Source: Planotetraspora kaengkrachanensis (GTDB lineage Bacteria; Actinomycetota; Actinomycetes; Streptosporangiales; Streptosporangiaceae). Taken from it: a DNA stretch of 64,000 nt. Where the stretch lies: NCBI RefSeq assembly GCF_016862895.1, contig NZ_BONV01000007.1:62001-126000 (forward strand). The letters run 5' to 3'. Below the pieces are notes generated by a model. It worked only from the letters and a program-made list of their open reading frames with translations. It made no database searches and was not told where the DNA came from. This document shows positions 1 to 64,000 of the stretch, piece after piece. Numbering within the stretch: position 1 is the stretch's first letter; every line of letters starts with the position of its first letter. Both the position numbers and the translations under genes were made by a program.

Positions 1-1
1 G

Positions 2-1384
<1,383 letters not shown>

Positions 1385-1401
1385 CATGACCGACTTGGAG
1401 G

Positions 1402-1435
1402 TCAGGAATCTTCCCACCCGGCGGAAGGTTCCTGA
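1402..1435 (+). terminator. Hairpin after malate synthase
   Basis: The arms 1402-1414 (TCAGGAATCTTCC) and 1423-1435 pair over 13 positions. The only mismatch is a G-U wobble in RNA, and the loop is 8 bases. The hairpin starts 18 bases after the aceB stop. No T-run follows, which is common for actinobacterial terminators. It could instead act on transcription of the next gene. Confidence 0.65.
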
Positions 1436-1493
1436 TCCCAATCTAGATACGACTAGACGAGCGCATCCGTCCAGACGTTGGTACATCTGGAGC

Positions 1494-2573
1494 ATGACCG
1501 AATTCAGAGAGGCCGGCGACCACGCCGGCGCCGCCGCCGGACCGCCCCGGGCGATCACCCGCGAGATCACCAGGAGCCACTACCGGTCGGCGCTCACGGC
1601 CAACGCCGAGCTGATCCACCAGTACTGGCGCATCGGCCGCCACATCCTCGGCCACCGGCTGGGCGACACCCGGTACGACGAGGTCCTCGCCCGCCTGGCC
1701 ACCGGCCTCAGGGCCGAATACCCCTGGTCACGCGGGTACTCCCGGGCCAACCTGCACCACATGACGACGTTCGCCGCCGCCTGGCCGGAGTTCGTCCCGC
1801 AGTCGCTGGAGCTGATCCCGTGGGGCCACGTCGTCGTCCTGCTCGACCTGCTCGACGACCGCCCGACCCGCGAGTTCTACGCGATGAAGGCGGCCCACGA
1901 GGGCTGGACCCGGAGCACGCTGACGATGATGATCCGAAGTGGGCTGCATCTGCGGCCGGACCACCCCCTGTACGACACCGGCAGGACAGTGCCGGTGGAG
2001 GAGCGCGACTGTGTGCGGGACATGCTGACCGACCCCTACGTCACGGAACTGCTCGACGCAGGCGAAAGGCGCGGGCGCGACCTCGAGGCACGGCTGATCG
2101 ACACGGTCGTCACCTTCCTCCAGGACCTCCGGGTGGGGTTCGCCTTCGCCGCGAGGCGGCGCCGTCTGTCGGCGCGGGGCGAGGAGTTCGTCGCCGACCT
2201 GCTCTTCTACCATCTCGCGCTGCACCGCTACGTCGTCGTCGATCTCCGGACCGACGGCTTCGCCCCCGAGCACGCCGACCGGCTGGACCTCTGCGTCGCC
2301 GCCGTGGACGAACAGGTCCGCGACCGGATGCGGGACGAGCCGACGCTGGGCATCCTCCTGGTCGCCTCACGCGACCAGATCATGGTCGAGTACCGGCTCG
2401 GCGCGATGATCTCGCCGCTCTCGGTGGGCCCCCACACACTGCCCGCCGATCTCCAGGCGGCCCTCCCGACGCCCGCGGAGCTGGCAGGTGCCATCGCTCC
2501 TGCTCTGCGAGATGATGCAAGGGAAGACGACATTCAGGAGCGAATCATCACAGAAGGCCCGGCCGGCCTATGA
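1494..2573 (+). CDS. DUF1016 / YhcG-type PDDEXK nuclease domain protein
   Basis: A 359-residue protein with the two DUF1016 parts: an N-terminal helical domain (AELIHQYWRIGRHI, RGYSRANLHHM, IPWGHVVVLLD) and a C-terminal PDDEXK-like nuclease domain (EEFVADLLFYHLALHRYVVV, then AAVDEQVR and ILLVASRDQIMVEY). The start is the ATG at 1494, because the frame upstream is not conserved. Family members are linked to restriction-modification and DNA repair, but none of those genes is nearby. The usual E-x-K pair after the core strand (ELK in typical members) reads DLR here, so nuclease activity is uncertain. Codon use matches the neighbours. Confidence 0.8.
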   Translation: MTEFREAGDHAGAAAGPPRAITREITRSHYRSALTANAELIHQYWRIGRHILGHRLGDTRYDEVLARLATGLRAEYPWSRGYSRANLHHMTTFAAAWPEFVPQSLELIPWGHVVVLLDLLDDRPTREFYAMKAAHEGWTRSTLTMMIRSGLHLRPDHPLYDTGRTVPVEERDCVRDMLTDPYVTELLDAGERRGRDLEARLIDTVVTFLQDLRVGFAFAARRRRLSARGEEFVADLLFYHLALHRYVVVDLRTDGFAPEHADRLDLCVAAVDEQVRDRMRDEPTLGILLVASRDQIMVEYRLGAMISPLSVGPHTLPADLQAALPTPAELAGAIAPALRDDAREDDIQERIITEGPAGL

Positions 2574-2619
2574 ACGACCAGGGCCGGGGGCCGCGGGCGC
2601 ATGAGGAGGAACGGTAGCG

Positions 2620-4071
2620 ATGTCCACCCTCCAGCGGCTGACCGAGCGGCTCGGCGACATCCTGGACCAGGACTCGGTGATCACCGATCCCGTACGGCTG
2701 CGGACCTACGACTGCGACGGGCTCACCTATCACCGGGCCACCCCCGGCGTGGTCGTCCTGCCGGAGTCGGCCGAGCAGATCGCGGCCGTGGTGCGGCTGT
2801 GCGACGAGTACGGCGTGCCGTTCGTGGCGCGGGGGTCGGGGACCGGGCTGTCCGGCGGCGCCCTCCCCCGGACCGACGGCGTGCTGATCGTCACCTCCCG
2901 CATGCGCCGGATCCTGGAGATCGACATCCCGAACCGCCGAGCGGTGGTCGAGCCGGGGGTGACCAACCTGGCCATCACGGAAGCGGTCCGCGACCAGGGC
3001 TACTACTACGCGCCCGACCCCTCGAGCCAGCAGATCTGCTCGATCGGCGGCAACGTGGCGGAGAACTCGGGCGGCGCCCACTGCCTGAAGTACGGCTTCA
3101 CCGTCAACCACGTCGTCGGGATCGAGCTGGTCACCCCGCAGGGGGAGATCGTGGAGTTGTCGGACCGCGATCCCGGCTACGACCTCCTCGGGGCGTTCAT
3201 CGGCTCGGAGGGCACTCTGGGCATCGCCACCAAGATCACCGTACGGCTGTCGCGGACGCCCGAGGCGGTCACGACCGTGCTCGCGGCCTTCACCGGGATC
3301 GAGGGCGGCGGCCGGGCGGTGTCGGCGATCATCGGCGCGGGGATCGTGCCCGCGGCCATCGAGATGATGGACGCACTGGCGATCGAGGCGGCCGAGGCCG
3401 CGGTGCACTGCGGCTACCCCGAGGGGGCGGGCGCCGTGCTCGTCGTGGAGCTCGACGGGCCGCACGCCGAGGTGGACCACCAGTTCGCCGCCGTCGAGCG
3501 GATCTGCCGCGAGACGGGGGCCTTCGAGATCCGGGTCGCCGCCTCCGCCGAGGAGCGGGCCGCGATCTGGAAGGGCCGCAAGTCGGCCTTCGCCGCCGTG
3601 GGGCGGATCAGCCCGGCCTACATCGTCCAGGACGGCGTGGTCCCGCGGACGGCCCTGCCCGAGGTGCTCGCCGGGATCGACCGGCTCCAGGAGGAGTTCG
3701 GCATCCGGGTCGCGAACGTGTTCCACGCGGGCGACGGGAACCTCCACCCTCTCGTCCTGTTCGACGACTCCGTGCCCGGCCAGGGCGAGCACGCCGAGGC
3801 CGCCAGCGGCCGGATCCTCGACCTGTGCATCGAACACGGTGGTTCGATCACCGGCGAACACGGCGTCGGTGTTGATAAATCTCGATATATGCCGCGAATG
3901 TTCAGTGAGGAGGACCTCGACACCATGCAACTCGTGCGGTGCGCCTTCGATCCGAAGGGCCTGTCCAATCCCGGCAAGGTCTTCCCCACCCCGCGGCTGT
4001 GCGGGGAGGTCCCCGGGGTGCGCAAGGGCGTGCATCCGCTGGTGGAGTCCGGCATGGCCGAGCAGTTCTGA
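2620..4071 (+). CDS. glcD: Glycolate oxidase FAD-linked subunit GlcD
   Basis: FAD subunit of the glycolate oxidase complex, which oxidises glycolate (or D-lactate-like 2-hydroxyacids) to glyoxylate. The 483 residues fit the family. An N-terminal PCMH FAD-binding domain carries GSGTGLSGGALPRTDG near residue 75 and SIGGNVAENSGGAHCLKYG near 145. The C-terminal FAD-oxidase domain carries HAGDGNLHPLVLFD near 370 and the HGVG-x-x-K signature near 415. The ATG at 2620 follows a GAGGA-type ribosome site. It is the first gene of glcD-glcE-glcF-iclR. A related flavoenzyme such as D-lactate dehydrogenase is possible on sequence alone, but the glcE-glcF context favours glycolate. Confidence 0.9.
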   Translation: MSTLQRLTERLGDILDQDSVITDPVRLRTYDCDGLTYHRATPGVVVLPESAEQIAAVVRLCDEYGVPFVARGSGTGLSGGALPRTDGVLIVTSRMRRILEIDIPNRRAVVEPGVTNLAITEAVRDQGYYYAPDPSSQQICSIGGNVAENSGGAHCLKYGFTVNHVVGIELVTPQGEIVELSDRDPGYDLLGAFIGSEGTLGIATKITVRLSRTPEAVTTVLAAFTGIEGGGRAVSAIIGAGIVPAAIEMMDALAIEAAEAAVHCGYPEGAGAVLVVELDGPHAEVDHQFAAVERICRETGAFEIRVAASAEERAAIWKGRKSAFAAVGRISPAYIVQDGVVPRTALPEVLAGIDRLQEEFGIRVANVFHAGDGNLHPLVLFDDSVPGQGEHAEAASGRILDLCIEHGGSITGEHGVGVDKSRYMPRMFSEEDLDTMQLVRCAFDPKGLSNPGKVFPTPRLCGEVPGVRKGVHPLVESGMAEQF

Positions 4072-4120
4072 TGAGCACCTTTCCGCAGCCCCCGGCCGAC
4101 TCTCACAGGAGGTGGCTGCC

Positions 4121-5341
4121 ATGAGCGCCGAGGCCGATCTCGCCGCCTGCGGCACCACAGTGCGCCCGGCGGGCGAGGACGACACGGTGGCGGGCGTCCG
4201 GCCGCGCTGGGTGGCGCTGCCGGAGACGACCGAGGACGTCGCCGCCGTGCTCCGCGTGGCCGCCGCGCACGGCCTCGCCGTCGTGCCCACCGGCGCGGGG
4301 ACCATGCTGCACTGGGGCCCGCCGCCCGAGCGCTGCGACCTGCTGGTCGACACCTGCTGCCTGAACGAGATCCTCGAGCACGCCGCCGGTGACCTGGTGA
4401 CCCGCGTCCAGGCCGGGGTGACGGTGGGCTCGCTCGGCGAGGCGCTGGCGTCGCAGGGCCAGCGGCTCGTCGCGCAACCGCCGGTCGAGGGCTCCACCGT
4501 CGGCGGGATGCTCGCGACCGGAGTCGCCGGGCCGCTCGGATTCCGCTACGGAACCAGCCGCGACCTGCTCATCGGCGTCACCGTCGTGCTGGCCGACGGC
4601 ACGATCGCCAAGTCGGGCGGCAAGGTCGTGAAGAACGTCGCGGGCTACGACCTCGGCAAGTTGTTCACCGGCTCGTACGGCACGCTCGGCGTCATCACGG
4701 AGGCGGCGTTCCGCCTGCATCCGCTGCCCGCCGACAGCCGCTGGGTCACCGCTCCCCTTCCTGAGGCCGAGCGCGGGCGGGAACTCCTACGGACCCTCGC
4801 CGCGTCCCCCCTCGAACCCGCCGCGATCGAGCTCGACCGGCCGGCTCCCGGCGGGGGCGTGCTCGCGGTCCTGGTCGAAGGCGTGGCCGCGGCCGAGCGG
4901 GCGAAAGCCGTACAGGACCTCATGGGGGTGGACGCCGGGATCGGCGAGGAGCCGCCCTCCTGGTGGGGCCGGCTGCCCGGCGACGACGTCCTGCTGTCGC
5001 TTCGCGTGCCGCCGGCGGCGACCGCCGACGCGCTTCGCGCGGTCGACGAACTGGCGGCCCCCATGGCCCTCGCCCCGCACGTGCGCGGCTCCGCGGCCAC
5101 GGCCGACCTGCACGTCGCGCTGCCCGGGTCGCCGGATCCGGACCGGGTCGCCGCCTTCGTCACCGCCGTACGCGAGGAGATCCGGCCGTTCGGCGGGCGG
5201 ATGACCGGTGTGGCGCTGCCGCCCGGCGTCGAGGTGGACTTCTGGGGCCCGGCCGGAGCGCTCGACCTGATGCGCCGGGTGAAGGACCGCTTCGACCCGG
5301 AGCGCCGGCTGTCTCCGGGCCGTTTCGTCGGAGGCATCTGA
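4121..5341 (+). CDS. glcE: Glycolate oxidase subunit GlcE
   Basis: Second flavoprotein subunit of glycolate oxidase, 406 residues. It has the PCMH FAD-binding fold (PTGAGTMLHWG near residue 60, GGMLATGVAGPLGFRYGTSR near 130, VKNVAGYDLGKLFTGSYGTL near 170) but lacks the long FAD-oxidase C-terminal half of GlcD, as expected for GlcE. The start is set by an AGGAGG at 4107-4112, 8 bases before ATG 4121. The frame stays open upstream inside glcD, but that part is a shadow. It lies 49 bases after glcD and 49 before glcF, consistent with one transcript. Confidence 0.88.
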   Translation: MSAEADLAACGTTVRPAGEDDTVAGVRPRWVALPETTEDVAAVLRVAAAHGLAVVPTGAGTMLHWGPPPERCDLLVDTCCLNEILEHAAGDLVTRVQAGVTVGSLGEALASQGQRLVAQPPVEGSTVGGMLATGVAGPLGFRYGTSRDLLIGVTVVLADGTIAKSGGKVVKNVAGYDLGKLFTGSYGTLGVITEAAFRLHPLPADSRWVTAPLPEAERGRELLRTLAASPLEPAAIELDRPAPGGGVLAVLVEGVAAAERAKAVQDLMGVDAGIGEEPPSWWGRLPGDDVLLSLRVPPAATADALRAVDELAAPMALAPHVRGSAATADLHVALPGSPDPDRVAAFVTAVREEIRPFGGRMTGVALPPGVEVDFWGPAGALDLMRRVKDRFDPERRLSPGRFVGGI

Positions 5342-5390
5342 TGGACCCCCGCGACCGCAGGCCGCCGGGCCTTCGCATGGAGGACGCCGC

Positions 5391-6650
5391 ATGGACCCCG
5401 AGCTGATCAAGGATTGCGTGCACTGCGGGTTCTGCCTGCCCACCTGTCCCACGTACGTGTTGTGGGGCGAGGAGATGGACTCCCCCAGGGGCCGGATCCA
5501 GCTGATGGACCAGCATGTCCACGGCACGCCGGTCACCGACGAGATGGCGGGACATCTGGACGCGTGCCTCGGCTGCATGGCCTGCGTGACCGCCTGCCCC
5601 TCGGGTGTGCGCTACGACCGCCTGATCGAGCAGACGCGCGCCGTGGTCGAGCGGGAGCACACGCGGACGCCCGACGAGCGGGCCGTCAGGGCCATGGTCT
5701 TCGCGCTGTTCCCCTACCGGCGCAGGCTGCGGGCGATGCGGCTGCCGATGGCGATGAGCAAGCGCCTGCGGCCGCTGCTCGAGCGGGTGAACCCCACGCT
5801 CGGGGCGATGGCCGAGCTCGCGCCCCCGGTCCCCGGGCACGTACGGCTTCCGCCCGTGGTCAGAGCGCGCAGGCGCCGCAGGGCGACCGTGGGGCTGCTC
5901 ACCGGCTGCGTCCAGGCCGAGTTCTTTCCGCAGGTCAACGCGGCCACCGTCCGAGTGCTCGCGCTCGAGGGCTGTGACGTGGTCATCCCGCCGCGACAGG
6001 GGTGCTGCGGCGCCCTGTCGCTGCATTCGGGCCGCGAGGCGGAGGCGAAGAGATTCGCCAAGCGCACGATCGCGACCTTCGAGCGGGCCGGGGTCGACAC
6101 GGTCGTGGTGAACGCGGCCGGGTGCGGATCGAGCATGAAGGACTACGCCGAGGTGCTGAAGGACGATCCCGGCTGGTCCGCACGCGCCGAGGCGCTGCGG
6201 TTCCTCGACCTCGCCGAGTTCCTCGTGGAACTGGGGACGGTCGCGGAGCGCCATCCCCTGCCGATCTCGGTCGCCTATCACGACGCCTGCCACCTGGCCC
6301 ACGCCCAGGGCGTGCGGGCGCAGCCGAGGGAGCTGCTCCGCGGCATCCCCGAGCTCGACCTGAGGGAGATCGCGGAGTCCGCCATCTGCTGCGGATCGGC
6401 GGGCACCTACAACCTGTTCCAGCCTCAGGCGGCGCGCGAGCTGGGCGACCGCAAGGCCGAACGGGTGCTGGCCACTCACGCCGACCTGCTGGTGTCCGCC
6501 AACCCGGGCTGCACGATGCAGATCGCCGCCGCGATCCGGCGCGCGGGCAAGGGCGAGATCCGCGTCGCGCACACCGCGGAGGTGCTCGACGCCTCACTGC
6601 GCGGGCTGTCCCCGCAGGCACTGGGGTGGGTCTCGGAGGACGCCAGGTGA
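5391..6650 (+). CDS. glcF: Glycolate oxidase iron-sulfur subunit GlcF
   Basis: Electron-transfer subunit of glycolate oxidase, 419 residues, cytoplasmic or membrane-associated. Two ferredoxin-type 4Fe-4S motifs lie in the first 75 residues (CVHCGFCLPTCP and CLGCMACVTACP). Two cysteine-rich CCG domains follow (CCGALSLHSG near 205 and AICCGSAGTYN near 340, with HDACHLAH between). This passes electrons from the FAD subunits to the respiratory chain. The start ATG 5391 precedes the first Cys cluster by 7 codons. The stop overlaps the GTG start of the IclR gene by 4 bases (GTGA), so the regulator is probably translated by coupling. Confidence 0.92.
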   Translation: MDPELIKDCVHCGFCLPTCPTYVLWGEEMDSPRGRIQLMDQHVHGTPVTDEMAGHLDACLGCMACVTACPSGVRYDRLIEQTRAVVEREHTRTPDERAVRAMVFALFPYRRRLRAMRLPMAMSKRLRPLLERVNPTLGAMAELAPPVPGHVRLPPVVRARRRRRATVGLLTGCVQAEFFPQVNAATVRVLALEGCDVVIPPRQGCCGALSLHSGREAEAKRFAKRTIATFERAGVDTVVVNAAGCGSSMKDYAEVLKDDPGWSARAEALRFLDLAEFLVELGTVAERHPLPISVAYHDACHLAHAQGVRAQPRELLRGIPELDLREIAESAICCGSAGTYNLFQPQAARELGDRKAERVLATHADLLVSANPGCTMQIAAAIRRAGKGEIRVAHTAEVLDASLRGLSPQALGWVSEDAR

Positions 6651-7381
6651 GCGTGCAGAGCGTCGACCGCGCGCTCGACGTCCTGGAGGCCCTCGCCGAG
6701 CAGGGCGGCCAGGCCGGGCTGTCGGAGATCGCGGCTCGGACCGGCCTGCCGTACGGGACGATCCACCGGCTCCTTCAGACGCTCCTCGCGCGCGGGTACG
6801 TCCGGCAGGAGTCCGATCGCCGGTACGCCCTCGGCGGGGCGCTGCTGCGGATCGGGGGCACGGCCGAACGCATGGTCGCCTCCCGGGCCGAGCCGTACCT
6901 CGCCCGTCTGGTGGAGCAGTCGGGCGAGACGGCGAACCTGGCGATGCTGGAGGGCGACTTCGTCGTCTACGTGGCGCAGGTGCCGTCGCCGCGTAGGTTG
7001 CGCATGTTCGCCGAGGTCGGCCGCAGGGTGCTGCCGCACAGCACCGCGGTCGGGAAGGTGCTGCTCGCCGAGCGCCCGGACGCCGCCGCGGTGTTCCGGC
7101 GGACCGGCCTGCCGCGCCGTACGGACCGGACCATCACGACCGTCGACGGCCTCCTCCACGAGCTGGACGAGGTGCGCGCCCGGGGGTACGCGCTGGACCT
7201 CGGCGAGGAGGAGGGCGGCGTGCACTGCATGGCGGTCCCCGTCGTGGACGGCGGCCGGACGTTCGCGGCGATGTCGGTGTCCGGCCCGGCCGATCGGATC
7301 GACGCCATCGACCGCGTCGAACTGGCGTCGATGTTGCACAAGGCGGCGGGTGATTTCGGCTCCGCGGTGTTCGGGCTCTGA
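6647..7381 (+). CDS. IclR-family transcriptional regulator of the glc operon
   Basis: A 244-residue IclR-type regulator. The N-terminal winged helix-turn-helix spans about residues 5-60 (SVDRALDVLEALAE, LSEIAARTGLPYGTIHRLLQ). The effector-binding domain follows (LPHSTAVGKVLLAERP near 145, EEEGGVHCMAVPV near 185). IclR proteins often sense glyoxylate, pyruvate or other small acids. The GTG start overlaps the glcF stop, making it the last gene of the glycolate operon, which suggests it controls this operon and possibly aceB upstream. The ligand and the direction of regulation cannot be read from the sequence. Confidence 0.88.
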   Translation: MSVQSVDRALDVLEALAEQGGQAGLSEIAARTGLPYGTIHRLLQTLLARGYVRQESDRRYALGGALLRIGGTAERMVASRAEPYLARLVEQSGETANLAMLEGDFVVYVAQVPSPRRLRMFAEVGRRVLPHSTAVGKVLLAERPDAAAVFRRTGLPRRTDRTITTVDGLLHELDEVRARGYALDLGEEEGGVHCMAVPVVDGGRTFAAMSVSGPADRIDAIDRVELASMLHKAAGDFGSAVFGL

Positions 7382-7421
7382 TCCCCCACACGTTTACGCC
7401 GTTTCCGTGGAAGATGAACGT

Positions 7422-7658
7422 ATGTGTCGAAGCATCAAGACCCTGCGTCCGCCGTTCACCGACGAGGTGACGGACAAGGACATCCACGCGGCGGCCCTGC
7501 AGTACGTGCGGAAGATCTCGGGATTCCGGGCGCCCGCCTCGCACAACGCGGAGGCCTTCGAGCGCGCCGTCCAGGCGATCACCGAGGCCAGCGCGGCGCT
7601 GCTCGCCTCCCTCGAGGTGCGCGGTCAGCGGCCTTCCGGCGGGGCCGCCGCGTCGTGA
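7422..7658 (+). CDS. DUF2277 family protein
   Basis: A 78-residue protein matching DUF2277 by its start MCRSIKTLRPPFT and the stretch AALQYVRKISGFRAPASHN, with a helical C-terminus rich in Ala and Glu. The family is widespread in actinobacteria and its function is unknown; the invariant Cys2 and Arg3 suggest a metal or cofactor role, but this is inference. The ATG at 7422 is chosen because conservation begins exactly there. It follows the glc operon by 40 bases in the same direction and may be cotranscribed. Confidence 0.85.
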   Translation: MCRSIKTLRPPFTDEVTDKDIHAAALQYVRKISGFRAPASHNAEAFERAVQAITEASAALLASLEVRGQRPSGGAAAS

Positions 7659-7748
7659 ATCCGGTCCGCGGAACGTAGGGAACAGCCCGGGCGGGTCCGG
7701 CGGAGTAGGGGTGAAAGGCGCGAAGCCGCCAACGGAAGGAATCCCCCT

Positions 7749-7772
7749 ATGAACGGACAGAACGGGTGGTGA
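7749..7772 (+). other. Possible 7-codon leader peptide before the sigma factor
   Basis: A strong ribosome site (GGAAGGA, 7734-7740) lies 8 bases before ATG 7749. That ATG opens only MNGQNGW and then TGA at 7770. The stop overlaps the second of two in-frame GTG codons (7766, 7769) that can start the sigma factor gene. The sigma gene has no good ribosome site of its own, so re-initiation after the leader is plausible. It may also be chance. Confidence 0.35.
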
Positions 7773-8419
7773 GTACCGCGGCCACCGAACAGGGCACCCG
7801 TCCCTGGAGTCGCCGTGCCGCCACGCGAGGCCCGCAGGCCGGTCCGGCGGATACGACCACGGACGCCGGGCTGATCCGCGCGTCGCTCACCGACCCCGAC
7901 GAGTTCGCGGGCGTCTTCGACCGGCATTCGGACGAGATCCACGCCTACGCGAGCAGGCGCCTGGGCCTCGATCACGGGCACGCGGACGACGTGACGGCGG
8001 AGACGTTCCTCGTCGCGTTCCGCAAGAGACACCGCTACGACCTGGACAGGCCGGACGCCCGGCCATGGCTGTACGGCATCGCCGGCAACCTCATCTCCGG
8101 CCACCGCAGGTCGGAGGTCCGGCGGCTCAAGGCCCTCGCCCGGACGGCGGGCGGCGCCGGGGCGCACGAGCTTCACGAAGAGGAGCGGAACGCCGAGCGC
8201 GCCAGCGCCGCCGCGCTGCGACCCGCCCTCGCGGCCGCGCTCGCGCGGCTGTCGGCCGCCGAGCGGGAGCTGCTGCTGCTCGTCGCCTGGGCCGACCTCA
8301 CCTATGAGGAGACCGCGCATGCACTGAAGATCCCGGCAGGGACGGTCCGATCCCGGTTGCACCGGATCCGCGCGAAGCTCCGCCGCCACCTTGACCTTCC
8401 CAGGGAGACCACACCATGA
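7766..8419 (+). CDS. RNA polymerase sigma factor, ECF (sigma-70 family)
   Basis: A 217-residue sigma factor. Region 2 is at about residues 50-115 (FDRHSDEIHAYASRRLG, DDVTAETFLVAFRKRH, PWLYGIAGNLISGHRRS). Region 4 is at about 150-210 (LSAAERELLLLVAWADLTYE, then ETAHALKIPAGTVRSRLHRI). It recruits RNA polymerase to a specific promoter set. Start codon choice between GTG 7766 and 7769 is open, and both sit at the end of a tiny upstream reading frame. The ATGA overlap with the next gene shows tight coupling, so the pair probably works as one unit. No typical anti-sigma with a zinc motif is adjacent. Confidence 0.88.
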   Translation: MVSTAATEQGTRPWSRRAATRGPQAGPADTTTDAGLIRASLTDPDEFAGVFDRHSDEIHAYASRRLGLDHGHADDVTAETFLVAFRKRHRYDLDRPDARPWLYGIAGNLISGHRRSEVRRLKALARTAGGAGAHELHEEERNAERASAAALRPALAAALARLSAAERELLLLVAWADLTYEETAHALKIPAGTVRSRLHRIRAKLRRHLDLPRETTP

Positions 8420-9465
8420 CCGACGAATTCGACATGATCGCCGAGGCGCGGCCGGAGGCGCCCGCCTACTCCCCCGCCGCCAAGGCGTCCGCCCGGCGCC
8501 GGCTGACCGCCCTGGCCGCCGAGGCCCCCTCGCGGCGCAGGCCGTTCGGCATCATGATCACGGGTGTGGCGGTGGTCGCCGGCGCGAGCGTGGTCGTGGT
8601 CAACGGTGTACAGCCGGCCGGCGCGCCGGCTCCCGCGCCGAAGCCCGCCCCGGGTGTGGTCGCCCTGCCGAAGGTCGAGAACATGTCGGCGAGCGAGGTG
8701 CTGAGCAGGGCCGCAAAGGCCGCGACCGACCTCAACCCGCGCAACGACCAGTTCATCAAGGTCACCTCGGAGACCATGTACAGCGCCATCGGGATTCCCA
8801 CCGGCTCTTCGGGCAAGGAGCCGCGGTACCTCTACCGGGACAGGCGCACGATCTGGCTGTCCGTCGACGGCAGCAGGGACGGCACGCTCACGACGGAACA
8901 CCTGCAGCCGCGCCCGTATCCCGGCTGGCCCGTTCCCAAGCAGGCCTACTCGGCGGCGGGCACGACCGAATCGATGAAGCTCCCGACGTGCGGCCACGTG
9001 CCGGACACCGTCTACACGCGGCTCAAGAGGCTGCCCACGAGCGAGAAGGAGATGCGCGCCCACCTGTTCGCGGGCCCCCGGACCAAGAATCCCCCGGAGG
9101 TCGACGCGTGGACGATGGTGGGTGACCTGCTGCGGGAGACCTACATGCCGGCGCCCCAGCGCGCCGCGCTGTTCAAGGCGGCGGCCACCATCCCCCGAGT
9201 CGAGGTGACAGGCGGTGTGACGGACGCCGCGGGCCGGCGGGGCATCGGCGTCGGCGTGGTGCGCTTCGGCATCCGTGAGGATCTCGTCTTCGACGCGAAG
9301 ACCTTCCAGCTGCTCGGAGAGCGGGGAACCGTGGTCGACGCGAAGGCGGCGCAGGCGCCTGCCGGAAGCGTGCTCTCGTCCACCGCGCAACTCCAGGTCT
9401 CGATCGTGGACGCGGCGCCGGACGCGCCCGACCCGATCAGCGAGAAGCAGAAGATCTGCGCCTGA
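8416..9465 (+). CDS. CU044_5270-family membrane-anchored protein
   Basis: A 349-residue protein with a cytoplasmic N-terminus of about 45 residues, one membrane segment at about 46-62 (IMITGVAVVAGASVVVV), an Ala-Pro linker and an extracellular domain. Its neighbourhood and layout match the CU044_5270 family, actinobacterial proteins encoded directly after ECF sigma factors. By position it is probably the regulator or partner of the sigma factor, but no zinc-type anti-sigma motif is visible in the short N-terminus. The start ATG 8416 overlaps the sigma stop by 4 bases. The stop codon lies inside the first unit of a 34-bp repeat. Confidence 0.75.
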   Translation: MTDEFDMIAEARPEAPAYSPAAKASARRRLTALAAEAPSRRRPFGIMITGVAVVAGASVVVVNGVQPAGAPAPAPKPAPGVVALPKVENMSASEVLSRAAKAATDLNPRNDQFIKVTSETMYSAIGIPTGSSGKEPRYLYRDRRTIWLSVDGSRDGTLTTEHLQPRPYPGWPVPKQAYSAAGTTESMKLPTCGHVPDTVYTRLKRLPTSEKEMRAHLFAGPRTKNPPEVDAWTMVGDLLRETYMPAPQRAALFKAAATIPRVEVTGGVTDAAGRRGIGVGVVRFGIREDLVFDAKTFQLLGERGTVVDAKAAQAPAGSVLSSTAQLQVSIVDAAPDAPDPISEKQKICA

Positions 9466-9562
9466 CCGATCGGTTTCCCGCGCCCGCGCCTGCGCCTGAC
9501 CGACCGGTTTCCCGCGGCCGCGCCTGGGCCTGACCGACCGGTTTCCCGCGGCCGCGCCTGGG
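9461..9562 (+). repeat. Three tandem 34-bp repeats
   Basis: Units start at 9461, 9495 and 9529. Each reads CCTGACCGAYCGGTTTCCCG followed by a CG-rich 14 bases. The first contains the stop codon of the preceding gene (TGA 9463-9465). The last runs into the hairpin at 9554. The near-identity of the units suggests recent duplication. Confidence 0.85.
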
Positions 9563-9584
9563 CTTGGTCGACCGAGCCAGGCGC
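9554..9584. terminator. Hairpin between convergent genes (first)
   Basis: GCGCCTGGGCTTGGT pairs with ACCGAGCCAGGCGC across the axis at GTCGAC, with one bulged G and one G-U pair. It lies between the convergent CU044_5270 gene and dctA and can work in both directions. Confidence 0.65.
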
Positions 9585-9605
9585 GACGTGTGCTGAGGAA
9601 CCCGC

Positions 9606-9637
9606 GGCGCCCGCCCCTCGTGCGAGGGGAGGGCGCC
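9606..9637 (-). terminator. Hairpin after dctA (second)
   Basis: The arms GGCGCCCGCCCCTCG (9606-9620) and 9623-9637 pair over 15 positions with one mismatch and a 2-base loop. It sits 10 bases beyond the dctA stop on the minus strand, the expected place for its terminator. Confidence 0.75.
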
Positions 9638-9647
9638 GTACCCGCTT

Positions 9648-11024
9648 CTAGGACTGCAGGGCGGCTTCTTCGCGTTCCTTGGCCGGCGTGGGGGCGTCGT
9701 CGTCGAGCAGGGTGGTCTCGTCGAACGGATCATGTCCCGCGAGCACCGCCTCGGCCCGCTCCCGGTCGAACTCGCCGGTCCACGTGGCGACGAGGACGGT
9801 GGCGACGGCGTTGCCGGCGAAGTTGGTCAGCGCGCGGGCCTCGGACATGAAGCGGTCGATGCCGACGATGAGGCCGACGCCGTCGACCAGTTCGGGCCGG
9901 TGTGACTGCAGGCCGCTCGCGAGCGTCGCGAGGCCCGCGCCGGTCACGCCGGCGGCTCCCTTAGACGCGATCATCATGAACGCCAGCAGGGCGAACTGCT
10001 CTCCGATGGACAGCGGAGCCCCCGTCGCCCTGGCGACGAACAGCGTGGCCATCGTGAGGTAGATGGCGGTGCCGTCGAGGTTGAACGAGTAGCCGGTCGG
10101 CACGGTGATGCCGGCGACCGGGCGGCTCACGCCGAGGTGCTCCATCTTGGCGATCAGCCGGGGCAGGGCGGACTCGGAGGACGACGTGGACAGGATGAGC
10201 AGGAACTCCCGGCGCAGGTAGTTCAGCAGCGCGAGCATGTTGATCCGCGCGACCGACCACAACATCGGGCCGAGGACGACGAAGACGAACACCAGGCAGG
10301 TCGCGTAGAAGCCGAGCATGATGAGGCCGAGGCTCTTGAGCGCGTCCATGCCCGTCGCGCCGACGACCGCCGCCATCGCGCCGAACGCGCCCACGGGCGC
10401 GGCCCACATGATCATGGCGAGGATGCGGAAGACGAGCCGCTGGATGTGCTCGATCCCGGCCAGGATCGGCGCCGCCTTCGGGCCCATGGCCTGCAGGGCG
10501 AACCCGGCGAGAAGGGCGACGAGCAGCGTCTGCAGGACCTGTCCCTCGGTGAACGCGGACACGAGCGTGGTCGGGATGATGCCGAGCAGGAACTCGGTGG
10601 TGTCGCTCTCCCCACCGGTGGCCGCCTGGGCCTCGGCCGCCTTGCGGAGTTCGTCGGTGAGCTGCAGCCCCTGCCCCGGATCGATGAGGTTGCCGACCAG
10701 CAGTCCGATCGCGAGCGCTACCGTCGACATCACGAGGAAGTAGACGAGCGCGAGCCCGCCGACCTTGCCGACGCTCGCCGCCTTCGCGACCGAGCCCACT
10801 CCCAGCACGATCGTGCAGAAGATGATCGGGCTGATCATCATCTTGATCAGCGCGACGAAGGCGGTGCCCAGCGGCTTGAGCGCCGTGCCGAGGTCAGGCG
10901 CGACGAAGCCGACGGCGATGCCGGCCAGCACCGCCACGATGACGGCGAGATACAAATAACGAGTCCGGTCTGGGCGCTCGGGGGTGGCGGCCTGGGGTTC
11001 AACCGGGGACGCGGACATCGGCAC
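9648..11024 (-). CDS. dctA: C4-dicarboxylate / proton symporter, DctA type
   Basis: A 458-residue membrane carrier of the dicarboxylate/amino acid:cation symporter (DAACS) family. It imports succinate, fumarate or malate with protons. Several membrane segments are visible from residue 24 onward. The family signatures are present: the serine-rich loop STSSSESALPRLI near 285, the NxDGT motif in GYSFNLDGTAIY near 318, and GIDRFMSEARALTNFAGN near 395. The start could be Met1 or Met3. Two-component genes of the citrate/dicarboxylate-sensing type lie on its other side and very likely control it, but a tnpB element now sits in the shared promoter region. A glutamate carrier is the main alternative. 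Confidence 0.88.
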   Translation of the reverse strand: MPMSASPVEPQAATPERPDRTRYLYLAVIVAVLAGIAVGFVAPDLGTALKPLGTAFVALIKMMISPIIFCTIVLGVGSVAKAASVGKVGGLALVYFLVMSTVALAIGLLVGNLIDPGQGLQLTDELRKAAEAQAATGGESDTTEFLLGIIPTTLVSAFTEGQVLQTLLVALLAGFALQAMGPKAAPILAGIEHIQRLVFRILAMIMWAAPVGAFGAMAAVVGATGMDALKSLGLIMLGFYATCLVFVFVVLGPMLWSVARINMLALLNYLRREFLLILSTSSSESALPRLIAKMEHLGVSRPVAGITVPTGYSFNLDGTAIYLTMATLFVARATGAPLSIGEQFALLAFMMIASKGAAGVTGAGLATLASGLQSHRPELVDGVGLIVGIDRFMSEARALTNFAGNAVATVLVATWTGEFDRERAEAVLAGHDPFDETTLLDDDAPTPAKEREEAALQS

Positions 11025-11120
11025 TCACTTTCCTCGGGGGAAGGAACTTCAGCACGATCTAGCCAGGAACCCCGGGCGTTCACACCCGGGAGGAACGGCT
11101 TCCGTCATAAACTTCACAGC

Positions 11121-12242
11121 GTGAAATTCGTTGTGCGGGTACGGCTGTTCCCCACGCCCGCCCAGGAGGCGGCGCTGGCGGACACGCTCCGCCTGTGCAA
11201 CGAGGCGGCAAACCTGGTCTCCCAGGTTGCGTGGGACACCAAGACGTTCCGCAACTACGACCTGCGGCCGCACACCTACGGCGAACTGAAGAACATGGGC
11301 TTGTCGGCGCAGCCGGCCCAGCATGTGATCAAGAAGGTCACTGACGCCTACACGACCGTCACAGCACACGTGAAAGCGAAGCTGCGCAAGCCGCTCACCG
11401 ACCCGATCAAGTTCCGGCCGGACGCGGCGCAGCCGTTCGACGACCGGTGCCTGTCTTGGCAGGTCGACGCGCGCACCGTGAGCATCTGGACCGCCGACGG
11501 CCGGATGAAGGGCGTCGCGTTCGGCTGCTCCGAAGACCAGGCCCGCGCGCTGGCCTCCTACCGCAAAGGCGAGTCTGACCTGGTCCTCCGGGACGGCAAA
11601 TGGCTTCTCATCGCCACCTGCGACGTCCCCGACACTGACGTCACCGAACCCGACACCTTCCTCGGTGTGGACCTCGGGATCGCGAATATCGCCACCACCG
11701 ACGACGGCGAACGGCACTCCGGGAAGCACCTGAACGCGGTCCGCCACCGCAACCGGGAACTGCGCCGCCGCCTCCAGGCCAAGCGAACAAAGTCCGCCAA
11801 GCGGCTGCTGAAGGCCCGGCGTCGCAAGGAGTCCCGGTTCGCCCGGGACGTCAACCATGTCATCTCCAAGAGCATCGTGACCGAGGCTGCACGCACCGGA
11901 CGCGGCATCGCACTCGAAGACCTGAGTGGGATCCGCGAACGGGTACGGCTCCGCAAGCCCCAGCGGGTCACCTTGCACTCGTGGTCCTTCCACCAGCTCG
12001 GCCAGTTCATCGCCTACAAGGCCGGGCGTGCCGGCGTCGCCGTGGTGTACGTCAACCCGGCCTACACCTCGCAGGGGTGCTCGGCGTGTGGGCATATCGA
12101 CAAATGCAACCGGCCCAACCAGGAAACCTTCGCCTGTACGTCGTGCGGCTTCGCTGAGCACGCCGACGTCAACGCAGCCCGCAACATCGCCTTGCGCGGT
12201 GTTGCGGGCTGGGCTGCTGTCAATCAGCCGAACGCGGCCTGA
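11121..12242 (+). CDS. tnpB: TnpB RNA-guided nuclease (IS605 OrfB)
   Basis: A 373-residue TnpB protein, the IS605-associated relative of Cas12. The N-terminal domain begins VKFVVRVRLFPTPAQEAALA. The RuvC-like active site has its three acidic residues in GVDLGIAN (near 178), IALEDLSG (near 258) and HADVNAARN (near 352). A zinc ribbon lies between the last two (CSACG and CTSCG, near 318-340). A basic helical region RRRLQAKRTKSAKRLLKARR lies near 215. The GTG at 11121 is chosen because conservation starts there; the long open frame upstream lies antisense to dctA and is not coding. The protein looks intact and active. Confidence 0.9.
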   Translation: MKFVVRVRLFPTPAQEAALADTLRLCNEAANLVSQVAWDTKTFRNYDLRPHTYGELKNMGLSAQPAQHVIKKVTDAYTTVTAHVKAKLRKPLTDPIKFRPDAAQPFDDRCLSWQVDARTVSIWTADGRMKGVAFGCSEDQARALASYRKGESDLVLRDGKWLLIATCDVPDTDVTEPDTFLGVDLGIANIATTDDGERHSGKHLNAVRHRNRELRRRLQAKRTKSAKRLLKARRRKESRFARDVNHVISKSIVTEAARTGRGIALEDLSGIRERVRLRKPQRVTLHSWSFHQLGQFIAYKAGRAGVAVVYVNPAYTSQGCSACGHIDKCNRPNQETFACTSCGFAEHADVNAARNIALRGVAGWAAVNQPNAA

Positions 12243-12250
12243 CACCTGAC

Positions 12251-12309
12251 CTCCAGTCGGGACGATGAGCTGCAAGCTCGGGCCTCTACGCCCGAGTCGT
12301 TGACTGGAG
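12251..12309 (+). ncRNA. Structured right end of the tnpB element, probable omega-RNA 3' part
   Basis: CTCCAGTC (12251-12258) pairs with GACTGGAG (12302-12309). Inside it ACGA pairs with TCGT, and CTCGGGC (12277-12283) pairs with GCCCGAG (12290-12296). TnpB guide RNAs are known to come from the 3' end of the element, so this nested structure directly after tnpB fits the scaffold. The guide would start just beyond the right end, whose exact base is not resolved. Confidence 0.5.
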
Positions 12310-12370
12310 TGACTATGCGTCGCGGTAGGACCTGGGTCACCATTGCGTACATTTCGTTCATCACCGAAGT

Positions 12371-13984
12371 GTGTTCGGGGAAGTGAGACGGCAGATGGCG
12401 CTTCCCGGCCGGCTGCGGCGCTGGAGCCTCGCCCGGCAGATCCTCGTGCTGCAGATCGTCATCGTGGGCGTGACGGTGGCGGTGAGCACCACCATCGGCT
12501 TCCTGCAGGCCCGCGACCTGCTCACCGATGAGGCCACGGGCGTCGCCACCGCGGTGGCGATCAGCGTGGCCGACTCGCCGGCTGTGCTCGACGCGCTGGA
12601 CGATCCCGACCCGACGGAGACGCTGCAGCCGTACGCGGATCGGGTCACCGCGGAGACGAAGGTCGACTTCATCACCATCATGAGCCCGGCCGGGATCCGG
12701 TTCACCCACCCCAACCGCAGCCAGATCGGCGGGCACTACCTGGGCAGCATCTCCGAGGCACTCGCAGGAAGGACCTACAGCGAGACCTACACGGGCACGC
12801 TCGGCCCTTCGGTGCGCACGATCACGCCCGTGAAGGACCCGGCGGGCAGGGTCAGGGCTCTGGTCAGCGCCGGGATCACGGTCGAGAGGATCAGCAGCAG
12901 GCTGCACGCGCAGATCGGCGCGGCCGGGCTCGCCGGGCTGATCGGTCTGTCGGCCGGAGTGGTGGGCTCCTATCTGGTCGGGTCACGGCTGCGACGGCAC
13001 ACGCACAGCCTCGGCCCGTCCGAACTGAGCCGAATTTACGACTACCACGAGGCGATCCTGCATGCCGTACGCGAAGGGCTGCTCCTGGTCGACGCCCAGG
13101 GCACGCTCACGCTGTGCAACGACGGCGCCCGCGAACTGCTCCGCCTCGGCGCCGACGCCGAGGGCCGCAACGTCACGGATCTGGGGCTGCCGCCGTCCCT
13201 CACCGAACTGCTCGCTTCCGGGGAGAACCGCACCGACGAGATCCACCTCACCGGCGAGCGGGTGCTGCTGGTCAACGTCGCCGTCGTACGGTCGGGGTCG
13301 CGCTCGCTCGGCACCGTGGTGACCCTGCGCGATCACACCGAACTGCAGGGGCTGGCGGGGCAGCTCGACGCCGAACGCGGATTCGCCGAGTCGCTGAGGA
13401 GCGCGGCGCACGAGTCCGCCAACCGGCTGCACACCGTGATCACCCTGGTCGAGCTGGGCCGTCCGGAGCAGGCCGTGGCCTTCGCCACCGCGGAGATCAA
13501 GGCGGCCCAGGAGCTCACCGACCGCGTGGTCGCGGCCGTCCGCGAGCCCGTGCTCGCCGCGCTGCTGCTCGGCAAGTCGGCCGAAGCGGGCGAACGCGGC
13601 GTCGAACTGTCGATCAGCGACGACACCGAACTCGACGACGTCGGCCTCGACGAGCGCGACCTGGTCACGGTCCTCGGCAACCTCATCGACAACGCCGTGG
13701 AGGCCGCGATGTCCGGCAGCCCGCCCGCCCGGGTGGGCGTGCGCATCACGACCGACGGGAGGTCGTGCCTCATCCAGGTGAGCGACAGCGGCCCCGGGCT
13801 CTCCCCTGCGGCGGCGCAGGAGGCGTTCCAGCGCGGCTGGACCACCAAGGGCAGCGGCCGCGGCATCGGCCTCGCCATGGTCGCCCAGGCCGTCCGGCGG
13901 CTGGACGGCACGATAGAGGTGTCCGGCGACGCGGGCGCCGTCTTCACCGTACGGCTTCCGCTGCCTGTGGAGTCCCGGCCATGA
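12371..13984 (+). CDS. Sensor histidine kinase, CitA/DcuS type
   Basis: A 537-residue membrane sensor. It has a first membrane segment at about 22-45 (ILVLQIVIVGVTVAVSTTIG) and an extracellular single-Cache domain to about 180 that binds the ligand, probably citrate or a C4-dicarboxylate. A second membrane segment lies at about 185-205, with a PAS domain after it. The kinase core has the CitA/DcuS phospho-acceptor box HESANRLHTV near 350 and the ATPase boxes NLIDNAVEAA, DSGPGL and GRGIGLAM. The start is either GTG 12371 or ATG 12395. The stop overlaps the regulator ATG by 4 bases. Its likely target is dctA, upstream and divergent. Confidence 0.88.
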   Translation: MFGEVRRQMALPGRLRRWSLARQILVLQIVIVGVTVAVSTTIGFLQARDLLTDEATGVATAVAISVADSPAVLDALDDPDPTETLQPYADRVTAETKVDFITIMSPAGIRFTHPNRSQIGGHYLGSISEALAGRTYSETYTGTLGPSVRTITPVKDPAGRVRALVSAGITVERISSRLHAQIGAAGLAGLIGLSAGVVGSYLVGSRLRRHTHSLGPSELSRIYDYHEAILHAVREGLLLVDAQGTLTLCNDGARELLRLGADAEGRNVTDLGLPPSLTELLASGENRTDEIHLTGERVLLVNVAVVRSGSRSLGTVVTLRDHTELQGLAGQLDAERGFAESLRSAAHESANRLHTVITLVELGRPEQAVAFATAEIKAAQELTDRVVAAVREPVLAALLLGKSAEAGERGVELSISDDTELDDVGLDERDLVTVLGNLIDNAVEAAMSGSPPARVGVRITTDGRSCLIQVSDSGPGLSPAAAQEAFQRGWTTKGSGRGIGLAMVAQAVRRLDGTIEVSGDAGAVFTVRLPLPVESRP

Positions 13985-14652
13985 TCTCCGTACTGGTCGT
14001 GGAGGACGAGGAGATCACCGCCGAGGCCAACCGGGTCTACGTCGAACGCGTGCCGGGCTTCGAGGTCGCCGGCGTGGTCCGCTCGGGCGGGGAGGCGCTG
14101 CGATTCCTCGGGCGGCAGCCGGTCGACCTGATCCTGCTCGATCTCTACCTGCCCGACATGCACGGGCTCGACCTGTGCAAGGCCGTGCGGGGCGCGGGCA
14201 TCCTGTGCGACGTCATCGTGATCACCTCGGCGCGGGACCTGTCGATCGTGCGGTCGGCGGTGTCGGTGGGGGTGGCGCACTACCTGCTCAAGCCGTTCAC
14301 GTTCACCGCGTTCAGTGACAAGCTGCGGCACTACGCCCGGTTCCGGTCCTCCGTCGACGCGTCGGGAGAGGCGAGCGGCCAGGCGGAGGTCGACCAGGCC
14401 TTCGCCGCGCTGCACGGGCCCGCTCAGCCCCGCCTGCCGAAGGGGATGTCCCCGATGACGATGGCGGCGATCATGCAGGTGCTGACGGACAATCCCGGCG
14501 GCGCCTCCGCCCACACGGTGGGGGTGTCGATCGGCGTCGCGCGCGTCACCGCCCGGCGCTACCTGGAACATCTGGCCGAGTCCGGGGTCGCCCAGCGGGT
14601 CCCCCAGTACGGGACCGTCGGACGGCCGGAACTGCTCTACCGGCTCGTCTGA
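13981..14652 (+). CDS. Response regulator, CitB/DcuR type
   Basis: A 223-residue partner of the sensor kinase. The receiver domain (residues 1-120) has the acidic pair ED near 9-10, the phospho-acceptor Asp in LILLDLYLPDMHG near 55, and the conserved Lys in YLLKPF near 103. The C-terminal DNA-binding part (ASAHTVGVSIGVARVTARRY) is the winged HTH of the DcuR/CitB group. It starts with an ATGA overlap with the kinase. It very likely activates dctA in response to external dicarboxylate. It converges with the HNH gene, with only 3 bases between the stops. Confidence 0.88.
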   Translation: MISVLVVEDEEITAEANRVYVERVPGFEVAGVVRSGGEALRFLGRQPVDLILLDLYLPDMHGLDLCKAVRGAGILCDVIVITSARDLSIVRSAVSVGVAHYLLKPFTFTAFSDKLRHYARFRSSVDASGEASGQAEVDQAFAALHGPAQPRLPKGMSPMTMAAIMQVLTDNPGGASAHTVGVSIGVARVTARRYLEHLAESGVAQRVPQYGTVGRPELLYRLV

Positions 14653-14655
14653 CGG

Positions 14656-15453
14656 TCAGGCGCACTGGTCGAGCATCACGTCCTTGTCCGCGGCCGTGAC
14701 CGGCAGGTCGTACTTGATGGCGACCTGGGCGAACCGCACGGCGTAGGAGCACCGAATGCCCTTGGCCGGCGGCAGCCACGAGGCCGGACCCGAATCGCCC
14801 TTGGCGGAGTTGGCCGAGCCGTCGACCGGCAGCAGGTTGAGCGGATCGTTGGCGATGCGCTTGCGTTCCGCGTCGCTCCAGCGGGAGGCGCCCATCTGCC
14901 AGTCGTAGGACAGCGGCATGACGTGGTCGATCTGGACCTCCGACGCGTCCTCCTTGCGGAAGTCGATCGTGTCGCCCGTGTAGGGGTCGTACAACGTCAT
15001 CGAGACGACGACGCAGTCGGAGCCGCTGCGGTACTTGACCTTCTCGCCGTCCCGCTTGAGCAGGTCGTTGCGGGTGTCGCACCCGTTGTGCGCGAGGGGG
15101 ACGTCATCGGCGTTGTCCGCCCACGCGTAGCCGAACTCCTCGCGGTCGTAGCCGGTCTTGGGTCCGCGCCCCTTGGTCTTCACCTGGTCGATCAGGTTCC
15201 TGGCGTCCGTCCGGTCCTTGCCGGAGGTGATCCGGCCCAGACCCGGGTCGGTGCCGTCCGGGTTGTCCAGGGGGTTCGTGCCGTGCGACTTCGCGGTGTC
15301 GTCGCCCTGGCCGCCGCCCTTGTCACCTCCCTGGGAGTCCGAGCGCCCCGGCGGATCCAGGCTGAGCCCCTCCGTGGGCCCGCATCCGGCGAGAACGGCG
15401 ATCGCCACCGACATACCGACGAAGATCCGAGATCCGCGCCCGCCCACAGTCAC
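14656..15453 (-). CDS. Secreted HNH nuclease-like lipoprotein (DUF1524/GmrSD HNH family)
   Basis: About 265 residues from GTG 15453 (GTG 15447 is possible). A signal peptide ends in the lipobox VLAGC, so the mature protein is probably anchored to the outer face of the membrane. A Gly/Asp/Ser-rich linker leads to an HNH fold. The motif is EVQIDHVMPLSYDWQMGA, then NDPLNLLPVDGSANSAKGD and ASWLPP, the pattern of the DUF1524 HNH group. Two cysteine pairs may stabilise it. It probably degrades external DNA for nutrition or defence; this is inference. An AT-rich region with CCTAGGT direct repeats precedes it. Confidence 0.82.
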   Translation of the reverse strand: MTVGGRGSRIFVGMSVAIAVLAGCGPTEGLSLDPPGRSDSQGGDKGGGQGDDTAKSHGTNPLDNPDGTDPGLGRITSGKDRTDARNLIDQVKTKGRGPKTGYDREEFGYAWADNADDVPLAHNGCDTRNDLLKRDGEKVKYRSGSDCVVVSMTLYDPYTGDTIDFRKEDASEVQIDHVMPLSYDWQMGASRWSDAERKRIANDPLNLLPVDGSANSAKGDSGPASWLPPAKGIRCSYAVRFAQVAIKYDLPVTAADKDVMLDQCA

Positions 15454-15454
15454 C

Positions 15455-15482
15455 CCTAGGTCATGAAATTTGCCACCTAGGT
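15455..15482 (-). promoter_or_regulatory. Direct repeats CCTAGGT upstream of the HNH gene
   Basis: CCTAGGT occurs at 15455-15461 and 15476-15482, 21 bp apart (two turns), each followed by an AAAT a few bases on, within an AT-rich stretch running to about 15515. This lies immediately upstream of the GTG start and is a plausible operator or promoter element. Confidence 0.4.
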
Positions 15483-15530
15483 ATAGCAAATGCCCAAGAG
15501 TAGGCAAATAAACGCCCAACTCCCCATGGG

Positions 15531-16056
15531 GTGATCATGCACACATTCGAGGAAACCGCCGCCGACCAGCCCACCCCCTCAGGCGTGATCATGCACGGAT
15601 TCGGCGACACACCGCCCGAGCAGGGCGTACGCATTTTGTGATCAGGCACAGATTCGGCAGGACCTGCCGCGAGCTCAGTTGACGGCGATTGTGATCATGC
15701 AGGGCCCGCGCGGACGACGGACGACGGACGACAGACGACAGACGACAGACGACAGACGACAGACGACAGACGGCCCTACTGCATGATCATGAACCGCGAA
15801 CGGCCAGGCCGCACGCCGCCTCCCCGAATCCGCGCATGATCACGAGCGGTATAACCGCGGGCCGCGGTGCCGATCGCCGAACCTGTGCATGATCACACCC
15901 TGGGTTGGCGCAGGCCGAGGCGCTTCTCCCCGAACCTGTGCATGATCACGCGCGGGAAGCGGTGCAGGCCGCGGTGCCGATCGCCGAACCTGTGCATGAT
16001 CACACCCTGGGTTGGCGCAGGCCGCGGTGCCTATCCCCGAGCCTGCGCATGATCAC
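15531..16056. repeat. Array A: phased, mirror-oriented TGCATGATCAC repeats
   Basis: Ten copies of a motif with consensus CCGAACCTGTGCATGATCAC. Four point left, beginning GTGATCA at 15531, 15585, 15638 and 15691 (steps 54, 53, 53). Six point right, ending TGATCAC/T at 15790, 15843, 15896, 15949, 16003 and 16056 (steps 53, 53, 53, 54, 53). Right-hand spacers are partly conserved, so the unit is 53 bp. A 7-bp microsatellite lies at the centre. The period is not a multiple of three, so it is not coding. The whole 15483-16098 gap holds only this array. It has the same design as the array at 40081. Confidence 0.9.
15712..15772. repeat. 7-bp microsatellite RGACGAC at the centre of array A
   Basis: Eight full units: three GGACGAC followed by five AGACGAC, and a partial ninth. 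It lies exactly where the flanking motifs switch orientation. Such runs vary in copy number by slippage. Confidence 0.9.
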
Positions 16057-16098
16057 CACAACACCTACCAACACCTACCAACGCACACGTGGGAGGGG

Positions 16099-17043
16099 TC
16101 AGGCGGCGGGGATCCAGTCCTGCCAGACGATCTTGTTCTGCTCGACCCACTTCTGAGCCGCGGCCTGCGCGCTCAGCTTCCCGACGGCCATGTCGTAGGC
16201 CACGGAGTTCTGGTCGTCGTTCGTCCAGACGAAGTTCTTGATCAGTTCGTACGCCTTGCCGCCCTCGGCCGCGAACTTCTTGCTGACGATCTTGTCCAGC
16301 AGGTACGGCGGGTAGTCGCACTTGACCTTGTTGGGGTCGGCGTCGCAGCCGATCGCGTACGGCGGAAGGTTGATCTTCACGAGCTTGAGCTGGTTGAACA
16401 GCCACTGGGGCTCGTAGAAGTACATGAGCAGCGGCGTCTTGTTCTTGGTCGCCTCCTGCGCGGCCTTGATCAGCGCGTCCTCGCTGCCGGCGTAGACCAC
16501 CTTGAACGGGAGGTCGAGGTTCTTGATCAGCGCGGCGTCGTTGGTCACGTAACTCTTGTCGCCCGCGAGGAACTGCCCCATATCGCCCGACGCCGCGGTC
16601 TGGAACAGGGATTTGTAGTCGGCGAGCTTGTGATAGTCCGTGATGTCCGGATACTGCTTCACCATCCACTCGGGGACGTACCACCCGATGACGCCCTTGT
16701 TGCCGTCCTCGCCCGCCGTAAGGGCGACCTTCTTCTCGTCGATGTATTCCTTCTTCAGCTCCGGATGGGCCCAGTTCTCGAGAATGGCGTCGACCTTGCC
16801 GTTCTCGAAGCCCTTCCAGGAATCCGCCTCGACGGCCTCCACGCGCTGGACCTTGTAGCCGAGCTCGTGCACGAGCAGGTACTCGACCACGGCCGCGCTC
16901 GCCTCGTAGCCGATCCAGGGGTTGATGGCCAGGCGAACCGTCCCGGCGCCCCCGCCCGGGCCTCCCGCGTTGTCGGAACTCCCGCTGCACGCGGTCAACG
17001 CCAGCGCGATCGTGAGCACCCCGGCAAGAAGTCGGACCCTCAT
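16099..17043 (-). CDS. Glycine betaine/proline-type ABC binding lipoprotein, second copy (ProX)
   Basis: A 314-residue substrate-binding protein of the OpuAC/ProX family. The lipobox LALTAC follows a short signal peptide. The binding domain opens VRLAINPWIGYEASAAVVEY and contains ENWAHPELKKEY, GWYVPEWMVKQYPDITDYH and LLMYFYEPQWLFNQLKLVKI, where the Trp and Tyr residues would box the quaternary ammonium. The ATG at 17043 gives the signal peptide; upstream codons are not conserved. It is highly similar along its length to the neighbour at 17175-18155 and so arose by duplication. A terminator hairpin separates the two, so this copy probably has its own promoter. Confidence 0.85.
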   Translation of the reverse strand: MRVRLLAGVLTIALALTACSGSSDNAGGPGGGAGTVRLAINPWIGYEASAAVVEYLLVHELGYKVQRVEAVEADSWKGFENGKVDAILENWAHPELKKEYIDEKKVALTAGEDGNKGVIGWYVPEWMVKQYPDITDYHKLADYKSLFQTAASGDMGQFLAGDKSYVTNDAALIKNLDLPFKVVYAGSEDALIKAAQEATKNKTPLLMYFYEPQWLFNQLKLVKINLPPYAIGCDADPNKVKCDYPPYLLDKIVSKKFAAEGGKAYELIKNFVWTNDDQNSVAYDMAVGKLSAQAAAQKWVEQNKIVWQDWIPAA

Positions 17044-17132
17044 ATTGACCTCATCAGAAGTAGGACGGGCGGCGAACGCGGACGACGAAACCGCGGGCGA
17101 CACCGGCAGAGTATTTCACAACCGAAAGCGGC

Positions 17133-17168
17133 GAATCGGCCGCGATCCAAAGGGATCGCGGCCGATTC
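17133..17168 (-). terminator. Terminator between the two proX genes
   Basis: A perfect 16-bp stem (17133-17148 with 17153-17168) and a 4-base loop AAAG, 6 bases after the stop of the first proX on the minus strand. This is the clearest terminator-like hairpin in the window, though without a long T-run. Confidence 0.85.
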
Positions 17169-17174
17169 ACTCGA

Positions 17175-18155
17175 TCACTGGGGGATCCAGGCCTGCCACA
17201 CGGTGGGGTTGGCCTCAACCCACTTCTTGGCGGCGTCCTCGGGGGTCATGCCGTTGTTGGTGATGTCGTCGGCGACCTGGTTCTGGGCGTCGTTCGTCCA
17301 GTTGAAGTTCTTGACGAGCTCGTAGGCCGGGCCACCGGTCTCGGAGAACTTCTTGCTCACGATCTTGTCGAGATCGTAGGGCGGGTAGTCACACGCGACC
17401 TTCTTGGGGTCGGCGTCGCATCCGTCCGTGTACGGAGGAAGGTTGATCTTCACGAGCTTGAGCTGGTTGAACAGCCACTGCGGCTCGTAGAAGTACATGA
17501 GCAGCGGCTTCTGCTGCTGGGTGGCCTGCTGGGCCGCCTTGATGAGGGCAGCCTCGCTACCCGCGTACACGACCTTGTAGTCGAGCTTCAGGTTCTTGAC
17601 CAGGGCCTCGTCGTTGGTCACGAACGACGGGTCGCCGTCGAGCAGCTGGCCCTTGCCGTCGGACTCGGAGGTCTTGAACAGGTCGGCGTACTTGTTCAGG
17701 TTCTTGTAGTCCGTGATGTCCGGGTACTTCTGCACCATCCACTCGGGCACGTACCACCCGATGACACCCTTGTTGCCGGTCGAGCCCGCCTCGACGGCGA
17801 CGCCCTTCTCCTCGATGTACTTCTTCTTGAGGTCGTCGTGGCCCCAGTTCTCGAGGACGACGTCGACCGAGCCCGACTCCATGCCCTGCCACGAGGGCTC
17901 TTCGGCGAGGTTGACCTTCTCGACCTTGTAGTTGAGCTTGTTCTCCAGCAGGTAGTCGACGACCGCCGCGCTGGCCTCGTACCCGACCCAACCGTTGATG
18001 GCCATCTTCACGGTGCCCGCCGGAGCCGTGCCCGCGCCCGCGGACGCGTTCGAGCTCGGCGCCGCGCCAGAGGTGTCGTCGACTTTCGCGCCACCACAGC
18101 CCGCTGCTGCGAGTCCAAGGACGAGAACACCTGCGACCAGGCGTAACTTGTTCAT
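17175..18155 (-). CDS. proX: Glycine betaine/proline-type ABC binding lipoprotein (ProX), operon copy
   Basis: A 326-residue lipoprotein with lipobox LAAAGC, a Ser/Gly/Ala linker and the OpuAC/ProX domain (MAINGWVGYEASAAVVDYLL, ENWGHDDLKKKY, GWYVPEWMVQKYPDITDYKN, YFYEPQWLFNQLKLVKINLP). It delivers betaine, proline betaine or choline-like osmolytes to the permease encoded just before it. The ATG overlaps the permease stop by 4 bases, so it is the third gene of proV-proW-proX. It is near-identical in layout to the copy at 16099, which differs mainly at the N-terminus and in scattered positions. Confidence 0.9.
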   Translation of the reverse strand: MNKLRLVAGVLVLGLAAAGCGGAKVDDTSGAAPSSNASAGAGTAPAGTVKMAINGWVGYEASAAVVDYLLENKLNYKVEKVNLAEEPSWQGMESGSVDVVLENWGHDDLKKKYIEEKGVAVEAGSTGNKGVIGWYVPEWMVQKYPDITDYKNLNKYADLFKTSESDGKGQLLDGDPSFVTNDEALVKNLKLDYKVVYAGSEAALIKAAQQATQQQKPLLMYFYEPQWLFNQLKLVKINLPPYTDGCDADPKKVACDYPPYDLDKIVSKKFSETGGPAYELVKNFNWTNDAQNQVADDITNNGMTPEDAAKKWVEANPTVWQAWIPQ

Positions 18156-20077
18156 GCGATCCTCTTCTTTTCGGGGTTCAGGCGCCCGCTGGCGCCTTGC
18201 GTGATCCGGTCGAGCATGATTCCGAGCAGGACCAGGGCCACACCGGCGACCAGGCCCTTCCCGTAGTCCTCCTGCTGCGAGATCCCGGCCACGACGTCAT
18301 ATCCGAGGGCCCCCGCGCCTACGAGCGCACCGATCACCACCATCGCCAGGGTCATCACGATGCCCTGGTTGGCGGCGAGGAGCAGCGAGCTCCTGGCCAT
18401 CGGAAGCTGCACCTTCCACAAGAGCTGTCTGTCGGTCGAGCCGGCCGACCTGGCCGCCTCGAGCACCGTTCCCGGCACCGCCCGCAGGCCGTCCTCGACG
18501 AGGCGGGCGACCACGGGCACCGCGTAGATGAACGAGGCGATGATCGCGGTGAACCGCCCGTTGCCGAACAACGCGACGGCGGGAAGCAGATAGGAGAACG
18601 ACGGCATGGTCTGCGCGGCGTCGAGCACCGGCCGCAGCACGGCGGCGAACCACCGCGACCTGGCCGCGCCGATGCCGAGAAGCGCACCCGCCAGGATCGT
18701 GATCACCGCGGCCACCACCACGATCGTCAGCGTCTCCATGCTGTGCTCCCACAGGCTGAGCGCCGCGATCGCGACCAGGCATCCGGCCGCGATCAGGCCG
18801 GCGCGCAGTCCGCTGATCCGCCAGGCGAAGGCCAGTACGGCCAGCGTGATCAACCACCACGGCGCGGTGGTCAGCACGTCCTGGAGCGGGTTGAGCAGCC
18901 CGTACGCCACGGTGTCGTTGAGGAAGCCGGTGAAGCCGTACCAGTTGCCTTCGATCCAGTTCACGACATCGTTGATCGGGCGGACGATCTGGATCTCCCA
19001 CTGCTCGGGGAACTCAGGCGCCAGCACCGGCGTGAGCGCCACCCCGGCCACGACCAGCACCGCGAAGCCGGACCAGCTCACGATCCTGGAACGCACGCGC
19101 GAGACCGCCGCCGACCGGGTGATGCGGTCGAGCACGATGGCGATGAGGACGATCCCGATGCCCGGCACGAGCGCGGCGCCCACGTTGACCCGGGCGAGCG
19201 CCCGGATGAGGTCCACGCCGAGTCCGGGAGCGGCGATCAGCGCGACGAGCGGCACCATCGACAACGCCGCCGCGATCGTCTGGTTCACGCCGAGGGTGAT
19301 CGTGTTGAGCGCCATCGGGAGCCGCACCTTGCGCATGGTCTGCCAGCGGGTGGCGCCCAGCGACTCCGACGCCTCGACCACCGTGGGCGAGACGCGCTCG
19401 ATGGCCAGCGCGGTGATCCGGATCGCCGGCGGAATCGCGTAGATCATGGTGGCGATCGTCGCGGAGGCGGGGCCGATGAGGAACAGCAGCACGACCGGCG
19501 ACAGGTACGAGAACGTCGGCATGATCTGCATGACGTCGAGCACGGGCGACACGATGCGCCGCACCGACGGCGAGCGGCCGGCGAGCACGCCGATCGGGAT
19601 GCCGATGACCAGCGAGAGCAGCACGGCAGAAAGAGTCAGCGCGAGCGTGTCGACGCTGGCGTCCCACAGGCCGAGCACGCCGATGCCGGCGAACGCGGCG
19701 ACGGAGACGGCGGCGATCCGCCACCCGCCAGCCAGCCAGCCGAGCCCCGCGGCCACGCCGACGAGCCCAGGCCAGCCGAGAGCGGTCAGCGCCGTCTGGA
19801 ACAGGGTGAAGAGCTCGGCCACCCCGAGGCGGACGTAGTTGACGAAGAACAGGAAGAACGGGCTGGTGTTGCGGTTCTCGTCGACCCAGTCGCGGGCGTC
19901 GTTGACCCAGTGGAACAACGACGCGTCGTCGTCGTGGGGCAGCACGGCGGTGTTCTTGAACACCACGTAGAGCGCCACGACGAGCACGGCCACGGCGGCC
20001 GGGAGCCATCGCACGAACCGCTGGGCGCGCGCCGTCACGGGGACGGGCGACGCCATGTCGGCGGGGGCGGCCACCAC
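18152..20077 (-). CDS. proW: Double-length glycine betaine ABC permease (two fused ProW domains)
   Basis: A 641-residue membrane protein containing two complete binding-protein-dependent permease domains. The first has its transport core near residues 130-320 (LDVMQIMPTFSYLSPVVLLF, then the EAA-type loop EASESLGATRWQTMRKVRLP). The second is near 430-625 (LDAAQTMPSFSYLLPAVALF, EAARSAGSTDRQLLWKVQLP). Each domain is preceded by an extra loop and membrane segments. Ordinary ProW has one domain and works as a homodimer, so this is a covalent pseudo-dimer. The GTG start at 20077 or 20074 follows an AGGAGG and overlaps the proV stop. The halves differ enough to show an old fusion. Confidence 0.88.
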   Translation of the reverse strand: MVAAPADMASPVPVTARAQRFVRWLPAAVAVLVVALYVVFKNTAVLPHDDDASLFHWVNDARDWVDENRNTSPFFLFFVNYVRLGVAELFTLFQTALTALGWPGLVGVAAGLGWLAGGWRIAAVSVAAFAGIGVLGLWDASVDTLALTLSAVLLSLVIGIPIGVLAGRSPSVRRIVSPVLDVMQIMPTFSYLSPVVLLFLIGPASATIATMIYAIPPAIRITALAIERVSPTVVEASESLGATRWQTMRKVRLPMALNTITLGVNQTIAAALSMVPLVALIAAPGLGVDLIRALARVNVGAALVPGIGIVLIAIVLDRITRSAAVSRVRSRIVSWSGFAVLVVAGVALTPVLAPEFPEQWEIQIVRPINDVVNWIEGNWYGFTGFLNDTVAYGLLNPLQDVLTTAPWWLITLAVLAFAWRISGLRAGLIAAGCLVAIAALSLWEHSMETLTIVVVAAVITILAGALLGIGAARSRWFAAVLRPVLDAAQTMPSFSYLLPAVALFGNGRFTAIIASFIYAVPVVARLVEDGLRAVPGTVLEAARSAGSTDRQLLWKVQLPMARSSLLLAANQGIVMTLAMVVIGALVGAGALGYDVVAGISQQEDYGKGLVAGVALVLLGIMLDRITQGASGRLNPEKKRIA

Positions 20078-21153
20078 TACGCCTCCTCGGCCGTCGAGCC
20101 CGCGAGGGCCGCGTGCTCGGGGTCGCCGCCGGCTTCGCCGAGGCGGACCGCGCCGAGCAGGTCGACCCGGTCGACCACGCCGACGAGTTCACCGTCGGCG
20201 ACCACCCGGATCGGCCGGGCGGACGCCATCGCGGCCGGGATCGCGTCGTGGATCACCGTGTCGGCCGGCAGCTCCGGTCCGTCCAGCGGCTCGTCCGTGT
20301 CAGGCTGCCGGGAGATCCAGCGCAGCGACAGCACGTGCGATTTGGGAACGTCGCGCACGAAGTCGGCCACGTAGTCGTCGGCGGGTGCACCCACCAGTTC
20401 CTCCGGCGTGCCGACCTGCACGATCGAGCCGTTCCGCATGATCGCGATCCGCTCGCCGAGCTTGAGCGCCTCGGACAGGTCGTGGGTGATGAAGACCATC
20501 GTCTTGCCCACCTCACGGTGCAGGCGGACGACCTCTGCCTGCATGTCCCGCCTGATCAGCGGGTCGAGCGCGCTGAACGGCTCGTCGAAAAGCAGCACCT
20601 CCGGGTCGACGGCGAGCGCCCGGGCCAGGCCCACGCGCTGCTGCATGCCGCCGGAGAGCTGGTCCGGATAGGAGTCCTCGTGCCCCTCCAGCCCGACGAG
20701 GGAGAGGATCGCGCGCGCCTTCTCGTGCCGTACGGCCTTCGCCACGCCCTGGATCTCCAGGCCGTAGGCGACGTTGTCGAGGACCCGGCGGTGCGGGAGC
20801 AGCCCGAAGTGCTGGAAGACCATGCTGACCCGGTGGCGGCGCAGTTCGCGCAGCTGCGCGGCGGACATGCCCCGCACGTCCTCGCCGCCGATGGCGATGT
20901 CGCCGCCCGTCGGCTCGATGAGCCGGGTGAGGCACCGGACGAGCGTGGACTTGCCGCTGCCCGACAACCCCATGACGACGAAGACCTCGCCCGGACGGAC
21001 CTCGAAGCTGACGTCCCTCACGGCGGCGGTGCATCCGGTCTTGGCCCGGAGCGCGGCGGAGTCGAGCTCCGCGTCGGGGCTACCGATGATCCGGTCGGCC
21101 TTGGGGCCGAAGATCTTCCAGAGCCCGCGAACCTCGATCGCGGCAGTGCCCAC
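20077..21153 (-). CDS. proV: Glycine betaine/proline ABC transporter ATPase (ProV)
   Basis: A 358-residue ATPase powering osmolyte uptake. Walker A is GLSGSGKST near 70, the Q-loop lies in [15 protein letters not shown] near 112, the signature is [16 protein letters not shown] near 170, Walker B is [13 protein letters not shown] near 192, and the switch His is in [10 protein letters not shown] near 228. The N-terminal region [11 protein letters not shown] is typical of the ProV/OpuAA group. The C-terminus holds a partial CBS-like module ([20 protein letters not shown]), which in OpuA senses ionic strength. The GTG start at 21153 sits 7-8 bases after AGGGGA; the longer frame upstream is not conserved. 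It is the first gene of the operon. Confidence 0.9.
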
Positions 21154-21702
21154 TCTGTTTCCCCTCACTCGGCTATCGCCCGAGAAGCGGCGTGAACGCC
21201 CGGGAACGCCACAGCACGGCGTGGAGATCGTCGCTCGCACGCCGTCGATGAAGAGCTGGGGGTCAACGACTCCTCATTGGGCATATGCACAGGAGTTGCG
21301 TGATGCGCAACTCATCGTGTTGAACAGTGATGAGGCTAGGCCCCATCAGCCCCACAGATGGGCGGAAATAACACGATAAGCTCCATATCGTGATCATTCA
21401 GTGATCTAGCCGTGGGGGCCTCGAGTATGCGCCCGTCCGAGCACGGGAACCACTGCAGGACAGGGAAAGCTGTCGCCCTGGAGGGGTGCCCGAGGGACCG
21501 CCCGACGAAGATCGCTGGTCAATAATTGGGACGCGCGACCACTAAGTGGGACGACACGGCACGCGCCGACGACAACCAGGCGGCCGGTTGAGAACCACAC
21601 GGCAGCCGCCGCGGGACGGCAGAGCGCAGGCCGGGGGTCGCAGGGCGACCGCTGGAAAGAGAAGAACGCCGAAGAGCACGCACCCGGCTGGGCGCCGGCC
21701 GA
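21154..21702. other. 549-bp gene-free region upstream of proV
   Basis: It holds the proV promoter region (less GC-rich, 21270-21420) with the palindrome at 21293-21313. The half toward the SDR gene (21430-21700) shows no convincing gene, terminator or repeat. Confidence 0.6.
21293..21313. promoter_or_regulatory. Palindrome upstream of proV, possible operator
   Basis: GAGTTGCG (21293-21300) and CGCAACTC (21306-21313) form a perfect 8-bp inverted repeat with a 5-base spacer, about 140 bp upstream of the proV start in an AT-richer stretch. It resembles Lrp/AsnC- or GntR-type sites; the protein that binds it is unknown. Confidence 0.45.
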
Positions 21703-22464
21703 TCAGGTGATCAGGATTCCGCCGTCGACGGGAATGACGGCGCCGGTGATGTAGGAGCCCGCGTCGGAGGCCAGGAAGACGGCGGCGGTCACGAGTTCGA
21801 CCGGCTCACCCGCCCGGTCCATCAGCACGCGCTGCGCCATCACCCGGTCCAGGTAGCCGGGCGGGTACTGCTCGGTCATCTCCGAGTGGAAGAACCCGGG
21901 CTCCAGGCAGTTGACGCGGATGCCTCGCCGGGAGGTCCACTGTTGCGCCAGGTCCCGGGTCAGCCCCGCGACGGCGGCCTTGGACGCGCTGTAGGCCGCC
22001 TGCGGCAATCCGGCGGTCGTCTCGCCGAGCACGCTGCCGATGTTGACGATCGCCGATCCTGGCCGCATGACCCGGGCGCACGCCTGCGCCATCCAGTAGG
22101 TGCCGTGCAGGTTGACGTCGATCACCTGGCGGAACTGCTCGGGCGTCTCACGGAGAGCCGGCATGGCCGTGCCGACGCCCGCATTGTTGATCAGCACGTC
22201 GACCTGGCCGAATTCGGCGACCGCCGCGTCGACGAGAGCCTGGCACTGTTCGGGGACGGCGACGTCGGTGGCGACGGCCAGGCAGCGGCGGCCGGTCTCT
22301 TTGACCAGCCGCCGCGTGTTCTCGAGCATGTCGAGCCGGCGCGCCCCGATCACGACGTCGGCGCCCGCCTCGGCGAAGCCGCGGGCGAAGGCCACGCCGA
22401 GACCCGACGAGGCCCCGGTGACGATCACGACTCTGCCGTCCAGCCGGAAGCGCTCCAGTACCAC
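21703..22464 (-). CDS. SDR-family oxidoreductase
   Basis: A 253-residue classical short-chain dehydrogenase. It has the NAD(P)-binding TGASSGLG near 17, NNAG near 93, catalytic Ser in NIGSVLGE near 140, and the Y-x-x-x-K pair in AYSASKAAVAGL near 155. The C-terminus ITGAVIPVDGG is standard. An Arg pair after the second strand (GARR) suggests NADPH preference. The substrate cannot be told from sequence; it resembles 3-ketoacyl-ACP reductase or gluconate dehydrogenase-like members. It is the last gene of a minus-strand run and stands 78 bp from its upstream neighbour. Confidence 0.85.
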   Translation of the reverse strand: MVLERFRLDGRVVIVTGASSGLGVAFARGFAEAGADVVIGARRLDMLENTRRLVKETGRRCLAVATDVAVPEQCQALVDAAVAEFGQVDVLINNAGVGTAMPALRETPEQFRQVIDVNLHGTYWMAQACARVMRPGSAIVNIGSVLGETTAGLPQAAYSASKAAVAGLTRDLAQQWTSRRGIRVNCLEPGFFHSEMTEQYPPGYLDRVMAQRVLMDRAGEPVELVTAAVFLASDAGSYITGAVIPVDGGILIT

Positions 22465-22542
22465 GCCGACCTCCTTGGCCCCGGGGGTTTCCCGTCCCCG
22501 GGATCGACCGAACGTGATCCTAGAGCAGCGACCGGCGGCGGG

Positions 22543-24825
22543 TCACAGCCCGTATTCCTTGGCGATGCGCTCGTGCCGCTCGACCTCGACGCCGACTTCG
22601 CGGGCCAGGTCGACCCAGGTGATCGGGTGGGTCCATTGCTCGGTGGCGTCGTCGAGGACGGCGTCGAGCTCGGCCGGCTCGACGGTCGGCGGCACCGCGA
22701 TCCAGCCGAACACTCCGGGCAGGCGCTCGCCGGTCGCCGGGCTGGTGACGCCGTAGGTCTCGTCGCTGTAGACCCACATCGGCCAGCCGCGCTCGGCGAG
22801 CACCTCGTTGAACTCGGTCCACTCGTGCTCGGTGGGCGCGACACCGTCGAAGAACCAGCTCGTGAAGCCGCCGGGCCGCAACATCGTGACCCCCGCGAAC
22901 GGGATGACGAAGTCCTCCTGCGCCTTGGGGTCCTCGGGGATCGGCTCCAGCGGGCTGGGGTCGAAGACGATCACGTCGCCCGCGTTGTACTCCATGCCGC
23001 GCGGCTGCGGGACGGCGAGGCGTGCGGTCGCCGGGCCGGTGCGCAGGGACAGCACCTCGCGCCGGCCTCCGTCGGGAGCCGGGAGGACCGCGCGCATGAG
23101 GTGCCACTGCTCGTCGATGGGCCCCTCCTTCGTCTGCACCGGGAGGTTCAGCCTGGCGGAGGCGGCGTGAACGGTCGCCCAGTCCTCCGCGGCGGTGGCG
23201 ACCACGATCAGCCGCCAGATGTCCTCCTCCTCGGCCTCTTCCGAGTCGAGCATCGGCCGCAGGATCTCGGCCGCGGCGGCGCTGTCGCCGAGATGCTGCG
23301 TGGCCACCGACCACAGGCGGCGGCCCTCCGCCGTCTCGTGGGCGGCGACCGCCGCCTCGGCCTCCGCGGCCGTCTCCGCCCAGCGCTCGCGGGCACGGTA
23401 GAGGCGCGCCAGGGCGAGGTGGGAGCCAGACGCGGGAAGGCGTGCCGCCAGCTGCTCGACGCGGTCGTCCTGCCCCGCCTCGATGAGCAGGCCCGTCAGA
23501 TAGGCGATGTCCTCCTCGCCCGCGGCGGCGGGATCGCCGTCCTCGGCGATCGCCTTCCAGTAGATGTCGGCACCGACGGAGGCGTACCCGAGGAAGCCGA
23601 GCGTGGTCGTGTGGCGGCGGGTGACCTCAAGATCCGGGCCGGAGCGCGGCGCGAGCCAGCCGACCCACCGCTCCGGGTCCGCGCTCTGGCCGTCGGCGGC
23701 GTCGAAGAGGGCCACCAGCTCGTCCGGGCCTCCCGGCGGCGGGAGCTCGGCGGCGCCGTCGGCGGCGGCGCGCAGCGCGGCGATCCGCTCGGGCAGGCCC
23801 TCGGTGCTCCTGAGGTCGGCCAGCGCCGCCTCCGCCTTGTCGGCCAGCAGCCGGGCCTGCCAGATCCCCTGGCGGGCGACGGCGAGGTGGCCGGCGGCCA
23901 GGGCGAGCTCGAACCGCGCCCGGTGGCCGCCCGTCGTCTCGAAGTAGGCGATCCACTGCTGGAGGACGCGGCCGAGCTGCCAGGTGTTGGCGATCGAGCC
24001 GCTGCCGGCCAGCAGGCTGACTGCCCGGGACCACTCCACCCAGTCGCGCGGGTGGTCGCCGACGACGTCGAGGTCGGGCAGGGCCTCGAAGGCCCCGTCC
24101 ATGCGCCCGATCGTGCCCTGGATCAGCGAGGCCAGCAACGCCTCACGGCGGCCCTTCGCCACCGGGTCGTCCGGCTTGAAGCCGGTCGCGGACTGCAGCG
24201 CGGTCAGGGCGTCCTCCCCGCGCCCGGCGGCGAGCAGCGCGCGGGCGGCCTCGGCACCGAGCTCCCAGCTCGCCTCCCGGCCCGCCTGCCCCAGCCGCTC
24301 GACGGCCGCCTCGGCGTAGGTCACCGCCTCCTCGGGACGTCCGGCGTCCAGCAGAGCGGCGACGTATTGGGTGGTCAGGCCGGAGAAGGCGAGCGAGTCC
24401 GGCTCGACCCCGTCCAGGGCGGCACCGAGCGCCGCGAGCCGCTCCTCGGCGTACCCGGGACCGTCGGTGTTCGCCTGCGCGATGGCCAGCACCTCGACGG
24501 CCCCCGGCGCGGACGGGCACTCGCGGACGTCGTCTCGCCTGGCGTACTCGACCAGGTCGGCGGCGTCGCCGAGGGCGACTGCGCCGTTGGCCCGGTCGCC
24601 GACCCTGCCGAGCAGGTGCCAGTAGCGCACGAACAGCTCCAGCCAGGGCAGGCCGAGCGCCTCCGCCTGCTCGGCGACGGCCGGCGCCACGACGTCCAGC
24701 TGCGCGTAGCGCCCCTCGAGGGCCTGCCCGGGCACGTCGCCCAGCGCCATGGCCAGGCCGGTGTTGCCGGCCTCGTGCAGTTCGCGCTGGGTGCCGCCGA
24801 CCCAGGCCCAGATGTCCACGTCCAT
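22543..24825 (-). CDS. Large TPR-like helical repeat protein, unknown function
   Basis: A 760-residue soluble protein. Residues 1 to about 540 are strings of Ala- and Leu-rich helix pairs typical of tetratricopeptide-like solenoids (for example DAGRPEEAVTYAEAAVERLG, LARLYRARERWAETAAEAEA), suggesting a protein-binding scaffold. The last ~150 residues form a different, Trp-rich globular domain (GGFTSWFFDGVAPTEHEWTE, MWVYSDETYGVT). No signal peptide or membrane segment is seen. I do not recognise a named family. It is transcribed toward the SDR gene and follows the SCO6745-family gene, possibly in one operon. Confidence 0.6.
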   Translation of the reverse strand: MDVDIWAWVGGTQRELHEAGNTGLAMALGDVPGQALEGRYAQLDVVAPAVAEQAEALGLPWLELFVRYWHLLGRVGDRANGAVALGDAADLVEYARRDDVRECPSAPGAVEVLAIAQANTDGPGYAEERLAALGAALDGVEPDSLAFSGLTTQYVAALLDAGRPEEAVTYAEAAVERLGQAGREASWELGAEAARALLAAGRGEDALTALQSATGFKPDDPVAKGRREALLASLIQGTIGRMDGAFEALPDLDVVGDHPRDWVEWSRAVSLLAGSGSIANTWQLGRVLQQWIAYFETTGGHRARFELALAAGHLAVARQGIWQARLLADKAEAALADLRSTEGLPERIAALRAAADGAAELPPPGGPDELVALFDAADGQSADPERWVGWLAPRSGPDLEVTRRHTTTLGFLGYASVGADIYWKAIAEDGDPAAAGEEDIAYLTGLLIEAGQDDRVEQLAARLPASGSHLALARLYRARERWAETAAEAEAAVAAHETAEGRRLWSVATQHLGDSAAAAEILRPMLDSEEAEEEDIWRLIVVATAAEDWATVHAASARLNLPVQTKEGPIDEQWHLMRAVLPAPDGGRREVLSLRTGPATARLAVPQPRGMEYNAGDVIVFDPSPLEPIPEDPKAQEDFVIPFAGVTMLRPGGFTSWFFDGVAPTEHEWTEFNEVLAERGWPMWVYSDETYGVTSPATGERLPGVFGWIAVPPTVEPAELDAVLDDATEQWTHPITWVDLAREVGVEVERHERIAKEYGL

Positions 24826-24914
24826 GGGCAGTCAGTCTGCCAGGTCGGCAAGCGTGTCCCAAACAGCCTCGAGGGCTGTCACACCTGGGATGTCGCCAAG
24901 AAGAACCGGGGATG

Positions 24915-25682
24915 TCACCGGGGGAAAGCGGTGGCGGCGGCCGCGGTGAGAAGATCGGCGAGCTCGGCTCGCTCCGCCTCGTCAAGCACGCCGAACGCGG
25001 GTGCCACGAGGTCGTCGGTGATCTCCTCGGCCCTGGCCCGCCGTTCGACGGCCTCGGCCGACGGCGTGCCGTACGGCTCCGGCCACTCGAGGAAGCGGGC
25101 CACGGAGGCGTTGCCGGTCTGCGGGTCCCACGCGCCGGCCCCCTGCGCACCGATGAGGGTGGCCTCGAGGGGGCCGAGACCACACGCGACGACGGCCGTC
25201 GTGTGCTGGGCCCCGCGGTGTTCCCGCATGACGTGGAGCATGTGGGCCGCGCGCTCCACGTCGGCCGTCGGGCGCGGCATGGCGCGCCAGCCGGCGAACA
25301 GGGGTGCGCAGAAGACGTCCGAACCGTCGGCGACCGCGGCGAGGAGCTCGGCGAGGCGTCCCGCCTCCTCGAATCCGGCCAGCCTGCGCCGCCCCCACTG
25401 GTGACAGGCCGAGGCGTACAGGCTCGCCGCCTCGTCGGCCGCCAGCTTCCTGCCGCCCTCCCACCACTCGCGCACGCGGTCGGCGGGGAAGAAGATCGAC
25501 GCCGCGACCACCACGTCGGGATGGACCTCGCCGAGGACGCCGCACCGCCCGCGGAAGTACATCTCCCTGCTGCTCAGGGCGTAGCGGTCGCAGAGAGTCT
25601 TGACCTCCCGCGACATCATGAAGCCACCGCCCAGGGCCCAGATCGCCGCCTTCGTCGCCGCCACCGTGCCGCGCGAGTCCAT
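24915..25682 (-). CDS. SCO6745-family protein
   Basis: A 255-residue all-helical protein that fits the actinobacterial SCO6745 family, whose fold includes an N-terminal winged-helix-like part. It shows the typical opening (AIWALGGGFMMSREVKTLCD), YFRGRCGVLGEVHPDVVVAA and FFPADRVREWWEGG, and the middle segment RLAELLAAVADGSD. Members are usually annotated as possible regulators or evolved enzymes; their function is unknown. The ATG at 25682 lies just after an AGGAGG-like site. A small inverted repeat lies between it and dapF. Confidence 0.6.
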   Translation of the reverse strand: MDSRGTVAATKAAIWALGGGFMMSREVKTLCDRYALSSREMYFRGRCGVLGEVHPDVVVAASIFFPADRVREWWEGGRKLAADEAASLYASACHQWGRRRLAGFEEAGRLAELLAAVADGSDVFCAPLFAGWRAMPRPTADVERAAHMLHVMREHRGAQHTTAVVACGLGPLEATLIGAQGAGAWDPQTGNASVARFLEWPEPYGTPSAEAVERRARAEEITDDLVAPAFGVLDEAERAELADLLTAAAATAFPR

Positions 25683-25725
25683 GCGTCCTCCTTCTCGGTC
25701 TACTAAACGAACCGAGCATGAGGCA

Positions 25726-25742
25726 GCAGAACAACATTCTGC
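25726..25742. promoter_or_regulatory. Small inverted repeat between dapF and the SCO6745-family gene
   Basis: GCAGAA and TTCTGC (25726-25731 and 25737-25742) form a 6-bp perfect dyad with a 5-base spacer, 45 bp upstream of the minus-strand gene at 25682 and beyond the dapF stop. It could be a weak terminator for dapF or an operator. Confidence 0.3.
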
Positions 25743-25785
25743 AACCCACCGTGGGGGTGGGGATCAGAGTCCAGCGGAGCGCGGA

Positions 25786-26598
25786 CTAGATGACGGCGGG
25801 GAACTCGCCAGAGGCGACGAGGGCGGCGGGGCCGGCCAGATGGCTGGTCCGGTCGTCGAGCGTGACCGTCACCGTTCCACCGAGGACGCGCACGGTCCAG
25901 GTGCCCGTGGTCTCCCCGGCCGCGTGCGCCGCGGCCATGGCGGTGGCCACCGCTCCGGTGCCGCACGAGCGGGTCTCGCCGGAGCCCCGCTCGTGGACGC
26001 GCATCGAGACCGCGTGGTCGCCGACGCGGTTGAGCAGCTCGATGTTCACGCCCGCGGGGTAGACCTCGCGGTCGTAGCCCGGCTCCCTGGTCAGGTCGAG
26101 GCCGGCGATCGGGTCGTCGATGACGCAGGCCAGGTGCGGATTGCCGACGTTCACGTTCAGGCCCTGGTATTCGCGGCCGTTCACCGTCGTGCTGCTCACC
26201 CCGAGCACCCGCGGCATGCCCATGTCGACGGAGACGTCGCCCGTCGTGCCGAGCCGCGCCCGTTTGACGCCGGCTCGGGTGGCGACGGCCAGCTCTCCCG
26301 CACCGGCCAGCCCCGAGTCGACCAGGTAGCGGGCGAAGACCCTGACCCCGTTGCCGCACATCTCGGCGACGCTGCCGTCCGCGTTGCGGTAGTCCATGAA
26401 CCACTCGGCCTCGTCCGCCTGGTCGGCCACTTCGGCGCAGAGCTTGGTCCGCACGACGCGCAGCACGCCGTCGGCCCCGATGCCCGCCCGCCGGTCGCAC
26501 AGCCATCTGACCAGCATCGGACCAAGATCGAGACGGGCGTCGGCATCCGGCAGGATGACGAAGTCGTTCTCGGTGCTGTGCCCCTTCACGAACCGCAT
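25786..26598 (-). CDS. dapF: Diaminopimelate epimerase
   Basis: Interconverts LL- and meso-diaminopimelate, the last shared step before lysine and peptidoglycan meso-DAP. The 270 residues match the family. The two catalytic cysteines are visible in AEMCGNGVRVFAR near 80 and RSCGTGAVATAMA near 215, with the opening GHSTENDFVILPD binding substrate. The ATG at 26598 begins the conserved domain. It follows miaA by 58 bases on the minus strand, the usual actinobacterial arrangement, so ogt-miaA-dapF is probably one transcript. Confidence 0.95.
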   Translation of the reverse strand: MRFVKGHSTENDFVILPDADARLDLGPMLVRWLCDRRAGIGADGVLRVVRTKLCAEVADQADEAEWFMDYRNADGSVAEMCGNGVRVFARYLVDSGLAGAGELAVATRAGVKRARLGTTGDVSVDMGMPRVLGVSSTTVNGREYQGLNVNVGNPHLACVIDDPIAGLDLTREPGYDREVYPAGVNIELLNRVGDHAVSMRVHERGSGETRSCGTGAVATAMAAAHAAGETTGTWTVRVLGGTVTVTLDDRTSHLAGPAALVASGEFPAVI

Positions 26599-26656
26599 GT
26601 GAACGAATTCTAGGCGTCCCGCCGGTCTTCTCCGGCGACCGGTCCCGCCTCCGGGT

Positions 26657-27595
26657 TCACCCGGTGACCAGGGCGAGCGCCCGGGCGGTCAGGTCGGGCG
26701 CGTCGTACGGCAGCCACACCACCCGGGGATCGCGGCGGAACCACGACTCCTGCCTTCTGGCGAACCTTCTGGTGGCGCGGACGGTCTCCGCACGGGCCTC
26801 CTCCTCGGTCCACTCGCCGTCGAGGAACCGGAGCACCTGGGCGTACCCGAGCGCCCTGCTCGCCGTCCTGCCCTCGGCCAGGCCTTCCGCCGCGAGCGCG
26901 CGGACCTCGTCGACCAGGCCCGCATCCCACATGCGGCCGACTCGCAGCTCGATCCGCTCGTCGAGGACCGGCCGCGGCACCTCCACTCCGATCTGCACGC
27001 TGTCGTAGACCGCGTCGAACGACGGCATGGTGGCGGAGAACGGGCGGCCGGACAGTTCGATGACCTCCAGAGCCCGGACGATCCTGCGGCCGTTGCTCGG
27101 CAGGATGTTCTCCGCGGCGGCCGGGTCGAGACTCTTCAGCCGCTCGTAGAGAGGGGCCGGGCCGGTCAACGACAGCTCCTCCTCGAGCCGGGCGCGGATC
27201 GCCGGGTCGGTTCCGGGGAACTCCAGGTCGTCGATGGCCGCCCTGACGTACAGACCCGAGCCGCCGGCCAGGATGGGCGCACGGCCGCGGCCCCGGATCT
27301 CCTCGATCAGCGGGCGCGCCAGCGCCTGGTATTCGGCGACGCTGGCCGTCCTGGTCACCGGCCAGATGTCCAGCAGGTGGTGGGACACTCCCATGCGCTC
27401 GGCGAGGGAGAGCTTGGCCGTGCCGATGTCCATGCCGCGGTAGAGCTGCATGGAGTCGGTGTTGACGACCTCACCGCCGAGTTCGAGCGCCAGCTCGACC
27501 GCCAGGTCCGACTTGCCTGCCGCCGTGGCGCCCACGACGGCGATCACTGGTAGTTGCCCCACACCGACCAGTCTCCCAGCGCCGGGAGTGCTCAC
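26657..27595 (-). CDS. miaA: tRNA dimethylallyltransferase
   Basis: Transfers a dimethylallyl group to N6 of A37 in tRNAs that read codons starting with U; MiaB (41571-43082) then adds the methylthio group. About 312 residues with the P-loop GATAAGKSDLA near 22, NTDSMQLYRGMDIGTAK near 45, HHLLDIWPV, GGSGLYVRA near 105 and GRRIVRALEV. The start is taken as GTG 27595, whose GTGA overlaps the ogt stop; GTG 27562 closer to the P-loop is possible. The C-terminal TRRFARRQESWFRRDP is the tRNA-binding end. Confidence 0.94.
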   Translation of the reverse strand: MSTPGAGRLVGVGQLPVIAVVGATAAGKSDLAVELALELGGEVVNTDSMQLYRGMDIGTAKLSLAERMGVSHHLLDIWPVTRTASVAEYQALARPLIEEIRGRGRAPILAGGSGLYVRAAIDDLEFPGTDPAIRARLEEELSLTGPAPLYERLKSLDPAAAENILPSNGRRIVRALEVIELSGRPFSATMPSFDAVYDSVQIGVEVPRPVLDERIELRVGRMWDAGLVDEVRALAAEGLAEGRTASRALGYAQVLRFLDGEWTEEEARAETVRATRRFARRQESWFRRDPRVVWLPYDAPDLTARALALVTG

Positions 27596-28122
27596 AGGTC
27601 CCAGTCGAGTGTCGGGGGAAGACGGCCTTCCAGGGTCAGCAGCCAGCGTTTGGACTCCACCCCGTCGCCGCCGCTGAATCCGCCGAGCCGGTTGCCCGCC
27701 ACGACGCGGTGGCACGGCACGATGATCGGAATCGGGTTGCTGCCCATGATCGATCCGATGCCCCTGGCCGGAACGCCGGTTTCGCTTCTGACCGACAACT
27801 CGCCGTAGGTCACGACCTGCCCGTACGGAACCGTCGTGTAGAGCGTGCCGAGGACCCGTCGCTGGAGGTCCGACATGAGCCGCCAGTCGACGGCGACGGC
27901 GAACTCCTTGAGCTCACCCTCGAAGTACCTCTCGAGTTCCTGGCGGGCGGCCGCCGTACGGGCGGGGTCGTCGGCGACGGCGAGGCCGACGCGGCCGGCG
28001 ATGTGCGCCCGGACGTCCGGACCGTCGTTGAAGGACGTGGCCACGACGCCCGTCTCGGTGACGGCCGCGAGCACGTCGCCGAGCTTCGTGGGCACGCTGC
28101 CGAACGCAACAGTCTCCGCCAT
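27592..28122 (-). CDS. ogt: Methylated-DNA--[protein]-cysteine S-methyltransferase
   Basis: Repairs O6-methylguanine by moving the methyl group to its own cysteine (suicide enzyme). The 176 residues match the single-domain Ogt type. The active site IIVPCHRVVAGNRLGGFSGG is near 134-153, with the DNA-binding helix VPYGQVVTYGEL and the conserved Asn in MGSNPIPI before it. The ATG at 28122 follows a GGGGGAA-type site. It overlaps miaA by 4 bases, which is unusual coupling between DNA repair and tRNA modification. A hairpin separates it from the CGNR gene. Confidence 0.93.
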   Translation of the reverse strand: MAETVAFGSVPTKLGDVLAAVTETGVVATSFNDGPDVRAHIAGRVGLAVADDPARTAAARQELERYFEGELKEFAVAVDWRLMSDLQRRVLGTLYTTVPYGQVVTYGELSVRSETGVPARGIGSIMGSNPIPIIVPCHRVVAGNRLGGFSGGDGVESKRWLLTLEGRLPPTLDWDL

Positions 28123-28140
28123 TCCCCCATTCTCCCGGTT

Positions 28141-28156
28141 CGCCGTCCTGACGGCG
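28141..28156 (-). terminator. Short hairpin after the CGNR gene
   Basis: CGCCGTC (28141-28147) and GACGGCG (28150-28156) form a perfect 7-bp stem, 33 bases after the CGNR stop and before the ogt start on the minus strand. It is short, and its tight 2-base loop would force opening of the top pair. Confidence 0.5.
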
Positions 28157-28188
28157 ACCTGTGACGCCGCGCGATGATGATCAGCCGG

Positions 28189-28896
28189 TCACGCCGGACG
28201 GGCGTCTCGCGGATCGGCGGGATTCGTGGCCGCACCGTCGTCCGTCCGGGTCCGCATCTTCCTGCGACTGCGGGACGCGCGAAGGTTGGCCATGTTCCCG
28301 CAGGTGCGGACGTTGTGCCAGACGCCGCTGCCGTTGCGTGAGGTGTCGTAGAAGGCGGACCGGCATCCCGGTTCGCGGCACAACTTGAGCTTGGACCACT
28401 CGCCTGTCCGCTGCGCGAGCAGAATCTCCGACCAGACGGCCGATTCCAGCCACGCGGCGCCCGCCCCCGAGGGGACCATCGCCACCCGCCCGGCGTCGTC
28501 GGAGACGAGGACCACCTCGGCGCGACGCCTGACGCCCGCCTCTGCGACGGACATGGCGGCGGGCATGGCGGCGGGCATGGCGGCGGGCATGGCGGCGGGC
28601 ATGGCGGCGGCCCGTTCGTCGGCGGGAACGGACAGCAACTCCGCCACGGTCGCCCTGAGGTTCCGCAGCGTCTCCCAGCCGTCTGGGGAGAGCGCCGTTT
28701 CCGGGGCGTCCACCTTCCGGCCGCGGGCCCATTGCCGTGCGGCTCCCCGCAGCCACTCCTCCGCCGACGTGCGGTCGGCGAGCAGATCCGCACCGCCCCC
28801 GCGTTCGACGGCGTGCGTGTTGACCAGTTCCTGCACCAGCGTGAGGCCGTCGGGAGCCGTCCTGGCCCCGAACCTCTCAGTCGCCACCCATGACAT
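28189..28896 (-). CDS. CGNR-type zinc-finger (ABATE domain) probable regulator
   Basis: A 235-residue protein. The N-terminal ABATE-like domain (LTLVQELVNTHAVERG, DAGRVAMVPSGA) is interrupted by an Ala-Met-Pro repeat at about residues 96-115. The C-terminus is the four-Cys finger CREPGC ... TCGN (near 175-205) with the DTSRNGSGVWHNV core. The family motif CGNR reads CGNM here. Family members are proposed stress-responsive transcription regulators. A perfect dyad overlaps its start codon and faces the divergent SDR gene at 29014, which suggests self-regulation and control of that SDR. Confidence 0.8.
   Translation of the reverse strand: MSWVATERFGARTAPDGLTLVQELVNTHAVERGGGADLLADRTSAEEWLRGAARQWARGRKVDAPETALSPDGWETLRNLRATVAELLSVPADERAAAMPAAMPAAMPAAMPAAMSVAEAGVRRRAEVVLVSDDAGRVAMVPSGAGAAWLESAVWSEILLAQRTGEWSKLKLCREPGCRSAFYDTSRNGSGVWHNVRTCGNMANLRASRSRRKMRTRTDDGAATNPADPRDARPA
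28552..28611. repeat. Five 12-bp tandem repeats inside the CGNR gene
   Basis: Units CATGGCGGCGGG start at 28552, 28564, 28576, 28588 and 28600 (the last ends in C). In the gene they encode the repeated tetrapeptide Met-Pro-Ala-Ala. The unit is in frame, so copy-number change would lengthen or shorten the linker without breaking the protein. Confidence 0.92.
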
Positions 28897-28910
28897 AGAC
28901 CAAAGTCTAT
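28895..28910. promoter_or_regulatory. Operator-like dyad between CGNR and SDR genes
   Basis: ATAGAC (28895-28900) and GTCTAT (28905-28910) form a perfect dyad with spacer CAAA in an AT-rich divergent region. The left arm overlaps the CGNR start codon. It is well placed for repression by the CGNR protein or another regulator. Confidence 0.55.
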
Positions 28911-29013
28911 TTGACTACGTCACTCGGGACGGGCATCGTTGGCTGACAGAGGCAAAATCACATACACCTCTGTCATGAGCGACGGGGTGCTTCGCCGGTT
29001 GAAGGAGTGCGAA

Positions 29014-29718
29014 ATGACCACTGCCAGTGGAGCGACCGCCCTGGTCACGGGTGGACAGCGAGGCCTGGGCAAGGAGATCGTGCGGGAACTGCTGGGGGCC
29101 GGGGCCTCGAAGGTGTACGTCACCTCCCGCCGGCCCGCGGCCGAGGACGACCCGAGGATCGTCCCGCTCGCGTTCGAACTGGAGGACCGCCGTTCGGCGG
29201 CCGCGCTCGCGCGAGTGGCCGGTGACGTCGGCATCGTCGTCAACAACGCCGGGATCATGACCTTCGGGCCGCTCCTCGAGGACGACGACGAGGAGGTCGG
29301 CCGCGTCTTCGAGATCGTGGCGTTCGGCCCGTTGCGCGTCGCGAAGGCGTTCGCCCCCGTGCTGGCGGCGAACGGCGGCGGCGCGCTGGTCAACCTCCAC
29401 TCGCTGACGTCGTGGATCGCCGGGTTCCCCGGCTCCGGCACCTACGGCGCCGCGAAGGCCGCTCTGATCTCGATGACCAACACGCTCCGGGTGGAGCTCG
29501 GCGCCCAGGGCACCCAGGTCCTCGGCGTTCAGCTGGGCCTGACCGACACGGACCTGGTCAGGCGGCTGGAGGGACCCAAGAACGATCCGCATGCGGTGGC
29601 CGCGGACATCGTCTCGGCCCTCCAGAAGGGGGAGTCAGAGCTGCTCGCGGACGACTTCAGCCGTCACTTCAAGGCCGCGCTCTCCGGCCCGGTCGAAGGC
29701 CTGACGGTGTCCGGCTGA
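29014..29718 (+). CDS. SDR-family NAD(P)-dependent oxidoreductase
   Basis: A 234-residue short-chain dehydrogenase. It has the cofactor site TGGQRGLGKEI near 12, TSRRP after the second strand (NADP preference), NNAGIMTFGPL near 77, catalytic Ser in NLHSLTSW and the Y-x-x-x-K pair in GTYGAAKAAL near 148. The C-terminus is short and lacks the usual GGxxxxxDGG end. The ATG at 29014 is 6 bases after GAAGGAG; upstream in-frame codons lack a ribosome site. It is divergent from the CGNR regulator. The substrate is unknown. Confidence 0.85.
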   Translation: MTTASGATALVTGGQRGLGKEIVRELLGAGASKVYVTSRRPAAEDDPRIVPLAFELEDRRSAAALARVAGDVGIVVNNAGIMTFGPLLEDDDEEVGRVFEIVAFGPLRVAKAFAPVLAANGGGALVNLHSLTSWIAGFPGSGTYGAAKAALISMTNTLRVELGAQGTQVLGVQLGLTDTDLVRRLEGPKNDPHAVAADIVSALQKGESELLADDFSRHFKAALSGPVEGLTVSG

Positions 29719-29782
29719 GGCGCGCCGCCGGCGCGGGAGCGGTCGGTTCCCGCGCCGGTCTGGAATCGCAGCGTGTTGTGGC

Positions 29783-29986
29783 TCAGTGGCGCTGCTCGAT
29801 CTCACCGCGCATCTTCACGAATTCGGCCGCTGTCTGTTCGCCGGACTTGAGGAAGACGAAGATGAACCCGGAGGCCCCGCGGTCAGCCCAGGCGCATATT
29901 CCGGCCGGAACCCCGCCCATGACACCGTCGAGGAGGACCAGGGCGATCTTGCCGACGTTCCGCCTAACCCGCCTGACCGCTGACGC
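29783..29986 (-). pseudogene. C-terminal remnant of a membrane or secreted protein
   Basis: On the minus strand the frame ending at TGA 29783-29785 reads a protein-like end of ~60 residues: NVGKIALVLLDGVMGG, then CAWADRGASGFIFVFL, then KSGEQTAAEFVKMRGEIEQR. This hydrophobic-then-amphipathic pattern with CAWAD resembles the tail of actinobacterial proline-rich membrane proteins. Upstream the frame turns into Arg/Pro-rich nonsense with no start codon, so the 5' part is lost. It lies next to an AT-richer, probably foreign, gene. Confidence 0.5.
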
Positions 29987-30092
29987 ATCCGTGCGGGACG
30001 TGTGAGGCCGGCGTAATGCGAGGGGACCCCCGAGGGTTTGGCCACCGCAACGGGCACCTGGCCAACTACGCCAAGATCGAGAAGGATTGAGG

Positions 30093-30644
30093 CTAGGGAA
30101 TGTAACCGTCCCGTCTTAGATCTTCGAGTTCGACGGAGACAGTCGATGCCTCTCTATCTCCGACCTCAGCAATTCGACGCATTAGCGACGTTGCACGGTC
30201 CAGGCATGGCTTATTGAATCTCGCACACAGCGACAACAAATCTATACATTGAAGCCTCTCATCACTCGTTCCCACTTCGGCAATCTGGCCGTATATCGGA
30301 AACCCGAGTTCCAGCTCTCGCCGCACACCGTGAACGAGATTAGAGTCCGGCGTATCTACCACTCCTCCTGCAAGCTGAAAGAGTAGATAGAGAATTTCAC
30401 GCCTGGAGCTTGGAGTCGCGGACAACAACCCTTGGACCAAACAGGCCGAGACAGCCTCTGCACCGACTCTCATTGGTCCGTTTACCGGTACGACAGCCTC
30501 CTCGATCAGAAAAAAGAGCTCACGCACACGATCAGGATCGCGAGCGGAGATGAACTCCATAATCCGCTCCGAGAGAGCTATTCCGCCCTCACCGAGATCT
30601 GTCCACTTGTGGCGATCCATCTCCCATTTCATTTGCGTCGCCAC
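30093..30644 (-). CDS. Hypothetical helical protein, AT-rich, HEAT-like
   Basis: A 183-residue helical protein (RIMEFISARDPDRVRELFFL, SACLVQGLLSATPSSRREIL, ERLQCIDLLSLCARFNKP). No membrane segment or signal peptide is present. The regular helix pairs resemble HEAT-type proteins, including some immunity proteins of polymorphic toxin systems; this is a weak inference. Third-position GC is clearly lower than in all neighbours (codons such as ATA, TCT, AGA, CTA occur), so the gene was probably acquired by transfer. A short open end reading PRGFGHRNGHLANYAKIEKD stops at 30090 on the opposite strand, 3 bases from this stop. Confidence 0.6.
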   Translation of the reverse strand: MATQMKWEMDRHKWTDLGEGGIALSERIMEFISARDPDRVRELFFLIEEAVVPVNGPMRVGAEAVSACLVQGLLSATPSSRREILYLLFQLAGGVVDTPDSNLVHGVRRELELGFPIYGQIAEVGTSDERLQCIDLLSLCARFNKPCLDRATSLMRRIAEVGDREASTVSVELEDLRRDGYIP

Positions 30645-30955
30645 CTAGTACTGGACCTGATCAGGAGCAGCCACGAACGTGCCCTTCTGCGGGAGAGTAA
30701 TCAACGCGGGCCTGTCCGTCTCATGCTCAGCTGGTAAGCCATTGCGTCATGCGCCATTCCCCATGGCTTTGGGGATCATCCGGAGTCCCCGTGATTCCCC
30801 CTCATGACCGGCATGGATGTGGCACGGGGCCGTGTGGATGGACGGCTCATCGCGCGGACGGCACCGTCTCGAAGGTGGCATGCTCCTACTCGTCTGGCCT
30901 GGTGCGCCCCGTGGGCGGCACCCTCTGAATCAGATGCCGATTTTCTGCATCCGGG
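30645..30955. other. 311-bp region without a recognisable gene
   Basis: It contains the upstream region of the AT-rich gene and the end of the phosphotransferase region. GGGGATCA and TGATTCCCC around 30770-30800 form a weak inverted repeat. Nothing else is convincing. Confidence 0.5.
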
Positions 30956-31858
30956 TCACATTGAGGCGGTCTCGGTTGTGATGATGTCGACATAACCGGC
31001 GGGAAGCGTCATCCCGCGCGACAGCATCCAGTGGATGCGACCAGCTCCGGTCAGTGCGAGCGTCACCCGGTAGCCCAGCTCGACGTCGCCGGCATCGAAG
31101 CAGCCGGCCAACCCGTCAAGATAGTCGGCGAGATGGCGGCCGAGCGTGGTCAGCGTCAGTGATGCAAGATCGGCGCCCACCGGGCCCACCCCGAACGTCG
31201 CCCAGTCCAGCACCACGGTGTCGGCACCGTCGTCGGCAGCGATGAGGTTGCCACTGGAGAAGTCGCCATGCACGAGCACTCGAGGTACCCCGTCCAGCCG
31301 CTTCAGCAGCTCCCGGCGTCGTTGCCACAATGCCGGGATGTGCGGATGCACGTCCATGCCGGTCCAGTCCAGCTCACTGACCGCGATCCGCTGGGCGAGC
31401 TGGTGCCCTGTCAGCCACGGTACGTCTGGCACAGGGGAATTGGCCTGCCAGCGGCCCAGCTGGTGCGCAGCCACGTGTGGCGATTGTGGTGTGGTGCCGA
31501 CGTCGGCGAGATAGATGATGTCGTCGATGACGCCGTAGCAGCGTGCGGAGGCCAGACCGGGTCCCTCTGGTAGCAGTCCGCTGGCGTAGGCGAGAGATTC
31601 CCGCCGCCAGTAGGCCCAGTGCCGGGGATCGGCGGCACCGGCGGAGTGGCGTCCAGCGGTCACTGGTCGGCAGGCTTTGCGGATCACGGTGAAGGCGACC
31701 TGGTCGTGATCGAGCTGTGCCAGGCCCGACAACCTGGTCACGGCGCCGGTGGCGGCCCCGGAACTGCCGGTGATCGGTTCACTGCAGCACCACACGAGCG
31801 AGCCTCCGGGGTGCTCCAGCACCGCATCCAGCACTGCTTGGGGAATGTGATCCTTCAC
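30956..31858 (-). CDS. Phosphotransferase of the aminoglycoside/choline kinase-like family
   Basis: A 300-residue kinase-fold protein. The catalytic loop is VLVHGDFSSGNLI near 198 (H-x-D with the distal Asn), followed by the metal-binding Asp in VVLDWATFGVGPVGADLASL near 217. The N-lobe is short, with RLSGLAQLDHDQVAF as the likely nucleotide-binding sheet. Such enzymes phosphorylate aminoglycosides, sugars, choline or homoserine; the substrate cannot be told here. It stands alone between an AT-rich gene and a LuxR/LAL regulator. No resistance cluster is seen nearby. Confidence 0.8.
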   Translation of the reverse strand: MKDHIPQAVLDAVLEHPGGSLVWCCSEPITGSSGAATGAVTRLSGLAQLDHDQVAFTVIRKACRPVTAGRHSAGAADPRHWAYWRRESLAYASGLLPEGPGLASARCYGVIDDIIYLADVGTTPQSPHVAAHQLGRWQANSPVPDVPWLTGHQLAQRIAVSELDWTGMDVHPHIPALWQRRRELLKRLDGVPRVLVHGDFSSGNLIAADDGADTVVLDWATFGVGPVGADLASLTLTTLGRHLADYLDGLAGCFDAGDVELGYRVTLALTGAGRIHWMLSRGMTLPAGYVDIITTETASM

Positions 31859-32341
31859 TCACGGCACGGTAGGCCACCAACTCGCTTGCGTGCCTTGTAT
31901 TTTCTGCGTGGCAGGCGGGGAGGTTTTGGAGTCTTTCAACATCATGCCGGGTAACCTGGGGAAACGGTGACCTGCCCGTATGCCGGTCGAGCGACCGTGA
32001 GTCCCCGCTGCTTGCCGACCGTACGGGCACGCAGCGGGCACGCCGGCAATCCATCCGTTGGCCGGGGTGTGCCCGCATGTGGTGTTCCGGTTACCGTCGT
32101 GACTAGGTTCGCAGCGGGGTGGGGCGTAATCCTGTTTTGACGGACATTTGAGATCAAATATTGGCTATAACGACGATGTCGAATGATGAAGAGCGCAAGG
32201 AGGATGAATCCAGGCAAAAGCCTTGCATTCGCGAACGTGCGACGGCTTTCCTCCCGAAGGTGACGTCAAGAAGACGGAGAACCCCGCCCCGCAGGTCTCC
32301 CTCGGGCCCCGCGCTTGACACGGCTGACGCATGGGTGATTT
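31859..32341. other. 483-bp region upstream of the LuxR/LAL regulator
   Basis: Contains the divergent promoter area of the phosphotransferase and regulator genes. Open frames here lack ribosome sites and protein-like composition. I see no repeat, RNA gene or clear operator. Confidence 0.5.
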
Positions 32342-32349
32342 ATGGATTT

Positions 32350-35214
32350 ATGGGGCACTCAACCCATGCTGACCGCGAAGCTGTCGACAGGTCCAATTTC
32401 TGCCGATCATCGTGGCCTGGTTGGCGTGGCCGCGCCCGGGAGTGGAAGCTTGTCGTCGGATTGCTGCAGGCGGCCAAGGTAGGCCGGGGCGGGGTCCTAC
32501 TGGTTGAAGGCCGGTCTGGCGTCGGAAAGAGTCGCCTGCTCGGCATAACCGCCACCGCGGCCGCGAGGGCGGGGTTGGGAGTCGCCCGGGGCGAGGCGGA
32601 CGAACTGACCCAGCTGATACCACTGGCCCCGCTGACATCGGCGCTCGGGAAATCGGGCCGCGCGCCTCCCGCGGGCGGTCACATGAACCTCCGCGGTCCG
32701 GCCGATCAGCGACTGCTGCTGGTGGAACAACTGCAGGGACCGCTGGAGCAGCGGGTGGCTCAGGAACCGATGCTCCTCGCGTTGGATGACCTGCACTGGG
32801 CCGATCCGATAACTTTGCTGGCGCTGCGGTCGATGACCAGAGATCTCGCCTCCTATCCGCTCGTCTGGATGCTGGCCCGCACCAGCGGCAGCGGCGACTG
32901 TCCCCGCCTCGACTGTCTGTTCGACGTGCTGGAACGTGATGGCGCGATCCGGATCACGTTGGAGGCGCTGGACGAGCGAGCAGTGGCGGACGTCGTCACC
33001 GACGTCCTCGGGGCAGCGCCCGAGCCGGACGTGCTGGCCCTGGCCGGCATAGCGGACGGCAATCCCTTCCTGCTCGTCGATCTTCTTGAGAAGCTCAAGA
33101 GCGAGGGCGTCTTCCAGATCGCCGATGGTCACGCGCGGATGGCGGCATGCCTGCCGCATGCTCAGGCGGTGACGCAGGAACGCCTGCAGGAGTTGTCCGC
33201 ACGGACCAGGTATCTGCTTCAGTGCGCCGCAATCTTAGGCCGTTCGTTCTCGGTGAAGGATCTGGCCGAAATGCTCGGCCAAACGACCAATGGTCTGCTG
33301 CCGATGCTGGAGGAGGCGACGTCGGCGGGCATCATCGAACCCGCCGGGGAGGAGCTCACCTTCCGGCATGATCTGCTGTGGCAGGCGGTGATCGGGACCA
33401 TCCCCATTCCCGTACGCCGGTCCCTACACCACGACGCAGCAGAGATGCTGCTCAAACGCGGCGGGTCGGCTGTTCCCGCCGCCACGCACCTGATTCACGG
33501 TGCCGGCCGTGGTGATACGTCCGCACTGCTCGGACTGGACCAGGCGGCGCGGGAGGTGCTGCGGTCCTCACCTCAGACCGCCGCCGACCTCGCCCTGCGG
33601 GCGCTTGAACTCAGCGGCTCCGCCGACCCTGGCTGGTTCGGTCGCGCCGCCACAGCGGTCGACGCCCTGACGGTGATCGGACGGCTGTCCGAGGCAGCCG
33701 AACTTGCCCGTGCCGCACTCGGCAGGGCCCCGCCCCTGCACGGCCCTCGCCTGCGATGCGCGCTGGCGCACATCCTGCTCCTGAGCGGCCGACCGGCGGA
33801 TGCGGTATCCGAGGCAGAAAGCCTGCTCGCCCAGCAGGACATCCCAGATGACCTTCGCGGCATCGCCGAATGGACGATGTTCTGGGGGCTTACCTGCCTG
33901 AACGACTTCCGGAAAGGACGGCACCGGGCGGAAGCCGTTCTGGCCGACCGCGAGCGGCACGCCGATGCCGCCGTCGTCGGAGCTCTCCTGCTGCTCGCTC
34001 GGTTCGCGATGGTCGATGGGCGGATCGCCGACTCGTTCGCGCATCTACGCGAAGCCTTGCACATCACCGACCGCGGCACCGTCGAAGCCATCCAGCGCCC
34101 GTATACGCGCCTGATACTGAGCCTCCACTACAGAGCCATGCGTGAGTTCGATGCGGCCGACATCGCTATCCAGGCCGCCGAGGAGGAAATCAACGACCTC
34201 GGGCTGACCGTGCTCGCCGCACAACCCGCACTGTTCCGCTCCGTGCTGAATCTGGGCGTCGGTCGACTTGATGACGCCGCCGCCGAGGCCCAGGCCGGGA
34301 AAATGATCGCCGAGGAGCTGGGCACGCACGGGTTCATCCGCGTCGGGCTGTCCATGCTCGCTGTCGTTGCCCTGCGGCGGGGTGACCTCGACGCCGCGGT
34401 CGGGCACATCGAGCGATGCCAGTCCATCCCCGCCGCGCCCGAGATGTTGTTCGGATCGGTGTGGGAACGGTGGGTGATGGCGGCGGTGGCCGACGCCCAG
34501 GGTGACACCGGGCGGGCGATCGAGATACTCCACGCCATTTACACCGACGAGGAGGAGCGGCGCTGGGCACTCCTCACGACGCCTCTCACGGCCGCCTGGA
34601 TGACTCGGCTGGCGCTGGCCGCGGCGAACCGTCCGTATGCGCAGGCCATCGTTGACACGGCCGAGTACCTGGCCCGAAACAACCCGGACTTCCCCGTCTT
34701 CGCCATCACGTTCGCCCACGCCCGCGGCATTTTCCACCAGGACCCCGACGCGTTGGCCGCCGCCGCCGATCAGCCTGAGCCGTGGGCACGCGCCTTGGTC
34801 GCCGAAGACCTCGGCGTCTTGTGGGCCACCACGTCCGGCGCCGATGCCTCGGCGAAGGCCGTCGACAGCCTGGATGAGGCGCTCGACGGTTATGAGCGCA
34901 TCGGTGCGCTCTGGGACGTGGCCCGGGTGCGAGCCCGGCTGCGGGCGCTGGGTGTGCGGCGCCGCCACTGGACTCAATCCCAGCGGCCGACCTTCGGATG
35001 GGACAGCCTTACCGACACAGAACGCGCGGTGGCCGGCTTGATCGCCAGAGGGATGACCAACCGCCAGGCCGCCGAGCGGATGTTCCTCTCGCACCACACG
35101 GTGTCCACCCACCTTCGCCGGATGTTCAGCAAACTCGACATCGCATCCCGTACCGAGCTGGCCTGCATCGTCACCGAAGAATGCCCTGAGCTCATCAAAG
35201 GCGCAGAGGCGTAG
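32350..35214 (+). CDS. LuxR-type large ATP-binding (LAL) transcription regulator, N-terminus probably frameshifted
   Basis: About 955 residues. The AAA/STAND ATPase domain has Walker A in VEGRSGVGKSRLL and Walker B in LLALDDLHWAD. A long TPR-like helical region follows, then a C-terminal LuxR HTH (LTDTERAVAGLIARGMTNRQ, HHTVSTHLRRMFSKLDIASR). LAL regulators activate secondary metabolism or sugar genes. The usual opening (L-V-G-R-x-x-E before the P-loop) is split: a frame from ATG 32342 or 32366 reads ISADHRGLVGVA, while the main frame resumes with GRAREWKLV. This suggests a 1-2 base change near 32420-32440. The start at 32350 is therefore nominal. Confidence 0.8.
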   Translation: MGHSTHADREAVDRSNFCRSSWPGWRGRAREWKLVVGLLQAAKVGRGGVLLVEGRSGVGKSRLLGITATAAARAGLGVARGEADELTQLIPLAPLTSALGKSGRAPPAGGHMNLRGPADQRLLLVEQLQGPLEQRVAQEPMLLALDDLHWADPITLLALRSMTRDLASYPLVWMLARTSGSGDCPRLDCLFDVLERDGAIRITLEALDERAVADVVTDVLGAAPEPDVLALAGIADGNPFLLVDLLEKLKSEGVFQIADGHARMAACLPHAQAVTQERLQELSARTRYLLQCAAILGRSFSVKDLAEMLGQTTNGLLPMLEEATSAGIIEPAGEELTFRHDLLWQAVIGTIPIPVRRSLHHDAAEMLLKRGGSAVPAATHLIHGAGRGDTSALLGLDQAAREVLRSSPQTAADLALRALELSGSADPGWFGRAATAVDALTVIGRLSEAAELARAALGRAPPLHGPRLRCALAHILLLSGRPADAVSEAESLLAQQDIPDDLRGIAEWTMFWGLTCLNDFRKGRHRAEAVLADRERHADAAVVGALLLLARFAMVDGRIADSFAHLREALHITDRGTVEAIQRPYTRLILSLHYRAMREFDAADIAIQAAEEEINDLGLTVLAAQPALFRSVLNLGVGRLDDAAAEAQAGKMIAEELGTHGFIRVGLSMLAVVALRRGDLDAAVGHIERCQSIPAAPEMLFGSVWERWVMAAVADAQGDTGRAIEILHAIYTDEEERRWALLTTPLTAAWMTRLALAAANRPYAQAIVDTAEYLARNNPDFPVFAITFAHARGIFHQDPDALAAAADQPEPWARALVAEDLGVLWATTSGADASAKAVDSLDEALDGYERIGALWDVARVRARLRALGVRRRHWTQSQRPTFGWDSLTDTERAVAGLIARGMTNRQAAERMFLSHHTVSTHLRRMFSKLDIASRTELACIVTEECPELIKGAEA

Positions 35215-35232
35215 GGCGGCGAAGGCAGATGA

Positions 35233-35421
35233 GGCTGCAGGCCAGTCGAGCAGGCCATTGATGGAGGCGGCGCCTCGTTACCTCTTGCCGAACAGGCGCG
35301 GCTCCGAACATTGGAGCGCGATCGCGCCATCGCCGACGCGGCCGAAGTGGTGAACTTCCTCGCCGGTCCGGGCCGCTGAATCAAGGGGCAGGTAATCCAT
35401 GTCAACGGCGGCGCCATCTGA
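35233..35421 (+). pseudogene. C-terminal remnant of an SDR gene with in-frame stop
   Basis: The frame ending at TGA 35419 reads PLAEQARLRTLERDRAIADA, then VVNFLAGPGR, a TGA stop at 35377, then IKGQVIHVNGGAI. The ending GQVIHVNGGAI is the standard SDR C-terminus. The internal TGA takes the place of a sense codon. The catalytic and cofactor parts are absent. It follows the LAL gene by 18 bp. Confidence 0.75.
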
Positions 35422-35434
35422 CGACGCGAGTGGA

Positions 35435-35728
35435 TCATGGCCGGGGACGCCGGCGGACCTTGATGGTGCGCATGTCGGTCACCGCGACGCGCAGCACGTC
35501 GTACGGCTGACCGTAGGCGTCGAGTGCCGCGAGGGCCCGCCGGGTGGCGTCTTGCTCGCCATCGTCGGGCTGGGCCGGCACCTGGCAGCGGAAGGTGAAC
35601 GCAGACAGGGTGCCGTCGTGGGTGAAGGCGCCCTGCTCGCTGAAGGCGAGCCCGGACGCGGCGAGCACGGAGGCGCGGCCGGACTCGCCGAGATCGCCGA
35701 ACCGGCCGGAGATGATCACTCTGAACAC
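35435..35728 (-). CDS. DUF6204 family protein
   Basis: A 97-residue small alpha/beta protein recognised by its opening MFRVIISGRFGDL, the central THDGTLSAFTFRCQV and the ending YDVLRVAVTDMRTIKVR. The function is unknown; the ferredoxin-like fold suggests a small ligand-binding or stress protein. Its start overlaps the TetR gene by 13 bases, so they form one transcript and the TetR protein probably controls it. Confidence 0.75.
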   Translation of the reverse strand: MFRVIISGRFGDLGESGRASVLAASGLAFSEQGAFTHDGTLSAFTFRCQVPAQPDDGEQDATRRALAALDAYGQPYDVLRVAVTDMRTIKVRRRPRP

Positions 35729-36369
35729 CGTGGTTCCTCTCGGACGGCATAGGTGAGGATGTGGCCGCCGAGCAGGTCCTCGGCGGCGTCGACGATGTCG
35801 AGGACGGCCGCGGCGATGGTGCCGGGGTCCTCGCCGGTGGCCGTACGCCTGCCGATCTCGGTGTAGACGAGTTCGTGCAGGGCGCCGACCTGGCAGGCCA
35901 CCACGCAGGGCAGCGGGTCGGCGGGGGCGGCGCCGGTCTCCTCCGCGAGGACGGCGGCGAGCGCGTCGGTCATCTGCCGGCCGAGGTCCTCAAGCCGGGC
36001 GGTCAGCGTGGGTGCTGCTCGCATCATCTCGAAGACGCGGCCGAACTCGTCGGACAGGCCGAGCCTTCGGTCGCGGCGGCGCACCTCCTCGCGCAGGGTT
36101 CGCAGCACGGCCGGTACGGCGGCTTCGCCGGGCCCGCGGTCGCGCACCATGTCGGCGAGCCGTTGCGGGGACGCCTGGTCGGGCGGTAGGACGAGGTTCT
36201 CCTTGGTCTCGAAGTAGTTGTAGACGGTGTTGGCCGAGACCCCGGCCGCGGCGGCGACCTCGGTGATCGTGACGTGCTCGAAGCCTCGCTCGACGAACAG
36301 CCCGATGGCCGTATCCGAGATGTGTCGCCGTGTCTCGCGTTTCTTGCGTTCACGCAGCCCTTCGGTCAT
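35716..36369 (-). CDS. TetR/AcrR-family regulator
   Basis: A 217-residue repressor. The HTH domain is at residues 10-55 (RRHISDTAIGLFVERGFEHV, EVAAAAGVSANTVYNYFETK). The helical ligand-binding domain follows, with no recognisable effector signature. It overlaps the downstream DUF6204 gene by 13 bases. A perfect dyad 19 bp upstream of its start codon is a very likely autoregulatory operator. Confidence 0.9.
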   Translation of the reverse strand: MTEGLRERKKRETRRHISDTAIGLFVERGFEHVTITEVAAAAGVSANTVYNYFETKENLVLPPDQASPQRLADMVRDRGPGEAAVPAVLRTLREEVRRRDRRLGLSDEFGRVFEMMRAAPTLTARLEDLGRQMTDALAAVLAEETGAAPADPLPCVVACQVGALHELVYTEIGRRTATGEDPGTIAAAVLDIVDAAEDLLGGHILTYAVREEPRCSE

Positions 36370-36387
36370 GCCGAAGACTTTAACTGA

Positions 36388-36403
36388 ACTCTATATTTAG
36401 AGT
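36388..36403 (-). promoter_or_regulatory. Operator-like dyad upstream of the TetR gene
   Basis: ACTCTA (36388-36393) and TAGAGT (36398-36403) form a perfect dyad with spacer TATT, 19 bp before the TetR start codon, in the only AT-rich patch of the area. Size and position fit a TetR binding site overlapping the promoter. Confidence 0.65.
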
Positions 36404-36876
36404 CGACTGCATTATTTGGCGCGAGATCGAATCGTCAGTCCTCTGGTGCCGCACCAGGAAGCTCCCCATCCGTCGGCCTCCCCGATAGCTGCCGGATTCG
36501 CGACTGCCGCCCGGGTTCTGTCAACTGGTGCTTCACGTGTCCATGTTCCCGGTGACCTTCCACGCGCGCTGGTCGTCCTACCTGCACAGCGCCGGTTGAC
36601 AGGTTCCTGACGGCTGTTCTGCTCAGCCCGACGACCTGTAAGCGGACTTGTACTGTCGCCTGGCGGCCCTTCCTCTCGTCCGCGCCGGCCGTCCGGCGTT
36701 CTTTGCGCGCTGTCCGCCGGGAGCGCCAGCGGGAGACGGCGGCGTGCCCCGTGACGGCGGCGCGTGCGTCCCGCTCAGGGCCGTCCTGGCCTTGGGCCTC
36801 GTCCCCCGACGGCCGCACCAGAGGGCGGCGGCTTTGAGTGAACGACCGGCACCCCGCAGGCGGTAGTTTGACCCGC
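36404..36876. other. 473-bp region upstream of RNase Z
   Basis: No frame here has protein-like composition with a start and ribosome site. No repeat, tRNA or hairpin of note is seen. It probably holds the rnz promoter. Confidence 0.5.
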
Positions 36877-37800
36877 ATGACGCGCGAGCTCGTGGTGCTC
36901 GGGACGGCGAGCGCCGTGCCCACGCGGCATCGAAACCACAACGGATACCTGCTCATGTGGGACGGCCAGGGCTTCCTGTTCGACCCCGGCGAGGGCACCC
37001 AGCGGCAGATGACGATGGCGGGGGTCAGCGCGCACGACGTGACGTGGATCTGCGTCACGCACTTCCACGGAGACCACTGCCTGGGCGTGCCCGGCATCGT
37101 GCAGCGCATCGCGCGCGACAAGGTGGGCCATGCCGTACAGGCGGCCTATCCCGCGAGCGGCGAGGAGTACTGGGGGCGGCTGCGCCATGCCGCCGCGTTC
37201 GCCGACACGTCCGTGATCACTCCGCGGCCGGTCGCCGGTGACGTCGTCCGGCTGCCGGCGGGACCCGTGACCCTCACCGGACGGCCCCTCTCCCATCCCG
37301 TCGAGTCGTACGGCTACCGCGTCGACGAGCCCGACGGCCGGCGGATGTTGCCCGCCGAACTGGCCCGGCGCGGGATCGCCGGACCCCTGATCGGCGAGTT
37401 GCAGCGCGAGGGCTCGGTGACGCTGGACGACGGCTCGGTCGTGTCGCTTGAGGACTGCAGCGTGCCGAGGCCGGGGCAGAGCGCGGCCTTCGTCATGGAC
37501 ACCCGCCTCTGCGACGGCGTGTACGCGCTGGCCGAGGGGGTCGACCTCCTGGTGATCGAGTCGACCTTCCTGTCGGAGGAGGCGGCGCTGGCGGCCGAGT
37601 ACGGCCACCTGACGGCGGCCCAGGCCGGCCAGGTCGCGCAGGCCTGCGGAGTGCGGCGCCTCGTGCTGACCCACTTCTCCGAGCGATACTCGTTCGCCGA
37701 CGAGCCGCGCTTCGTCGGGGAGGCCGCCAAGGAGTTCGCAGGCGAGATCGTCGCCGCTCGCGACCTGTCGCGGGTTCCGGTGCCGCGCCGGCGTCCCTGA
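36877..37800 (+). CDS. rnz: Ribonuclease Z / MBL-fold hydrolase
   Basis: A 307-residue metallo-beta-lactamase-fold enzyme that trims tRNA 3' trailers. The dinuclear zinc site is seen in [10 protein letters not shown] near 62-71. Further ligands are the Asp in [11 protein letters not shown] near 205 and the His in [10 protein letters not shown] near 265. Length and the opening [19 protein letters not shown] are typical of the short RNase Z type. ATG 36877 is chosen because the upstream residues are not conserved. It converges with the GlxA-type gene, leaving 2 bases between the stops. Confidence 0.9.
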
Positions 37801-37802
37801 CC

Positions 37803-38816
37803 TCAGGCGCGCGACGTGGACATGGCCGTGGCGGCGGCCGTGTCCTGGGGCCCGGCGGTGGACGAGTTCACGGACCGGTAGCGCGACGGCGGAATGCCGT
37901 ACCGGTCCACGAACGCCTGGCGCAGGGTCTCCGCCGTGCCGAAACCGCAGCGCGCCGCCACAACGGCCACGGGCAGCGACGTGGAGGCCAGCAGGTTCGC
38001 CGCGGCCTCAATGCGCGCCTGCCGTACGAACCGGCCCGGTGTCCGTCCCACGTGCCGCAGGAACAGCCGGGTCAGATGCCGTTCGCTCACCCCGGCGGCG
38101 GCCGCCAACGTCATCGTGGTCAGGTCCGCCGACGGATCGCGCATTATGCGGTCGACGATCCTCCTGACCAGGCCGTCCGCGACCGGCGGCGCGGTCGTGA
38201 ACATGCTCATCTGGGCCTGGTTGCCGGGCCGCTGCATGTAGGTCACCAGGATCCTGGCCACCCTGCGCGCCAGTTCGGGGCCGTGGTCTTCCTCGATGAG
38301 GGCGAGCGTGAGGTCCAGCGCGCTGGTGACCCCCGCCGACGTGATCGTGTCCCCGTCCCTGATGAAGATCGGGCCCGGATCGAAGACGACATCCGGATTG
38401 CGCGCGGCGAACGTGTCCGCCCACTGCCAATGAGTCGTGGCCCGCCGGCCGTCGAGCAGCCCCGCGGCCGCCAGGATGCCCGCTCCGGTGCACACCGACG
38501 CCGTACGGCGGCTCTCCCGCGCGAGACGCCTGACATGACCGAGGATCGACCGGTCGCGGGCCGCGCCCTCGTGCCCGATGCCGCCGACCACGACGAGCGT
38601 GTCAAGGGGGCCGATGACCCGTTCCAGCGGCTCCTGCGCGTGGAGCGTCAGTCCCGTGCCGCAGGTGATGGGGCGGCCTCCCGGGGCGGCCAGTCGCACG
38701 ATGTAGCAGGGCGACGCGCCCTCGGCGTTCGCCACCTGGAGCGCCGTGGTCACACATGCGATGTCGAGCAACTCCGCCGCGTCGTACCCGATGACGACGA
38801 CCCGCCGTTCCGTCAT
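37803..38816 (-). CDS. GlxA-type AraC regulator with DJ-1/PfpI domain
   Basis: A 337-residue regulator. The N-terminal DJ-1/PfpI domain (residues 1-180) has the nucleophile elbow SVCTGAGILAAAGLLDGRRA near 105. The C-terminal AraC HTH pair occupies about 215-315 (LAAAAGVSERHLTRLFLRHV, VAARCGFGTAETLRQAF). The ATG at 38816 begins the DJ-1 fold; the longer frame is not conserved. It is divergent from the small membrane protein at 38914, with 97 bp between them, and probably controls it. GlxA-type regulators often govern nitrogen or choline catabolism in other bacteria; here the target is unknown. Confidence 0.88.
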   Translation of the reverse strand: MTERRVVVIGYDAAELLDIACVTTALQVANAEGASPCYIVRLAAPGGRPITCGTGLTLHAQEPLERVIGPLDTLVVVGGIGHEGAARDRSILGHVRRLARESRRTASVCTGAGILAAAGLLDGRRATTHWQWADTFAARNPDVVFDPGPIFIRDGDTITSAGVTSALDLTLALIEEDHGPELARRVARILVTYMQRPGNQAQMSMFTTAPPVADGLVRRIVDRIMRDPSADLTTMTLAAAAGVSERHLTRLFLRHVGRTPGRFVRQARIEAAANLLASTSLPVAVVAARCGFGTAETLRQAFVDRYGIPPSRYRSVNSSTAGPQDTAAATAMSTSRA

Positions 38817-38913
38817 GGCGCGACAGTATGTCGCAAAGACAGGGAGCCCAAGTATTCGGACCGGCACATCCACCTTTCTTGGCCACCGGCCGGCGGGGAA
38901 ACATCGTTGGGGC

Positions 38914-39321
38914 ATGGCTTCGACGACATCGGACACCCGCTCCCGCCGGCTGCGATTCATCCGGCACTACATCGAGATGATCATCGCCATGTTCGCCGGG
39001 ATGATCCTCCTCGGAATGCTCCGGCACGCCGCCGGGCTCGGGTTCTCACACGAACGGGATCCCGAGCTCGCCTACCTGCTCATGGCGTTCGACATGTCCG
39101 TGGGCATGGCCGCGTGGATGCGGTTTCGCGGGCATGGCTGGGCGCCGACCCTGGAGATGTGCGGCGCCATGTTCGCTCCCGCGCTGCCGCTCTTCCCACT
39201 GTTGTGGCTGGACATCGTCGACGGCGAGTCGCTGATGGTCCTCGCGCACGTGGCGATGTTCCCGCTCATGCTCGTCGCGATGTTGTGGCGCCGCGACGAG
39301 TACACCGGGCACGTGCACTGA
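38914..39321 (+). CDS. Small four-helix membrane protein
   Basis: A 135-residue protein with about four membrane segments (EMIIAMFAGMILLGML, ELAYLLMAFDMSVGMAAWM, MFAPALPLFPLLWL, MVLAHVAMFPLMLVAML) and a charged N-terminus. His and Met residues are frequent (RHYIEMIIAMF, VLAHVAMFPLML, YTGHVH), which may hint at metal binding, but this is speculation. I do not recognise a named family. It is divergent from the GlxA-type regulator. Confidence 0.75.
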   Translation: MASTTSDTRSRRLRFIRHYIEMIIAMFAGMILLGMLRHAAGLGFSHERDPELAYLLMAFDMSVGMAAWMRFRGHGWAPTLEMCGAMFAPALPLFPLLWLDIVDGESLMVLAHVAMFPLMLVAMLWRRDEYTGHVH

Positions 39322-39333
39322 CCTGTGACGTCC

Positions 39334-40053
39334 TCACGACGGCGTTGGCTCGAAGGTCCACCTGGCGACGAAGTAGCCGACGCCGTACGGGGCGTCGTCG
39401 TAGAGCGAACCGCTGGCGCACCTGCCGGCCGCTTCGGCCGCGGCGGCCGCCAGAACCTGGAACGCCACCCTGCCCCCGACCCACAGTTCGTCGGCCTCCG
39501 CCGGGTCCAGGCCGGCGAGCAGGCCGGCCTCCCCCGCCGCGATCGCCCTGCCGATCATGTCGTTGTACGGCACGGCACCAGGATGCAGATAGCCGGGGGA
39601 CTTCTCGGTGAGCCTGGCGGAGCCGTCCCCCATGGCCAGGATCGCGACCCGGCCGGCGGACCGGGCGATCTCCTCTCCGAGCGCGGCGCAGCCGGCGGGA
39701 GCAGCGTCCGCCGCGACGGCCTCCAGGCGCAGCGCGGGCAGTGCATCGGGGTCCGGGGCGTATCGGTCGAGCAGCCATCGGCCGACGGTCAGCGAGAGCG
39801 GGAGGACGGGCTCGCCTCGACCGGCGCGTACGTCGGCCCCCCAGGGCCTCATGGTCCCCGCCGCGTCGCCCGGGTAGTCGGCGGACCGCTCGGCGGGCCC
39901 CACGACCACGAGCAGATCGGGATCGCACTCGACGAGGGAGCGAATCACTTCCGCACAAGCGGCACGGAGATCGTCGAGCTCGGACGCCGCGGCCCCGGCA
40001 AGCTCCGGCACGATCAGCGGAGGATGCGGGCAGACACCCGCTGCGACCAGCAC
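39334..40053 (-). CDS. Class III extradiol dioxygenase subunit B-like protein
   Basis: A 239-residue protein of the LigB-like fold. The opening VAAGVCPHPPLIVPELAG supplies the conserved His pair, followed by DPDLLVVVGPAE near 45 and the AGRVAILAMGDGSARL core near 133. In actinobacteria this gene normally lies between miaB and miaA-dapF and is of unknown role. That agrees with miaB nearby at 41571, while miaA is now 12 kb away. The ATG at 40053 is at the edge of repeat array B. Confidence 0.82.
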   Translation of the reverse strand: MLVAAGVCPHPPLIVPELAGAAASELDDLRAACAEVIRSLVECDPDLLVVVGPAERSADYPGDAAGTMRPWGADVRAGRGEPVLPLSLTVGRWLLDRYAPDPDALPALRLEAVAADAAPAGCAALGEEIARSAGRVAILAMGDGSARLTEKSPGYLHPGAVPYNDMIGRAIAAGEAGLLAGLDPAEADELWVGGRVAFQVLAAAAAEAAGRCASGSLYDDAPYGVGYFVARWTFEPTPS

Positions 40054-40080
40054 CCGCCCAGCCTACCCACCCCCCTTGAC

Positions 40081-40628
40081 GTGATCACGCACAAGCCCGG
40101 GGGTGATCACACACGAACCTGGAGGTGATCATGCACAGGCTCGTAGACCCCCTGGGGTGATCATGCACAGGCTCGTAGAACCCCTGGGGTGATCATGCAC
40201 AGGCTCGGGCAAGCAGCCGCCGACCTGCGCATCCACCGCGCGTGATCATGCACGAGTTCGTCCATCGCCGCATCCACCTGTGACGACACCATGCGTGATC
40301 ATGCGCAGGTTCGACCACAGGGTGGACCACCTGCGGTTTCGCCGCCCGTGATCATGCACGCGCATGATCACGGGCGCCATACGCGCACGTCGGCGGGCAT
40401 GTGCGCGAATCCGTGCATGATCACGAACGTTGTACCCGCAGGCGAGCGGGCGTTTCCCCGAATTCGTGCATGATCACGAACGTTGTGCGCGCAGGCGAGC
40501 GGGTAGTGCTCCGAATTCGTGCATGATCACGCGCAGGGGTTGGTGGAGGCCACGGGGGCTGCCGGCGAACCTGTGCATGATCACCACAAGGCTTGTGCGT
40601 GATCACCACGAGGCTTGTGCATGATCAC
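40081..40628. repeat. Array B: phased, mirror-oriented TGCATGATCAC repeats
   Basis: Fifteen copies of the same motif as array A. Eight point left, beginning GTGATCA at 40081, 40103, 40125, 40157, 40189, 40242, 40295 and 40348 (steps 22, 22, 32, 32, 53, 53, 53). Seven point right, ending ATCAC at 40371, 40424, 40477, 40530, 40584, 40606 and 40628 (steps 53, 53, 53, 54, 22, 22). The orientation flips at 40348-40371, which is itself a near-perfect 24-bp palindrome. It fills the divergent region between the dioxygenase-like gene and the proline-rich gene. No cas genes are present. Confidence 0.92.
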
Positions 40629-40746
40629 CACAAGGCTGCGGTGAGGGTGGTCGGTGTTGGAAATTCGGGGGCGCGGGTGGAGATGGACCAGCAGACTGGA
40701 GGAGATAACGAAACAGTCGCGAAATCATAACGGAAGAATTACGACA

Positions 40747-41574
40747 TTGTCGAACTTTTCTCCCCCGCCTCATCCCGGGCCTCCCCAACGAGCTCGTACA
40801 GCTCTCGCCCTGGCGGGTGTCATAACGATCATCGGCCTCGCCGGCCTCGGCATCGTTCTTGCCCTGTCGTCGAACGCCGGGGTCGTCCGCGGATCGACGA
40901 CGCCGTCGGCCGCACCCGCGTCCTTCGTCGTCCAGGCGCCGACCACGCCACCGGAGACCCCGGCGACCCGGGAGACCCCGGAGTACCCGGAGGTGCCGTG
41001 GGCGCCCGGCGTGATCGCCGGGATGGCTCCCGGCGCACAGGACATCGGCGAAGCGCCGCCCGGCGCGGCCTCCCCCGCACACCCCTCGAAGCAGCGGGAC
41101 GACCTTGGAAAGCAGCCGCGACAGCGGGGCTCCGGCCATCCAGGGCACGCCGACCGGACACCCGTCGCGGTGGTTCCCCCGCACACGCCCGGCGAGAGGC
41201 CCGCCCGGCCGGCTCCCGCGGCCCCGGCCGCGCCCGGCGCTGGAGCGCCTCCAGGAGTGGCCCGGGGAGTGGCCCAGGCGCCACCCGCCGCGAGATCGTC
41301 AGCACCCCAGCCCGGGCCGAATGCCGAAGCGCCTCAGCCCCGGCCGAGCTCGGCCCCATCCGGACCCGCTTCCGCCGCGCGTCAGCCGAAAGCACCCCAA
41401 CCCGCAGGACCTCAGCCCGGAGCACCACAGCCCGGTGCACCTCAACCCGGTGCACCTCAACCCGGAGCGCCTCGGCTCGGTCCCGGCCGGCTTCCCGACC
41501 CCTGCGCGACCTACCGCGACGTCCGCCGCGACTACTGCTACCAGGTCGTCGCCGAACTGACGACCGGCCGTTAG
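40747..41574 (+). CDS. Proline-rich single-pass membrane protein, unknown
   Basis: About 275 residues from a TTG at 40747; the true start is uncertain and no in-frame ATG precedes the membrane segment. A short basic N-terminus leads to one membrane helix ([20 protein letters not shown]) and a long Pro/Ala-rich extracellular stretch. A conserved-looking C-terminal patch follows ([20 protein letters not shown]) with two Cys. The stalk includes four PQPGA repeats. The stop overlaps the miaB stop tail to tail (41571-41574). I do not recognise a named family; the cell-surface role is inference. Confidence 0.65.
41410..41469 (+). repeat. Four 15-bp tandem repeats encoding PQPGA
   Basis: Units start at 41410, 41425, 41440 and 41455 and code for Pro-Gln-Pro-Gly-Ala in the stalk of the membrane protein. 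A degenerate fifth follows. They are in frame and differ mainly at synonymous positions. Confidence 0.9.
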
Positions 41575-43082
41575 TTCCCCAGCGGCGACAGGACGGAGCA
41601 TCCGTCCGACGCCTCGGGAGAGGCGGCGGGACGCCCGATGGTGGGCATGCCCAGGCTCACCGCGTTGCCCGTCGCGGGCCGTCCCTGCCGCGCCTCCCAG
41701 GCGTCGCCCGCACGGGTACGGCGCACGCCGAGGACCTTGTCGGCCACGAGGTGGTGGGGCGCGGCGTAGGTGACCTCGACCGTCACCATGTCGCCGGGAC
41801 GCGCGTCGACGGGGGCCAGGTGCACGAGGCGGCTGTCGGCGGCGCGGCCGGACAGGCGGCGGGTCGCGTCGTCCTTCCGGCCCTCGCCCTCGGCGACGAG
41901 CACCTCGAGCGTGCGGCCGGTCTGCTTCTTGTTCTCCTCCCAGGAGATCTCCTCCTGGAGGGCGACGAGACGCTCGTACCGCTCCTGGACGACCTCCTTG
42001 GGCACCTGGCCGTCCATGGTGGCCGCGGGGGTGCCGGGGCGGATGGAGTACTGGAACGTGAACGCGTTGGCGAACCGCGACTGCCGCACGACGTCGAGCG
42101 TCTGCTGGAAGTCCTCCTCGGTCTCACCGGGGAAGCCGACGATGATGTCGGTGGAGATGGCCGCGTCCGGCATCGCGGCGCGGACCCGCTCGATGATCCC
42201 GAGGTAGCGGTCCGAGCGGTACGACCGGCGCATGGCCTTCAGCACCCGGTCGGAGCCCGACTGGAGCGGCATGTGGAGCTGGTGCATGACGTTCGGCGTC
42301 TCGGCCATGGCCGCGATCACGTCGTCGGTGAACGCCGCCGGGTGCGGCGAGGTGAAGCGGACCCGCTCCAGTCCGTCGACGTCCCCGCACGCCCGCAGCA
42401 GCTTCCCGAACGCCAGCCGGTCGCCGAACTCGACGCCGTAGGTGTTGACGTTCTGCCCGAGCAGGGTGACCTCGAGGACGCCCTGGTCGACCAGCGTGCG
42501 GATCTCGCCCAGCACGTCGCCGGGACGGCGGTCCTTCTCCTTGCCCCGCAGCGACGGCACGATGCAGAAGGTGCAGGTGTTGTTGCAGCCGACCGAGATC
42601 GCCACCCAGGCGGCGTAGGCCGACTCCCGCTTGGTCGGCAACGTGGAGGGGAAGGTCTCCAGGGATTCCTTGATCTCGACCTGGGCCTCTTCGGCGATGC
42701 GGGCCCGCTCAAGCAGCACGGGCAGCGAGCCGATGTTGTGCGTGCCGAAGACCACGTCGACCCAGGGCGCCCTGCGGACGATCTCGCCCTGGTCCTTCTG
42801 CGCGAGGCATCCGCCGACCGCGATCTGCATGCCCTCACGGGCCATCTTGACCGGCCTCAGGTGACCGAGGTTCCCGTACAGCCTGTTGTCGGCGTTCTCA
42901 CGCACGGCGCAGGTGTTGAACACGACCACGTCCGCCGTCTCGCCGTCGGGGGCGCGGACGTATCCGGCGTCCTCCAGCAGCCCGGACAGTCGCTCGGAGT
43001 CGTGCACGTTCATCTGGCAGCCGTAGGTGCGCACCTCGTAGGTCCGGGTCGCGCCCTCGGGGCCCTGAGTGGTCACAGTCAT
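41571..43082 (-). CDS. miaB: tRNA-2-methylthio-N6-dimethylallyladenosine synthase
   Basis: Radical-SAM enzyme that adds the methylthio group to i6A37 in tRNA, the step after MiaA. The 503 residues are typical. The N-terminal domain has three Cys for the auxiliary cluster ([34 protein letters not shown]). The radical-SAM motif [11 protein letters not shown] is near 165, and a C-terminal TRAM domain starts near 390. The ATG at 43082 fits the conserved start. The last ~20 residues ([17 protein letters not shown]) are extra. The 290 bp upstream to gluA holds both divergent promoters. Confidence 0.95.
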
Positions 43083-43372
43083 CGCAGTACAAGGTTAGGC
43101 TCTCCCCCGCCCATCCCGTACGGCAGGCGAACCCCGTACGGCTGGACGGTTCCTGAGCGGTGGCCGCAAGCCCGATGCGGGCGGCCCGAAAACCCCGGTT
43201 CCCAGCATGGGAACGGTCCTGACGAGCATCGCGACACCGCCGGATCGGCCCGCCCGGCCCTTTTCAGCCACGTGGACAACCGTCCGGATCCCCCGTTAGT
43301 GCGCGGGCTGTGATCGGATCGGTACCGAGGGATTAGTGACTTGGCGATATTTACGCCCCTACGTTGTTGACC

Positions 43373-44128
43373 ATGACCGAGGCCGGTGGCTCTTCCCCTC
43401 TAGTCAAGCTTGAGGCAGTGAACAAACACTTCGGCACCTTGCACGTGCTGAAGGACATCGACCTGAGCGTGGCGCGCGGCGAGGTCGTCGTCGTGATCGG
43501 CCCCTCAGGCGGCGGCAAGTCGACCTTATGCAGGGTGATCAACCGGCTTGAGGCGATCGACTCGGGCGGCATCACGTTCGACGGGCAGGCACTTCCCGCG
43601 GAGGGCAAGGCCCTCGCGCAGCTGAGGTCCGAGGTCGGCATGGTGTTCCAGTCGTTCAACCTCTTCTCCCACAAGACGATCCTCGAGAACGTCACCCTCG
43701 GCCCGATCAAGGTCCGGGGCATCGCCCGGCAGCAGGCCGAGCAGCGCGGCCTCGAACTGCTCGAGCGGGTCGGCATCGCCTCACAGGCCGCCAAGTACCC
43801 GGCGCAGCTGTCCGGCGGTCAGCAGCAGCGCGTCGCCATCGCCCGGGCGCTCGCGATGGACCCCAAGATGATCCTCTTCGACGAGCCCACCTCGGCGCTC
43901 GACCCCGAGATGGTCCAGGAGGTCCTGGACGTGATGGTCGGGCTCGCGAGCGACGGCATGACGATGCTCGTCGTCACCCACGAGATGGGCTTCGCCCGGC
44001 GGGCCGCCGACCGGGTCGTCTTCATGGCCGACGGCCAGATCGTCGAGGAGAGCGAGCCAGAAGCGTTCTTCACCCAGCCCAAGTCAGACCGGGCCAGGGA
44101 CTTCCTGTCCAAGATCCTTACGCACTGA
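43373..44128 (+). CDS. gluA: Glutamate ABC transporter ATPase GluA
   Basis: A 251-residue polar amino acid transporter ATPase. Walker A is GPSGGGKST near 40, Q-loop [14 protein letters not shown] near 88, signature [16 protein letters not shown] near 142, Walker [15 protein letters not shown] near 164, and the switch His is in [16 protein letters not shown] near 200. ATG 43373 is preferred over the TTG three codons upstream. It heads gluA-gluB-gluC-gluD, the actinobacterial glutamate uptake operon. Confidence 0.93.
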
Positions 44129-44182
44129 CCACATATGTGTCGGCCCTGAACGGCCAGGCGCAGGGAAGAGAAGGGGGAAGTT

Positions 44183-45055
44183 ATGCGACTACGCCGAATC
44201 GGGGCTGTGCTCGCTGTCACGGCCGTGTCCGCGAGCCTGGCGGCGTGTGGAGGTGACAAGACGTACGCCACCGTCGCCGAGAAGGTCAAGGACGGCAAGA
44301 CGGTGGTCGTCGGCACCAAGTGGGACCAGCCGAACCTGGGCCTGAAGAAGGGCGCGGAGCCGGAGGGCTACGACGTCGACGTCGCCAAGTACGTCATCAA
44401 GGAACTCGCCGGTGGCGCCGACGACGTCGACATCACCTGGAAGGAGTCGGCCTCCTCCAACCGTGAGGCGTTCCTCGCCAACGGAACGGTCGACATCATC
44501 TTCGCGAGCTACTCGATCACCGACAGCCGCAAGGAGAAGGTCACCTTCGGCGGGCCCTATGTCGTGGCGCACCAGGACGTGATGGTCCGCGGTGACGACA
44601 CCGCCGTCACCAAGCCCACCGACCTCGCCGGCAAGCGGATCTGCCAGGCCGCGGGCTCCAACTCCTACAAGCGGATCACCGACCCGCCGCCGGACGGCGA
44701 GCTCGACCTCGACGCCCAGCTCGTGGGTGCCGCGAACTACTCCGAGTGCGTGGCCAAGCTCAGCGGCAACAACCTGGACGCGGTCACGACCGACGACCTG
44801 ATCCTTGCCGGGTTCGCCACCCAGGCCGCCGAGCAGGGCGGCGGCAACTTCAAGATCCTCGGCCAGCCGTTCACCGACGAGAAGTACGGCGTGGGCCTCA
44901 AGAAGGGCGACACCGCGACCTGTGAGGCCGTCAACAAGGCCATCACCAAGATGTACTCGGACGGCACCGCGCAGCAGCTGTTCACCAAGTGGTTCGGCAA
45001 GGCTCAGGGCCTCACGGCCCCGACCAGCGCCCCCACGTTCGAGCCCTGCGCCTGA
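44183..45055 (+). CDS. gluB: Glutamate-binding lipoprotein GluB
   Basis: A 290-residue lipoprotein with lipobox SLAAC after a short basic signal peptide. It has the family 3 solute-binding fold (VVGTKWDQPNLGLKKGAEPE, GYDVDVAKYVIKEL, VDIIFASYSITDSRKEKVTF, the last holding ligand contacts). It captures glutamate outside the cell and delivers it to GluCD. A good GGGG-type ribosome site precedes ATG 44183, 54 bases after gluA. Confidence 0.92.
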   Translation: MRLRRIGAVLAVTAVSASLAACGGDKTYATVAEKVKDGKTVVVGTKWDQPNLGLKKGAEPEGYDVDVAKYVIKELAGGADDVDITWKESASSNREAFLANGTVDIIFASYSITDSRKEKVTFGGPYVVAHQDVMVRGDDTAVTKPTDLAGKRICQAAGSNSYKRITDPPPDGELDLDAQLVGAANYSECVAKLSGNNLDAVTTDDLILAGFATQAAEQGGGNFKILGQPFTDEKYGVGLKKGDTATCEAVNKAITKMYSDGTAQQLFTKWFGKAQGLTAPTSAPTFEPCA

Positions 45056-45120
45056 GCCCGTCACCTCATGGCGGCCGGTGACCCGCTCACCGGCCGCCGC
45101 CGTACCCGTGGTGGAGCACG

Positions 45121-45789
45121 ATGGATGACCTGATCAAATACGCGCCCGACCTGGCCGCGGGTTTCCTGGTGAACGTGAAGATCGCCCTCGTGTGCGCGGT
45201 GATCTCCCTGGTCCTCGGCACGGTCCTCGTGTCGTTCCGGGTCTCACCGACACCGGTCCTGCGCGCCGCCGGAACCGTCTACGTCAACGTCGTGCGGAAC
45301 ACCCCGCTGACGCTGGTGCTGGCCTTCTCGGCACTCGGCCTGAGCGACACCATCGGGCTCACCTTCTCCGAAGAGCCCTCCACCAACGGGTTCTGGCTGG
45401 TGGTGCTGGGTCTGTCCGCCTACACCGCCACCTTCGTCGGCGAGGCGCTGCGCTCGGGCATCAACACCGTGCCGCTGGGGCAGGCGGAGGCGGCACGCGC
45501 GATCGGGCTCACCTTCCTGCAGTCCCTGCGCCTGATCATCCTGCCGCAGGCCTTCCGGGCGGTCATCGGCCCCCTCGGCAGCGTGATGATCGCGATGATC
45601 AAGAACACCACGGTGGCTCTCGCCGCCGGCTACCTGGCGGACTCCGCGTTCGTGATGAAGGACACCTTCGACGACACCGGAGTGTCGATCCCCATCTTCA
45701 TCGGGCTCGTCCTGGCCTTCATGGCCGTCACCCTCCCGGTCGGCTTCTTCACCGGCTGGCTGTCGCGTCGCCTGGCGGTGGTCCGATGA
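45121..45789 (+). CDS. gluC: Glutamate ABC transporter permease GluC
   Basis: A 222-residue inner-membrane permease of the His/Glu/Gln/Arg family. Membrane segments start near residues 15, 50, 80 and 185. The EAA loop AEAARAIGLTFLQSLRLIIL near 120-140 contacts GluA. It pairs with GluD to form the channel. The ATG is directly after a GGTGGAG site, and the stop overlaps gluD by 4 bases. Confidence 0.92.
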   Translation: MDDLIKYAPDLAAGFLVNVKIALVCAVISLVLGTVLVSFRVSPTPVLRAAGTVYVNVVRNTPLTLVLAFSALGLSDTIGLTFSEEPSTNGFWLVVLGLSAYTATFVGEALRSGINTVPLGQAEAARAIGLTFLQSLRLIILPQAFRAVIGPLGSVMIAMIKNTTVALAAGYLADSAFVMKDTFDDTGVSIPIFIGLVLAFMAVTLPVGFFTGWLSRRLAVVR

Positions 45790-46679
45790 GCTCGACCGTC
45801 CTGTTCGATACGCCCGGCCCCCGCGCGCGACTGCGCAACAACGCGCTGACCCTGCTCGCGGTCATCGCGCTCGCCGCGCTGGCCTACTTCGTCTACGTCA
45901 AGTTCGACCAGAAGGGCCAGTGGCAGGGCAAGATCTGGAAGCCGTTCACCGAGGCCACGACCTGGACCGAGTTCATCATCCCCGGACTGCTCGGCACGTT
46001 GAAGGCCGCCGGTCTCGGCGCCGTGTGCGCGCTGGCGTTCGGTGCGGTCTTCGGCCTCGCGAGGCTCTCCGACCATCGCTGGATCCGGATCCCGGCCGGC
46101 ACGGTCGTCGAGACGTTCCGCGCGATCCCGCTGCTGCTGCTGATCTTCTTCCTGGCCTACCTGGCGCCCAGCGTCCTCGGCAGCGGCGACTACACACTCG
46201 CCGCGCTGGTGGCGGGCCTCACCCTCTACAACGGCTCGGTTCTCGCCGAGGTCGTCAGGGCGGGCGTCCTGGCCGTGCCGAAGGGGCAGTCGGAGGCGGC
46301 GTACGCCATCGGGCTCCGCAAGGGCGGGGTGATGCGGCTGGTCCTGCTGCCCCAGGCCGTGACGGCGATGATGCCGGCCATCGTGAGCCAACTGGTCGTC
46401 CTGCTCAAGGACACCGCGCTCGGCTACATCATCGCCTACGTGGACCTGCTGAACTACGGCTTCAAGATCATCCCTGCGGTCTTCTTCGGCTCCCTCGTGC
46501 CCGCGGCCATCGTCATCGGCGTCATCTACATCGGCCTCAACATGGCGCTCAGCGCCCTGGCGACGTGGCTGGAGAAGCGCAGCAGGCGCAGCCGCAAGAC
46601 CGCCGCTGGGCCGATCGCCCCACCGGGTGCCGTCGGGGTGGGTGCCGGAGCCGGTCTGCCCGAGCAGTCGACGATGTGA
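45786..46679 (+). CDS. gluD: Glutamate ABC transporter permease GluD
   Basis: A 297-residue second permease subunit. A longer N-terminus has one extra membrane helix (LTLLAVIALAALAYFVYVKF), then the permease core (IPGLLGTLKAAGLGAVCALA, FRAIPLLLLIFFLAYLAP). Its EAA loop is SEAAYAIGLRKGGVMRLVLL near 172. The C-terminus after the last helix is basic, then Gly/Pro-rich. The ATG overlaps the gluC stop (ATGA). It is the last clear gene of the operon. Confidence 0.92.
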   Translation: MSSTVLFDTPGPRARLRNNALTLLAVIALAALAYFVYVKFDQKGQWQGKIWKPFTEATTWTEFIIPGLLGTLKAAGLGAVCALAFGAVFGLARLSDHRWIRIPAGTVVETFRAIPLLLLIFFLAYLAPSVLGSGDYTLAALVAGLTLYNGSVLAEVVRAGVLAVPKGQSEAAYAIGLRKGGVMRLVLLPQAVTAMMPAIVSQLVVLLKDTALGYIIAYVDLLNYGFKIIPAVFFGSLVPAAIVIGVIYIGLNMALSALATWLEKRSRRSRKTAAGPIAPPGAVGVGAGAGLPEQSTM

Positions 46680-46743
46680 TCAGGCAGACAGGACCACACC
46701 TCCCCATTAGCGGAACTTGCCGTGTCGCTGGTTGGCTCCCGCC

Positions 46744-47532
46744 GTGCGAGACCTCGATATTGAGCGGGTGTGGCGTGGCGTCAGCCTGGTGACCTGCCTG
46801 GTGGCCGTGTTTCCCGCAGGGCTTCTCGCAGGATGCGGGATCGGCGGCGGCCCCCTGGTCATCGGCGTGCGCCAAGGCGAGCCGGGGCTGGTGACCCGCC
46901 TACCGGACGGCAGGTACTCCGGCTTCGACATCGCCGTCGCGACCTACGTCGCCCGTGAGCTGGGGTATCGCGACGACCAGATCAGCTACACCTACGATCC
47001 CTCCAGCGCCGACATCGTGATCGGGCCGCGAAGCCCCGGTCCCGCGGCGGGTCCCTATCTCGTGACCAGCACCGACATCCTCGCCCGCGCCGGCGACCTG
47101 TCGATCAACGGCGTCAGGGACCTCGCCCGCAAGCGGGTGTGCGCCACCAAGGCGTCGGCCAAGCCGCTCGTTGACCGTTTCGGCACGAAGTGGCGGGACG
47201 TCTTCCTCGCCCAGGCCAACGTCCCGGCGGCCTGCGCCCCCCTGCTCGCCGACGGGAGGATGGACGCCATCGTGGCCGACGCCCCCGTCCTGGCCGGCCT
47301 GGAGGCGCAGTACCCGGGCAGGTTCAGGTTCAGCGGCAGACCGCTGGCCGCCCAGAGGTACGGCATCGCCACCGGGTCCGTCGCCCTCCGCGACCAGGTC
47401 GACGAGGCGTTGCGGCACATGTTCGACGACGGCACCTGGAAACAGGCGGTCATCGACTATCTCGGCGTCCTGGCCACCCGGTACACCGCTCCCCCTGCCC
47501 TCGATTCTCCCTCCACTCCCGAAAAGGGGTAA
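46744..47532 (+). CDS. GluB-like binding lipoprotein, divergent extra copy
   Basis: About 262 residues from GTG 46744 (GTG 46768 also possible). A signal peptide ends in the lipobox LLAGC, followed by a short family 3 binding domain (VIGVRQGEPGLVTRLPDGRY, SGFDIAVATYVARELGYRDD, LARKRVCATKASAKPLVDRF). It is shorter and more divergent than GluB; the region normally holding the substrate signature is altered (SSADIVIGPRSPG). It starts 65 bases after gluD and may be cotranscribed. Its ligand could differ from glutamate. Confidence 0.75.
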   Translation: MRDLDIERVWRGVSLVTCLVAVFPAGLLAGCGIGGGPLVIGVRQGEPGLVTRLPDGRYSGFDIAVATYVARELGYRDDQISYTYDPSSADIVIGPRSPGPAAGPYLVTSTDILARAGDLSINGVRDLARKRVCATKASAKPLVDRFGTKWRDVFLAQANVPAACAPLLADGRMDAIVADAPVLAGLEAQYPGRFRFSGRPLAAQRYGIATGSVALRDQVDEALRHMFDDGTWKQAVIDYLGVLATRYTAPPALDSPSTPEKG

Positions 47533-47571
47533 CCGGCCTCACGTGGACCCGGTTTCCGGCAGGATGCGGTC

Positions 47572-49494
47572 ATGCCCCCCGAGTCCCAGGCGCCCTTCGC
47601 TCCCTGGCCGTCACCGATCTCCACGACCGACGTCGCCCGTTCCGGTCTGGGTCTCGGTTTCCCCACGGTCCTGGGTGAGGAGGTCTGGTGGGAGGAGAGC
47701 AGGCCCGCCGAGGGCGGACGGCGCACGGTCGTGCACCGCGCCGAGGACGGAACGCGCCGCGAACTGCTCGCCGCGCCGTGGGACGCGCGCACCCGCGTCC
47801 ACGAGTACGGCGGGCGGTCCTACGTGGTCGTCCCGGGCCGCGGCATCGTCTTCACACACCATGCGGACCAGCGGCTCTACTTCCTGGAGGAGGACGCACA
47901 GCCCCGGGCGCTGACCCCCGAGCCCGAACTGCCGGCCGGCCTGCGCTACGCCGACCTGCTGGTCCACGAGTTCCCCCACGGGACCGAGGTGTGGTGCGTC
48001 CAGGAGCGGCACCATCCGGACGCCACGGTCACCCGCTCGATCGTGTCCATCACGCTGCCGCCGGCCGCGCAGCCGGACGCCACGCCGGACGGCAGGCCCC
48101 TCGCGATCGTCGAGCGGGCGAGCGGCAGCGACTTCTACGCCTCCCCCGCCGTCTCCCCCGACGGGGAGCACGTCGCCTACATCTGCTGGAACCACCCGCG
48201 CATGCCGTGGGTCGGCACCGAACTGCGCATCACCAGCGTCGCCGACGGCAGATCGTGGACCATCAAGGGCGGCGTCACCGAGTCGGTCCTGGCCCCGCGG
48301 TGGCGCGACGACCGCAATCTGTACCTGATCTCCGACTGGTCGGGATGGTGGAACCTCTACCAGATCGGCATCTTCGGCACCTCGCCGCTGGCCCTGTTCC
48401 CCGCCGAGGAGGAGTTCGCGGGGCCGTTGTGGCAACTCGGCGGCCTGCCGTACCTCGTCCTGGAGGACGGACGGCTCGCCGTCGTCCACGGGCGGGGCGA
48501 CCTGCGCCTGGGCGTCCTCGACCCCCACACCGGTGTCCTCACCGACGTCGACGTGCCGTACCAGGGGTGGATGCCCGCGTTCAGCGCCGACGGGACGGTC
48601 CTCGCGGGGATCGCGTACGGCCCGGACACCCCTCGCTCCGTCGTCAGGATCGACATGGTGACCGGCAGGGTCGAGGGACTGCGCCGCGACATCCCCGAAC
48701 TGCCCGACGTCGCCTACCTGCCCCGCCCGCGGGCCGTCGAGATCGAGGGTGGTCTCGGCCGCCGCGTCCACGGCAACCTCTATCCGCCGGCCAATCCGGA
48801 TCACGCCGCGGAGGGGCTCTCGCCGTACGTCGTCTTCGTGCACGGCGGGCCGACCGCGCACGCGACCACCGCGCTGAGCCTGGACAAGGCGTTCTTCACC
48901 AGCCGCGGCATCGGGGTGCTGGACGTCAACTACGGCGGCTCCACCGGGTACGGCAGGGCCTACCGCGAACGGCTGCGCGGCCAGTGGGGCATCGCCGACG
49001 TCGAGGACACCGTCGCGGCGGCCAAGTGGCTCGCGTCGGAGGGGCTCGCCGACCCCGCGCGCATCGCCATCCGCGGCGAGAGCGCCGGAGGCTGGACGGT
49101 CATGGCGGCCTGCTGCGCCTCCGGGGTCTTCGCGGGAGGGGTCGCGGTCGCGGGCGTCAGCGCCCTCGAACCGTTCGTGGCCGCCACGCACGACTTCGAG
49201 TCCCGTTACGTGGAGTGGCTGGTCGGCCCGGAGTCCCTGTACGGCTCCCGCGAACCCTTGTCCCGCGCCGACGAGGTGACCTGCCCGATGCTCCTCATGC
49301 AGGGACTCGCCGACCCGGTCGTGCCGCCGTCCCAGTCGCAGGCCTTCGCCGACCGCCTCACCGCCCGCGACGTCCCCTGCACGTATCTCACCTTCGAAGG
49401 CGAGGCCCACGGGTTCCGGCGGCTGGAGACCAGGACCGCCGCCCTGGCCGCCGAGTTGTCGTTCTACCTGCAGATCTTCCAGACGACCGGCTGA
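47572..49494 (+). CDS. S9-family prolyl oligopeptidase-like serine peptidase
   Basis: A 640-residue cytoplasmic enzyme: a beta-propeller of about 370 residues followed by an alpha/beta-hydrolase domain. The catalytic Ser is in IRGESAGGWTVMAA near 503, the Asp in GLADPVVPP near 582, and the His in GEAHGFRRLET near 615. The oxyanion region is VFVHGGPTAHATTA near 422. It resembles acyl-aminoacyl peptidases and dipeptidyl peptidases of the S9C group; the true substrate is unknown. No signal peptide is present. It converges with rny across a G-rich gap. Confidence 0.9.
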   Translation: MPPESQAPFAPWPSPISTTDVARSGLGLGFPTVLGEEVWWEESRPAEGGRRTVVHRAEDGTRRELLAAPWDARTRVHEYGGRSYVVVPGRGIVFTHHADQRLYFLEEDAQPRALTPEPELPAGLRYADLLVHEFPHGTEVWCVQERHHPDATVTRSIVSITLPPAAQPDATPDGRPLAIVERASGSDFYASPAVSPDGEHVAYICWNHPRMPWVGTELRITSVADGRSWTIKGGVTESVLAPRWRDDRNLYLISDWSGWWNLYQIGIFGTSPLALFPAEEEFAGPLWQLGGLPYLVLEDGRLAVVHGRGDLRLGVLDPHTGVLTDVDVPYQGWMPAFSADGTVLAGIAYGPDTPRSVVRIDMVTGRVEGLRRDIPELPDVAYLPRPRAVEIEGGLGRRVHGNLYPPANPDHAAEGLSPYVVFVHGGPTAHATTALSLDKAFFTSRGIGVLDVNYGGSTGYGRAYRERLRGQWGIADVEDTVAAAKWLASEGLADPARIAIRGESAGGWTVMAACCASGVFAGGVAVAGVSALEPFVAATHDFESRYVEWLVGPESLYGSREPLSRADEVTCPMLLMQGLADPVVPPSQSQAFADRLTARDVPCTYLTFEGEAHGFRRLETRTAALAAELSFYLQIFQTTG

Positions 49495-49541
49495 CACCCA
49501 CCGGGCGCATTCGAAGCGCGCGAGAAATTCGGCGGTTCGCC

Positions 49542-49632
49542 GGGGTTCCGGGGGATCCGAGGGGTTTCGGGATCCCGGGCTTCGCGGCGGTTCGGAGATT
49601 CGGGGTTCGCCGGGGTTCGCGGGTGTCCGGGG
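49542..49632 (+). other. Two adjacent G-quadruplex-capable tracts
   Basis: On the plus strand four G-runs (4, 5, 4, 3) with loops of 4, 6 and 4 bases span 49542-49571. A second set (4, 4, 3, 4) with loops of 6, 5 and 5 spans 49602-49632. They lie in the 139-bp gap between the convergent S9 peptidase and rny genes, where a terminator would be expected. Repeated GGGGTTCG units make up much of the gap. Confidence 0.6.
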
Positions 49633-49633
49633 C

Positions 49634-51259
49634 TCAGCGGGCGAACTCGGTCGCCCGGGACTCGCGAACCACGGTGATCCGGATCTGACCGGGATACGTC
49701 AGCTCCTCTTCGACCTGCTTGGCCACGTCCCTGGCGATGACCTGGGCCTGGATGTCGTCCACCGAGTCGGGACGGACCATCACCCTGATCTCCCTGCCGG
49801 CCTGCATGGCGAAGACCTTGTCCACGCCCTCGTAGGACTGGGCGATCTCCTCCAGCCGCTCCAGCCGCTTCACGTACGCCTCCAGCGACTCCCGCCGGGC
49901 GCCGGGACGGCTGCCGCTGATCGCGTCAGCGGCCTGGGTGAGGACCGCCTCGACCGTGCGGACCTCCACCTCGTTGTGATGCGCCTCGATCGCGTGGACG
50001 ACGTCCTCGTGCTCGCCGTACCGCCGGGCGATCTCGGCGCCGATCAGGGCGTGGCTGCCCTCGACCTCGTGGGTGAGCGCCTTGCCGATGTCGTGGAGCA
50101 GCGCGCCCCGCTTCACCAGTTCGCGGTCGAGCCCCAGTTCCGACGCCATGATCCCGGCGAGGTGCGCCGACTCGATCAGGTGCTTCAGCACGTTCTGCCC
50201 GTAGGAGGTGCGGTAACGGAGCTGGCCGAGCAGGGTGACGAGTTCGGGGTGCATGTCGGTGATGCCGATCTCGACCAGTGCGTCCTCGCCGGCCCGCACG
50301 CACAGCTCCCGCACCTCCTCGCGGCTGCGCTCGTAGGCCTCCTCGATCCGCTGCGGATGGATGCGCCCGTCGAGCACGAGGCGTTCCAGCGTCAACCGGG
50401 CGGTCTCCCGCCGCACCGGGTCGAAGCAGGACAGGAGCACGGCCTCGGGGGTGTCGTCGATGATGAGGTTGACGCCCGTCGTGGACTCGAAGGCCCTGAT
50501 GTTGCGGCCTTCACGTCCGATGATCCGGCCCTTCATCTCGTCGCCCGGCAGATGAAGCACGCTGACCACCGACTCGGCGGTCTGCTCCGTGGCGACTCGC
50601 TGGACCGCCAAAGTCACGATCTTGCAGGCGCGCTTCTCGCCTTCCTTGCGTGCCTCGCTCTCGATGTCCCTGACGATGAGCGCGGCCTCCCGCTTGGCCT
50701 GGTTCTCGATCTCCTTGACCAGCTCCGACTTGGCCTGCTCCGCGGTGAGCCCCGCGACCCGCTGCAGGATCTGACGGCGCTTTTCCGCGACCCGGTCGAG
50801 CTCCTCGCGACGGTCGGCCAGTTCGGTCTCCGTCTCGGCCAGTTTGCGCGCCCGATCGGCCTGCCGACGGGCCTCCTCGTCGAGCCGCTGCTCACGCTCA
50901 CCGAGCCGGTTCTCCCGGCGTTCGAGGTCGGAGCGCAGCTCCTTGAGCTCGTTCTTGTGAAGGCGGGACTCCTCCTCGACCTCCTTGCGCGACAGCGCGG
51001 CGACCTCGGCCAGGGACTCCGATCGCTTGAGGATCTCCCCCGCGTCCCGCTCGGCCTTGGCGCGGATCTCCTCCGCCTCCTGCCTCGCCCGCTCGAGTTC
51101 CTCGTTCATCTCGGCCTTGGTCTCGGCGAGCTGCTCGGGTGAGGGGCCGGACGGTTTGCCGGAGGCGGCGGTCCTGCGGACGACGAGGATGAGCGCGGCT
51201 ATCGCCACGAGAGCCAGCAAGACCACCGCAACCGCCAGAACGATCACGATCGTGTTCAT
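49634..51259 (-). CDS. rny: Ribonuclease Y
   Basis: A 541-residue membrane-anchored endoribonuclease that starts mRNA decay. An N-terminal membrane helix lies at residues 3-27. A long charged coiled coil runs to about 200 (EEIRAKAERDAGEILKRSES, LDEEARRQADRARKLAETET). The KH domain carries GRIIGREGRNIRAFE near 235, and the HD phosphohydrolase domain carries the metal-binding pair LLHDIGKA near 385. All elements are complete. It is transcribed in the same direction as recA and recX, with 288 bp after recX. Confidence 0.94.
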   Translation of the reverse strand: MNTIVIVLAVAVVLLALVAIAALILVVRRTAASGKPSGPSPEQLAETKAEMNEELERARQEAEEIRAKAERDAGEILKRSESLAEVAALSRKEVEEESRLHKNELKELRSDLERRENRLGEREQRLDEEARRQADRARKLAETETELADRREELDRVAEKRRQILQRVAGLTAEQAKSELVKEIENQAKREAALIVRDIESEARKEGEKRACKIVTLAVQRVATEQTAESVVSVLHLPGDEMKGRIIGREGRNIRAFESTTGVNLIIDDTPEAVLLSCFDPVRRETARLTLERLVLDGRIHPQRIEEAYERSREEVRELCVRAGEDALVEIGITDMHPELVTLLGQLRYRTSYGQNVLKHLIESAHLAGIMASELGLDRELVKRGALLHDIGKALTHEVEGSHALIGAEIARRYGEHEDVVHAIEAHHNEVEVRTVEAVLTQAADAISGSRPGARRESLEAYVKRLERLEEIAQSYEGVDKVFAMQAGREIRVMVRPDSVDDIQAQVIARDVAKQVEEELTYPGQIRITVVRESRATEFAR

Positions 51260-51547
51260 GCTCGCTCACCCCTCTCGCCTCAGCACTTCCCGGCAAGCGA
51301 AGGGTCACACGCGCAGCACAGCTCCACCCGGTGGCGTCACCAGGACAAATATCGTCACGATAGCCGGACGGCTGGTAGGCCACCCGATACGACCCGAAGG
51401 CCCGTCTAACTCTCTTGTCCGTCGTTCACCGTTATGGCCAATCCGCGCCGCGCGGAGTAACTCCTCACTGCGGTCGAGATTAAGCGTCAGAGAGGTAACG
51501 GGCAAGCAAAGACGGTCTGTCAAGTCACTTTGATCGGGCGTTCTTGG

Positions 51548-52402
51548 TCAACCGAATTCCCCGGGAAGGTCGTCGGTGTCCAGGCCTTCGGCCTCCAAAG
51601 CCTCCCGGACCACGCGAAACGCCAGGCCCGGGGAGTAGCCCTTGCGGGCGAGCATCCCGGCCAGCCTGCGCGTGCGGGTTTTCGGATCCGCTCCGCGCGT
51701 GGCGGCCAGCTTCCGGGCCACCAGGGCGCGAGCCGTCTCGACCTCCTGTTCAGGATCGAGCCGGCCGACCGCCTCCTTGACGGTCTCCTCCTCTACTCCG
51801 CGGTGGCGCAACTCCTGGGCGAGCGCACGGCGGGCCAGTCCCCGCCCGATGTGCCGGGAACTGACCCACGCCGCGGCGAACGCCTCGTCGTCGATGAGCC
51901 CCACCTCGGAGAACCGCTCGAGCACGGCCTGGGCCGCCTCCTCGGGCACCTCCCGCTTGCGCAGCGCCTCGGCAAGCTGAGCTCTCGTCTTCGGCGCCAT
52001 CGTCAGCAGGCGCAGGCAGATCGCCCTGGCCACCGCCTCGGGGTCCGCATCGGGCCCCTGGCTCGCCGCAGAGCCCTCCTGAGGGCCGTCGGGCGACCAT
52101 CCCCGCCGACGGCCCTGTCTCCGGTCCCGGCGAGCGCTGCCACGCCGTTCGTCAGAGGCACGAGCGGATCGGCGGCCGCCTGTTCCGAAGAGACCGTCAT
52201 CATCGTCACCGGCATGGCCGTCGGGCCTGTCGGCGCCACCCGCCCCGGCGCTCTCACCTTGCCGGATCCGCTCGCGGAGGCCGTCGAGCGTCGCGGCGGT
52301 GTCCCGTGGGCGGTCGTCTCCGGAGGAGCCGTCCCATGGACCTGAGTTCCAGTCCCCCGGCCTGATCTCCTCGGCCGGGCCGGGGGTGTCGTCAGCCCTC
52401 AT
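51548..52402 (-). CDS. recX: Regulatory protein RecX with long N-terminal extension
   Basis: A 284-residue RecA modulator. The conserved RecX helices occupy the last ~165 residues (ICLRLLTMAPKTRAQLAEAL, DDEAFAAAWVSSRHIGRG, LARRALAQELRHRGVEEETV, RRLAGMLARKGYSPGLAFRV). The first ~120 residues are acidic, then basic and low in complexity, longer than in typical RecX. It starts 8 bases after the recA stop, so it is co-translated with recA and damps RecA filament growth. An internal start is possible, but none has a clear ribosome site. Confidence 0.9.
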   Translation of the reverse strand: MRADDTPGPAEEIRPGDWNSGPWDGSSGDDRPRDTAATLDGLRERIRQGESAGAGGADRPDGHAGDDDDGLFGTGGRRSARASDERRGSARRDRRQGRRRGWSPDGPQEGSAASQGPDADPEAVARAICLRLLTMAPKTRAQLAEALRKREVPEEAAQAVLERFSEVGLIDDEAFAAAWVSSRHIGRGLARRALAQELRHRGVEEETVKEAVGRLDPEQEVETARALVARKLAATRGADPKTRTRRLAGMLARKGYSPGLAFRVVREALEAEGLDTDDLPGEFG

Positions 52403-52410
52403 GGCGGAGC

Positions 52411-53508
52411 TCAGACATCACCCGGCTTGGGCGCGGCGGCGGCCTTGGCGCCCCGGCCGGTCGACGGAGCAGCCGCGGGGGCGGCGGCCGCCGGCTCGCT
52501 GGGCGTGTCCAGTCGCGGCCCGACCCCGAGCTTCTCCTTGATCTTCTTCTCGATCTCGTTGGCGATGTCGGGGTTGTTCTTCAGGAAGTTGCGGGCGTTC
52601 TCCTTGCCCTGCCCGAGCTGGTCGCCCTCGTAGGTGTACCAGGCGCCCGCCTTGCGGACGAACCCGTGCTCGACGCCCATGTCGATGAGGCCGCCCTCGC
52701 GCGAGATGCCGAGGCCGTACAGGATGTCGAAGTCGGCCTGGCGGAAGGGCGGGGCCATCTTGTTCTTGACGACCTTGACCCGGGTCCGGTTGCCGACGGG
52801 CTCGGTGCCGTCCTTGAGCGTCTCGATCCGCCGCACGTCCAGCCGGACCGAGGCGTAGAACTTGAGCGCCTTGCCACCCGTGGTGGTCTCGGGCGATCCG
52901 AACATGACGCCGATCTTCTCGCGCAGCTGGTTGATGAAGATGGCGGTCGTCCGGGTCTGGTTGAGCGCACCCGCGATCTTGCGGAGGGCCTGCGACATCA
53001 GGCGGGCCTGAAGGCCGACGTGGCTGTCGCCCATCTCGCCCTCGATCTCGGCCTTGGGGACCAGCGCCGCCACCGAGTCGATCACGATGATGTCGACCGC
53101 GCCCGAACGGATCAGCATGTCGGCGATCTCGAGGGCCTGCTCACCGGTGTCGGGCTGCGAGACGAGCAGCGCGTCCACGTCGACGCCGAGCTTCTTGGCG
53201 TACTCGGGGTCGAGGGCGTGCTCGGCGTCGATGAACGCCGCGATCCCGCCGCCCCTCTGGGCGTTGGCCACCGCGTGCAGCGAGACCGTGGTCTTACCGC
53301 TGCTCTCCGGGCCGTAGACCTCCACGATCCGGCCGCGGGGATAGCCGCCGATGCCGAGGGCGACGTCGAGGGCGATCGCACCGGTCGGGATCACCTCGAC
53401 CGGGGCGCGCGCGTCGTCGCCGAGGCGCATGACGGAGCCCTTGCCGAACTGCCGCTCGATTTGCGCGAGGGCTGTCTCAAGGGCCTTCTCGCGGTCGTTG
53501 ATTGCCAT
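52411..53508 (-). CDS. recA: Recombinase RecA
   Basis: A 365-residue ATP-dependent strand-exchange protein that also triggers LexA self-cleavage. Walker A is GPESSGKTT near 66, Walker B is [14 protein letters not shown] near 139, the signature is [12 protein letters not shown] near 214, and the DNA-binding loops ([33 protein letters not shown]) are intact. The acidic end is replaced by an Ala/Pro-rich tail, as in many actinomycetes. Transcription starts upstream of a ~130-base leader with a LexA box. recX follows at once. Confidence 0.98.
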
Positions 53509-53640
53509 TGGTGCCCCCTGGAAGGGTCGTCGTCTGCTCGGTCACCGGAAAGCTACGGGGTGCCGCCGACATTTTCCCGGGCTTTCGCGTCACGCCTCGG
53601 GGACGGGGTCTCCGGTCGCCGCACCCCGGCGGCGGTTCCA

Positions 53641-53662
53641 AATATAGCCGAACGACTGTTCG
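53641..53662 (-). promoter_or_regulatory. recA promoter with LexA (SOS) box
   Basis: CGAACGACTGTTCG at 53649-53662 is a perfect CGAAC-N4-GTTCG actinobacterial SOS box. Two bases further toward recA on the minus strand is TATATT (53646-53641), a good -10. The box would sit in the promoter spacer, so LexA binding blocks transcription until DNA damage. The -35 is weak. Confidence 0.85.
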
Positions 53663-53696
53663 ATCACATCCGGAACGCGCCGCCGGGCATCATGGT

Positions 53697-54779
53697 CTAC
53701 CGCAGGACCTCCGTCAGCTTGACCCGCGCCCCGGTGCGGACGACGGCCCTGTTGTAGACGCGAGCCCCCGCGAACAGCACCGCGACCACCGCGACCACCA
53801 TGAGCCCCGCCGACAACACGATCTCCGCGATCGACACGTCGGCCGCGGCCGTGCGCACAGGCATCACCATCGAGGAGAAGGGCGGCACCACCGAAAGGAT
53901 CCTGGCGAGCGTGCCCTCGGGCTCGACGGCCGCGAAGTAGGCCACCAGGTAGGTGAGGGTCATGAGCATCGTCATCGGCGTCAGCACGCTGTTGACCTCC
54001 TCCTGGCGTGACACCAGCGATCCGAAGGCCGCGGCGAGCGCCGAGAAGAAGGCGTAGCCGAGCACGAACCACACCACGGTGCTGATCACGATGCCGCTCA
54101 TGCCGGGCGGGAAGTCCGCGGCGAGCCCCGTCGCCGAGGCGGCGATCAGGCCGCCGCCGATGACGACCGCCAGGTTGAGCAGCCCCAGGAGCCCCAGGCC
54201 GACGATCTTCCCCCCGAGCAGCTGCCAGGGCCGTACGGCGGCGAGCAGGATCTCCACGATCCGGCTGCCCTTCTCCTCGACGACCCCCATCGCGACGTAC
54301 ATGGACGAGTAGATGAGCAGGAAGAACAGCACCATCACCAGCAGCGTCGCGATGCCGGTGCGCACACTCTGGTACTGCGCCGTGGCCCCGGTCTCGACCT
54401 GCAACGGAGTGATCACCAGGCCGGAGGCCTTGATCTTCCCCTCGCGGTGCGCACTCTCGAGGAGCAGCCCGAGGCGCTGGTCCAGCTCCCCCTCGCTGAC
54501 GACCTTCTGGTCGTCGATGAGGGCCGCGTCGGCCTTGCCGTCCGCGACGGCCTTGCGGGCCTCCGCCTCGGATGGGTAGTTCGTGTACTTGACGTCCTCG
54601 GCGGCCACGGGGACCGTACCGACGGCCGCCACCTCGTAGGCGTCCTGACCGCCCAGGAGCTTCGGCACGAAGGCGAGCGCGACCACGAGCAGCGCGCTGA
54701 GCGCGAGGCTGATGAGGAAGCCCTTCGTCCGGATTCGCGTGCGGATCTCGCGATCCGCGACCAGCCACAGCCCGTTCAT
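53697..54779 (-). CDS. ABC-2 type permease, NatB-like
   Basis: A 360-residue exporter permease. Membrane helix 1 lies near 18-38 (ISLALSALLVVALAFVP). A large external loop of ~140 residues follows, then five more helices from residue 170 (ATLLVMVLFFLLIYSSMYVA) containing the conserved VVEEKGSRIVEILLAAVRPW loop of NatB/YhaP proteins. The ATG at 54779 overlaps the ATPase stop by 4 bases; the longer frame upstream is not coding. It is probably a sodium, drug or peptide exporter. The terminus is close to the recA promoter. Confidence 0.85.
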   Translation of the reverse strand: MNGLWLVADREIRTRIRTKGFLISLALSALLVVALAFVPKLLGGQDAYEVAAVGTVPVAAEDVKYTNYPSEAEARKAVADGKADAALIDDQKVVSEGELDQRLGLLLESAHREGKIKASGLVITPLQVETGATAQYQSVRTGIATLLVMVLFFLLIYSSMYVAMGVVEEKGSRIVEILLAAVRPWQLLGGKIVGLGLLGLLNLAVVIGGGLIAASATGLAADFPPGMSGIVISTVVWFVLGYAFFSALAAAFGSLVSRQEEVNSVLTPMTMLMTLTYLVAYFAAVEPEGTLARILSVVPPFSSMVMPVRTAAADVSIAEIVLSAGLMVVAVVAVLFAGARVYNRAVVRTGARVKLTEVLR

Positions 54780-55654
54780 GCGACGGCCTCCCTGAAGATC
54801 TCGGCAAGAGTGGGCCGCTGCCGGCCGAAGTGCTCGACCTCGCCGGCCCTCATGGCCGAGCGGAGGATCTCCTGGTCGTCGCCGCTCTCCACGAGCAGCA
54901 CCTGGCGGTCGCCGTCGGTCGTGACCTCGCCAGAGAGGCCGTCGGCCCATCCCGGGGCCGCGCCGCGCACGACGAGCTTGAGAAGCGTGCGCCCCTCGGT
55001 GTCGCGCAGTTCGTCAACCGCGCCCACGGCGACCATTCGCCCGCCCGCGATGATGCCGACGGAGTCGCAGAGCTGCTCGACCAGCTCGAGCTGGTGGCTG
55101 GAGAAGACCACGGGCACCCCCGAGGAGCATCGGTCCTTGAGGACCTCTGCCAGCGCGTCGACCGCGATCGGGTCGAGGCCGGAGAACGGCTCGTCGAGCA
55201 CCAGGACCGCGGGACTGTGGACCAGCGCCACCGCGAGCTGGACCCGCTGCTGGTTGCCGAGCGACAACGCCTCCACCGCGTCGTCGCGCCGCTCGGCCAG
55301 ACCGAGCCGTTCGATCAGCTCGCCCGCCGCGTCGCGGGCGGCGGCCCGGCCGAGGCCGTGGAGCCTGCCGAAGTACTCGACCTGCTCGGCGACCTTCATC
55401 TTCTGGTACAGGCCGCGCTCCTCGGGCATGTAGCCGAACCGGCGGCGCGCGTCGTACGTCAGGGGCGCCCCGTCGAGGCGCACCTCGCCGGAGTCGGCGT
55501 CGAGCACGCCCATCACGATCCGCATCGTGGTCGTCTTCCCGGCGCCGTTCGCCCCGACGAAGCCGAACATCTCGCCCGGCTGAACGGCGAAGCCGACGCC
55601 GTCGAGCGCGACCTTGTCGCCGAAGCGTTTACGCAGATCCTGGACTTCAAGCAT
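54776..55654 (-). CDS. ABC transporter ATPase, NatA-like
   Basis: A 292-residue ATPase partner of the ABC-2 permease. Walker A is GANGAGKTTTM near 35, and the signature is the unusual LSLGNQQRVQLAVAL near 130 (G-N in place of G-G/GE). Walker B is VLVLDEPFSGLDPIAVD near 151, and the switch His is in VFSSHQLELVEQLCD near 183. A C-terminal DUF4162-like part follows. ATG 55654 has AAGGAA upstream. The regulator gene before it overlaps by 8 bases, so the four genes form one operon. Confidence 0.88.
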   Translation of the reverse strand: MLEVQDLRKRFGDKVALDGVGFAVQPGEMFGFVGANGAGKTTTMRIVMGVLDADSGEVRLDGAPLTYDARRRFGYMPEERGLYQKMKVAEQVEYFGRLHGLGRAAARDAAGELIERLGLAERRDDAVEALSLGNQQRVQLAVALVHSPAVLVLDEPFSGLDPIAVDALAEVLKDRCSSGVPVVFSSHQLELVEQLCDSVGIIAGGRMVAVGAVDELRDTEGRTLLKLVVRGAAPGWADGLSGEVTTDGDRQVLLVESGDDQEILRSAMRAGEVEHFGRQRPTLAEIFREAVA

Positions 55655-55955
55655 GGGGGATTCCTTCGGTGATCCGTCGGAGCACATCGGTGTAGGCGTC
55701 GAACGCCGCGCGCCCGCGCTCGGTCAGCGACAACCACGTGCGGGCCCGCTTCCCGACGAAGGTCTTCTCGACGCGGACGTATCCGGCCTCTTCGAGGGTG
55801 AGGATGTGTTTGGACAGCAGTGAGTCGCTGACCTCGATCGTGTCGCGCAGGAAACGGAAGTCCGCCCTCTGCGACACCGCCAGAGCCGCCATGATCGACA
55901 GCCGTACCGGAGCGTGGATGATCTCGTCAAGCTCGTGGCGAGGGTGCGTGGTCAT
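55647..55955 (-). CDS. Winged-helix regulator (MarR/ArsR-like, HTH_34 type)
   Basis: A 102-residue DNA-binding protein with one winged helix (HAPVRLSIMAALAVSQRADF, DSLLSKHILTLEEAGYVRVE) and the wing FVGKRARTWLSLTERG. It lacks a ligand domain. Its start overlaps the membrane protein gene and its end overlaps the ATPase gene, so it belongs to the exporter operon and probably represses it. The candidate site is the pair of CACTCAAC repeats upstream of the operon. Confidence 0.85.
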   Translation of the reverse strand: MTTHPRHELDEIIHAPVRLSIMAALAVSQRADFRFLRDTIEVSDSLLSKHILTLEEAGYVRVEKTFVGKRARTWLSLTERGRAAFDAYTDVLRRITEGIPHA

Positions 55956-56386
55956 CGCCTTCCCCGGATCCGCCAGGCGGCGTACACCAGGGGGGATCCG
56001 ACGAGCACGGAGACCGCGACGAGCACGGCGATCCAGCCCGGACCTCGGTCGTCGGGGAGGAAGACCGTGACGAAGACGAACACGACGAGGGTGGCCAGGA
56101 CGTACGCCGCACTCGCCCGGCTGTTGATCCACATCGTGTAGCGGTCGTGCACGCGCATCCGCGACCAGTAGACGCAGGACGCGATCGTCAGCACGATCCA
56201 CCCCGCACCCGCGAGACCCGCGACCAGACCGCGGCCGAGGGACACCGCGGGCCAGTAGACCATGCTGCACAGCCCCAGGATCAGGAACAGGCGGGCCACC
56301 GCGCGGGCGGACCGCCGGACCTGCCGATCGACCCGGTCGATCTCGTCCAGCGCCTGGCCGGGCGACAGCTCTTCCTCCATGTTCAT
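55952..56386 (-). CDS. Small four-helix membrane protein of the exporter operon
   Basis: A 144-residue membrane protein with four helices (AVARLFLILGLCSMVYWPAV, GLVAGLAGAGWIVLTIASCV, AAYVLATLVVFVFVTVF, WIAVLVAVSVLVGSPLVYAA) and an acidic N-terminus. The ATG at 56386 follows GGAGGGGA by 5 bases; ATG 56380 is weaker. It is the first gene of the operon, with a 4-base overlap with the regulator. The function is unknown, possibly an accessory or sensor subunit. Confidence 0.75.
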   Translation of the reverse strand: MNMEEELSPGQALDEIDRVDRQVRRSARAVARLFLILGLCSMVYWPAVSLGRGLVAGLAGAGWIVLTIASCVYWSRMRVHDRYTMWINSRASAAYVLATLVVFVFVTVFLPDDRGPGWIAVLVAVSVLVGSPLVYAAWRIRGRR

Positions 56387-56398
56387 AAGCTTCCCCTC

Positions 56399-56433
56399 CA
56401 CTCAACTGGTCAACAACTTAACAAGCACTCAAC
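56399..56433 (-). promoter_or_regulatory. Direct repeats CACTCAAC upstream of the exporter operon
   Basis: CACTCAAC occurs at 56399-56406 and 56426-56433, 27 bp apart, in an AT-rich stretch just before the first gene. On the minus strand they read GTTGAGTG and flank a TTGTTGAC-like element. This is a plausible promoter with regulator sites. Confidence 0.45.
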
Positions 56434-56486
56434 TCCCATTCAAGTGGTAGAGCGCGAGGGAAGAAGGGATCAGGAGGAGAAGTGAT

Positions 56487-56681
56487 TCAGCGCAGCCTGG
56501 AGTCGACGTCCACGACCTGGCAGACGGCGTGCCATACCTGCTTGGCGGCCACGCCGTCGGCGAGCGCCTGCTCGACGGTCCGCCCGCCCAGGCCGGCGAT
56601 GACGTAGTCCTTCGCCCACGACGCCGCGTACGCCTCGCCGAAGTGGCGATTCATGCGGTTCCAGAAGTCCGTGAGGCGCAT
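56487..56681 (-). CDS. DUF3046 family protein
   Basis: A 64-residue protein recognised as DUF3046 by its opening MRLTDFWNRMNRHFGEAYAA and the end VWHAVCQVVDVDSRLR. The family is small, helical, limited to actinobacteria and nearly always found near recA-recX, as here, though separated by the exporter operon. The function is unknown. The start is at 56681; no clear neighbour is cotranscribed. Confidence 0.88.
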   Translation of the reverse strand: MRLTDFWNRMNRHFGEAYAASWAKDYVIAGLGGRTVEQALADGVAAKQVWHAVCQVVDVDSRLR

Positions 56682-56754
56682 GGGTCCCAGTATGGCCCCG
56701 TCCGGAGGCGGCCCGGCCCCGTACGGAGTCCCCCGGCCCGCCTCCGGGCGGACG

Positions 56755-57243
56755 TCACATCACGCGAGTGCCGTACATCTCTCCGAGCGGGTCGGCGAGC
56801 AGTTCCAGCCGGGCGCCGTCGGGGTCGAGGAAGTAGATCGAGGCGCCACTTTCGACCTGGTACGGCACGCCGGCCGCGTCGAGCTTGCCGCGCAGCCGCT
56901 CCCACGTGGGCCGCTCGACCGAGATGGCGATGTGGTGGAGCCCGCCGAGGACCTCCTGGTACGGCCCCAGATCGAGCCCGGGCAGGTCGAAGAAGGCCAG
57001 CAGGTTGCCGTTGCCGATGTCGAAGAAGAAGTGGTTGGAACCCTTGTAGTCGCGGTTCTCGAAGATCTCCGTGAGGGGGAACTCCAGGAGGTCGTGGTAG
57101 AAGCGGATCGTGCGCTCGACGTCGGACGAGATCAGCGCGAAGTGGTGCAGGCCCCGCGCGCTGCTCGGGGGACGGTTCTCGCTGATGTAGCGCTCGCGGA
57201 TGCTCACGCGCTCCGCCTCGATGGCCGCGTAGTCGATTTCCAT
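56755..57243 (-). CDS. VOC-family (glyoxalase/bleomycin resistance fold) protein
   Basis: A 162-residue single VOC domain. Likely metal ligands are His in RGLHHFALISSDVERTIRFY near 33, His in GGLHHIAISVERPTW near 100, and Glu in GARLELLADP near 147. The layout fits a dioxygenase or lyase of the VOC superfamily; the substrate is unknown. The start is ATG 57243, where conservation begins. It is divergent from lhr with 135 bp between. Confidence 0.82.
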   Translation of the reverse strand: MEIDYAAIEAERVSIRERYISENRPPSSARGLHHFALISSDVERTIRFYHDLLEFPLTEIFENRDYKGSNHFFFDIGNGNLLAFFDLPGLDLGPYQEVLGGLHHIAISVERPTWERLRGKLDAAGVPYQVESGASIYFLDPDGARLELLADPLGEMYGTRVM

Positions 57244-57378
57244 AGATAGATGATGATTCAACCAAGCGCGGTCAAACAGACCGGGGTGGTGAGTAATTGA
57301 CAGCCAATCCACCGGTAGATCGATTCGGGGCCGAACCGCACGGAGTAATCGGGCGCGGCGCGTTCTGTCGGAGGGCGG

Positions 57379-60300
57379 ATGCATGATGGGCGGGTGAGTG
57401 CGCTCGACGGATTCAGTCCGGTGACCCGACGGTGGTTCACCGGAGCGTTCGCGGCGCCGACGTCCGCGCAGGAGGGCGCCTGGTCGTCCATCGCGCGCGG
57501 AGACAACACGCTGGTGGTGGCGCCGACCGGGTCGGGCAAGACGCTGGCCGCGTTCCTGTGGGCCATCGACCGGCTCGCGATCGAGCACGCGGCGGCGCCG
57601 GAAGCGGCCGAGCCGCCCGCGCGCGGAGGCCGCGGCAGGCCCGCGGCGGCGCCTCGCCCGTGCCGGGTCCTCTATGTGTCGCCGCTCAAGGCGCTCGCCG
57701 TCGACGTGGAGCGCAACCTCCGGGCACCGCTCGCCGGAATCAAGCAGACCGCCCGGCTCACGGGGAGCCCCGCGCCCGAGATCTCCGTGGCCATCAGGTC
57801 GGGCGACACGACCGCGGACGACCGCCGGCGGTTCGCCGCCCGGCCGTCCGACATCCTGATCACCACGCCGGAGTCGCTGTTCCTGTTGCTGACCTCGCAG
57901 GCGCGGGAGGCGCTGCGCGGCGTCGAGACCGTCATCATCGACGAGGTGCACGCGGTCGCCGCGACGAAACGCGGCGCCCACCTGGCGCTGAGCCTTGAAC
58001 GGCTCGACGCGCTGCTGCCGCGGCCTGCCCAGCGAATCGGCCTGTCCGCGACCGTGCGTCCCGTCGGCGAGGTCGCGGCGTTCCTCGGCGGGGCCCGCCC
58101 CGCCACGGTGGTGCAGCCGCCCTCGGAAAAGGTCATCGAGGTCGAGGTCGTCGTCCCGGTGGAGGACATGACCGAGCTCGCGCCGACCGCGCCGGGCGCG
58201 GAGGGCGAGCCCGCCGAGCACAGGCGCAGCATCTGGCCGCACGTGGAGCAGCACCTGCTCGACCTCATCGAGGCGCACGACTCGACCATCGTCTTCGCCA
58301 ACTCCCGCCGCCTCTCCGAGCGCCTGTGCACCCGGCTCAACGAGCTCGCCTGGGAGCGCCGGTCGGGTCCGGCCGTCCCGGACGAGTCCGGTGAGGCGCG
58401 TCCCCGGGGGTCCACCGCGACGCCGGCCGAGCTGATGGCGCAGGCCGGCGCCTCGGCGGGGGTGATCCCTGAGATCGTGCGCGCCCACCACGGGTCGGTC
58501 TCCAAGGAGGAGCGGTCGCAGATCGAGGAGGCGCTCAAATCCGGGCGCCTGCCCGCCGTCGTGGCCACGTCCAGCCTGGAGCTCGGCATCGACATGGGCG
58601 CGGTCGACCTGGTCGCGTGCGTCGAGGCTCCGCCGAGCGTGGCGAGCGGCCTGCAGCGGATCGGCCGGGCCGGGCACCAGGTCGGGGCGGTGTCCCGCGG
58701 CGTGATCTTCCCGAAGTACCGCGGCGACCTCGTGCAGACGGCCGTCGTCGCCGAGCGGATGAAGAACGGGCAGATCGAGGAGCTGCGGTATCCGCGCAAC
58801 CCCCTCGACGTGCTCGCCCAGCAGATCGTGGCCATGACCGCGCTCGACGAGTGGACGGTCGACTCGCTGGAGGCCGTCGTCAGGCGGGCCGCGCCGTACG
58901 CGACACTGCCGCGCACCGCCCTCGAGGCGACGCTCGACATGCTGGCCGGGCGTTACCCGAGTGAGGAGTTCGCCGAGCTGCGCCCGCGCATCGTGTGGGA
59001 CCGGGTGACCGGGACGCTCCAGGGCCGTCCTGGTGCGCAGCGGCTGGCGGTGACCAACGGCGGCACGATCCCCGACCGCGGACTGTTCGGCGTCTTCCTC
59101 GTCGGCGACAAGGCGTCACGCGTGGGCGAGCTCGACGAGGAGATGGTCTACGAGTCGCGGGTGGGCGACGTGTTCGTGCTCGGGGCGACGTCCTGGCGGA
59201 TCGAGGACATCACCGCCGACCGGGTGCTGGTCTCCCCCGCGCCCGGGCAGCCGGGCAAGCTGCCGTTCTGGCACGGCGACTCCGCCGGGCGGCCCGCCGA
59301 GCTGGGCCGCGCGATCGGGGCCTTCCTGCGTGAGCTGTCCGGCGCCGAGGCCGCCGGAGCCGGCGACCGGGTGCGCGCGGCCGGGCTCGACGAGTTCGCC
59401 GGGGGCAACCTGCTCTCCTACCTCGCGGAGCAGCGGGAGGCGACCGGCTACGTGCCAGACGACCGCACGCTCCTGGTCGAGCGGTTCCACGACGAGCTCG
59501 GCGACTGGCGGGTGGTCATCCATTCGCCGTACGGCGCCCGCGTGCACGCCCCGTGGGCACTGGCCGTCGGGCGGCGGCTGCGCGAGCGGTACGGCATGGA
59601 CGTTCAGGCCGTCCACTCCGACGACGGAATCGTCCTGCGCATCCCCGACACCCTCGACGAGGCGCCGTCCGACCTGGCGGCCTTCGACCCGGAGGAGATC
59701 GAGCAGATCGTCACCGAGGAGCTGGGGGGATCGGCGTTGTTCGCCTCCCGGTTCCGCGAGTGCGCCGGGCGGTCCCTGCTGCTCCCGCGGCGCAGCCCCG
59801 GCAAGCGGACCCCGCTGTGGCAGCAGCGTCAGCGCGCGGCGCACCTGCTGGGCGTGGCCAGCCAGTACGCCACGTTCCCCGTCGTCCTCGAGACGATGCG
59901 CGAGTGCCTCCAGGACGTCTTCGACGTGCCCGGGCTCGTCCAGCTGATGCGGGACGTCGCCGCCCGCCGCGTCAGGGTCGTCGAGGTGGAGACCTCCCAG
60001 GCCTCCCCGTTCGCCGCGTCGCTGCTGTTCAACTACATCGGCGCCTTCATGTACGAGGGCGACGCCCCGCTGGCCGAGCGGCGGGCGCAGGCGCTCGCCC
60101 TCGACACGGCGCTGCTGGCCGAACTGCTCGGCCAGGCCGATCTGCGGGAACTGCTCGACGCGGACGTCATCGCCGAGGCCGAGCGCGAGCTGGCCCGGCT
60201 GGACAGGCCGCTACGCGACGCCGAGGACCTGGCCGACCTGCTGCGCTCGCACGGCCCGCTGCTGGCCGAGGACGTGTCGATCCGGCAGGGCGATCCGGCC

Positions 60301-62271
60301 TGGCTGACCGGCCTCGAGAAGGCACACCGGGCGATCCGCGTCCGGGTCGCGGGCCACGAGCAGTGGGCGGCCGTCGAGGACGCATGGCGGCTCCGTGACG
60401 CGCTCGGCGTTCCGCTCCCGGTCGGCGTGCCCCACGAGTTCCTTGAGGCTCCCGCCGCGGGAGGTCAGGGAAGATCCGGCCCCGCGCCCGATCCGCTGGG
60501 CGACCTCGTCTCCCGCCATGCGCGGACGCGCGGCCCGTTCCCGTCCGGTACGGCGGCGGCGCGCTTCGGGGTGGGCGTCGCCGTGGTCGAGGACACGCTG
60601 CGCAGGCTCGCCGCGGCGGGACGCGTGGTCTCCGGCGAGTTCCAGCCCGGCGGGCGCGGCGAGGAGTGGTGCGACGCCGGCGTGCTGCGCCTGCTGCGCC
60701 GCAGGTCGCTCGCGCGGCTGCGCAAGGAGGTCGAGCCCGTCCCGCCTGAGGCGCTGGCCGCGTTCCTGCCCGCCTGGCACGGCGTCGCCCCGGCCCGCAC
60801 ACCGGCGCCCGCCCCCTCCCCCGGTCGCGCATGGATGGAGGGCACGGACAGAGACCACGCGAGGCAGGGCCCGGGGCGCTCGATGGACGCGCTGGTCAGC
60901 GCCATCGAACGGCTCCAGGGGGCGGCGATCCCCGCCTCCGCGCTCGAGACGCTGGTCCTGCCGGGCCGGGTGCCCGGCTACTCCCCCGCGCTCCTCGACG
61001 AGCTGACGGCGTCCGGCGAGGTCGTCTGGGCGGGCCAGGGGTCCCTGCCGGGAGGGGACGGCTGGGTGTCGCTCTACTTCGCCGACACCGCTCCCCTGCT
61101 GATCCCCGCGCCCGGTGAGATAACCATGACGCCGCTGCACGAGCGGGTGCTGGAGATCCTCAGCGGTGGCGGGGCGCTGTTCTTCCGCGAGTTGTCCAAC
61201 CGGGTGGCCTCGGCCGCGATCGGCGGCGGACCGGGAATCGGCACGGGACATGGCGCGCGCCCGGGCGCGGGACCGGACATCGGCACAAGCTCGGGCCACG
61301 CGCCGGGAATCGGCGCGGGCGCGCACGACCGGCCGGGGACCATTCCAGCCGTCCCGGCGATGCGGTCGGCGCGCGGCGAGGCGGTCATGGGGGCCGTGCC
61401 GGACGACACGGTGCTGGCCGCCGCGTTGTGGGATCTCGTCTGGTCGGGCCGGGTGACGGGAGACACCCTCGCCCCGTTGCGGTCGACACTCGGCACCGGG
61501 CGGCCCGCTCATCGACCGGCCACGACCCGCAGGCGCAGGGCCGTGCTGCCGACCAGAACCGGACCGCCGACGGTGAGCGGCCGCTGGTGGCTGTTGCCTT
61601 CCCCCGTCGAGAACGGCACCCAGCGGGCGCAGGCCCAGGCCGAGGTGCTGCTGGAACGGCACGGCGTGATCACAAGAGGCGGCGTGGCCGCCGAACGGCT
61701 CCCCGGCGGCTTCTCATCCGTCTACCAGGTGTTGCGGGCCTACGAGGAGAGCGGCCGTTGCCGGCGCGGCTACTTCGTGGAGGGCCTGGGAGGGGCCCAG
61801 TTCGCGCTGCCCGGTGCGGTCGACCGCATGAGGGCCATGTCGTCGCGGACGGCCGCCCGCTCCGACGAGGAGGATCCGTGGGCGACTCCGGCGCCCCAGG
61901 CGCCGCCTCGCACGGTCGTGCTCGCCGCCGCCGACCCCGCCAATCCCTACGGAGCCGCCCTGCCGTGGCCGGACCGGTCCGGCGAGGTGACGCACAAGCC
62001 AGGCCGCAAGGCCGGCGCGCTCGTGGCGATCGTGGAGGGCCGGCTCGTGCTCTACGTCGAGCGAGGCGGCAAGACGCTCCTGTCCTTCGGGGCCGAGGAC
62101 GACCTGCAACCGGCCGTGGACGCGCTGGTCCTGGCCGTGCGGGAGGGCGCGTTGGGCAAGCTCACCGTCGAGCGGGCGGACGGCACCGCCATCATCGACT
62201 CGCCCCTCGCCTCGGCGCTGGAGGCGGCCGGATTCCACCCGACGCCACGCGGGCTCCGCATCCGGGGCTAG
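57379..62271 (+). CDS. lhr: Lhr-type large ATP-dependent helicase
   Basis: A 1630-residue superfamily 2 helicase linked to DNA repair. Walker A is APTGSGKT at 48-55, and the motif II DEVH box is in VIIDEVHAVAA near 192. Motif VI is GLQRIGRAGHQVGAV near 432. The Lhr-core winged helix and the long C-terminal domain (LPRRSPGKRTPLWQQRQRA and on) are complete. A Gly-rich stretch near 1280-1320 (GPGIGTGHGARPGAGPDIGT) is an insertion compared with the usual ~1500 residues. The start is ATG 57379 or GTG 57394. The final domain binds a radical or DNA lesion in known homologues. It converges with the E2 gene. Confidence 0.93.
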   Translation: MHDGRVSALDGFSPVTRRWFTGAFAAPTSAQEGAWSSIARGDNTLVVAPTGSGKTLAAFLWAIDRLAIEHAAAPEAAEPPARGGRGRPAAAPRPCRVLYVSPLKALAVDVERNLRAPLAGIKQTARLTGSPAPEISVAIRSGDTTADDRRRFAARPSDILITTPESLFLLLTSQAREALRGVETVIIDEVHAVAATKRGAHLALSLERLDALLPRPAQRIGLSATVRPVGEVAAFLGGARPATVVQPPSEKVIEVEVVVPVEDMTELAPTAPGAEGEPAEHRRSIWPHVEQHLLDLIEAHDSTIVFANSRRLSERLCTRLNELAWERRSGPAVPDESGEARPRGSTATPAELMAQAGASAGVIPEIVRAHHGSVSKEERSQIEEALKSGRLPAVVATSSLELGIDMGAVDLVACVEAPPSVASGLQRIGRAGHQVGAVSRGVIFPKYRGDLVQTAVVAERMKNGQIEELRYPRNPLDVLAQQIVAMTALDEWTVDSLEAVVRRAAPYATLPRTALEATLDMLAGRYPSEEFAELRPRIVWDRVTGTLQGRPGAQRLAVTNGGTIPDRGLFGVFLVGDKASRVGELDEEMVYESRVGDVFVLGATSWRIEDITADRVLVSPAPGQPGKLPFWHGDSAGRPAELGRAIGAFLRELSGAEAAGAGDRVRAAGLDEFAGGNLLSYLAEQREATGYVPDDRTLLVERFHDELGDWRVVIHSPYGARVHAPWALAVGRRLRERYGMDVQAVHSDDGIVLRIPDTLDEAPSDLAAFDPEEIEQIVTEELGGSALFASRFRECAGRSLLLPRRSPGKRTPLWQQRQRAAHLLGVASQYATFPVVLETMRECLQDVFDVPGLVQLMRDVAARRVRVVEVETSQASPFAASLLFNYIGAFMYEGDAPLAERRAQALALDTALLAELLGQADLRELLDADVIAEAERELARLDRPLRDAEDLADLLRSHGPLLAEDVSIRQGDPAWLTGLEKAHRAIRVRVAGHEQWAAVEDAWRLRDALGVPLPVGVPHEFLEAPAAGGQGRSGPAPDPLGDLVSRHARTRGPFPSGTAAARFGVGVAVVEDTLRRLAAAGRVVSGEFQPGGRGEEWCDAGVLRLLRRRSLARLRKEVEPVPPEALAAFLPAWHGVAPARTPAPAPSPGRAWMEGTDRDHARQGPGRSMDALVSAIERLQGAAIPASALETLVLPGRVPGYSPALLDELTASGEVVWAGQGSLPGGDGWVSLYFADTAPLLIPAPGEITMTPLHERVLEILSGGGALFFRELSNRVASAAIGGGPGIGTGHGARPGAGPDIGTSSGHAPGIGAGAHDRPGTIPAVPAMRSARGEAVMGAVPDDTVLAAALWDLVWSGRVTGDTLAPLRSTLGTGRPAHRPATTRRRRAVLPTRTGPPTVSGRWWLLPSPVENGTQRAQAQAEVLLERHGVITRGGVAAERLPGGFSSVYQVLRAYEESGRCRRGYFVEGLGGAQFALPGAVDRMRAMSSRTAARSDEEDPWATPAPQAPPRTVVLAAADPANPYGAALPWPDRSGEVTHKPGRKAGALVAIVEGRLVLYVERGGKTLLSFGAEDDLQPAVDALVLAVREGALGKLTVERADGTAIIDSPLASALEAAGFHPTPRGLRIRG

Positions 62272-62298
62272 GGACTGCCCGGCGCCCCTGATCCCCGC

Positions 62299-63645
62299 CT
62301 ACCCGAAGGTCTCCTGCGGTGACTCCAGCAGCGCCTTGAGCGCCCGCAGGAACAGCGCCGCGTCGCGGCCGTTGACCAGCCGGTGGTCGTAGGCCATGCC
62401 GATGTTGACGACGGTCCGGGTGACCACCTCACCCCCGTCGAGCCGGAGCTCGGCCTGGGGGGACGTCACCGCGAGCGCGCAGGCGTGGCCCGGGAAGATC
62501 AGCGGGACGGCCAGCGTCACGTCGCCGTCGTGGTGCAGGGTGACCGCGATGTTGGCCCCGGTCAGGTCGTCCTCCCGGAAGTCCCCGGTCAGGGCGGCGA
62601 GCCGATACTCCATCAGGCGGGTCGCGATCTGCTTGACCGAGCGGCGGGCTGCGTCGTGGATGACGGGCACGTACAGCCCCTCGCCCGCGTCGATCGTCAC
62701 GCCGACGTGCGGGGCGTCGGGGAGCAGGGCCGACGCGTCGTCGACCAGGGTCGCGAAGCACAGCGGGAAGTCGGCGTGCAGCCGGGCGACGGCGGACGTC
62801 ACCAGTTCGGGGAGACCCACCGGCCGCCTGACCTCCCGGGTCATCCGTGCCGCGAGCTCGAGCAGCGGCCCCGTGTCGGCCTTGACCACCGTGTACGCGG
62901 CCGGGATGGTCGCGTGCGACACGCGCACGACCTTCGCCACGGCCCGCTGCACCCTCGGCAGCTCGTACGGCCGGCCGGTCGCGGGCCGCCGGGACTCTCC
63001 GGGCGCCGCGGCCTCCTCCCGGGGCGCCGGGGCGGAACGGGCGGCGAGCCTTTCGACGTCGGCGCGCCGGACCACGGTCACCCCCAGAGCACGCACCTCG
63101 GCGAGGTCGACGCAGAGCTCGTCGATCAGGGCTCGGGCGGGCGCCGTGATCAGCGGCCCTCCCATCGAGCCGTCAGCCGCACCACCGGCCGCGGAACCGG
63201 CGCCCGCCGAGCCACCAACCGACCCACCCGCCGCGGAACCGGCGCCCGCCGAGCCACCAACCGACCCACCCGCCGCGGAGCCGGCGCCCGCCGACCCATC
63301 CGTCGCATCACGCTCCGAGGAGCCGGGACCCACCGAGCCACCCGCCGAGTCGCCCGCGACGGGGGTGTCCGCTGAGGGGAAGACCCCGGGTGACGGCGAG
63401 ACGGGCCTGCTCTCGTCGGCGGTGAGGCGGGCCAGCACGGCCCCGGGAGCGCAGTCGGCGTTAAGCGGAAGGACCCGCCAGACGAAGCCGTCCTCCTCGC
63501 TCTCCAGTTCCTCGGTGGCCTTGGAGGTCTCCAGGACCACGATCGGGTCCCCGGCCTTCACCTGCTGCCCGTCGTCGACCAGCCAGTCGACCAGGACGTA
63601 CGTGGCGTCGTTGTTGTTGAGCTTGGGCACGCGGATGTCAGTCAC
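62299..63645 (-). CDS. 2-oxoacid dehydrogenase E2 (dihydrolipoyl acyltransferase)
   Basis: A 448-residue E2 subunit. The lipoyl domain (residues 1-78) has the lipoylated Lys in LETSKATEELESEE. A Ser/Gly/Ala linker with 14-residue repeats follows. A peripheral-subunit-binding domain (ITAPARALIDELCVDLAEVR) lies near 165, and the catalytic domain from 220 ends with IGMAYDHRLVNGRDAALFLR. The classical catalytic motif is DHR-x-x-D-G; here the Asp is Asn. It follows the E1-beta gene with an 8-base overlap. It may serve pyruvate, branched-chain or a specialised 2-oxoacid. Confidence 0.88.
   Translation of the reverse strand: MTDIRVPKLNNNDATYVLVDWLVDDGQQVKAGDPIVVLETSKATEELESEEDGFVWRVLPLNADCAPGAVLARLTADESRPVSPSPGVFPSADTPVAGDSAGGSVGPGSSERDATDGSAGAGSAAGGSVGGSAGAGSAAGGSVGGSAGAGSAAGGAADGSMGGPLITAPARALIDELCVDLAEVRALGVTVVRRADVERLAARSAPAPREEAAAPGESRRPATGRPYELPRVQRAVAKVVRVSHATIPAAYTVVKADTGPLLELAARMTREVRRPVGLPELVTSAVARLHADFPLCFATLVDDASALLPDAPHVGVTIDAGEGLYVPVIHDAARRSVKQIATRLMEYRLAALTGDFREDDLTGANIAVTLHHDGDVTLAVPLIFPGHACALAVTSPQAELRLDGGEVVTRTVVNIGMAYDHRLVNGRDAALFLRALKALLESPQETFG
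63188..63301 (-). repeat. 42-bp tandem repeats in the E2 linker
   Basis: Units start at 63188, 63230 and 63272, the last partial. They encode a flexible Gly/Ala/Ser linker (GSAGAGSAAGGSVG) between lipoyl and subunit-binding domains. They are in frame and nearly identical, so length variation between strains is likely. Confidence 0.9.
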
Positions 63646-64000
63646 GCAGGGCCTCCAGCACCGCGTCGTGGATCGTCGAGTCCTGGACGAGCACGGCGCG
63701 CTCGAGGTGCGCGGCCGTGGGGATCACGCTGTCCGCCGAGTTGACCAGCGCCACCGGGCGCCGCAGGTCGTTCCACATCAGCCGATGGATCCGGTGGGCC
63801 ACCTCGCTTCCCCAGGTGCCGCCCGCGGTGCCCTCCTCCGCCACCAGTACGGCTCTCGCTCCGCGGAGCACCGGCAGCAACGGCTCGGCGTCGAACGGAT
63901 ACAGCCGCGAGGGGACGAGCAGGCAGCAGGTGACCTCCTGCTCGAGCAACAGGCTGCGCATGGCCGTGACCACCCGGTCGACCATCCCGCCGGGAGCGAT
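63638..64000 (-). CDS. 2-oxoacid dehydrogenase E1 beta, C-terminal part (cut by window)
   Basis: The last ~120 residues of a transketolase C-terminal domain: MVDRVVTAMRSLLLEQEVTC, LVAEEGTAGGTWGSEVAHRI and the ending PTAAHLERAVLVQDSTIHDA, typical of E1 beta or a fused E1. The frame is open to base 64000 (preceding residues IAPGG), so the gene continues outside. The stop overlaps the E2 start by 8 bases. It forms one operon with E2. Confidence 0.85.
   Translation of the reverse strand: MAPGGMVDRVVTAMRSLLLEQEVTCCLLVPSRLYPFDAEPLLPVLRGARAVLVAEEGTAGGTWGSEVAHRIHRLMWNDLRRPVALVNSADSVIPTAAHLERAVLVQDSTIHDAVLEALRD

Follow-up and report, generated by a model that had tools for sequence, protein, structure and literature searches.

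The window, the whole 64,000-nucleotide stretch that was analyzed, is part of contig C7 of the 8.77-Mb Planotetraspora kaengkrachanensis genome, and it carries two arrays of a short repeated word, which we call A and B. The features at and around them are as follows.

14656–15519, minus strand: gene left of array A, encoding a GmrSD_C/HNH_4 protein (Pfam)
15531–15703, minus strand: left arm of array A, 4 sites, steps of 54, 53 and 53 bp
15831–16056, plus strand: right arm of array A, 5 sites, steps of 53, 53, 54 and 53 bp
16099–17103, minus strand: gene right of array A, encoding a glycine-betaine-type substrate-binding protein (OpuAC), its 3′ end toward the array
39334–40053, minus strand: gene left of array B, 239 aa, its 5′ end toward the array, no Pfam match
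40081–40360, minus strand: left arm of array B, 8 sites, GTGATCA outward, steps of 22, 22, 32, 32, 53, 53 and 53 bp
40081–40201, minus strand: outer-edge extension of that arm in 22/32-bp steps, absent from the four orthologous arrays seen
40343–40376, no strand: central palindrome of array B, where the arms meet (from the sequence and inverted repeat I2)
40359–40628, plus strand: right arm of array B, 7 sites, steps of 53, 53, 53, 54, 22 and 22 bp
40572–40628, plus strand: outer-edge extension of that arm, three near-identical 22-bp copies (repeat family D5)
40654–41574, plus strand: open frame right of array B, 306 aa as listed, proline-rich, no Pfam match
41571–43082, minus strand: miaB-like gene with UPF0004 and Radical_SAM (Pfam)

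An earlier sequence-only reading had described array B (40081–40628) as fifteen TGATCA sites that change orientation at a central palindrome. All fifteen are present, eight reading GTGATCA on the plus strand at the left and seven reading TGATCAC at the right, with the steps that had been claimed; across the center, the step from TGATCA to TGATCA is 16. The center is a 24-bp palindrome (40348–40371) with one mismatched pair, which, judged by eye on the sequence, extends to 34 bp (40343–40376). The gap between the arms is 2 bp here and 78 bp in array A, where the center is filled by a short tandem repeat of GACGACA type (about 15716–15772). As the same reading had said, no open reading frame explains array B, which overlaps none of the genes called by a codon-usage caller. 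The frame on its right (40654–41574) has an uncertain start and is missing from those calls. On the left side, array B faces the 5′ end of the 239-aa gene (39334–40053), which we take to resemble a class III extradiol dioxygenase. Elsewhere in the window, the frame at 10137–12242 ends in a TnpB/IS605 OrfB-like zinc-ribbon region, as judged by eye.

The 13-mer TGTGCATGATCAC, allowing up to two mismatches, has 26 matches in the window where 0.88 would be expected, a count that was reached in 0/100 dinucleotide shuffles; 14 of the matches lie in array B, 9 in array A (15531–16056) and 3 elsewhere. Across the genome, GTGATCATGCAC with at most one mismatch was found 997 times (486 + 511), compared with 7 (2 + 5) for the reversed control, and the listed sites fall on at least four contigs. 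Their density is uneven among the exact sites listed, with 3 on C2 (395 kb) and 73 on C1 (606 kb). At 5.5 sites per array, 997 sites give a rough figure of about 180 chromosomal arrays, and array B is one instance among many, not a single oddity. The DNA examined in detail comprised about 1.0 Mb of this genome, including the window, 80 of 88 stretches from named relatives, and loci from further relatives.

These numbers bear on two functions that had been suggested for array B. Repeated sites are typical of plasmid centromeres, and the arrays could in principle be centromere-like partition sites for a ParB-type protein. However, about 1,000 sites are spread over at least four contigs instead of forming one cluster, and the core presumably differs from the actinobacterial parS consensus, making partition highly improbable. 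With so many sites in the genome, both a single partition locus and a looping regulator dedicated to one gene are unlikely.

Spacing was assessed with 690 same-strand steps drawn from Planotetraspora and A-T 1434 loci. The peak at 53 bp that the sequence-only reading anticipated is there, with exactly 53 bp in 609/690 steps and 52–54 bp in 650/690, and the spacing is thus not random. Steps of 15–45 bp occur without exception in an arm's outer half (18/18, counting an exactly middle pair as outer), and the 22- and 32-bp steps are edge additions; in Planotetraspora mira, the orthologue of array B has one 21-bp step at its right edge. The claim that all sites share one helical face held in part, as the steps other than 53 bp are modestly phased (n = 27; at a period of 10.6 bp, chosen from six, Rayleigh R = 0.45 and p about 0.004). 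Mirror orientation was borne out: opposite-strand pairs within 170 bp face outward in 112 cases vs 0 (13-mer with at most one mismatch, fetched loci). With a shorter core, a site is out of order in 2/176 arrays, so the mirror rule is not absolute; arrays of mixed orientation (2/176 at one mismatch, 4/177 at a looser setting) were excluded from distance and hairpin counts. The gap between the arms is exactly 13 bp at 19/88 mirror centers, which makes this a preferred value, and other center gaps show no helical phasing. We classified 161 arrays as full (82), left single arm (39) or right single arm (40), and in one array classification 3/112 fell into the class 'other'.

The consensus of 420 units is CGAACCTGTGCATGATCACG followed 13 bp on by CAGGTC (C 96%, G 95%), so that the 53-bp unit can be written as CGAACCTGTGCATGATCACG-N13-CAGGTCRG-N12, which is asymmetric. 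Conservation between orthologous pairs falls at phases −8 to −5, 1 to 11 and 24 to 30, giving three patches per unit about 12, 21 and 20 bp apart. For 10 orthologous pairs with flanks at least 93% alike, the mismatch was 2.8% in the core, 10.1% in the second block, 18.3% in the linkers and 4.4% in the flanks, and for 28 pairs at least 84% alike it was 4.6, 17.7, 31.8 and 8.1%, respectively; because query sites were picked by core likeness, the core figures may be biased slightly downward. The pattern is that of purifying selection acting on the DNA, with the core and second block kept and the linkers not. Site and spacing are conserved and the spacer is free, as in an array of protein sites. 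Gaps strike core and linker equally in the closest pairs (16% and 14%), a pattern that gain and loss of entire units would produce.

Linkers also record how units spread. Compared across arrays of this genome (169 units, 31 arrays), their best matches average 0.610, vs 0.586 after column shuffling, and none of the 169 units reaches a linker identity of at least 0.8 with a unit in a different array, so recent copying between loci is not seen. Within single arrays, a few units are copies of one another, in some cases inverted and in opposite arms, a pattern suggesting that local copying lengthens the arms. Examples of inverted near-copies in opposite arms are C1 28667/28924 (96% linker identity) and C1 100257/100570 (80%) of this genome, hinting at template switching.

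Placement relative to genes was examined using calls from the codon-usage caller, in which stops are reliable and starts less so. The arrays are intergenic, as predicted, and in this genome occur at 13/158 convergent and 2/157 divergent junctions (Fisher p = 0.006), with 10/290 and 5/242 for co-directional ones. Considering all loci, 160/241 outer arm ends face the 3′ end of a gene, although the 241 include orthologous arrays and hence are not independent. For 116/160 of these 3′-facing ends, the distance to the stop codon is between −10 and +40 bp, and in 31/160 the outermost site supplies the stop codon with its TGA. The remaining 81/241 point toward a gene 5′ end, and 65/81 of these halt 26–170 bp before the called start; called starts being uncertain, this may leave room for a promoter.

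Outer ends that adjoin stop codons, with the first site's TGA serving as stop in the cases just given, could mark bidirectional terminators or 3′-UTR RNA elements, with arms right behind the stops and full arrays that fold if transcribed. In keeping with this, strong hairpins in the 80 nt past the outer ends are rarer (3–10%) than behind array-free genes of the same genome (19% of 488), and array B folds as RNA at −341 kcal/mol, vs −244 for shuffled sequence (z = −13). The long hairpin of full arrays, however, follows from the mirror layout, and it is impossible in the 79/161 classified arrays that have a single arm. The complementary blocks within units show no covariation in four groups (z −1.4 to 1.2). 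At inner edges, hairpins are slightly in excess for right single arms and not for left ones. Among convergent junctions, the 51 that have arrays are no poorer in hairpins than the 177 that have none (45% vs 35%), but they are longer. The one third of outer ends that point toward gene 5′ ends also speaks against termination. Over the 161 arrays, some centers look terminator-like without a general excess. A reading as unit hairpins or structured RNA fails, as there is neither covariation nor, anywhere in the 64-kb window, an Rfam match at gathering thresholds. Overall, we consider an RNA-level role quite unlikely.

Placement also weighs on the sequence-only suggestion of a looping regulator, extended here to operators of a large regulon in which each array loops DNA to control its neighbors. 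Multi-site phased operators can loop DNA. Yet arrays are rare between divergent genes (2/157 junctions), and individual loci acquire or lose them from one sister species to another, so we regard regulon operators as very unlikely.

Array B is not confined to one species. Using the miaB-like gene (41571–43082) as anchor, we found it at the same place in 4/5 relatives, contrary to the absence from close relatives that would have spoken against an assembly site: the number of sites is 10 in P. mira, 9 in P. silvatica, 8 in G077 and 2 in P. phitsanulokensis, which has the left arm alone, and no array was found at this place in Planotetraspora sp. A-T 1434. Across all loci, sites occur at the orthologous place in 77/85 directed genome comparisons (89 rows minus 4 self-comparisons of one genome), a partner orthologue being present in the fetched DNA for 61/160 arrays with both flanks. 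The orthologous place is array-free in 8/85, and the six of these that were aligned, one alignment being uninformative, gave no clean junction or duplication. Individual arrays vary, shifting in unit number or losing one arm, and at C1:394013 of this genome the sister species (L075) has the opposite arm. At three loci, arrays lie between the same two flanking genes across genera; by eye, the flanks are DUF349-like and relA-spoT-like genes, ATPase and MurT-like genes, and deaminase and 2Fe-2S genes. By the same inspection, no DNA-binding candidate flanks these three loci, and a binder encoded beside a shared array was therefore rejected.

The wider distribution is patchy. In named relatives, the exact 53-bp pair pattern belonged to Planotetraspora in 80/80 of the stretches listed (80 of 88). 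The bipartite 53-bp signature (one mismatch) has 8 to 592 copies in 13/338 Streptosporangiaceae genomes from 4/68 genera (g1 5/5, g59 1/1, g65 5/15 and g34 2/2), and 16 other genomes of the family have 1 or 2 copies. The exact signature occurs in 2/394 genomes of the class, both Streptosporangiaceae, and in 0/353 genomes outside that family. Ten of the 15 g65 genomes have no match to the bipartite signature, and at an array of G168 (g65) the other 14 show one or both flanks with no piece of the array between them, among the matches listed. Array-free g65 genomes indicate that the system is dispensable.

We read the low-copy matches as relics in G096 and G118, a real array in G051 and chance in the other 13. 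G118 (L207, about 10033) and G096 (L208, about 10164) each have a lone two-site array between, by eye, HAD-like and metH-like genes, in a genus with hardly any other matches, and it is probably a relic. The G051:C73 array (L210, about 10047–10150) lies in frame inside a gene that by eye is acyl-CoA synthetase (ADP-forming)-like, apparently in the linker between two domains. Isolated GTGATCATGCAC pairs (g50 and others) were set aside for their different layout. In other genera (genomes G025, G089, G090 and G050), the same core word forms pairs in opposite orientation, often 28–31 or 56–61 bp apart, and pairs of this different layout may represent a second dispersed family. They lie as follows.

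L168 6299–6728, L171 199–794, also L165–L167, L169, L170 and L172–L176: core pairs of the other layout

Sequence around the core differs by lineage. The core flank is GAACCTG in P. kaengkrachanensis, P. silvatica, P. mira and P. phitsanulokensis, GAACTTC in G077 and P. thailandica, CGACAAAC in g65 and GCGAG(AAAC/TTTC/AATTC) in g34. In the G077 copy of array B, 6/8 sites carry the G077 dialect, and the two innermost carry neither.

Patchy presence among genomes is one of several features that would suit vertically inherited, REPIN-like intergenic repeats, selfish or domesticated and occasionally copied in trans, with the mirror arms as element ends. A module recurs at the outer ends of the g65 elements, an array sits in frame inside a gene (G051), and the intergenic, convergent-biased placement resembles that of REPs (PMC3733652). 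Against this reading, the core is kept far beyond the linkers inside orthologous arrays, cross-locus copies are missing (0/169 units, as above), and the 6/8 array-free sites that were aligned, including the uninformative one, lack a clean junction or duplication. Moreover, Y1_Tnp (PF01797, the RAYT domain) is absent from this genome (G000), from G022, G104 and G125 (3/4 other Planotetraspora) and from G059. Taken over array-bearing and array-free genomes, Y1_Tnp was found in 6/14 and 6/10, respectively; within g65, its matches number 0 to 10 per genome with no evident tie to arrays. The REP/RAYT version fails, as the genome has no RAYT and whole-unit copying between loci is not seen, and we consider REPIN-like repeats in general unlikely.

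Mirror ends and 22-bp outer steps would also recall Tn7- or Mu-like transposons, whose transposase binds repeats of about 22 bp at mirror-image ends, the arrays being such ends or relics. This genome has no Mu-transpos_C (PF09299), 3/24 genomes have one, all Planotetraspora, and the arrays remain at fixed loci; with the transposase absent here, the reading fails and its probability is negligible. A phage or plasmid element was likewise rejected: array B had no blastn match in plasmid and phage collections, and viral contigs held 0 exact 53-bp pairs. When tested, the terminator, RNA-element, RAYT, Tn7-like and mobile-element readings were all weaker than that of a protein array.

Several known systems resemble the arrays in part. 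REPIN biology includes lineage-specific sequences, which the arrays share. REP units are numerous and intergenic, often lie close together in opposite orientation and occupy mostly convergent or co-directional junctions (PMC3733652). REP, BIME and REPIN elements thus share many intergenic copies and close opposite-orientation units with the arrays, but here there is no RAYT, phasing is strictly 53 bp, each arm has several sites, and linkers are free and unshared between loci. The BOX and MIRU-type repeats are intergenic units of about 50 bp in variable number, with copies alike along their whole length; unit size and setting are similar, whereas here it is mainly words and step that are conserved. 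Tandem multi-turn units are found in sopC of the F plasmid, whose 43-bp units each hold a protein site, but sopC is one locus per replicon made of direct repeats, and the arrays are many, dispersed and mirrored. In the MatP/matS, SlmA and Noc systems, a single architectural protein reads words scattered over the chromosome; those sites are isolated and short, whereas ours form arms of phased units. DNA uptake sequences are known for their copy numbers and their co-evolution with the receptor, and are single words rather than phased mirror arrays. In Neisseriaceae, they are many short words with lineage dialects and a cognate receptor (PMC3630211, PMC3868556). Many words per genome and lineage dialects are what they have in common with the arrays. 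REP/REPIN elements and uptake-sequence dialects are the nearest known systems, each alike in part and without phased mirror arms. Searches of the open PubMed Central subset gave no description of the arrays or of a dedicated binder for them. We rate the arrays as categorically new as a genomic element, with the caution that their putative binder could turn out to belong to a protein family already known.

We lean, with modest confidence, toward the arrays being DNA binding sites for one putative sequence-specific protein, whose role at gene 3′ ends is probably that of an architectural or insulating factor. The nucleoprotein assembly site that had been proposed for array B is the best supported interpretation. 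In its favor are the strict 53-bp phasing, the mirrored arms, the location shared with relatives, and selection that acts on the core and second block but spares the linkers; protein binding itself would follow from these by inference. The putative protein would read the asymmetric unit through patches on one face of the helix; with three patches per unit and units five turns apart, successive units would present the same face. Since the unit is asymmetric, neighboring protomers would be arranged head to tail within an arm, in five-turn steps and presumably cooperatively, and the mirror layout suggests that two arms would meet face to face and join in a symmetric complex. The position of the arrays behind genes hints that they fence off or organize chromosome segments, and the dialects would reflect co-evolution with the putative binder. 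Taken further, the arrays may be mirror-symmetric, helix-phased tracks on which a protein polymerizes from both sides to a central dyad, building boundary or anchoring complexes behind genes with a site alphabet that co-evolves across genera, and so a new class of chromosome element; we put this fuller picture forward tentatively, as a serious possibility that falls short of being probable.

That one chromosome keeps a word about 1,000 times, with five-turn spacing and mirrored arms, implies that a DNA-binding protein is devoted to it. The split within g65, with five genomes that have arrays and ten that do not, means that this binder can be sought by gene-content comparison, and loci shared by lineages of different dialect serve as a natural experiment in which a protein and hundreds of its sites would be changing together.
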